Below are positions 1-39,884 of a DNA stretch of 39,884 nt, piece by piece. Origin of the DNA: Chromatiaceae bacterium (lineage in GTDB: Bacteria > Pseudomonadota > Gammaproteobacteria > Chromatiales > Chromatiaceae); the NCBI GenBank assembly GCA_028277905.1, contig JANQFI010000136.1, forward strand, positions 1-39,884. Direction: 5' to 3'. The translations under genes were made by a program, and so were the position numbers. Below the pieces are notes generated by a model. It did no database searches. It was not told the DNA's origin and worked only from the letters and a program-made list of their open reading frames with translations. The stretch's first letter is position 1, and each line of letters begins with the position of its first letter.

Positions 1-57
1 TCAATGGCTTACGATGTAGGCAGTAAGCCATCCTGCGTTTTTGTCGTAACCCTCTGA

Positions 58-748
58 GTGACCGAAAGATCCGCAGGATGGGCTTCTGGAAGATCCGTCC
101 GACCGGGGCGCGAGTCCACGGGGCAGCAGCATCCCGTCGAGATCGACGAGACACTCATTGGGGGCGCCACGCAAGGCGAAGGGCGCGGGCGGCACCACAA
201 CACGCTGGTCGTCGGCGCGGTTGAGGTCATGGCGCGGACCGACGGGAAGTGGAACGGCCGCGATCCGAACCTTCCGCGCGGCCAACATCGCGGCGGGCAT
301 GGGCGGGGTGTTGTTGCGGGCCGTTTGCGGTTGCAAGTCGTGCCCGACCACAAGCAGGAAACGCTGGTCGCGTTCGTCCAAGCGAGCATCGCGCCCGGCG
401 CAGCAGTGCGGACGGACGGCTGGATCGGCTATGCCCCGCTGGCGTCGCTCGGCTACCGCCACATGCCCGTCGCTGTGCGGGGCGACCAGGCCAAGACAGC
501 TGAGCATCTCCCGATGCTTCACCTCGCATTCAGCATACCTGGACGCATGGCTGCTGGTGACCCACCACGGGGTCTCGCCACAACACCTGCAGGCGTACCT
601 CAATGGGTACGTCTTTCGCTTCAACCGGAGGTTCTGGCCGATGGCCGCCTTCGACGCCGTCCTCGGATTGGCGCTGCGCCGACGGGCTCCCACCTCCGCG
701 GGTCTTTATGGCGGGGAGTGCCAGCACCCAGACGGCCGAGTGCCATGA
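58..748 (+). pseudogene. IS1595-family (ISXO2-like) transposase, N-terminally truncated and frameshifted
   Basis: Frame of ORF 58 reads PVEIDETLIGGATQGEGRGRHHNTLVVGAVEV...GRLRLQVVPDHKQETLVAFVQASIAPGAAVRTDGWIGYAPLASLGYRH; near 525-540 the homology moves to the frame of ORF 158 (YLDAWLLVTHHGVSPQHLQAYLNGYVFRFNRRFWPMAAFDAVLGLAL). This is the ISXO2-type DDE domain; the N-terminal zinc-ribbon part is absent. Confidence 0.8.
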
Positions 749-768
749 GCAGGCCGGGGCGGGCTCTT

Positions 769-927
769 AGGCGATTTCTGTCAACAAACATGCCGCCTGG
801 CTTGTTTTCTCGCCCGCCTGCTTTGTCGCGGCAACGCGTACAGAGAACGACTATGCACGCGCTGCCGCTTCGCGAAGGCAGACGAGAATCCTGCGCCATT
901 CGGTATGTTTGTTTCCGGCAATCGCCT
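769..927 (+). mobile_element. MITE-like palindromic element, copy 1 (159 bp)
   Basis: AGGCGATTTCTGTCAACAAACA...TGTTTGTTTCCGGCAATCGCCT; 22-bp imperfect terminal inverted repeats; near-identical copies at 33778-33936 (inverted) and 39723-39881. Confidence 0.85.
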
Positions 928-1100
928 GAGCTCCGCGATCTGGGTCTGCGTGGCCAACTGCGCGGGCAGCAGCACCCCGGCATCGGTGGTCAGCGGCAGG
1001 GCCTTGGCCAGCATCGCCACGCGTCCTTCGAATCGCCGTGCTGGAACGGGCAATCCGCTCCAAAATACCGAGCCAGCCTCCCTGCCGGCCGGGATCGCTT

Positions 1101-3185
<2,085 letters not shown>

Positions 3186-3550
3186 TGTGTTGTTCTCCTC
3201 AATCAGTGGCGCGGTCCGGGGCGGGTGCCGTGCCGGGTGCGGTCGCGGCGGGTCCCCGGCACCGAGCCGGAAGGGTCCCGAGCCGGACGGGTGTCTACGG
3301 TCGGTGGTTGCGGACCAACCGGACATCCGACTCGAGCAAGACGCAGGATGAGGGTGTGCGCACACCGGCGCCGCTGGCCAGGGCCGTCGCGGACGCCGCC
3401 GGGCATGTTGTTTCAGCGGGGTTGGAAATGCAAGATTTCCATGCAGTGGATGCGTGAAAGTGCCTGCTCGCGCGGCAGCTTGCGGCCGAGTGTCTGTCGA
3501 CCCAGGGCGTCGGTAGCCTGCAGACACGGCCTGCGCTTGGTCAGGTCGGC

Positions 3551-3898
3551 CTATTCCCCGAGCCTGTCCTTTGCGTTCGCCAGAACCTGCTCGCGGTCGG
3601 CCGCATCCAGGGCGCGGAAGTTGCGCAGCAGTTCAGCCTCTTCCGGACCCGCGGCGCAGTTCTGGTCCAGGCACAGCAGGTGTGCTGCCGAGACGTTGCC
3701 AAGCGCTTCCGCCAAGCTTTGGGCGCCCTCGATGGGGAGGCGTCGCAGCCCGAGCTCGTAGTTGCTGATTCGGGACTTGCTGTAGCGACCGCCGGTCAGT
3801 TCGGCCAACGCGGCCAGGCTGAGCGCGCGGGCCTCGCGTGCCGCCCGCAGCCGCCGGCCGATGGCACGGTTCAGTGCGTCTTCTTCCGCGTTCGTCAT
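3551..3898 (-). CDS. XRE-family helix-turn-helix regulator (paralogue A)
   Basis: [67 protein letters not shown]...; HTH_XRE pattern. Confidence 0.85.
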
Positions 3899-3971
3899 GT
3901 GCACTCGGTGATGATTGGCGACCGCCCCGTGCAACCGCCCACCGCATCCCGGCGGTTGCCGGGACACGGAG

Positions 3972-3991
3972 CGCATCCTAACGGGTTTGCA
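3972..3991 (-). promoter_or_regulatory. 20-bp motif upstream of XRE paralogue A (candidate operator/promoter)
   Basis: CGCATCCTAACGGGTTTGCA, identical to 4482-4501; begins 74 bp upstream of its XRE start codon. Confidence 0.5.
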
Positions 3992-4053
3992 GCCTCGATG
4001 TACCGACTAGGGGACAGGGCTTTGGACAGCCTGCCGGGGCGACACAGAGGGGC

Positions 4054-4407
4054 TCAGCCACCGCCGGCGATGATGTGCTCCGCGCTCTCCAGGAGCCGCT
4101 GCCGAGCGGCCGCGTCGGCTCGGCGGAAGGCCTCGAGCAGCCGGCGCTCGTCGTCGCCGACCGCGGTCCGCTCGTCCTCGAGGCACAGGAGATGGGCGGC
4201 GGAGACTGTGCCCAGCGCCTCGGCCAGTCCCAGGGCCACCTCGACGCTCATGCGCCGGATCCCCTGCTCATAATTGCTGATTCTGGGCTTGCTGTATTGC
4301 CCGCCGGTCAATTCGGCCAGCTCGCTCAGGCTGAGGCCGCGTGCGTTGCGGGCAGCGCGCAGCCGCTCGCCCATGGCGCGGTTCAGCGTTTCTTCGGCCT
4401 TGGTCAT
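4054..4407 (-). CDS. XRE-family helix-turn-helix regulator (paralogue B)
   Basis: [78 protein letters not shown]...; clear paralogue of the 3551-3898 product. Confidence 0.85.
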   Translation of the reverse strand: MTKAEETLNRAMGERLRAARNARGLSLSELAELTGGQYSKPRISNYEQGIRRMSVEVALGLAEALGTVSAAHLLCLEDERTAVGDDERRLLEAFRRADAAARQRLLESAEHIIAGGG

Positions 4408-4481
4408 GTCTGTTGGTCGAGAATCTGGAATTGTTCGATGGGATTGCCAGCCACACCCCGATGATAGCCGGGGAGCAGAAC

Positions 4482-4501
4482 CGCATCCTAACGGGTTTGC
4501 A
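4482..4501 (-). promoter_or_regulatory. 20-bp motif upstream of XRE paralogue B (candidate operator/promoter)
   Basis: CGCATCCTAACGGGTTTGCA, identical to 3972-3991; begins 75 bp upstream of the start codon. Confidence 0.5.
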
Positions 4502-4539
4502 CGAACCGTGCGCTGCATTCAGGCCATGGGACGGCTTGG

Positions 4540-5961
4540 TCAGGCGGGCGGCAACCCCTTGCCGGGGTTCAGGATGCCCTTGGGGTCGAACTGCCGCTGG
4601 ATGGCCCGCATCAGCCGGAGTGCGACGGGATCCAGCTCGCGGTCGACGAAGTCGCGCTTCTCAAGACCGACGCCGTGCTCACCGGAGAGGGTGCCGCCGA
4701 GCGCCACCACCAGGTCGAACACGGCGCTCAAGGCGACCCCGGCGCGGGTCATCTCGTCCGGATCTTCCGGGTTCACCAGGAGGTTGACATGGATGTTGCC
4801 ATTGCCGGCGTGGCCGAAGTTGACGATGGTGATGGCATGGTCGCGGGACAGACGCTCCAGGCCGTCGATGAAGGTGGCGATGCGGGCAACGGGGACCACC
4901 ACGTCTTCGTTGATCTTCTTCGGCGCCACGTGGCGTAGCGCCGGTGACAGGGCCTTGCGGGTGCGCCAGAGGGCGGCGATCTCTTCCTTGCGCGCGGCGA
5001 CCGCCAGCTCGATGAGGCCGTCGTTGCGGGCTGCAACGCCCAAGGCCTCGGCGGCGCCGTCCACAGAGTCCGCGGGGCCGTCCACCTCGATCATCAAGAG
5101 CGCGCCTGTGTCCTCCGAGAGGCCGAGGTCCGAGAAGCGGCGCACCATGTCGATGGCGGCGGCGTCCATGAACTCGAGCGCGCAAGGGGTGATGGGCTGG
5201 GCCATGATGGCGGCCACGGCGCCGGCGGCGCTGTGGATGTCGCGGTAGCTGACGCGCAAGGTGCGCTTGGCCTCGGGCAGGGGCGTGAGCTTGAGCGTCG
5301 CCTGGGTGATGAGGGCCAGGGTGCCCTCGGAGCCGATGATGAGCCGCGTCAGGTCGTAGCCCACGACACCCTTGGTGGTCATGACGCCGGTGCGCAGCAG
5401 CTCGCCGCTGCCGGTGACGGCGCGCAAGCCCAGGGTGTTCTCTCGCGGCGTGCCGTACTTGACCGCCTTGGGCCCGGCGGCGTTATAGGCGAGGTTGCCG
5501 CCGATGGTGCAGACGGCGGCGCTGGTGGGATCCGGCGGCCAGAAGAAGCCGTGCTCTGCCGCGGCGCGCTGCAGATCGTCGTTCACCACGCCGGGCTCCA
5601 CGATGGCCAGGCGATTGGCCGGGTCGACGGCGAGGATGCGATCCATGCGCTCGAAGGAGACCACGATCCCGCCTGGCTCCGGCACCGTGGCGCCGGTGGT
5701 ACCAGTGCCGAGCCCACGGGCGGTGAGCGGGACGCGATGCGCGTTGCAGATGCGCACCACCGCGGCCGTCTGCTCGGCATCGGTGACGAAGGCCACCGCC
5801 TGCGGCAGGCATTGGCGGCGGCTGTTGTCGTAGCCGTAGGGCCAGCAGTCGGCGGGATCGGTGAGGAGCGCGCCGGGGCCCAGGGCACGGCGCAGCGCCC
5901 GGCGGATGGTGTCAGGCAGCGCCGCCAGCGTCCGGGGGTTGGCTCGGGTCGATGTACTCAA
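4540..5961 (-). CDS. FAD-linked oxidase, GlcD/D-lactate dehydrogenase family
   Basis: PQAVAFVTDAEQTAAVVRICNAHRVPLTARGLGTGTTGATVPEPGGIVVSFERMDRIL...TIGGNLAYNAAGPKAVKYG...SGEHGVGLEKR...LRLMRAIQRQFDPKGILNPGKGLPP. Confidence 0.9.
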   Translation of the reverse strand: MSTSTRANPRTLAALPDTIRRALRRALGPGALLTDPADCWPYGYDNSRRQCLPQAVAFVTDAEQTAAVVRICNAHRVPLTARGLGTGTTGATVPEPGGIVVSFERMDRILAVDPANRLAIVEPGVVNDDLQRAAAEHGFFWPPDPTSAAVCTIGGNLAYNAAGPKAVKYGTPRENTLGLRAVTGSGELLRTGVMTTKGVVGYDLTRLIIGSEGTLALITQATLKLTPLPEAKRTLRVSYRDIHSAAGAVAAIMAQPITPCALEFMDAAAIDMVRRFSDLGLSEDTGALLMIEVDGPADSVDGAAEALGVAARNDGLIELAVAARKEEIAALWRTRKALSPALRHVAPKKINEDVVVPVARIATFIDGLERLSRDHAITIVNFGHAGNGNIHVNLLVNPEDPDEMTRAGVALSAVFDLVVALGGTLSGEHGVGLEKRDFVDRELDPVALRLMRAIQRQFDPKGILNPGKGLPPA

Positions 5962-6601
5962 AGATCTTCACCACGCGCTCGACACCCGGAATGCGGCGCA
6001 CCTTCTCGGCGGTGGCGTCCGCCTCCTCCGGTGTCACCAACCCCATCAGGTAGACGACCCCATGCTCGGTGATCACCTTGACCCGCAGGGTGTCGAAGCC
6101 CGGAATATTGACGGATTGAATGGCCAGCTTGGCCCTTGAGGTCAGCAGCGCGTCCTCGCTCATCTGACTGAGCCCGATGCTGGGTCCGACCTCGGCCTCG
6201 TTGTAGACCTGCTTCACCTTCGGCAGTTGTGCGACGATTCGGGCATAGCGGTCGGCAATCTGCACCCTCTCCGCTTGGCCCGTGATGAGCACAGTGTGTG
6301 CGTAGCTGGTGGCCCTGAGGTTGCTGTGCTTGCTGAGGTCCGGATTCTTCAGGTAGGCATCCCGTGCCTGCAGCTCGATGACCTCATCGTCCAGCACCAC
6401 ATCGGCGCTGCGCCTGTCATAGACCACAGCAGCCGTGTACGCGGCACCGGCCACGAACAGCGGCGCGCAGCCCGTGAGGGCGGACCCGGAGGCCAGGGCC
6501 AGCAGCAAGGCCAAGGGCGTCGCGGCAGCCAGCAGCGGGCCGGACGGCAGTCGGGACGGCGCGCACGACTGCGGGCAGCAGAGGCAGCGGTTTCCGTTCA
6601 T
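5912..6601 (-). CDS. dolP: BON-domain outer-membrane lipoprotein (DolP/YraP-like)
   Basis: Hydrophobic N-terminus with lipobox-like LTGCAP, then two BON-like repeats (..[40 protein letters not shown]..; ..[42 protein letters not shown]). Overlaps the start of the GlcD-like gene. Confidence 0.8.
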
Positions 6602-6966
6602 CGCAAGGCTCCATCGAAGGCATGCTTGATCCAGCGGACCTCGCCACCGGCAGCGATGGCCACGACGTCGAACCGACAGGGCAGGTCCGTCGGGTGACGA
6701 CTCAGATAATAACCCGCCGCGGCCAGGAGCCGCGCTTGCTTGCGTCGGTCGACGCTCGCGACGGCGCCGCCGAAGCGCTCGCTGGCACGGTAGCGGACCT
6801 CCACGAACACCAGCGTGCCGCCGTCGCGCATCACGAGATCGAGCTCGCCCTGGCGGCAGGCGACATTGGCGGCGACCAACCTGAGTCCCTGCGCCTCCAG
6901 GTGGCGCCGGGCGAGCTGTTCCTGCCGCGCGCCGGCGGCGCGCTTGTTGCCGCGGTGTCCGAGCAT
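6598..6966 (-). CDS. yraN: UPF0102 family nuclease-like protein YraN
   Basis: [84 protein letters not shown]. Confidence 0.9.
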
Positions 6967-7111
6967 CTTCAGGCACTATGGGCGGGGTGGGTAGGCAGGG
7001 CGGGCGCGAGCACGCGCGCTGCGCGGGTCGACCGAGCGATGGCCATCTCGTCAGAGCCGAAGTGGAAAGAGCTGAAACGAAGAAGCGCTGCAGCGAGAAT
7101 CGGGGGCAAGG

Positions 7112-7969
7112 GTGGACGAAGCGACCGGATCCCTAACCGGATCTCTATATGTGGTGGCAACACCGATGGGCAACCTCGAGGACATGACGCCGCGCGCCTG
7201 CAAGGTATTGACGGACGTCGATCTGATCGCCTGCGAGGATACCCGTCACAGCCGTCCATTGCTGGCACACTTCGGCATCGGGACTGCGCTCACCGCCTAC
7301 CATGAGCACAACGAGCGACTGGCAGCGCCGAAGCTGTTGGCGCGCCTCAGGGCCGGCGCGTCGATTGCCTTGATCAGCGACGCCGGCACGCCCCTGGTGA
7401 GCGACCCTGGCTACGTGCTGGTGCAGCAGGCCCGCGCCGCGGGCATCCGCGTCGTGCCCGTGCCGGGACCGAGCGCGCCCATCTGTGCCCTCTCGGCGGC
7501 AGGACTGCCGAGCGACCGCTTCCTGTTTCTGGGCTTTCCGCCCCGTGCCGAGGCGGCCCGCCGGGCCTGGATTGCGGCCAATGCGCGCGAGCCGGGCACC
7601 TTGATCTTGTTCGAGGCCGGGCGGCGGACCCTGGCGACCCTGGCCGACCTCGCCGCTGTGCTGGGCCCGCGGCCGGCGGTGCTCGCGCGCGAGCTCACCA
7701 AGCGCTTCGAGACCTTCCTAACCGGCGACTTGCCGGCGCTCGCAGAACAGGTCCGCGCCGACCCCGAGCAGCAGCGCGGCGAGTGCGTCATGCTGGTGGG
7801 CGGCGAGCGCCGCGACGCCACCGACCATGGCGCGGCCGAGCAGCAGCGGGTGCTCGATATCCTCGCCGCCGAGCTGCCGCTGAAGCAGGCGGTGGCGCTC
7901 ACGGCGCGCATCACCGGCGGCAATCGCAATCGGCTCTATCGCCAGGCGCTGTCGGCGCGGCGGAACTGA
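7112..7969 (+). CDS. rsmI: 16S rRNA (cytidine-2'-O)-methyltransferase RsmI (GTG start)
   Basis: GSLYVVATPMGNLEDMTPRACKVLTDVDLIACEDTRHSRPLLAHFGI...ISDAGTPLVSDPGY...PVPGPSAPICALSAAGLPSDRFLFLGFPP. Confidence 0.95.
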   Translation: MDEATGSLTGSLYVVATPMGNLEDMTPRACKVLTDVDLIACEDTRHSRPLLAHFGIGTALTAYHEHNERLAAPKLLARLRAGASIALISDAGTPLVSDPGYVLVQQARAAGIRVVPVPGPSAPICALSAAGLPSDRFLFLGFPPRAEAARRAWIAANAREPGTLILFEAGRRTLATLADLAAVLGPRPAVLARELTKRFETFLTGDLPALAEQVRADPEQQRGECVMLVGGERRDATDHGAAEQQRVLDILAAELPLKQAVALTARITGGNRNRLYRQALSARRN

Positions 7970-8040
7970 TCCGCGGCCGGACGCCGCGGCGGGACGCAAC
8001 GCCCGGCCCGGCCTGCGCCCCGCTCGGCTACAATCCACCT

Positions 8041-8492
8041 GGGGAGTCGGCCAGGCAGTCGCTCCGCGCGGCAAGGCTTCGGCCCCTGCGCGGGGAGGAA
8101 AGTCCGGGCTCCACAGGGCTGGGTGCCAGGTAACGCCTGGGGGGCGTGAGCCCACGGAAAGTGCCACAGAAAACAGACCGCCAAGCTCGCATCCGGGGAT
8201 CCCGGAACCGGGGATCCCGCAACCTGGGATCCTGCAACCGGGGTCCTGCTCAGGGGCGGGCGGCAAGGGTGAAAAGGTGCGGTAAGAGCGCACCGCGCCG
8301 GTGGCAACACGCGGCGGCACGGTAAACCCCACCCGGAGCAAGACCAAATAGGGGAGCGCGCGGCGCAGCACCAAGCGCCGCAACCCGTGGCCCGCGGGGG
8401 CTCTCGGGTAGGTCGCAAGAGGCGTGCGGCGACGTACGCCCCAGATGAATGACTGCCCACGACAGAACCCGGCTTATCGGCCGGCTCCCCCC
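8041..8492 (+). ncRNA. rnpB: RNase P RNA, bacterial type A
   Basis: GGGGAGTCGGCCAGGCAGTCGCTCC...GAGGAAAGTCCGGGCTCCACAGGGCTGGGTGCCAGGTAACGCCTGG...GGTGCGGTAAGAGCGCACCGCG...GGCACGGTAAACCCCACCCGGAGCAAGACCAAATAGGGG...AGATGAATGACTGCCCACGACAGAACCCGGCTTATCGGCCGGCTCCCC. Confidence 0.97.
8191..8249 (+). repeat. Four tandem ~15-nt repeats inside the RNase P RNA gene
   Basis: ATCCGGGGATCCCGG / AACCGGGGATCCCGC / AACCTGGGATCCTGC / AACCGGGGTCCTGC. Confidence 0.9.
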
Positions 8493-8805
8493 TCCGACCC
8501 AGGGTCCTGCCGCCCGATCGGCAGATCCCCAGGTCGCTGCTGTGCCCTCTGCTGCCGGCCCTCGCGGGTATTTGCACCGCGACTCGGCGCCTCCCGCCGC
8601 CTGTCGGCAAGGCTCCCCACAATCCCCCCTTCTGTCCTGCTGAACCCGCGGGCGCCGTGCCTGCCTGGGCTGGTCTCATGTGGCTTATGACTTTAAGTTG
8701 AGCCTCTATCCAACTGAAAACAAACCGCTTTAGTAAAGATATGAGCTCGACCTGAGCCTGCTCGGATAAGTTCCTGACGCAACGACAAAAACAGCGTCCA
8801 AGCCC

Positions 8806-8834
8806 TTGACCAGCCGAGGGGGCTCTCCTAAACT
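8806..8834 (+). promoter_or_regulatory. Sigma70-type promoter for mraZ/dcw operon
   Basis: TTGACC (8806-8811), 17-bp spacer, TAAACT (8829-8834). Confidence 0.65.
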
Positions 8835-8844
8835 TCACGGTAGG

Positions 8845-8869
8845 TGGGGGGAAGTGGGGAATATTGGGG
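8845..8869 (+). promoter_or_regulatory. MraZ-binding repeat region
   Basis: TGGGG-N5-TGGGG-N5-TGGGG, matching the described TGGGN boxes with 5-bp spacers, just upstream of mraZ. Confidence 0.9.
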
Positions 8870-8911
8870 GATCGTAGGGCAGCGGCCTTGCAGTCGCCCA
8901 GGTCGAGGGCC

Positions 8912-9367
8912 ATGAGGTTCTACGGAACATACTTTCTGAGCCTCGACGCCAAGGGGCGCATCGCAATTCCGGCCTCGGAGCGGGCCAAGTTGCTGGAGCT
9001 CTGCGACTCGCGTGTCGTCGTCACGGCGGACCTCGGTGACCGGCTTCTGGTGTATCCGGAGCCCTACTTCGATGAGCTGGCAGACCGTCTCAACGCCCTG
9101 CCCAGCCTCAAGCCCACGACGGAAGCCTTGCAGCGGACGCTACTGGGCTACGCCAGCCACTCGAAGCTGGACGCCCAGGGGCGGGTGCTGCTGTCACCGG
9201 CGCAGCGCGCGCTGGGGAAGCTCGACAAGGACGCGGTGCTGATCGGCGTCGGCAATCGTTATCAGCTCTGGCAGAAGGATCTCTGGGCCGCGCAAATGGA
9301 GCGCGACCGGCAGCTCGCCACGGCAGCGCTGGCGGAGGAGCCGGAGCTCGCCGACTTCCGGCTCTAG
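8912..9367 (+). CDS. mraZ: Transcriptional regulator MraZ
   Basis: MRFYGTYFLSLDAKGRIAIPASERAKLLEL...LLGYASHSKLDAQGRVLLSPAQRALGKLDKDAVLIGVGNRYQLW. Confidence 0.96.
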   Translation: MRFYGTYFLSLDAKGRIAIPASERAKLLELCDSRVVVTADLGDRLLVYPEPYFDELADRLNALPSLKPTTEALQRTLLGYASHSKLDAQGRVLLSPAQRALGKLDKDAVLIGVGNRYQLWQKDLWAAQMERDRQLATAALAEEPELADFRL

Positions 9368-9391
9368 GCATTCACATCAAAAACACAAGGC

Positions 9392-10324
9392 ATGGATACG
9401 CGAGAGCACATACCCGTCCTGTTGGGGGAAAGCATGCGGGCCTTGGGGGTGAAAGCGGATGGTGTCTATGTGGACGCTACCTTTGGTCGCGGTGGGCACG
9501 CGCGCGCCATCCTGGCGCGCCTGGGCCCGGCCGGCCGGCTGCTGGCGCTGGATCGCGATCCGGAAGCCGTGGCCCTCGGCGCCGAGCTTGCCGGCGCCGA
9601 CCCGCGCTTCTCCATCGCGCGCGCGCGCTTCTCCGCGGCGCCGGCGGTCGCCGAGCGCGCGGGCCTGCGCGGGCGTGTGAGCGGGCTACTGGCAGACCTC
9701 GGCGTATCCTCTCCCCAGCTGGACAACGCCCGGCGCGGCTTCAGCTTCGGCGCCGACGGGCCGCTCGACATGCGCATGGACCCGGATACGGGCCGCAGCG
9801 CCGCGGACTGGCTCGCCATGGCCGACGAGCGTGCTATCGCCCAAGTCCTGAAGGACTATGGCGAGGAGCGCTTCGCCAGGCGCATCGCCCGCACCATCGG
9901 TGAGACCCGGCGCACCCGTCCCATCCGCACCACGGGCCAGCTCGCCGCCCTGTGCGAGCGTGCGGTGCCAACCCGCGAGCCCGGCAAGCACCCGGCCACC
10001 CGTACCTTCCAGGCCCTGCGCATCCAGGTGAACGCGGAGCTCGATGAGCTGCGCGCCCTGCTCGCCGGTGCTTGCGACCTGCTCGCCGCCGGCGGCCGGC
10101 TGGTCGTGATCAGCTTCCACTCCCTCGAAGACCGCATCGTCAAGGGCTTCATTCGCGACGAGCGCCATGGCGCGGGACTGCCTAAGGGGGTCCCCGTTAC
10201 CGACGACCAGGTGCCGAGGCGCTTCAAACCCATCGGCGGCGCCGTGCGCCCAGGCGCGGACGAGGTGCGCGCCAACCCAAGGGCGCGGAGTGCCGCGCTG
10301 CGCGCGGCGGAGCGGCTGGCATGA
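9392..10324 (+). CDS. rsmH: 16S rRNA (cytosine(1402)-N4)-methyltransferase
   Basis: HIPVLLGESMRALGVKADGVYVDATFGRGGHARAIL...DLGVSSPQLDNARRGFSFGADGPLDMRMD...VVISFHSLEDRIVKGFIR. Confidence 0.97.
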   Translation: MDTREHIPVLLGESMRALGVKADGVYVDATFGRGGHARAILARLGPAGRLLALDRDPEAVALGAELAGADPRFSIARARFSAAPAVAERAGLRGRVSGLLADLGVSSPQLDNARRGFSFGADGPLDMRMDPDTGRSAADWLAMADERAIAQVLKDYGEERFARRIARTIGETRRTRPIRTTGQLAALCERAVPTREPGKHPATRTFQALRIQVNAELDELRALLAGACDLLAAGGRLVVISFHSLEDRIVKGFIRDERHGAGLPKGVPVTDDQVPRRFKPIGGAVRPGADEVRANPRARSAALRAAERLA

Positions 10325-10650
10325 GACCGCGGCAGCACCAGGCCAGTGCCGACCGTGCCGCCCTGCTGGCGGCCTGCGCCCTGGCCGCGGCCGTGCTGGC
10401 CTCGGCCGTGGCGGTCATCTACGTGAAATACCTGACCCGGGAGGAGTTCGGCACCCTGCAACAGGTGCGCGCCACGCGCGATGCCCTGGACGTGGAATGG
10501 GGCCGGCTGCAGATCGAAGAGGCGGCACTGACCTCGCACACCCGTATCGAAGACAGCGCCCGCAACCAGCTGGATATGATCATGCCCGCCGGTGGCGAGG
10601 TGCGCGTGGTGGAGGTCCCGCCGATCCAGGGGGGCGACGATGCGCTTTGA
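10321..10650 (+). CDS. ftsL: Cell division protein FtsL
   Basis: Short single-TM protein between rsmH and ftsI: ALAAAVLASAVAVIYVKYLTREEFGTLQQVRATRDALDVEWGRLQIEEAALTSHTRIEDSARNQLDMIMP. Confidence 0.88.
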   Translation: MRPRQHQASADRAALLAACALAAAVLASAVAVIYVKYLTREEFGTLQQVRATRDALDVEWGRLQIEEAALTSHTRIEDSARNQLDMIMPAGGEVRVVEVPPIQGGDDAL

Positions 10651-12430
10651 GCAACGCAGCAGCCGCGAGCGCATGAAGGCACGCCTGCGCCGCGCCGAGC
10701 TGGCCCGGCGCAAGCCGCCGAGCTTCACCGCGCGGCGCGCCGCGCTGGGGCTGATGCTCACCGCGGCCTGCCTGGCCGTCGTGGCCGCGGCCTTCCAGCG
10801 GCAGGTGCTGGAGAACGAGTTCCTGCGCGACGAGGGCGAGAAGCGCTTCCTGCGCGAGCGCGTGATCGCCGCCCGCCGGGGCATGATCACCGACCGCAAC
10901 GGCGAGCCGCTGGCAATCAGCACATCCATGTCCACCGTCTGGGCGGACCCGCAGTTGCTTGCACAGCGCCGCGACGCGCTGCCGGCGCTGGCCAGGGCCC
11001 TGGCGGCGCCAAGCGGCGAGCTGGACGCACGGCTGAGTGGCTACCTCGAACAGGGGCGCCGCTTCATGTACCTGCGGCGCCGGGTGGCGCCGAACCGCGC
11101 CTACGCGGTGCAGCAGGTCATCGACGACCTCCACCTCGCCGGCGTCGGCATGGACACCGAGTACCGCCGCTTCTATCCGGGTGGCGAGATGTTCGGCCAG
11201 CTGGTGGGCTTCACGAACGTGGACGACATCGGCCAGGAGGGCATAGAGCTGGTCTTCGAGGACCGGCTGCGCGCCGCGCCGGGCAAGCGCCGCGTCATCC
11301 AGGACGGCCGCGGCCGCGTCGTCGAAGAGGTGGAGCAGATCAGGCCGCCGAGCCACGGCCAGGACCTGGCGCTCAGCCTGGACCGGCGCCTGCAGTTCCT
11401 CGCCTACCGCGAGCTCAAGCGTGCCGTCGCCCAGCACCGCGCCAAGTCCGGCACCGCCGTGTTGCTGGACATCACGACGGGCGAGGTCCTGGCGATGGTC
11501 AACCAGCCGGCCTTCAACCCCAATGCGGCGCGCAGCGAGCCGGTGGAGAATCGCCGCAACCGGGCGCTGACCGACGTGTTCGAGCCCGGCTCGACCATGA
11601 AGCCATTGGTGGTGGCCACCGCCCTGGAGGCTGGGCTCATCAACCCGCGCACGCCGGTGAGCACCGCACCCGGCGTGCTGCACCTGGGCCACAACCGGGT
11701 CAAGGACATCCGCAACTACGGCCTGCTCACGGCCACTGGCGTGATCACCAAGTCCAGCAACGTCGGCGTGGTGAAGATCGCTCAGCGCATGGATCGGGCG
11801 ATGCTTTGGCAGACCTACAGCCGGCTCGGCTTCGGCCGCATCACCGGTGTCGAGTTCCCGGGCGAGCGCACCGGCTTCCTGCCGCACTACGCGGGCTGGT
11901 CGCGCTTCGAGCACGCGACCCTGGCCTTCGGCTATGGACTCAGCATGACCTCGCTGCAGCTGGCGCAGGCCTATGCTGTGGTCGCCAACGACGGCATGCG
12001 CCTTCCTGTGACCCTGCAGCGCCGCGATGCCGTGCCCGCGGGCGAGCGGGTGTTCTCGGTGGCAACCGCCCGCGCCGTGCGCGCGATGATGGAGACGGTC
12101 GTCTCCAACAAGGGCACCGCGCGGCGCGCGATGATCGCGGGCTATCGTGTCGGTGGCAAGACCGGCACCGCGAAGAAGGCCACTGGCCGCGGCTATGCGC
12201 CCGGCAAGTATCAGGCGGTGTTTGCCGGCATGGCGCCCATCTCCGAGCCCCGCTTCGTGATGGTGGTGATGATCGACGAGCCTCAGGGCAAGTACTACTA
12301 CGGCGGTATCGTCGCGGCGCCCACCTTCGCCAAGGTCATGCAGGCCGCGCTCAGGCTCTACAACGTGGCCCCTGACGACCCGCAGGCGGAGCTGCTGCTG
12401 GCGGGCCTGAGGCGCGAGGCGGGGCGATGA
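10640..12430 (+). CDS. ftsI: Penicillin-binding protein 3 / FtsI
   Basis: RGMITDRNGEPLAISTSMSTVWADP...FEPGSTMKPLVVATAL...KSSNVGVVKIAQ...GGKTGTAKKA. Confidence 0.96.
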   Translation: MRFEQRSSRERMKARLRRAELARRKPPSFTARRAALGLMLTAACLAVVAAAFQRQVLENEFLRDEGEKRFLRERVIAARRGMITDRNGEPLAISTSMSTVWADPQLLAQRRDALPALARALAAPSGELDARLSGYLEQGRRFMYLRRRVAPNRAYAVQQVIDDLHLAGVGMDTEYRRFYPGGEMFGQLVGFTNVDDIGQEGIELVFEDRLRAAPGKRRVIQDGRGRVVEEVEQIRPPSHGQDLALSLDRRLQFLAYRELKRAVAQHRAKSGTAVLLDITTGEVLAMVNQPAFNPNAARSEPVENRRNRALTDVFEPGSTMKPLVVATALEAGLINPRTPVSTAPGVLHLGHNRVKDIRNYGLLTATGVITKSSNVGVVKIAQRMDRAMLWQTYSRLGFGRITGVEFPGERTGFLPHYAGWSRFEHATLAFGYGLSMTSLQLAQAYAVVANDGMRLPVTLQRRDAVPAGERVFSVATARAVRAMMETVVSNKGTARRAMIAGYRVGGKTGTAKKATGRGYAPGKYQAVFAGMAPISEPRFVMVVMIDEPQGKYYYGGIVAAPTFAKVMQAALRLYNVAPDDPQAELLLAGLRREAGR

Positions 12431-12678
12431 GCGTGCCGGGCTCGATGGCAAGCATGTCGTCGCGACGGCAGGTCGAGCTCGGGGGAAGGCTGTCGTGGGC
12501 CGGTACCTGGGATGTGGGGCCCACTGCCGACAGCCGCGGCGACGGTCGTGGCCGGCTTTTCGGGTCGCTTCGGGGGGAGCGGCGTGACGGTCACGGCCTT
12601 GTTGCCAGGGAGGGACTGGCCAGGGAGGCCCAGCCCAGGGAGCCCCTGCCTGTCCGCTCCGCGGGGAGGGCGTGCTGA
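12427..12678 (+). pseudogene. murF: murF N-terminal remnant (murE absent)
   Basis: 83-codon [53 protein letters not shown] resembles the MurF N-terminal domain pattern (..ALGGRL..(4-10)..V.TDSR....GDLFVAL.GERFDGHDFV); ATGA overlap with ftsI and TGATG overlap with mraY. Confidence 0.6.
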
Positions 12679-13760
12679 TGCTGCTCTGGCTCACCGACTG
12701 GCTCGGCCAGTACGACAGCGGCTTCTACGTCTTCCGGTATCTCACGCTGCGCACCATCCTCGGCGTGTTGACGGCACTCGGCATCTCGCTGCTCGTGGGC
12801 CGGCCCATGATTCGCTGGCTCAGCAGCTACAAGGTAGGCCAGGTGGTGCGCAACGACGGCCCGGAGAGCCACTTCTCCAAGGCCGGCACGCCGACCATGG
12901 GCGGCACCCTGATGCTGGTGTCCATCGGCGTCGCGACCCTACTCTGGGCAGACCTGCACAACCGGTTCGTCTGGGTGGTCCTGGTCACGACCATGGGCTT
13001 CGGCACCATCGGCTTCGTCGACGACTACCGCAAGCTGGTGCTGCGCGACCCAAAGGGCCTATCCGGGCGCTGGAAGTACTTCTGGCAGACCATCGTCGGC
13101 CTGGCTGCGGCGCTCTACCTGTACCTGAGCGCGACCACGCCTAGCGAGACGGCGCTCCTGGTGCCCTACGTCAAGGACGTCAGCATCCAGCTGGGTCCGC
13201 TGTTCGTGCTCTTCGCGTACTTCGTCATCGTCGGCACCAGCAACGCCGTCAACCTCACCGACGGACTCGACGGCCTCGCCGTGGTGCCGACGGCCATGGT
13301 TGCGGGCGGGCTCGGCATCATGGTGTACGCGGCAGGCCACACGGAGATCGCGGCGTACCTGCGCATACCCTATGTTGCAGACGTCGGCGAAGTGGTCGTG
13401 CTCTGCGGCGCCATCGCCGGGGCGGGCCTCGGCTTCCTGTGGTTCAACACCTATCCGGCGCAGGTGTTCATGGGCGACGTCGGCGCGCTGGCGCTGGGCG
13501 CGGCGCTGGGCGCCATCGCCGTCGTCGCCAAGCAGGAGCTGGTGCTCTTCGTCATGGGCGGGGTGTTTGTGCTGGAAACCGTCTCCGTGATGCTGCAGGT
13601 GGCCTCCTTCAAGCTCACCGGCAAGCGCATCTTCCGCATGGCGCCGCTGCACCACCACTACGAGCTCAAGGGCTGGCCCGAGCCGCGGGTCATCGTGCGC
13701 TTCTGGATCCTGACCGTCGTGCTGGTGTTGATCGGGCTGGCGAGCCTGAAGATCCGATGA
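12678..13760 (+). CDS. mraY: Phospho-N-acetylmuramoyl-pentapeptide transferase
   Basis: [48 protein letters not shown]...[13 protein letters not shown]...[10 protein letters not shown]...[24 protein letters not shown]. Confidence 0.97.
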
Positions 13761-15145
13761 GCATGCCCGGCCTCAGCCCCCCGGATCTGACGCCTAGGGC
13801 ACTGGCCGGTACCAAGGTGCTGGTCGTCGGCCTGGGTCCCACCGGACTCTCCTGTGCGCGCTACCTGCACGCGCGAGGTGCCACCGTCGCCGTCAACGAC
13901 AGCCGCGACGCACCGCCGGCCCTGCCGAGGCTTCGCGCCGAGCTGCCGGACATCGCGGTGATGCTCGGCGGATTCGACGACGCCGCCTTCGCCACTGCCG
14001 ATGTGGTGATCGTCGGTCCGGGCCTGCCGATGACGACACCAGCGGTGGCCAGGGTCATGGCCGCCGGCACCCCGGTGGTGGGCGACGTGGAGCTCTTCGC
14101 TCAGGCCGTGCAGGGGCCCGTGGCTGGGATCACCGGCACCAACGGCAAGAGCACGGTGACTACGCTGCTGGGCCAGATGGCGCTCGCCACGGGCAGGCGC
14201 ACCGGCATCGGCGGCAATCTCGGCGAGCCCGTGCTGAACCTGCTCGCGGACGACGTCGAGTTGTATGTCATCGAATTGTCCAGCTTCCAGCTCGAGACCA
14301 CGCACTCGCTGCCGCTGGTCACGGCCACCCTGTTGAATCTGTCGCCGGACCACATGGACCGCTACCCGGATCTGGCCGCCTACGCCGCCGCCAAGCGGCG
14401 CATCTTCGCGCACGCGGCGAGTGCAGTCGTGAACCGCGATGATGCGGCTTCCGTGCGCCTCGCAGCAGGGGTCGCCCGACAGACCGGCTTCACCCTGAGC
14501 GAGCCGGCGCTCGCAGACGACTGGGGCATCTGCGGCCACCGCGGGAGCCGCTGGATCTGCCGGGGCGAGGAGGCCGTGCTGCCGGTGGACGATCTGGTCC
14601 TGCCCGGCACCCACAACCTCGCCAACGCGCTGGCAGCCCTGGCGCTCGGCGAGCGCTGCGGCCTGGCGCGCGAGCCGATGCTGGACGTCCTCCGGCGCTT
14701 CCGTGGGCTGTCGCACCGAAGCCAACTGGTGGCGGACCACAATGACATCCGTTGGATCGACGATTCCAAGGGCACCAACCCCGGTGCCACCGTGGCGGCA
14801 CTGGGCGGGCTGGTACCTGACCCGGCCCGCGGCAAGGCGGTGCTCATCGCCGGTGGCGACTGCAAGGACGCCGACTTTTCGCCCTTGCCGCCGGCCGTGC
14901 GCCGCGCCGCCCGGGCCGTCGTGCTCATCGGTCGCGACGCGGACGACCTCGCCGCCGTGCTGGCGAGCACCGTGCCGCTGCACCGGGCCGCAGCCATGGA
15001 TGAAGCCGTGCGCAAGGCCGCCGCACTGGCCAGGCCCGGCGACTGCGTGCTGCTCTCGCCGGCCTGTGCGAGCTTCGACATGTTCGACGACTACCGCCAT
15101 CGCGGGCGTGTCTTCGCCGAGGCGGTTGCGAGGTGGGTGCCATGA
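13757..15145 (+). CDS. murD: UDP-N-acetylmuramoylalanine-D-glutamate ligase
   Basis: [31 protein letters not shown]...[18 protein letters not shown]...[25 protein letters not shown]...[13 protein letters not shown]. Confidence 0.96.
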
Positions 15146-16419
15146 GTCAGGCGATGTCGGCCGCGGCGCGTCCGGGCGCGCGCCGCCGGCGCCGCCAGGA
15201 TCGGCAGGAGCCGGTGCTGGACGCCGGTCTGCTGGTGGCCGTGCTCTTCCTGCTTGGGCTGGGGCTCGTCATGGTGACCTCGGCGTCCATGCCCATGGCA
15301 GACCGCAACTTCCAGGATCCCTTCTTCTTCGTGCTGCGCCACGGCATGGCGCTGGGCCTGGCGCTTGCTTTCGGCGCGCTCTGCTTCGCCTTGCCGCTCA
15401 AGATCTGGGAAGCAGCGGGACCGCTCCTGATGCTGCTCGGTATCGGCCTGCTGCTGTTGTTGCTGGTACCAGGTGTCGGGCGCACCGTCAACGGCGCGAC
15501 GCGCTGGATTCCCTTGGGCGTTCTGAGCCTGCAGCCCTCGGAGATGATCAAGCTGACCAGCGTGCTGTACTTGAGCGGCTACTTGGTGCGCAAGCAGCTG
15601 GAGGTGCAGATGAGCCTGATGGGCTTCCTGCGGCCGATGGTGCTGATCGGTATCGCCTGCGCCCTGATCATGCTGCAGCCGGACTTCGGCACGACGGCCG
15701 TAATCCTCGCCGCGAGCATGGGTCTCTTGTTCCTCGGCGGGGTCAGCGTGCTGAGCTTCGTGGTGCTCGGCATGCTGGTGCTCGCCGGATTGGCAGCGCT
15801 GATCGTTACCGAGCCCTATCGGCTGACGCGGGTCACCTCCTTTCTCGACGCCTTCGACGACCCGTTCAACACCGACTACCAGCTGAGTCAGGCGCTGATC
15901 GCCTTCGGCCGCGGCGAGTGGCTGGGCGTGGGCCTCGGCCATGGCATCCAGAAGCAGTTCTACCTGCCTGAGGCGCACACGGACTTCCTGCTCGCCGTGA
16001 TCGGCGAGGAGTTCGGCCTGCTGGGCGTGCTCGTCGTCGTCATCCTGTTCGCCTTCATCACCTGGCGCGCCTTCGAGATCGGTGCCCGCGCCCGCCACCA
16101 GGGGGACCTGTTCTCCTGCTATGCGGCGCACGGCTTCGGGCTGCTGGTGGGACTCCAGGCCTTCATCAACGTCGGCGTCAACACCGGGCTCCTGCCCACC
16201 AAGGGGCTGCCGCTGCCCTTCATGAGCTACGGCAGCAACGCGCTGATCGTCGCCTTGATGGCCATGGGCCTGCTCTTGCGCATCGACTTCGAGCTGCGCC
16301 GCAAGGCCGTGGAGCCGATCCCCGAGGGCAGCGTCCACCGCGAGCGCCCGCTGCCGCCCGCACCTGTGCTGCGCGAGCGCCATAGACGCGAGCGGGGGGC
16401 CACATGGCGGCGTGCGTAG
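15142..16419 (+). CDS. ftsW: Peptidoglycan polymerase FtsW (SEDS)
   Basis: LGLGLVMVTSASMPMADRNFQDPFFFVLRHGMALG...NGATRWIPLGVLSLQPSEMIKL...LPEAHTDFLLAVIGEEFGLLG...GLPLPFMSYGSNALI. Confidence 0.96.
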   Translation: MSQAMSAAARPGARRRRRQDRQEPVLDAGLLVAVLFLLGLGLVMVTSASMPMADRNFQDPFFFVLRHGMALGLALAFGALCFALPLKIWEAAGPLLMLLGIGLLLLLLVPGVGRTVNGATRWIPLGVLSLQPSEMIKLTSVLYLSGYLVRKQLEVQMSLMGFLRPMVLIGIACALIMLQPDFGTTAVILAASMGLLFLGGVSVLSFVVLGMLVLAGLAALIVTEPYRLTRVTSFLDAFDDPFNTDYQLSQALIAFGRGEWLGVGLGHGIQKQFYLPEAHTDFLLAVIGEEFGLLGVLVVVILFAFITWRAFEIGARARHQGDLFSCYAAHGFGLLVGLQAFINVGVNTGLLPTKGLPLPFMSYGSNALIVALMAMGLLLRIDFELRRKAVEPIPEGSVHRERPLPPAPVLRERHRRERGATWRRA

Positions 16420-17498
16420 CGGTCATGGCCGGCGGCACTGGCGGGCACGTGTTCCCGGCCCTCGCGGTCGCCGAGGTGCTGCGTGCGCGCGGCGCCGAGG
16501 TATTCTGGATCGGCACAAGCGCCGGCATGGAGGCGCGGCTGGTGCCGGAGCACGGCTTCGAGATGGAGTGGGTCGGCATCCAGGGCGTGCGCGGCAAGGG
16601 CGTCAAGGCGCTGCTGACGGCGCCCTGGCAGCTCGCCGCCGCGGTCCGCGAGGCGGCGACCATCCTCAGGCGCCGGGCGCCGCAGACCGTTCTCGGCATG
16701 GGCGGCTTCGTCGCCGGCCCAGGCGGGCTCGCCGCCAGGCTACAGAGCCGCGCCCTGGTGATCCAGGAGCAGAACAGCGTGCCCGGTCTCACCAACCAGT
16801 GGCTCGCGCGCGTCGCCGATCGGGTGTTCGAGGCCTTCCCGGGCAGCTTCCCGGCGCGCCGCCGCGCTATCCTCAGCGGCAACCCGGTGCGCGCCGCCAT
16901 CGCCATGCTCCCGGCGCCCGCCGAGCGGCTGCGCGCCCGCCGGGGCCGGCCGCGGCTCCTGGTGGTGGGCGGCTCCCTCGGCGCTAAGGCGCTGAACGAG
17001 ACGGTGCCGGCGGCGCTGGCGCTGATAGACCAAGACGACCGCCCCGCGGTGCGCCACCAGGCCGGCGAGAAGACGCTCGTGGTGGCGCGCCGCGCCTACG
17101 CCGATGCTGGTGTCGCCGCGGAGGTGACACCCTTCATCGCGGACATGGCCGAGGCCTACGCCTGGGCGGACCTGGTCGTCTGCCGCGCCGGCGCGCTCAC
17201 GGTGTCCGAGATCGCCGCCGCCGGGCTTGCCGCCATCTTCGTGCCCTTCCCCTTCGCGGTGGACGACCACCAGGTGGGCAACGCCCGCTGGCTCAGCGAC
17301 GCCGGCGCGGCGCGGCTCATGATCCAGCAGGACCTGACCCCAGTGCTGCTGGCGGCACAGCTGCGCGAGCTGCTCGGCGACCCCGACCGACGCCTGGCCA
17401 TGGCCGAGGCCGGTCGCGAGCGGGCGCAGAGGGACGCGGCGGAGCGCATTGCCGATGCCTGCCTGGAGTTGGCTGCAGGCTCGGAGCCGTCCGCATGA
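16404..17498 (+). CDS. murG: UDP-GlcNAc:lipid I N-acetylglucosaminyltransferase
   Basis: [51 protein letters not shown]...[19 protein letters not shown]...[31 protein letters not shown]. Confidence 0.97.
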
Positions 17499-17581
17499 TC
17501 GGTCAGGACGCTCACCGATCAGTGCCTCGGGCACCCGGGGCCCAGGGTCAAGGGTCGCGTGCGGCCCCGCTCTCGCCGCAT

Positions 17582-17609
17582 CGGCGCTCGGCCCCCGGCG
17601 CTCGGCCCC
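17582..17609. repeat. Perfect 2 x 14-bp tandem repeat in the murG-murC spacer
   Basis: CGGCGCTCGGCCCC CGGCGCTCGGCCCC, followed by a degenerate third unit (CGGCATTGGCCC). GGGTCGCGTGCG also occurs at 17552-17563 and 17651-17662. Confidence 0.85.
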
Positions 17610-17685
17610 TCGGCATTGGCCCTTGGACCTCTCCTGCCGCCGCACCCCTTGGGTCGCGTGCGCGGCCGCCTGGGAGCACCGCGCC

Positions 17686-19125
17686 GTGAACGCCCACCGA
17701 GCGCATAGCGCGAGCTACATGGGCCGCATGCGCCGGCTGCACTTCATCGGCATCGGTGGCGCCGGCATGAGCGGCATCGCCGAGCTGATGGCCAACCTGG
17801 GCTACGAGGTGCAGGGCTCGGACCGCCGCGCGAGCGCGGTTACCGACCGGCTGCACCTCCTGGGCGTCGAGGTCTTCATCGGCCACGACGCCACCCATGT
17901 GGCCGATGTGGATGCGGTGGTGGTGTCCACCGCCATCGATTCCGCCAACGCCGAGATCGTCGCCGCCCGGGCCGCGCGCATCCCTGTGGTACGCCGCGCC
18001 GAGATGCTCGCCGAGCTGATGCGCTTCCACTACGGCGTTGCCGTGGCCGGCACCCACGGCAAGACCACGACCACCAGCCTGATCGCAAGCATCCTGGCGG
18101 AGGACGACCTGGACCCGACCTTCGTCATCGGTGGGCTGCTCAACAGCGCCGGGGCCAATGCTCGCCTCGGCACCAGCAAGTACCTGGTGGCGGAGGCCGA
18201 CGAGAGCGACGCGTCGTTCTTGTTCCTGCAGCCGATGCTGGCCGTGGTGACGAACATCGACGCCGACCACATGCATACCTACTGCGGCGACTTCAATCGG
18301 CTACGCAACACCTTCGTCGACTTCCTGCATCACCTGCCCTTCTACGGCCTGGCCGTGCTGTGCGTGGACGACGACGAGGTCGCATCCCTGGTGCCCATGA
18401 TCTCGCGGCCCGTGGTCACCTACGGCACCCGCGCCGACGCCGACGTCCGCGCCGACAATGTCCGCCAGCAGGGCACGCGCATGCATTTCGATGCACAGCT
18501 GCCGGGCGGCGCCGTGCTGCACATAGAGCTCAACCTGCCGGGGCGACACAACATGCTGAACGCGCTCGCGGCGATCGCCGTCGGCCTGGAGCTGGGCGTG
18601 GACGAGGACGCCATCCGTAGCGCGCTGGCGGGCTTCCAGGGCGTGGGCCGGCGCTTCGTCGTGAGCCACTGCCACCTGCGCGGCGAGCGCGATGTCACCC
18701 TGATCGACGACTATGGCCACCACCCCACCGAGTTGGCCGCCACCATGGCCGCCGCCCGCGGCAGCTGGCCGAAGCGACGGCTGGTGCTGGTGTTCCAGCC
18801 GCACCGCTACACCCGCACCCAAGAGCAATTCGACGACTTCGTGCACGTCCTCTCGGCGCCGGATGTCCTGGTGCTCTGCGAGGTCTACCCCGCCGGCGAG
18901 CAGCCCATTCCCGGCGCCGACGGCCGCAGCCTGGCGCGTGCCATCCGCGCCCGTGGCCGGCTCGACCCGATGTTCGTGCAGGACCTGGGCGAGGTGGAGG
19001 AGGTGCTGGAGGCGACACTCGCCGACGGCGACGTGGTGCTGGTGTCCGGCGCGGGCGACATCGGCGGTCTCGCCGCACGGCTGCCGCAACTGCTGGAGGA
19101 CGGAGGTGACGACGATGCGACCTAA
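17686..19125 (+). CDS. murC: UDP-N-acetylmuramate-L-alanine ligase (start GTG 17686 or ATG 17719)
   Basis: [42 protein letters not shown]...[18 protein letters not shown]...[16 protein letters not shown]...[11 protein letters not shown]. Confidence 0.96.
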
Positions 19126-19317
19126 TCCCGGCGCTGCCGGTGGCACGCTGCTGCGGAGCCGCCGGCTCGGCAGTCTCGGCCTGCACCTCGGCTGCGGCGA
19201 GCCGCTGTCCACGACCCTGGCACAGTGCGGTGACGCGCCGCGGGTCCGCCCGGCCGCCGCATCCGACCCTGGCCCCGGCTTGTCGGCGCGACGGCCCCGA
19301 CACCCGGATTGGCGGCC

Positions 19318-20217
19318 ATGACCGATCAGGCCGGACAGCAGGCACTGCGGGGCGAGCTGCGCCGCGACGAGCCGCTGGCCAAGCACACCAGCTGGCGCGT
19401 AGGGGGTCCGGCGGCGCAGCTGTACCGTCCGGCGGACCGGGAAGACCTGCTGGCCTTCCTGCGCACCCTGCCGGCGGCCCAGCCCCTGCTCTGGCTCGGG
19501 CTTGGCAGCAACCTGCTCGTGGACGACAGCGGCTGGCCCGGCACCGTCATCGAAACCCAGGGCTGCCTCATGGACATGGAAGCCATTGGACCGGGAAGGC
19601 TGCGCTTCGAAGCCGGGGTGCCCTGCGCCAAGGCGGCGCGCTTCGCCACCCGGCAAGGGCTGGTGGGCATCGAGTTCCTGGCCGGCATCCCCGGCACCAT
19701 CGGCGGCGCATTGGCCATGAACGCCGGTGCCTGGGGCGGTGAGACCTGGCCGCAGGTGGCGCTGGTGCGCACCGTAGACCGCGCCGGCAGCGTCCGCGAG
19801 CGCCTGCCCGCGGACTTCGAGGTGGGCTACCGGGAGGTGGTGATCCCGGAAGGCGAGTGGTTCCTGGAGGCGGAGATGCAGCTGACACCGGGTGACACCG
19901 AGGCCGCCCTGGCGCGCATCAAGGCGCTGCTGGCGCGCCGCGCCGCCACCCAGCCGACGGGTCTGCCGAGCTGCGGCTCGGTGTTCCGCAACCCGCCCGG
20001 CGACCACGCGGCGCGGCTCATCGAGGCTTGCGGGCTCAAGGGGCGGCGCTCGGGGGGGGCGGAGGTTTCGCGCAAGCACGCGAATTTCATCATCAACACC
20101 GGCAACGCCACGGCACGCGACATCGCGCGGCTCATCGCGGCTGTACAGGCCGAGGTGCAGCGACGCCACGGCGTCCGCCTGATACCCGAGGTCCGTCGGG
20201 TGGGAGACTTCCAATGA
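19318..20217 (+). CDS. murB: UDP-N-acetylenolpyruvoylglucosamine reductase
   Basis: LAKHTSWRVGGPAAQLYRPADREDLLAFL...LGLGSNLLVDDSGWPG...GIEFLAGIPGTIGGALAMNAGAWGGE...GSVFRNPPGDHAARLIEACGLKG..GGAEVSRKHANFIIN. Confidence 0.96.
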   Translation: MTDQAGQQALRGELRRDEPLAKHTSWRVGGPAAQLYRPADREDLLAFLRTLPAAQPLLWLGLGSNLLVDDSGWPGTVIETQGCLMDMEAIGPGRLRFEAGVPCAKAARFATRQGLVGIEFLAGIPGTIGGALAMNAGAWGGETWPQVALVRTVDRAGSVRERLPADFEVGYREVVIPEGEWFLEAEMQLTPGDTEAALARIKALLARRAATQPTGLPSCGSVFRNPPGDHAARLIEACGLKGRRSGGAEVSRKHANFIINTGNATARDIARLIAAVQAEVQRRHGVRLIPEVRRVGDFQ

Positions 20218-21170
20218 CGACGCTCGATCCGCCCATGCTCGATCCGGCGCGCTTCGGCAAGGTGGCCCTGCTGCTGGGCGGCGACGCCGCAGAGCGCGAG
20301 ATCTCGCTCAAGAGCGGCGCCGCGGTTGCCGCGTCGCTTCGACGCAGCGGGGTCGAGGTGCAGGAGATCGACCCCGGCCCGGACGTGCTGGAGGTGCTGC
20401 GCCTTGGCGGCTTCGCGCGCGCGTTCATCATCCTGCATGGCCGCGGCGGCGAGGACGGACAGATCCAGGGCGCGCTCGCACGCATCGGCCTGCCGCACAC
20501 CGGCTCCGGCGTGCTGGGCTCCGCCATCGGCATGGACAAGTACCGCACCAAGCTGCTCTGGGCCGGCGCCGGTATCCCGACGGCGGACTTCGTCCTGCTC
20601 CACGGCGAGGCCGACCTGCCGGCGGTGGAGCGGCTCGGCTTCCCGCTGATGATCAAGCCCTCACGGGAGGGGTCCAGCATCGGCATGACCAAGGTGGAAG
20701 ACGCCGCGGCCTTGGCCGATGCCTGGCGGGCAGCGGCGCGCTACGACCGCACCGTGCTGGCCGAGCGTTGGCTGCCGGGGGACGAGCTCACCTGCGCCAT
20801 CCTCCAGGGCGAGGCCTTGCCCCTGCTGCGCCTCGAGACGCCCAACGGCTTCTACGACTACGAGGCCAAGTACTGCTCCGACAGCACCCGCTACCACTGC
20901 CCCTGCGGCTTGTCGGCGCGGCGCGAGCACGAGCTGCAAGGGCTCTGCGTGCGTGCCTTCGACGCGGTCGGCGCCACCGGCTGGGGCCGGGTGGACTTGA
21001 TGCTGGATGCCGAGGGCGACCCCAAGCTGCTGGAGGTCAACACGGTGCCGGGCATGACCGATCACAGCCTGGTGCCCATGGCCGCCAAGGCCGCGGGCAT
21101 CGACTTCGACGCGCTATGCCTGCGCATCCTGGCCACCAGCCTCGGCGCCGACGCGGAGGCGCTCGCATGA
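20214..21170 (+). CDS. ddl: D-alanine-D-alanine ligase
   Basis: KVALLLGGDAAEREISLKSGAAVAASL...IILHGRGGEDGQIQGALARIGLPHTGSGVLGSAIGMDK...FPLMIKPSREGSSIGMTKV...DLMLDAEGDPKLLEVNTVPGMTDHSLVPMAAKAAGI. Confidence 0.97.
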   Translation: MTTLDPPMLDPARFGKVALLLGGDAAEREISLKSGAAVAASLRRSGVEVQEIDPGPDVLEVLRLGGFARAFIILHGRGGEDGQIQGALARIGLPHTGSGVLGSAIGMDKYRTKLLWAGAGIPTADFVLLHGEADLPAVERLGFPLMIKPSREGSSIGMTKVEDAAALADAWRAAARYDRTVLAERWLPGDELTCAILQGEALPLLRLETPNGFYDYEAKYCSDSTRYHCPCGLSARREHELQGLCVRAFDAVGATGWGRVDLMLDAEGDPKLLEVNTVPGMTDHSLVPMAAKAAGIDFDALCLRILATSLGADAEALA

Positions 21171-21985
21171 GCGAGGCGCCGACACCGACCCGGGCGCAGA
21201 CACCGGCCGAGCCGGAAGGTGCTCCCGCGCCGCCGCCGCCGAGCAGCCTCGCGCTCATCGGACGGCTGCTCACGGCGGTGACCATCATCGGCACCCTCAT
21301 CGGTACCGGGTTCTTGGCGCTGCACTGGGAGCCACGGCTGTTGCCCATCCGTGTCGTCACGGTAGACGGCGAGATGCAGGGACTCTCCCGCGAGTCCCTG
21401 CAGCACACGATTGCCGAGCACATCGACGGCGGCATCCTGACCCAAGACCTGGCGAGGCTCAAGCAGCGCGTGGAAGACTTGCCCTGGATCCACCGCGCCA
21501 GCGTGCGGCGGATCTGGCCGGACCGACTGGTGTTCGCCGTCGCCGAGCACGAGGCCATCGCGCAGTGGGGCGACAACGGGCTGGTGACGGTGGACGGCAT
21601 CGTCTTCCGCCCCCGCGATGGCCGGTTGCCGGCGGGGCTGGTGCGGCTCGACGGCGCCGAAGACATGGCGCCCGAGGTGGTGGAGCGCTACCAGGGCTGG
21701 CATCCGCTGCTCGCCGAGCTGGGGCTGATCGTCGACTCGGTAGCTCGCGACGCACGCGGCGACTGGACCCTCACCCTGCTCGGCGGCACCGAGCTGTACC
21801 TGGGCACCGAGAACATCGAGACGCGCTTCAAGCGGCTGCTCGCCGCCTACCCGCAGGTGGAGGCCATCGGTGTCCCCATCCGCATCGACCTGCGCTACAG
21901 CAATGGCTTCGCGGTGCGCTGGATACCGCGGGCCAAGGCAGCGTCCGACCGCGTGGCCGCAAACATTACTCGGGAACGGAGCTGA
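21167..21985 (+). CDS. ftsQ: Cell division protein FtsQ
   Basis: Single TM near the N-terminus, POTRA/FtsQ regions (LPIRVVTVDGEMQGLSRESLQHTI...LPWIHRASVRRIWPDRLVFAVAEHEAIAQWGDNGLVTVDGIVF), located ddl-ftsQ-ftsA. Confidence 0.93.
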   Translation: MSEAPTPTRAQTPAEPEGAPAPPPPSSLALIGRLLTAVTIIGTLIGTGFLALHWEPRLLPIRVVTVDGEMQGLSRESLQHTIAEHIDGGILTQDLARLKQRVEDLPWIHRASVRRIWPDRLVFAVAEHEAIAQWGDNGLVTVDGIVFRPRDGRLPAGLVRLDGAEDMAPEVVERYQGWHPLLAELGLIVDSVARDARGDWTLTLLGGTELYLGTENIETRFKRLLAAYPQVEAIGVPIRIDLRYSNGFAVRWIPRAKAASDRVAANITRERS

Positions 21986-21990
21986 CTTGC

Positions 21991-23208
21991 ATGGCCAGAC
22001 GTAGTGAGAAGAACCTGTTGGTGGGGCTCGACATCGGCACCTCGAAGGTGACCGCGCTGGTCGGCGAGCTCAAGGCCGACGACACCATCGACATCATCGG
22101 CATCGGCAACCACCCGTCCCATGGCTTGAAGAAGGGTGTGGTGGTGGACATCGAGTCCACGGTGCAGTCCATCCAGCGTGCCATCGAGGAGGCGGAGCTG
22201 ATGGCCGGCTGCGAGATCCATTCGGTGCACGCCTGCATCGCCGGTAACCATGTTCGCAGCCTGAACTCCCATGGCATCACCGCGATCAAGGACCACGAGG
22301 TGGTGCAGGCAGACGTGGACCGGGTCATCGACGCGGCCCGCGCGGTGGCGATCCCGGCGGACCAGAAGATCCTGCACATCCTGCCTCAGGAATTCATCAT
22401 CGACGACCAGGACGGCATCCGCGAGCCCATCGGCATGTCCGGCGTGCGCTTGGAAGCGCGCGTGCACATGGTCACCGGCGCCGTCAGCGCCGCACAGAAC
22501 ATCGTCAAGTGCATCCGCCGCTGCGGCCTGGAGGTGGACGACCTGGTGCTCGGCCAGCTCAGCTCCAGCTACGCCGTGCTCGGCGACGACGAGAAGGAGC
22601 TGGGCGTCTGCCTGGTGGACATCGGCGGCGGCACCACGGACCTCGCAGTGTTCACCGACGGCGCCATTCGGCATACCGCCTGCATTCCCATCGCCGGCGA
22701 TCAGGTCACCAACGACATCGCGGTGGCCCTGCGCACGCCCACCCAGCATGCCGAGCAGATCAAGATCCGCCACGCCTGCGCGCTCTCCTCCAAGGGCGTT
22801 GCCGAGGACATCGAGGTGCCCAGCATCGGCGAGCGGCCTGCACGCCAGCTCTCGCGCCAGACCCTGGCCGAGGTGGTAGAGCCGCGCTACGAGGAGCTCC
22901 TGAACCTGCTCCAGGGCGAGCTCCGACGCAGCGGCTTCGAGGACCTTGTCGCCGGTGGCGTCGTGCTCACCGGGGGCAGCGCCAAGATGGTCGGCCTCGT
23001 GGAGCTGGCGGAGGAGATCTTTCACATGCCGGTGCGCATCGGCGTGCCGCAGTACGTGACCGGGCTCGAGGACAGCATCGCCGACCCGGTCTACTCCACC
23101 GGCGTCGGCTTGCTCATCTACGCGCAGCAGCATCGGTTCGCCGCCGGCTCCGAATACGCGGAGCCGGCCGGCTTCTGGGGGCGGTTGCGCAGGTTCCTTG
23201 GCGGTTGA
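21991..23208 (+). CDS. ftsA: Cell division protein FtsA
   Basis: KNLLVGLDIGTSKVTALVGEL...HVRSLNSHGITAIKDHEV...LVDIGGGTTDLAVFTDGAIRHTACIPIAGDQVTNDIA...VVLTGGSAKMVGLVELAEEIFHMPVRIG; amphipathic C-terminus GFWGRLRRFLGG. Confidence 0.97.
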   Translation: MARRSEKNLLVGLDIGTSKVTALVGELKADDTIDIIGIGNHPSHGLKKGVVVDIESTVQSIQRAIEEAELMAGCEIHSVHACIAGNHVRSLNSHGITAIKDHEVVQADVDRVIDAARAVAIPADQKILHILPQEFIIDDQDGIREPIGMSGVRLEARVHMVTGAVSAAQNIVKCIRRCGLEVDDLVLGQLSSSYAVLGDDEKELGVCLVDIGGGTTDLAVFTDGAIRHTACIPIAGDQVTNDIAVALRTPTQHAEQIKIRHACALSSKGVAEDIEVPSIGERPARQLSRQTLAEVVEPRYEELLNLLQGELRRSGFEDLVAGGVVLTGGSAKMVGLVELAEEIFHMPVRIGVPQYVTGLEDSIADPVYSTGVGLLIYAQQHRFAAGSEYAEPAGFWGRLRRFLGG

Positions 23209-23387
23209 GCGGGAGACCGCGCAGGCGGCCCCGGAGCGCGGCGCGGGAATGCCCCGCTCGATGAGCACGCGGTACTCGCGGGTCAGGCGGGCCGCCGCGG
23301 TCAGCAGGAGTCGGGCGTATCCACCCCGCGGCCCGAGGGGACGGCACATCAGGCAGGCAACAGCAAGCGACACTAGAGGCACAACCT

Positions 23388-24545
23388 ATGTTCGAGCTCA
23401 TGGATACCCAGACTCAGACCGCCGTCATCAAGGTCATCGGCGTCGGTGGCGGCGGTGGCAATGCGGTCAACCACATGGCCGCGTCCAGCATCGAAGGCGT
23501 GGACTTCATCTGCTGCAACACCGACGCGCAGGCGCTCGACAACGCCACCGTCAAGACCATCCTGCAGCTCGGCGCCGGCATTACCAAGGGCCTCGGCGCC
23601 GGCGCCGACCCGGACATCGGCCGCAAGGCCGCGGAAGAGGACCGCGACCGCATCAAGGATGCGCTGGAGGGCGCCGACATGGTGTTCATCACCGCCGGCA
23701 TGGGCGGCGGCACTGGTACGGGCGCGGCGCCGGTCGTGGCCGAGGTGGCCCGCGAGCTCGGCATCCTGACCGTCGCCGTCGTCACCAAGCCCTTCCCCTT
23801 CGAGGGCGGCAAGCGCAGCAAGGTGGCCACAGACGGCATCCATGAGCTGGCCAAGCATGTGGACTCGCTGATCACCATCCCGAACGAGAAGTTGCTGCAG
23901 GTCCTCGGCAAGGAGATGACCCTGCTCAGCGCCTTCAGTGCCGCCAACGACGTGCTGCTGAATGCCACCCAGGGCATCGCCGAGCTGATCACCCGACCGG
24001 GGCTGATCAACGTCGACTTCGCCGACGTCAAGACCGTGATGTCCGAGATGGGCGTGTCCATGATGGGCACTGGCGCGGCGAGCGGCGACAACCGCGCCCG
24101 CGAGGCCGCCGAGGCCGCGATCAACAGCCCACTGCTGGAGGATATCGACCTCGCCGGCGCCCGCGGCATCCTGGTGAATATCACCGCGGGCCTGAGCCTG
24201 TCCATCGGCGAGTTCGACGAGGTGGGCAACACCGTGCGCGACTTCGCCGACGACGAGGCCACTGTGGTCGTGGGTACCGTCATCGACCCAGAGCTTGACG
24301 AGGAGCTGCGCGTGACCGTCGTGGCCACCGGCCTCGGCTCGAAGCCGGCGAGCATGGCCAGCGACGAGCCGAAGATGCGCCTGGTGAACAACACCGATGC
24401 CGACGCCGTGACCCCGGACTATCGCGACATGGACCAGCCCGCCTACATACGCAACAAGCGGCTGGCGGCGGCAGGCGGTGCGGACGCGGGCTCCGAGCTC
24501 GACTACCTGGACATCCCCGCCTTCCTGCGCCGCCAGGCCGATTGA
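23388..24545 (+). CDS. ftsZ: Cell division protein FtsZ
   Basis: IKVIGVGGGGGNAVNHM...GMGGGTGTGAAPVVAE...NVDFADVKTVMSEMG...; C-terminal peptide DYLDIPAFLRRQAD. Confidence 0.98.
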   Translation: MFELMDTQTQTAVIKVIGVGGGGGNAVNHMAASSIEGVDFICCNTDAQALDNATVKTILQLGAGITKGLGAGADPDIGRKAAEEDRDRIKDALEGADMVFITAGMGGGTGTGAAPVVAEVARELGILTVAVVTKPFPFEGGKRSKVATDGIHELAKHVDSLITIPNEKLLQVLGKEMTLLSAFSAANDVLLNATQGIAELITRPGLINVDFADVKTVMSEMGVSMMGTGAASGDNRAREAAEAAINSPLLEDIDLAGARGILVNITAGLSLSIGEFDEVGNTVRDFADDEATVVVGTVIDPELDEELRVTVVATGLGSKPASMASDEPKMRLVNNTDADAVTPDYRDMDQPAYIRNKRLAAAGGADAGSELDYLDIPAFLRRQAD

Positions 24546-24554
24546 AGCGTCCCG

Positions 24555-24586
24555 GCCGGGGGCGCCGATGGCTCGACGCCCCCGGC
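24555..24586 (+). terminator. Hairpin downstream of ftsZ (candidate terminator)
   Basis: GCCGGGGGCG-ccgatggctcga-CGCCCCCGGC, perfect 10-bp stem, then a weak T-rich stretch (gtacagtttcgtttc). Confidence 0.55.
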
Positions 24587-24697
24587 GTACAGTTTCGTTT
24601 CGCACGACCCGGCGCATCCTGCCCAGCCTCCGGGCCCTGGCCCCGACGCCACGCGATCGCTGCCGGGGACAAACCGGCACGATTGTCCAGATTCTTC

Positions 24698-24719
24698 TTG
24701 ATCTAGGATTGATCTAGGA
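24698..24719. repeat. 2 x 11-bp perfect tandem repeat (TTGATCTAGGA) flanked by an 8-bp inverted repeat
   Basis: TTGATCTAGGA TTGATCTAGGA; flanking GATTGTCC (24681-24688) and GGACAATC (24717-24724). Confidence 0.8.
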
Positions 24720-24761
24720 CAATCCCTATCACGAAAAAGATAGATTAAACAGTCGTTTCTC

Positions 24762-24790
24762 TTGATCTCGAATTTGGTGCTTGATAATAA
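24762..24790 (+). promoter_or_regulatory. Candidate sigma70 promoter for lpxC
   Basis: TTGATC (24762-24767), 17-bp spacer, TAATAA (24785-24790), inside an AT-rich island between ftsZ and lpxC. Confidence 0.5.
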
Positions 24791-24968
24791 TTCGGGAAAA
24801 CCCTAACCTATCCTGGAAGCGAGGCGATGGGGCGGCACGGCCGTCGTGCGACCCGGTGTCCCATCCGCCATTTCCCAACACTAGGGCACCATCGGTTCCG
24901 CTCGGGCGCCGCACAAGCGGACCACCTGATCGAAGGAAGTTGGAGCCAACCGGCAGGGGGGAGCGACC

Positions 24969-25880
24969 GTGATCCGCCAACGCACGTTGAAGAATAGCAT
25001 TCGGGCCACCGGCGTCGGACTGCATACCGGCACCAAGGTGTTTCTGACCTTGCGCCCGGCAGCCCCGGACACGGGGATCGTGTTCCGGCGGGTCGATCTC
25101 CACCCGCCGGTGGACATCCCGGCCTGCCCGGCGCGGGTGGGCGACACGCGCCTGTCGACGACGCTGGAGGCCCAGGGCGCGCGCGTGTCGACAGTCGAGC
25201 ACCTGCTCTCCGCCTTCGCCGGACTCGGTATCGACAACGCGTACGTGGACGTGAGCGCCGGTGAAGTGCCCATCATGGACGGCAGCGCCGGTCCTTTCGT
25301 CTTCCTGCTGCAATCCGCCGGTATCGAGGAGCAGCACCGCCCGAAGCGCTTCATCCGCATCAAGCGCCCCGTGTCCGTCGAGGACGGGGACAAGTATGCC
25401 CGCCTCGAGCCCTATGACGGCTTCCGCGTGGGCTTCTCCATCGACTTCGAGCACCCGGCCTTCACGTCCCGTGCCCAAACCGCGGTGGTGGACTTTTCCA
25501 GCGCCTCCTTCGTCAAGGAGGTCAGCCGCGCCCGGACCTTTGGCTTTCTGCGCGACATCGAGGCACTGCGGGCGCAGAACCTCGCCCTCGGCGGCAGCCT
25601 GGACAATGCGGTGGTCGTGGATGACTTCCGCGTCCTGAACGATGACGGCCTGCGTTACGAGGACGAGTTCGTCAAGCACAAGATCCTAGACGCCATCGGT
25701 GACCTCTACCTCCTGGGTCGTCCACTCATCGGCGCCTTCGTCGGTTACAAGTCGGGCCACGCGCTGAACAATCGGCTGTTGCGGGAGTTGCTCGCGCACG
25801 CAGACGCCTGGGAGGAGGTCACTTTCGATGATCCGGCGCAAGTCCCGATCCGCTTCGGCCAGCCGGCCCTTGCGGGATAA
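24969..25880 (+). CDS. lpxC: UDP-3-O-acyl-N-acetylglucosamine deacetylase
   Basis: [31 protein letters not shown]...[46 protein letters not shown]...[19 protein letters not shown]...[12 protein letters not shown]. Confidence 0.97.
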
Positions 25881-25993
25881 GCGCGCGGAGCGGCCCTCGG
25901 ACGAGCGCCCGATGGGCGCCCAATGAGGGTTCGGCCGATCCCGGCCTAGCGGTGCCCGGGCACCGGGCGAGGGCGCAGGGGGTGAGCGATGAC

Positions 25994-26455
25994 TCAATGC
26001 GAGCGCCGCAAGGACCTGGCCAGCCGACGCAGACTGGCGGCCAAGGGCCTGTCGCCGAGGGCATCTGCCGTCTGCTCCAAGACCCGCGCCGCACCCATGC
26101 CGGCGCTCGGCGCAGGCCGTAGATCCGCACCCTCCCGGGTCGCCAGCACCACCGGCTGCGCACGGACCCGACAAGTCTCCACCGCCTCGCCCTGTTCGGC
26201 GAGTAGCTCGGCGAGCAGGGGCAGGAACTGCGGCGAGAGAAACCTCAGTCGATCCACCCACGCGGGGGAATCACAGCTCAAGGTCAGTTGGCCATCCTCG
26301 AGGGTGGCCTGCACGCAATGCCGGGCAAGGGACGAAGGCAATAGCGAGCGGACGCGCTCGAGTAGGGCGTCGCGCCGCGAAAGCTCCAGCAGCAACGCCG
26401 CGACCGCGTCGCTGCCCTGCAGGAATCCACGGATGTGTCGGGCCTTTGCTTGCAT
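25994..26455 (-). CDS. DUF721/DciA family protein
   Basis: MQAKARHIRGFLQGSDAVAALLLELSRRDALLERVRSLLPSSLARHCVQATLEDGQLTLSCDSPAWVDRLRFLSPQFLPLLAE; fits the DciA N-terminal pattern and the usual lpxC-dciA-M23-secA neighbourhood. Confidence 0.75.
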   Translation of the reverse strand: MQAKARHIRGFLQGSDAVAALLLELSRRDALLERVRSLLPSSLARHCVQATLEDGQLTLSCDSPAWVDRLRFLSPQFLPLLAELLAEQGEAVETCRVRAQPVVLATREGADLRPAPSAGMGAARVLEQTADALGDRPLAASLRRLARSLRRSH

Positions 26456-26628
26456 GGACCGCTTCTGGATTGATGGCCGGTGCGAGTCCTTGCACAGCAA
26501 GCGACGCGCCCCGGTACCAAGACTTGGGGGGCGAGGCCGGCGCCATGTCCGGCGCCCATTCGAGCGCTGTGACGAGCGCGCTCTGAGACCTCGCGGAAAC
26601 GAAACGAAATGAAGAGCGTACCAAACAG

Positions 26629-27534
26629 ATGCAACATTCAACGACACGCAGCCCCGTGGCCGACGCCGGCCATGTGTCGGTCGTTCTGCTGGCCATTATG
26701 GCGACTGCGCTGGGCGCCGGCGGCCTGGGATTCTGGCTCGGCAAAGATCGTCTCGCCGATCCCGAGCTTAGGCCGGCCGAGCGGGTGACGCCCGTCATCG
26801 ACACCCCCGCGGCGGACCGCACCGCCGCCGACATCGATGCGATCGCTGCACGCGTGGGCGCCCTGCAGGCCGAGATCATGCGTATCAACACACTGGGTCA
26901 GCGACTGGTAGAGATGGCCGGACTGGACGAGGAAGAGTTCGATTTCATCCATCCGGCACCCGCCGGCGGTCCGGAAGAGGCCGTACTGCGCCCCAACAAT
27001 GTCGACGACGTGGCCCAAGACTTGGCGAAGGTGCTGTCCGAGCTGGACGATCGCAAGCGCAAGCTGGTGCTGCTCGAGACGCTCATCATGGAACGCGATC
27101 TCAAGCGCCACTCCACGCCCGAGGGATGGCCGCTGGGTGTCGGAGGGGTGGTCACGTCGAGATTCGGCTATCGACGCCACCCCATCACGGGCCGCAGGAG
27201 CATGCACAAGGGCATCGACATCGCCGCAAAGACCGGCACCGACATCCTCGCGATGGCCGACGGCATCGTGATCTTCTCTGGCCGCAAGGGCGGCTATGGC
27301 AACATCGTCGAGGTGCGCCACGCCAATGGCCTGGAGACGCGCTACGCGCACAACAGCCGCAATCTGGTCAAGGAAGGCGACATGGTCCGCAAAGGTCAGG
27401 CGATCGCCAAGCTCGGATCCACGGGCCGCTCCACCGGCCCGCACCTGCACTTCGAGGTTCGCCGCAACGGCGAGGCGGTGAATCCCATGCGATACCTCGA
27501 CCTGAGCCGGAAATCCCGCGTCGCCCGACTCTAG
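26629..27534 (+). CDS. M23 family metallopeptidase with N-terminal TM anchor
   Basis: VTSRFGYRRHPITGRRSMHKGIDIAAKTGTDILAMADGIVIFSGRKGGYGNIVEVRHANGLETRYAHNSRNLVKEGDMVRKGQAIAKLGSTGRSTGPHLHFEVRRNGEAVNP. Confidence 0.93.
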   Translation: MQHSTTRSPVADAGHVSVVLLAIMATALGAGGLGFWLGKDRLADPELRPAERVTPVIDTPAADRTAADIDAIAARVGALQAEIMRINTLGQRLVEMAGLDEEEFDFIHPAPAGGPEEAVLRPNNVDDVAQDLAKVLSELDDRKRKLVLLETLIMERDLKRHSTPEGWPLGVGGVVTSRFGYRRHPITGRRSMHKGIDIAAKTGTDILAMADGIVIFSGRKGGYGNIVEVRHANGLETRYAHNSRNLVKEGDMVRKGQAIAKLGSTGRSTGPHLHFEVRRNGEAVNPMRYLDLSRKSRVARL

Positions 27535-27545
27535 GGACCGGGCGT

Positions 27546-27590
27546 CGCAAGACCGCCGCGCGCGCCTGTGGCACGCGCGGCGGTCTTGCG
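27546..27590 (+). terminator. Strong hairpin between the M23 peptidase and secA
   Basis: CGCAAGACCGCCGCGCG ... CGCGCGGCGGTCTTGCG, 17-bp perfect stem followed by TTTC. Confidence 0.7.
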
Positions 27591-27693
27591 TTTCAGCGAT
27601 CCGAGGAGATCCTGGTCTCGGCAGCGCGCGCCATCACCTTCCGGTATTCTGTAGCGACTCACTGGGCCGCTGAGCGCCTTTCGCGGGCAAGCC

Positions 27694-30576
27694 ATGGGAA
27701 TCAACCTGTTCAAGAAGATATTCGGCAGCCGCAACGACCGGCTGGTGAAGCGGCTGCTGACGACCGCAGCATCCATCAACGCCCGCGATGACGAGATCGC
27801 GGCCCTCTCGGACGCCCAGTTGCGGGCGCGCCTCGCGGGCCCCAGCGAGCAGGCCCGCGCCGGCACCGCGCTGGACGATCTGCTGCCGGAGGTCTTCGCC
27901 ATCGTGCGCGAGGCCGGCAGGCGTGTGCTCGGCATGCGCCACTTCGACGTCCAGCTGGTGGGCGGCATGGTGCTGCACGACGGCAAGATCGCCGAGATGC
28001 GTACCGGCGAGGGCAAGACCCTGGTGGCCACCCTCGCCGCCAGCCTGAACGCGCTGCCAGGCAAGGGCGTGCACGTGGTGACGGTCAACGACTACCTCGC
28101 CCGCCGCGACGCGGCCTGGATGGGCCGGATCTACAACGCCTTGGGCCTGAGCGTCGGCGTCATCAACAGCTCCGGCGGACTCGGACCCGACACGGCCTCC
28201 TATGTCTACGACCCGAGCTTCGAGCCCCTAGACGGCGAGCACGGCCACCGGCACCTGCGCCCCTGTACCCGCCGCGAGGCCTATGCCACCCACATCACCT
28301 ATGGCACCAACAACGAGTTCGGCTTCGACTACCTGCGGGACAACATGGCGTTCACGCCGGAGCAGCGGGTGCAGCGGGCTCCCTACTACGCCATCGTCGA
28401 CGAGGTGGACAGCATCCTCATCGACGAGGCGCGTACGCCACTGATCATCTCCGGCCCGTCCGAGGGCAGCACGGACCTGTACAAGCGAATCGACCAGATC
28501 ATCCCCAAGTTGACCCGCCAAGCGCCCATCACGAACGAAGAGGGCCAGCCGGACTTCGGTCCCGGCGACTTCTCTGTGGACGAGAAGGCGCGTCAAGTGT
28601 ATCTCAGCGAAGAGGGCCACGAGAAGGTCGAGGCCATGCTCACCACGATGGGGCTGCTCGGTGAGGGCCAGAGCCTTTACGATGCCAGCAACATCGTCCT
28701 CATGCATCACGTGTATGCGGCGCTGCGCGCGCATGCACTCTTCCAGAAGAACGTGGACTACATCGTCCGCGACGGGCAGATCATCATCGTCGACGAGTTC
28801 ACCGGCCGCACCATGCCTGGCCGGCGCTGGTCGGAGGGCCTGCACCAGGCCGTCGAGGCCAAGGAAGGGGTGCCCATACAGCCCGAAAACCAGACCATGG
28901 CATCCATCACCTTTCAGAACCTGTTCCGGCTCTACCCGAAGCTGGCGGGCATGACCGGCACCGCGGACACGGAGGCCTACGAGTTCCAGCAGATCTATGG
29001 CCTGGAAGTGGTGGTGATCCCCACCAATATGCCCATGGTCCGGGACGATCGCGGTGATCTGGTGTACCTGACACAGGAAGAGAAGTACCGCGCCATCACC
29101 GATGACATCAAGGACTGTGTGGAGCGCGCTCAGCCCGTGCTGGTGGGCACCGCCTCCATCGAGACCTCGGAGCTGGTGTCCAAGCTCCTCGATGGCGAAA
29201 GGATCGAGCACGAGGTCCTCAACGCCAAGCAGCACGAGCGTGAGGCGGGTATTGTCGCCCGCGCCGGCGAGCCCAGTGCCGTCACCATTGCCACCAATAT
29301 GGCGGGCCGCGGCACCGACATCGTGCTCGGCGGCAACCTCGACGCCGAGTTGGAGCGGGCCGAAGGCGCCGCGGAGCGCGAGCGCATCGGCGCGGATTGG
29401 AAGGCGCGCCACCAGCGCGTCATCGAGGCCGGCGGCCTGCATGTGATCGGCACCGAGCGGCACGAGTCCCGGCGCATCGACAACCAGCTGCGTGGCCGCG
29501 CCGGGCGCCAGGGCGACCCGGGCTCGTCGCGCTTCTACCTGTCGCTCAAGGACAACTTGATGCGCATCTTCGCCTCCGACCGGGTCGGGACCATGATGCA
29601 GAGGCTTGGCATGCAGGAGGGCGAGGCCATCGAGCATCCCTGGGTGACCAAGGCCATCGAAAACGCCCAACGCAAGGTGGAGGGGCGAAACTTCGACATC
29701 CGCAAGCAGCTGCTCGAGTACGACGACGTCGCCAACGATCAGCGCAAGGTCATCTATGAGCAACGCCGGGAGCTGATGGATGGCGAGGACATTGCCGAGA
29801 CCGTCACTGCCATGCGAGCGGATGTGCTGAACGCGCTCGTCGATGGCTACATTCCGCCGCAGAGCCTGGAGGAGCAGTGGGACGTGCCCGGGCTGGGCCA
29901 AGCCCTGACGGACTTCTTCGGCGGCGACTGGCCCATCCAGCGCTGGCTCGACGAGGACCACGAGTTGCACGAAGAGACCCTACGCCTGCGCATCGCCGAC
30001 ACCCTGACGGCGTATTACGCGGACAACGAGAAGCTGGTCGGCGCTGCAACCATGCGCCAGATCGAGAAGGCGGTCATGCTACAGACCCTCGACAGCCAGT
30101 GGAAGGACCACCTCGCGCAGATGGATTACCTGCGCCAGGGCATTCATTTGCGCGGCTATGCGCAGAAGAACCCGAAGCAAGAGTACAAGCGCGAGGCCTT
30201 CGAGATGTTTACCGCCATGCTCGGAAGCATCAAAGAGGACGTGGTGAAGACCCTGTCGCGTATGCAGATCCGCTCGCAGGAAGAGCTGGCACCCTCCGAG
30301 CTCGCCGTCAATCCACCGCACAAACAGGCGTTCCAGTTCACGCACGAGTCCTTCACCGGCCTCGGCGCGCCGCGAGAGCCCGCTGCCGTCGGCGCCGGCG
30401 GCCAGCGGATGCATGCCCCCGCCCGCCGCCAGGCGGCCCAGGGCAGCGCGGGGCAGGCCGCACCCGCCACGGATCACCAGCCCTATGTGCGCAACGAGCG
30501 CAAGGTGGGCCGCAACGAGCCCTGTCCCTGCGGCTCCGGCAAGAAGTACAAGCAGTGCTGCGGCAAGGTAGCCTGA
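27694..30576 (+). CDS. secA: Preprotein translocase ATPase SecA
   Basis: [20 protein letters not shown]...[20 protein letters not shown]...[14 protein letters not shown]...[34 protein letters not shown]...; C-terminal SEC-C motif [18 protein letters not shown]. Confidence 0.98.
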
Positions 30577-31775
30577 AACGCCATGTCGGGCCGCGCATCG
30601 CTGGCGTCAGGCTCGCCGCCACCGCCGCCGGCATCCGCTACCAGGGCCGCGATGATCTGGTGCTGCTGGAGCTCCCGTCCGGCGCCCAGACCTGCGCTGT
30701 GCTCACCACCAATGCCTTCTGCGCGGCTCCGGTGCAGCTGACGCGGACGCACTTGCGCCGGGGCCAGCCGCGCTACCTGCTGATCAACGCCGGCAACGCC
30801 AACGCCGGCACCGGGGCGCGCGGCCTGGCGGACGCCGAGACCTGCTGCAAGGCGCTCGCCAGCGCCGCCGACTGCGCCCCCGAACAGGTGCTGCCCTTCT
30901 CCACGGGAGTCATCGGCGAGTACTTGCCGGTACAGCGTGTCGCCGGTGCGCTGCCGCGGCTGCTGGACGAGCTCCGGGAGGACGGCTGGAACGCCGCCGC
31001 ACGCGCCATCATGACCACCGACACCCGACCCAAGACGGCGGCCGTCCGCTGCGACCTCGGTGGGGCCGAAGCCAGCGTCGTCGGCATGGCCAAGGGCGCC
31101 GGCATGATCCGCCCGGACATGGCCACCATGCTCGCCTTCGTCGCCACAGATGCGGCGGTGCGGTCGGTGCTGCTGAACGAGTTGCTGCGCGCGGCGGTCG
31201 CCGATACCTTCAACGCCATCAGCGTCGACGGCGACACCTCGACGAATGACGCCTGCGTGCTCTGTGCGGCCGGTACCCTCCCCGGCGGGTCGGTGGTGAC
31301 GGGCTCCGCCGCAGCTGCGGCCCTGGCCAAAGCCGTCCACGAGGTCTGCGAACGGCTCGCCACCGCCATCGTGCGCGACGGCGAGGGCGCCACCAAGCTT
31401 GTGACCATCGAGGTTGTGGAGGCGGGGACCGCCGCAGAGGCCCGTGCCGTTGCGGACAGCATCGCCCACTCGCCCCTGGTGAAGACCGCGCTCTTCGCGT
31501 CCGACCCCAACTGGGGCCGTATCCTCGCCGCGGTGGGGCGTGCCGGCGTCTGTGCCCTGGATATCGCGCGGGTGCGTATCTGGCTCGACGACGCCCTCAT
31601 CGCCAGCGGCGGCTGTCGTGACCCAGGCTACACCGAGGCCGCCGGTCGCGCCGTGATGGCGCGGGACGCTTTTCGCATCCGCGTCGCCCTCGGTCGCGGC
31701 CATGCCAAGGCTCGCGTCATCACTTGCGACCTCAGCTACGACTATGTCCGGATCAACGCCGAGTACCGGACCTGA
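30555..31775 (+). CDS. argJ: Bifunctional glutamate N-acetyltransferase/amino-acid acetyltransferase (start approximate)
   Basis: [44 protein letters not shown]...[16 protein letters not shown]...[24 protein letters not shown]...[18 protein letters not shown] at 30555 overlaps secA. Confidence 0.93.
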
Positions 31776-32742
31776 GCCAGCGTCCCAGGCCCGCGGCAAG
31801 GGCCGCATCCAGGTCGCCGCCGGTGCCCTGAGGGACGGCGCGGGCCGGGTGCTGGTGACGCGGCGGCCCGAGGGCGCTCATCAGGGCGGGCTTTGGGAAT
31901 TCCCCGGCGGCAAGCTGGAGCCGGGCGAGCCTGTGCAGCTAGCCCTGGCGCGGGAGCTGCGCGAAGAGCTCGGCATCGAGGTACGCAGCGCCCGGCCGCT
32001 GATCCGCATCCACCACGACTATGGCGACCGCCAGGTGCTGCTGGACGTCTTTCTGGTCACCGAGTATACCGGCAGGCCGCGGGGCTTGGACAACCAGGCG
32101 CTGGACTGGATGCTGCCCGCGTCGATGGACGCCCGAGGCTTCCCCGCGGCCGACCGACCCATCATCCACGCGCTGCGATTGCCCGAACGCTACCTGATCA
32201 CCGGGGCGGAGCCGCGCGACGAGGCGGCCTTCCTGCATCGGCTCGGGGCCGCTGTGCGGGCGGGTATCGAGATCGTGCAGCTGCGCCGCCACGACCTAGC
32301 CGATGCCGAGTATGCCCATCTTGCCCGCGCCGCGCTGTCTCTGTGCCGCGCGGCTGGCGCCCGTCTGCTGCTCAATCCTGCCCCTGCGCAGGGGGTCGAG
32401 CTGGCGCGCCGCATTGGCGCGGACGGGCTGCACCTGCGCGCCGAAGCGCTCCGGCGATACGCCTCACGTCCACCCGTTGGTGGCCTGGTGGGCGCCTCCT
32501 GCCACGATGGCGCGTCACTCCAGCGCGCCGCGGAGCTCGGGCTCGACTATGCACTGCTGGGGCCGGTGCTGCCCACCGCGACCCATCCGGACGCCGTGCC
32601 GCTCGGCTGGGCCGGCTTCGCCGCCCTGGCGGATACGGCAGTACTGCCTGTGTACGCCCTCGGCGGCATGCGCCCGGAGCATCTGGCGGCGAGCTTCGCG
32701 CATGGCGCCCAGGGCATCGCCGCCATCCGCGCCTTTTGGTAG
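31744..32742 (+). CDS. Nudix (MutT) hydrolase fused to thiamine-phosphate-synthase-like (ThiE/TenI) domain
   Basis: GGLWEFPGGKLEPGEPVQLALARELREELGIE (Nudix box) followed by a TIM-barrel YLITGAEPRDEAAFLHRLGAAVRAGIEIVQLRRHDL...GLVGASCHDGASLQRAAELGLDYALLGPVLPT...GGMRPEHL. Confidence 0.92.
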   Translation: MSGSTPSTGPEPASQARGKGRIQVAAGALRDGAGRVLVTRRPEGAHQGGLWEFPGGKLEPGEPVQLALARELREELGIEVRSARPLIRIHHDYGDRQVLLDVFLVTEYTGRPRGLDNQALDWMLPASMDARGFPAADRPIIHALRLPERYLITGAEPRDEAAFLHRLGAAVRAGIEIVQLRRHDLADAEYAHLARAALSLCRAAGARLLLNPAPAQGVELARRIGADGLHLRAEALRRYASRPPVGGLVGASCHDGASLQRAAELGLDYALLGPVLPTATHPDAVPLGWAGFAALADTAVLPVYALGGMRPEHLAASFAHGAQGIAAIRAFW

Positions 32743-32771
32743 AGGGCCTGAGGACTGCACCTGGCGTCGCG

Positions 32772-33368
32772 CTAGCTGCTCGTCATCGCCGCCATCAGCC
32801 GGCGGTAACGCCCCCAGTCGAAGGCCGGTCCCGGATCGGTCTTGCGGCCCGGCGCCACGTCGCTGTGGCCGACAATGCGCTCGCCGGTGATGGCCGGGAA
32901 GCGGTGCATGATCTCGGCAGTGGCCACGGCAAGCTGCCTGTACTGCGCAGCGGTGAAGGGGGTCTCGTCCGCCCCTTCCAACTCGATACCGATGGAATAG
33001 TCGTTGCAGTCGGCCCGCCCCTGCCAGCAGGAGCGGCCGGCATGCCAGGCGCGCTTGTGCAAGTCTACGAACTGCAGCGCCTCACCGTCGCGGCGGATGA
33101 ACAGGTGCGCCGACACCGGGTTATCGGCGATGGCCGCGAAGTAGGGGTGCGCACCGACATCGAGCCGGCCGCAGAAGAGCTGCTCCACCCAGGGCCCACC
33201 GAAGTCTCCCGGCGGCAGCGAGATGTTGTGGATCACCAGCAGGTCGATCACCACCCCACCCGGCCGCTCGCCGAAGTTCGGCGACTCGACCCGGCGCGTC
33301 CGGGGCAGCCACCCGGCATTCCGCGCGCGCCCCCATGCAGACGTCGGCTCGTCCATGCGTGCGCTCAC
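32772..33368 (-). CDS. ampD: 1,6-anhydro-N-acetylmuramyl-L-alanine amidase
   Basis: ESPNFGERPGGVVIDLLVIHNISLPPGDFGG...GRLDVGAHPYFAAIADNPVSAHLFIRRDGEALQFVDLHKRAWHAGRSCWQGRADCNDYSIGIELEG...ITGERIVGHSDVAPGRKTDPGPAFDW. Confidence 0.95.
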   Translation of the reverse strand: MSARMDEPTSAWGRARNAGWLPRTRRVESPNFGERPGGVVIDLLVIHNISLPPGDFGGPWVEQLFCGRLDVGAHPYFAAIADNPVSAHLFIRRDGEALQFVDLHKRAWHAGRSCWQGRADCNDYSIGIELEGADETPFTAAQYRQLAVATAEIMHRFPAITGERIVGHSDVAPGRKTDPGPAFDWGRYRRLMAAMTSS

Positions 33369-33423
33369 CCGGCCTGCCGCTTCATGACATGGCGCACGCG
33401 GATGGGCTCGCGATCGAACATGG

Positions 33424-33773
33424 TCAGATCTCCTCCTCCAGCTTCATCGCGAGCATCCGAATCTGGTGACTAATGCCCAGGGCGTCCTCCAGGTCCACTT
33501 GAAAAGCGATGCCGCAGCCCGTCTGGTCCTCGAAGTGTCCCAGGCTGGCGATGGTCTCCAAAACGCTGTGTGCCAGGTGCTCCTCTACCATAGCAGCACC
33601 AGGTCGCGCTGGGTTTCCATTGTCAGCCCGAAGCAGGTCTTCTGCTGCTCGGCACCCTCGCCGCGCGCCTGACCGATGTCATTGGAGCCGGTGGCGCCGG
33701 CCGCGCGGGCGGCTTCCAGCACCGCCTCGGTCTCTGTATGCTCCACCAGTGCGATGATCAGCTTGAAATCCAT
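33424..33773 (-). pseudogene. P-II family (GlnB-like) regulator, frameshifted
   Basis: MDFKLIIALVEHTETEAVLEAARAAGATGSNDIGQARGEGAEQQKTCFGLTMETQRDLVLL then, after a frame change near 33587, MVEEHLAHSVLETIASLGHFEDQTGCGIAFQVDLEDALGISHQIRMLAMKLEEEI*. Confidence 0.75.
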
Positions 33774-33777
33774 GTTT

Positions 33778-33936
33778 AGGCGATTGCCGGAAACAAACAG
33801 ACCGAATGGCGCAGGATTCTCGTCCGCCTTCGCGAAGCGGCAGCGCGTGCATAGTCGTTCTCTGTGCGCGTTGCCGCGCCAAAGAAGGTGGGCGAGAAGA
33901 CAAGCCAGGCGGTATGTTTGTTGACAGAAATCGCCT
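33778..33936 (-). mobile_element. MITE-like palindromic element, copy 2 (159 bp, inverted relative to copies 1 and 3)
   Basis: Reverse complement matches copy 1 (769-927) along its full length; ends AGGCGATT...AATCGCCT, flanked by TA on both sides if the element is taken as GGCGATT...AATCGCC. Confidence 0.85.
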
Positions 33937-34113
33937 AAGGCGGTTGGCATGAACATCACCATGCCCCGGTTTGGCTGGCGCTGACGAGAGGGACCGTCGT
34001 CGCGCTCTAGATGATGGCAGTCACCGTGGCCTTGGTGCGGGAAGAGACCATGGGAGCCCGAATGGGGTGCCGCAAGCCGCTGTGCGTGCAAACGAAGATT
34101 AGGGTTTTCGTGT

Positions 34114-34683
34114 ATGACTGAAACGCAAGCAAGCATGTTGTCCTGGAGGAACCCGAAAATTCGCGTCGGCGAGGGCGTGGAAACCGGGCGAGGGCTCTAT
34201 GCTCAAGCCCTGATAGAACCTGGGGAAATCGTCGTCGTGCAAGGTGGGCGAATTATCGAAAACAGCCGTATCCTTGATGTTGCGATCCTCCCCTACAGCG
34301 AGCACTATTTTCAAATCGAAAAGGGGTTCTTTATCGGCGCCGCTAGACCCGAGTCCGGGTCTTGGGAGCTGGACGGTGCATTTCTGATGAACCATTCCTG
34401 CGAGCCGAACTGCGGCGTGAGGGGCCAGGTCACCTTCGTTGCCATGCGCCAGATAGGGTCGGGCGAACAACTGACCTTCGATTATGCCATGACCGATGCA
34501 GTTTACCCTGGAGCCGGGTTCGATGATGTGACGATCGACTGTCGATGCGGGTCCACTCGATGTCGCAAGACGATCAGTCATACCGACTGGCGACGCGAAG
34601 ACCTTCGAGAGCGATATGCAGGGTACTTCTCAAGGTACATCCAGGATTTGATCGATGAACTGGAGGCGGGGCCTAAGCCATAG
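34114..34683 (+). CDS. SET domain-containing lysine methyltransferase-like protein with post-SET cysteines
   Basis: VGEGVETGRGLYAQALIEPGEIVVVQGG...GAFLMNHSCEPNCGVRGQVTFVAMRQIGSGEQLTFDYAMTDA...DCRCGSTRCRKTI; the NHSCxPN and GEQLTFDY motifs define SET. Confidence 0.9.
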   Translation: MTETQASMLSWRNPKIRVGEGVETGRGLYAQALIEPGEIVVVQGGRIIENSRILDVAILPYSEHYFQIEKGFFIGAARPESGSWELDGAFLMNHSCEPNCGVRGQVTFVAMRQIGSGEQLTFDYAMTDAVYPGAGFDDVTIDCRCGSTRCRKTISHTDWRREDLRERYAGYFSRYIQDLIDELEAGPKP

Positions 34684-34880
34684 AGATCCAGATTCTCGGT
34701 GTGAGCGGTGTCATCGGACGTCACCTCTCTCGGCGGATACTCGCTCGCACCCAATGGGCGGTGCATGGCATCGATCTGCATGCCGATCGTCCTAGGCCTC
34801 TGCTGGGAGAGCCCCGCTTTCACATTCGGGAGCGTGATATTTCGATTAGCATGGATTGGGTGGAGCAGCAATGGCGCTTA
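34684..34880 (+). pseudogene. Truncated NAD-dependent epimerase/decarboxylase (ArnA C-terminal domain type) N-terminal fragment
   Basis: Continuous frame IQILGVSGVIGRHLSRRILARTQWAVHGIDLHADRPRPLLGEPRFHIRERDISISMDWVEQQ: Rossmann start plus ..FHFxEGDISIxxxWVE pattern; ends without the rest of the enzyme. Confidence 0.65.
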
Positions 34881-34896
34881 TCCCGCATGCGGGATA
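34879..34896. repeat. 18-bp perfect palindrome
   Basis: TATCCCGCATGCGGGATA between the epimerase fragment and the convergent P-type ATPase. Confidence 0.8.
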
Positions 34897-34924
34897 GGCA
34901 CTACTTGTTCTCTGCACCGCCGCA

Positions 34925-36973
34925 CTAGGCGGCAGCGCCCGAGCTCTCGATCTCCGAGCATTCCTGCTCGATCTCGTGGCGTTTGATCTCGAACGGCATC
35001 AATGCGTTGGCAGCACCCAGTACCAGCGGTGATTGACTGATCAGGATGGATGTCAACATGCCAAACTTGAAAAACAGAACGCCCGACAGCGTGATCGCGC
35101 TTGGAATCACGTTGACTGCCAGGCTTCTTTTTAGATTTCTGTCCAGTGCCAGCGACAGCTCGAGAAGATAGGGGAGATGCGTGAGTGTCCCCTCCAGCAG
35201 GACGATCTGTGCGACGTCTGTCGCGATGCTCGTTGCGCCGCTCAGGGAGATCGACACCTCCGCCTTCTTCATCGCGATCACATCGTTGACGCCGTCTCCG
35301 ACGAAGGCGACCTTTTTCCCTTCTTGCTGCAGCTTTTCGACGATCTCGGCCTTGTGCTCGGGGAGTACATCATAATAGCAATCGTCCATCCCTAAGGCGC
35401 TTGCCAACGCCTTGGTCGGCTTTTCATGATCGCCAGAGATGATCGCCATGTGCTTGACGCCCATGTTCTTGAGCAGACAGATCACATTAGTGACCTCGGG
35501 GCGGGGCTTGGTATGCATCTCGAAGATACCGCGAACCTTTCCGTCGATTGCGATCACAATGGCGGAATGTCCTTCTGCGTAGGCCTCCTCCATGGCGGCG
35601 TCTACCTCATCCGAGACCGTGATATCACAATTCTCCATATAGCGACGGCTTCCCAAGAGCACAGATCTGCCCTCGACCGTGACCGCGACGCCATAGCCGA
35701 TCTTGTAACTGGACTCCTCAATCTTAGGCGGCAGCAAGTTCTGCTCTTCCGCCTTCTTGAGGATGGCCTTGGCGATCGGGTGTGTGGATCGGCATTCCGC
35801 GGCCGCGGCATAAAAGAGGATCTCATCTCTAGTCAATTCGCCATCACAGAGTAAGATGCGCTCGACCTCAGGTATCTCGCGGGTCAAAGTGCCAGTCTTA
35901 TCGAAGACGACGGTGTCCAGGTTCCTAATGTCTTCCAGGACCCGGCCGTCTTTGATGAGGATGCCATGCTCGAGGGCGATATTCAGGTAGTTGAGTGTTG
36001 AGAGCGGGGCAACGACGCGGATGGTGTTGGCAATGTGGCTGTATAGCACGCCGACAGCGCCTACCGGGCCCAGGACAGGCCAGACCGCGGCCGCAAGCCC
36101 CACCAGCGGCAGGTTGTAGGCATTTGCCCACTGCTCTCCCTTCAACTCGGAGCTGCTCTTGAAATCGATGGTGTTGTTAATAATGTCGCCGATCTTCGCC
36201 ACTGTGGTCTCCTGACCGGACTGCTCGACCCGAACGCAAATACGCCCGGAGATCAGGATCGTGGATGCATACACCTGCTCACCGACATGCTTCTCGGCCG
36301 GTTGCGACTCCCCGGTGAGGGCATGCTGGTCGACGGTGCCGAGGCCCTCGGTGATGACGCCATCCACGGCAATGATCTCTCCTGTGTTGATAACCACGGT
36401 ATCGCCTTGTTCCACGCCGCTCAGTGGGATCTGGATCTCGACGCCTTCCTTCAGCACCCACACTTGGGCAGGCCGCTTGGCAAAGGCGTCGACCACCATT
36501 TCCTTGGATTTGTCTTTCGCACTGGAGAGTATGAACCTAGAGGCATGCAGCAGGCCAATGCCCAGGGCTGCCGTGCACAAGGCGCCGAGCCACAGCATCA
36601 TCATGTCGGCGATGGCGTACAGGACATAGCCATCGACCCTTCTGTCCCTGAACAGAGAGGTTTCTGTTTGTCTGAGATAAGGGATTGCAGTATAGGTACA
36701 GAGAACGACGGTGACGATCGTCAGCGGCGGATAAACATAGCGAGCGATGGCGGTGAAGAAGGACAATCCGCTGATCTTCACATAGTGCTTAAGGCGTTGG
36801 GTCTCATCGTGCGCATGAGCAACAAGATTGTCATCGACCTGGGCTTGCTCCTTTCTGAGTGATAGGTGTCGCAGCAGGTGTTGCAGCTTCCGGTTGGCCG
36901 GGCGATCTTGCGTCACCTCATACAACCTGACGCCAAGATACGCCCCAAAGACTAAGCCTAGGGTCCAGACCAT
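34925..36973 (-). CDS. P-type ATPase, P1B-like, lacking the CPx metal-binding motif
   Basis: Phosphorylation site VVFDKTGTLTREI, actuator HALTGESQPAEKHVG, STHPIAKAI (HP motif), FVGDGVNDVIAMKKAEVSISLSGATSIA; the TM motif position reads VVAPLSTLNYLNIALEHGILIKDGRVLE instead of CPC. Confidence 0.9.
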   Translation of the reverse strand: MVWTLGLVFGAYLGVRLYEVTQDRPANRKLQHLLRHLSLRKEQAQVDDNLVAHAHDETQRLKHYVKISGLSFFTAIARYVYPPLTIVTVVLCTYTAIPYLRQTETSLFRDRRVDGYVLYAIADMMMLWLGALCTAALGIGLLHASRFILSSAKDKSKEMVVDAFAKRPAQVWVLKEGVEIQIPLSGVEQGDTVVINTGEIIAVDGVITEGLGTVDQHALTGESQPAEKHVGEQVYASTILISGRICVRVEQSGQETTVAKIGDIINNTIDFKSSSELKGEQWANAYNLPLVGLAAAVWPVLGPVGAVGVLYSHIANTIRVVAPLSTLNYLNIALEHGILIKDGRVLEDIRNLDTVVFDKTGTLTREIPEVERILLCDGELTRDEILFYAAAAECRSTHPIAKAILKKAEEQNLLPPKIEESSYKIGYGVAVTVEGRSVLLGSRRYMENCDITVSDEVDAAMEEAYAEGHSAIVIAIDGKVRGIFEMHTKPRPEVTNVICLLKNMGVKHMAIISGDHEKPTKALASALGMDDCYYDVLPEHKAEIVEKLQQEGKKVAFVGDGVNDVIAMKKAEVSISLSGATSIATDVAQIVLLEGTLTHLPYLLELSLALDRNLKRSLAVNVIPSAITLSGVLFFKFGMLTSILISQSPLVLGAANALMPFEIKRHEIEQECSEIESSGAAA

Positions 36974-38128
36974 GGTTACCTCCCGAAGTCACGAAAATGT
37001 TCAGCGAAGAACAGGCCCCTGGATGAGCACCTCCGTCGGCACAGCGGCGCACCGCCAGGGTTAGTGCCATGCGATCGGAGCCGAAGCTCCGGAGAGATCT
37101 CGGGCGATATTCTAAGCCCCGCGAAGCCTGCGGGTTCGGGGGATTGCGGTCTCAGTGCCTGTTTGAGGGTTTCTATCCCGATGTGCAACGGTGAAGGCTT
37201 CGACCTGACGGCGTAGTGGCGCGTCGGTGTCCGGCGCGATCCGCAACAGGTCGCTCTGTGCAATGTGGCGCTCGAAGTTGGCTTCATCCAACGGCGTGGC
37301 CAGCTAGCCATGTCATCGCCGCGCTAGGTGCGGAAACGCCTGCTTAGCGAGCCGCCGCAGTTGCGCCCCCACCTCCGCTGTGGCCTTGGTGGAGCTGGTC
37401 ACCGACAGCACTGGCAGGCTCGTGACCGACACCACCTGCGCCGTTGCGACCGACAGGCGACATGAAGCGCACCGCAGCCGTGCACTCGGCGTCTGCCGGC
37501 GCCGAGGCGGAAGGCGCGCCCGGCGCCCTAACGACGGCGAGGTTCGGCGCAATGCGCGGCGGAATGGCGAGAAGTATGGGTGGTTAGCGGCCTTGGCCGC
37601 AAGGCTGAGCGTCGAAGCGCGGACTGCGGGCCCGCCCGGGCCGCTGCGGAGAATACCTTCATGGAGTCGGCACAAGCCCCAACCGCGTCCCTGCTCGCAC
37701 CGGCAGGTTGGCAGCGTCGGCGACGGCGTCCAGCCTTGGTGTCAAGTCCCCGCCAGGCGTGCGGCACGTTCGCCTCGAATGCGCTGTACGAGCGCCGACG
37801 GACGCCCGGCGCCGTGGCCTTGTCCAGGATAGGCCGGCCCACTGAGCTGTTGGGCCGCGCGCTCGGCCTGGTCCTGCGCCTCGGCTATTTGTACAGAATC
37901 TTCGAAAATCTTCCTCGACACTCTGTTAGCTTACACTTCCAAGGGTATGCAATTTGGTTGGTTCTGCCAGCCCCCTTCACCACAGTACCTCAGTGCGGTC
38001 CTGGGTATCGGTCGGCGTTATGAAGGCCTGCTCGTGGAGCGATCCCAATGCTGCCTAGGACAAAACGGACAGTCGCCTGACGTACAATCGCGCTCGGTCG
38101 GTATCGGCCGGGTGAGTGTCGCCGGAGC

Positions 38129-39460
38129 ATGAAGCAGGCCGAGTACGAGGTTGCAATGATTTGGCTAGGCCCGGCATTTCTGCTGCTCCGCGTGCTGCTG
38201 TCTCCGCAGGGTGTGGGCGGCGCGGAGGGTCCGGCGGACGCGTTGGTCGAGCTGCGGTTGCCGCCGGGCGCGGAGGAGTGGGGTAGTCCCATCCCGAAGC
38301 CTGCCGTCAACCTCCCTGAGTATGTCGACTGGCATAGCCTGCTCGCGCTCAATGCCGCGGTGCCTGAACCGGCGCCAGATGCCGAGCCCGAGCCCGCCCG
38401 GCTCACGGTGCGCTCCAACGTGTACGGGGACCAGGTCTATATCGACGGCGAGCCGCGCGGCCCCACCCGGCTGGACCTGGACCTGCCGGCCGGTACCTAC
38501 CGGGTGCGGGTCGAGAAGGATGGCTACACGCGCTTCGAGCGCATGGTGACATTGCGCGCCGGGGCCGCGGAGACCCTGGTTGCCCGGCTGGAGCGCGGGT
38601 CGTCTAAGCCCGGACGCAATCTTGAGCCTGGTGATATCTTCCGCGACTGCGCAAGCTGCCCGGAGATGGTCGTGATCCCGGCCGGCGAGCTCCAGATGGG
38701 CTCGCCGGATACAGAGCATGATCAGATGGGAGCCGAGGGTCCAGTTCACCAGGTGCGCATCGACCGGCCATTTGCACTCGCCACGCACGAGGTCACGGTC
38801 GCGGAGTTCCGGGCCTTCGTCGAGGCCGAGGGTTATCGCACCCAGGCCGAGTGCGATACCCGCTGCTACGGTTTGAACGGCGCGGATCAGCAGAGTGACA
38901 GCAAGGTCGGCTGGCGCTCACCGGGCTTTGAGCAAGGGGACGATCATCCGGTGGTTTGCGTTAGCTGGAACGATGCACAGGCCTATGTCCGCTGGCTCAG
39001 CGACAAGACTGGGGCAGAGTATCGGCTGCCGAGCGAGGCGGAATGGGAATACGCCGCGCGTGCCGGTACCGAGACGCCGTTCTGGACCGGCGACTGCATC
39101 GATACCGATCAAGCCAACTACGACGGCAATTACGATTACGCCGGCTGCGGTGCGAAGACCGGGGTCTTACGTGAAGGGACGGTCCCCGCCGCCAGCCTGC
39201 CGGCCAATCCCGTCGGCCTGCACGAGAACGCCGGAAACGTCTGGGAGTGGGTCGAGGACTGCTGGCACGACGACTACACCGGCGCACCGGCCGGCGGCAG
39301 CGCGTGGCTGGAGGGCGAGGGCGGCCGGTGCGACCAGCGCGTGCTGCGTGGTGGATCCTGGAGCGTCAGTCCGAGTAACATCCGCTCCGCCAACCGGATC
39401 AGGAACAACCGCGACGGAAGCTACTACGACGTCGGTTTCCGCCTCGCCAGGACCTTGTGA
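38129..39460 (+). CDS. PEGA-domain + formylglycine-generating-enzyme-like (SUMF1/C-type-lectin fold) protein
   Basis: PEGA-like repeat YGDQVYIDGEPRGPTRLDLDLPAGTYRVRVEKDGYTRFERMVTLRAG; FGE domain MVVIPAGELQMGSPDTE...EVTVAEFRAFVEAEGY...HPVVCVSWNDAQAYVRWLSDKTGAEYRLPSEAEWEYAARAG...GLHENAGNVWEWVEDCW...RVLRGGSWSVSPSNIRSANRIRNNRDGSYYDVGFRLAR. Confidence 0.92.
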   Translation: MKQAEYEVAMIWLGPAFLLLRVLLSPQGVGGAEGPADALVELRLPPGAEEWGSPIPKPAVNLPEYVDWHSLLALNAAVPEPAPDAEPEPARLTVRSNVYGDQVYIDGEPRGPTRLDLDLPAGTYRVRVEKDGYTRFERMVTLRAGAAETLVARLERGSSKPGRNLEPGDIFRDCASCPEMVVIPAGELQMGSPDTEHDQMGAEGPVHQVRIDRPFALATHEVTVAEFRAFVEAEGYRTQAECDTRCYGLNGADQQSDSKVGWRSPGFEQGDDHPVVCVSWNDAQAYVRWLSDKTGAEYRLPSEAEWEYAARAGTETPFWTGDCIDTDQANYDGNYDYAGCGAKTGVLREGTVPAASLPANPVGLHENAGNVWEWVEDCWHDDYTGAPAGGSAWLEGEGGRCDQRVLRGGSWSVSPSNIRSANRIRNNRDGSYYDVGFRLARTL

Positions 39461-39722
39461 AGTGCGCACTGAAGCTAGCGGAAACCTCTGCTCATGCAGG
39501 ACGGAGGGTGAGACGGTGGAAAGGAGGGCGGGGATTGATCAGGAGTTTCCGCCTTCTTCCGGTTGGCTCGTCTGCGTCTGGCGGGGAGCTCCCAGAAAGG
39601 ACGGCACGTCGGTCGCTAGTTCCTGGCAGGACGCCACGCCCTCACTGGCAATATCGTGTACGATAGGTCTGGAGACCGGGACATGTGAGCAGGGCATCAT
39701 TCTGCGCGGAATAACAGTAATA

Positions 39723-39881
39723 AGGCGATTTCTGTCAACAAACAGACCGCCTGGCTTGTCTGTTCGCCCGCCTTCTGCGTCGCGGCAGCGGGCACAGAGC
39801 TCGACTATGCGCCCGCTGCCGCTCCTTGAAGGCGAGCGAAAATCCTGCGCCATTCGGTATCTTTGTTTCCGGCAATCGCCT
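39723..39881 (+). mobile_element. MITE-like palindromic element, copy 3 (159 bp)
   Basis: AGGCGATTTCTGTCAACAAACA...TTTGTTTCCGGCAATCGCCT; same length and orientation as copy 1. Confidence 0.85.
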
Positions 39882-39884
39882 AAG

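Follow-up and report, generated by a model that had tools for sequence, protein, structure and literature searches.

A mobile, non-autonomous 157-bp hairpin element with TNA target duplications in Chromatiaceae and beyond

The window analysed here, the whole 39,884-nt stretch of contig JANQFI010000136.1 from a Chromatiaceae bacterium, contains a 159-bp repeat and raises the question of what this repeat is and how it spreads. An initial annotation had described it as a MITE-like family with three copies, and we found all three where it had placed them, with the ends it had reported (Table 1). No match to these copies appeared in 100 shuffles. Copy 2 is 95% identical to copy 1, while copy 3 is 85.5% identical to it; two subfamilies are thus present, with copy 3 belonging to the second. 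Only 3 bp separate copy 3 from the contig end. Directly to the left of copy 1, at window positions 58–600, lies a fragment of an IS1595-type transposase (PF12762). An Rfam scan of the window matched only the bacterial class A RNase P RNA (RF00010, 8043–8492) and no family for the 159-bp element.

Table 1. Positions of the repeat copies and of selected sequence blocks in the window
Feature	Position	Strand	Description
Copy 1	769–927	+	159 bp; element proper 770–926; flanks 767–769 TTA / 927–929 TGA, unmatched
Copy 2	33778–33936	-	159 bp; element proper 33779–33935; flanks TTA/TAA, unmatched
Copy 3	39723–39881	+	159 bp; element proper 39724–39880; flanks TAA/TAA, matched
Left terminus of copy 1, AGGCGATTTCTGTC	769–782	+	near-invariant in 24 sequences, many genera
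Right terminus of copy 1, TCCGGCAATCGCCT	914–927	+	near-invariant in 24 sequences
Left-arm block, alignment columns 16–22	784–790	+	lineage-variable, yet largely able to pair with its right-arm counterpart

When the element is compared with its own reverse complement, about 68–70% of positions match over all 159 bp. It is predicted to fold as a single hairpin over its entire length (-77.4 kcal/mol and z = -7 as RNA, z = -5 as DNA). The terminal inverted repeats of 22 bp that had been proposed correspond to the base of a much longer imperfect palindrome, which takes in the entire element. In being short, lacking a transposase gene and consisting of an inverted repeat over its full 157 bp, the element resembles a MITE.

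We examined the conservation of this fold in an alignment of 24 sequences from the element-bearing lineages. In this alignment, 93.5% of the cells are paired, and 28 of the 48 hairpin pairs have changed on both sides. The covariation score was 0.380, compared with 0.114 for shuffles that keep the relatedness of the sequences and 0.058–0.079 for slid structures; the structure was derived from the same alignment and is thereby favoured over the slid ones, but the margin is still large. Nine pairs of the terminal helix never vary among the 24 sequences and the adjoining mismatches are nearly fixed. The terminal 12 bp or so are near-invariant across genera, fixed mismatches included. The element is a hairpin over its whole length with conserved compensatory changes, a feature that the first reading had missed. 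Replication can correct quasi-palindromes, and the compensatory changes might have come about through template switching between the arms rather than through selection. Internal deletion derivatives of the element do occur, as would fit such events. However, correction should erase asymmetric mismatches, and those within the terminal 14 bp are conserved with few exceptions in the 24 sequences. We therefore regard this origin of the changes as highly unlikely.

The repeat had been suggested to be a high-copy family, and this was borne out when the element's own and related genomes were searched for copies beyond the window. The window genome is a metagenome-assembled genome (MAG) of 5.12 Mb in 711 contigs, 86% complete, whose genus is Thiohalocapsa by inference. 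When up to 3 mismatches were allowed, the end motif matched it 1,076 times, compared with 3 times for a reversed control, which corresponds to roughly 500 copies. The exact-ends pattern occurs 197 times at the right spacing. At 22 of the 34 contig ends examined, a copy lies within 200 bp, which indicates that the assembly breaks at the element and makes chimeric joins likely. To a large extent, the fragmentation of the assembly is thus explained by the repeat.

Inspection of the flanks showed that the duplicated target is not TA, as had been considered earlier, but a 3-bp TNA within a CTNAG-like site; once the TNA is counted, the element proper measures 157 bp. Among 76 pooled copies from other genomes, all with T at -2 and A at +2, 69 have the same middle base in both TNA triplets. 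Over all copies the agreement is 88%, compared with 39% expected by independence. The triplets match in 26 of 27 copies from Halochromatium glycolicum and in about 11 of 12 from Thiococcus (G053), but in only 19 of 42 from the window genome. Since so many of the sampled contig ends lie in a copy, the mismatches there are probably due to wrong joins at the repeat; recombination between copies is another possible cause. About two thirds of the sites have C before and G after the TNA, pointing to CTNAG as the preferred site.

The alignment of flanks with empty sites in relatives, which had been proposed as a check of the insertion boundaries, yielded one gap-free site that fits them. When the flanks of the copy at G000:C16:7800-7958 are joined, they align without gaps to the relatives G007 and G008, where TTA is counted once, as expected for an insert of 157 bp plus one extra TTA; the corresponding stretch of G007 reads as an open coding frame. 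This evidence amounts to a single insertion compared with two relatives; the remaining alignments were too gapped or ended short of the junction. We could also observe adjacent copies of the element (L084:349-665, L071:1-261 and L081:29-368). In the first two of these, a single base separates the copies when each is counted as 159 bp, and they would share one TNA, as if one element had inserted at the end of another. Of the initial proposal, the non-autonomous mobile family stands, upheld by the copy number, the TNA duplications and the empty site, while the TA target and the restriction of the inverted repeat to 22 bp do not. We regard it as well supported that the repeat is a non-autonomous hairpin which is mobile and duplicates TNA.

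Matches were obtained in 15 of 94 genomes from 10 genera, although several are weak or incomplete. At least 10 genera, from Chromatiaceae to Ca. Accumulibacter, contain elements that share these ends and in most cases measure exactly 159 bp. Among the matches listed for GTDB species contigs, the both-ends pattern was found in Thiohalocapsa, Halochromatium, Lamprobacter, Thiococcus and Thiorhodococcus as well as in Sedimenticola, Ca. Accumulibacter and several MAGs; single MAG hits may result from binning errors. A spread sample of the class gave exact matches in 2 of 369 genomes, the window's own and one from another family (104 matches), indicating a patchy distribution. The copies in H. glycolicum are on average 98.6% identical, i.e. 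they have spread recently. Plasmid and phage records contained no match to the element, and a search of viral contigs with a 15-base end motif gave 17 hits and 0 full elements, so carriage by plasmids or phages was discarded. The family is known from Chromatiaceae and beyond, and its span of many genera had been missed in the first reading.

We next turn to gene context, which was scored on joined flanks because the element itself breaks an ORF. The ORF calls rest on a simple codon model. Outside the window genome, loci were picked with the exact-ends pattern, and copies sharing a genome are not independent. With these definitions, 15 of 92 classified copies lie inside ORFs, as compared with 929 of 1,439 control CTNAG sites (p = 4e-20). 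The family is dispersed, multi-copy and mostly intergenic, as is typical of MITEs. Copies are depleted between divergent genes (8/77 vs 111/510, p = 0.02), enrichment between convergent genes is not significant (p = 0.08), and in tandem contexts there is no strand bias relative to the neighbouring genes (20 same, 20 opposite).

These data bear on the possibility that the repeat is kept as an RNA or DNA element of the host, for instance as a terminator or an mRNA-processing hairpin in the manner of ERIC, and that its mobility is secondary. The stable predicted hairpin, the intergenic bias and the depletion between divergent genes would agree with such a role. Against it stand the absence of an orientation bias, the non-significant convergent enrichment and the 15 of 92 copies inside ORFs, and purifying selection alone would yield a bias away from genes. 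Near-identical, lineage-specific copies with fresh duplications argue for selfish spread, and maintenance as a host element appears distinctly improbable to us. Taken together, the covariation and the absence of strand bias make selection on the fold by way of mobility a plausible inference.

The search for a mover covered IS5-type Pfam families, and the ends were checked for the loci returned. None of the PF13340 loci returned in 57 genomes had the element ends, nor had the PF01609 loci returned from the element's own genome and eight element-bearing entries (two being the same genome) or the PF13586 loci returned from eight such entries (again with two from the same genome). Terminal inverted repeats identical to those of an IS1031-type insertion sequence were likewise absent from the returned loci of all three families. 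A full-length transposase bounded by AGGCGATT...AATCGCCT, which the initial annotation had suggested as a search target, was not found among the IS5-type loci and the listed end-motif matches. End motifs without the element interior were sought in 21 genomes; those fetched from the matches listed represent 3' ends of group II introns, hairpin families of other kinds, deletion derivatives or chance sites.

Three candidates were set aside upon inspection. An inverted pair of ends 1.6 kb apart (L353) spans a long ORF resembling cysteinyl-tRNA synthetase, a second inverted pair (L246) rests on a chance site, and a repeat of H. glycolicum that ends in CGGCAATCGCCT and looked like an insertion sequence corresponds to the 3' end of a group II intron (RF00029). 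At eight contig ends of H. glycolicum (L334-L341), the same group II intron terminates with its 3' end directly before CGGCAATCGCCT-TNA, and RF00029 was matched in the three that were checked; the right end of the element may be a homing site of the intron. A putative group II intron domain V-like remnant, assigned by similarity to the H. glycolicum intron end, is located inside another copy of the element (L076:394-800, G000:C93). Derivatives of 20 bp and about 60 bp with intact termini (L284:4072-4097, L285:3840-3865 and several G028 contigs) end at short direct repeats (CAAT, CTGGC) and are likely hairpin-promoted deletions. Other palindromic families with unrelated interiors and TNA-GGYGATTTC ends occur in Thiorhodococcus minor (L342-L348) and in G033 (L299-L302).

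The 3-bp TNA duplication suggests a DDE transposase acting in trans as the simplest mover. We consider it probable that the repeat is a MITE-like, ERIC-like 157-bp hairpin, that a TNA-specific DDE transposase moves it in trans, and that its fold is also under selection. An enzyme with a TNA target, like those of the IS1031 group within IS5, would act on the invariant ends, and the extruded hairpin would be kept because it matters for mobility or makes the host tolerate the element. Counting against this model, no autonomous element with these ends turned up among the genomes searched. The low agreement of the TNA triplets in the window genome likewise counts against it. Compensatory change in the stem, moreover, is not needed by an ordinary double-stranded DNA transposon.

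Alternatively, the folded single strand itself could be the substrate of transposition, as in attC cassettes or IS200/REPIN-like elements, with the TNA repeat arising from second-strand processing. The fixed mismatches at the ends would then mark the strand, and the stem would be free to vary as long as it remained paired. This would account for the compensation along the whole stem and the near-invariant asymmetric termini of the 24 sequences (T9 opposite C; TC opposite TC). The even split of orientations, which speaks against transcripts being the target of selection, would fit as well. So would the recurrent internal deletions of ~60 and 20 bp; their ends hint at short direct repeats, and they are compatible with hairpins forming in vivo. 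However, it is DDE enzymes that typically duplicate a palindromic target by a fixed 3 bp, and no candidate recombinase was identified. To our knowledge, HUH elements leave no target duplication. We consider single-strand transposition an unlikely explanation. It is rather improbable that an enzyme recognises a folded, asymmetric single-stranded hairpin and yet leaves a TNA duplication, its gene being, RAYT-like, not flanked by the element's own ends.

The probable reading, movement in trans by a DDE transposase, can be compared with known systems. The IS1031 group of IS5 uses a TNA target with a 3-bp repeat (PMC12016507), a duplication common to both, although no GGCGATT-ended IS1031-type element was present in the genomes searched. 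ERIC/IRU/RU-1 is a short, mostly intergenic hairpin of fixed length with a duplicated target, for which a transposase was proposed without experimental support (PMC2229807); at 127 bp and with TA termini, as opposed to 157 bp and TNA, it differs from our element in length and termini. Correia/NEMIS and RUP are likewise non-autonomous hairpins, of about 100–155 bp, with target site duplications and TA instead of TNA termini (PMC2229807); for RUP an IS630 partner was proposed, whereas no partner was found here in the loci searched. The DGR loci of Thiohalocapsa PB-PSB1 contain arrays of stem-loop MITE-like repeats that were matched to the terminal inverted repeats of intact insertion sequences (PMC10907252). 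Those repeats come from the same host genus and resemble the element by their description. REPIN/RAYT elements are also high-copy palindromes of bacterial chromosomes, but here TNA is duplicated. We know of no target duplication for REPINs, which carry a GTAG/CGTC tag. Integron attC sites are imperfect hairpins with conserved ends and a variable, complementary stem. Despite this similarity, our element differs from them in its target duplication and fixed length, and no attC R and L boxes were seen by eye at its ends.

Palindromic mini-elements such as ERIC have long been without a known mover. Here, near-invariant ends, a defined TNA target, many lineages with compensated stems and fresh copies in the isolates Halochromatium glycolicum and Thiorhodococcus minor make both the mover and the need for the fold directly testable.
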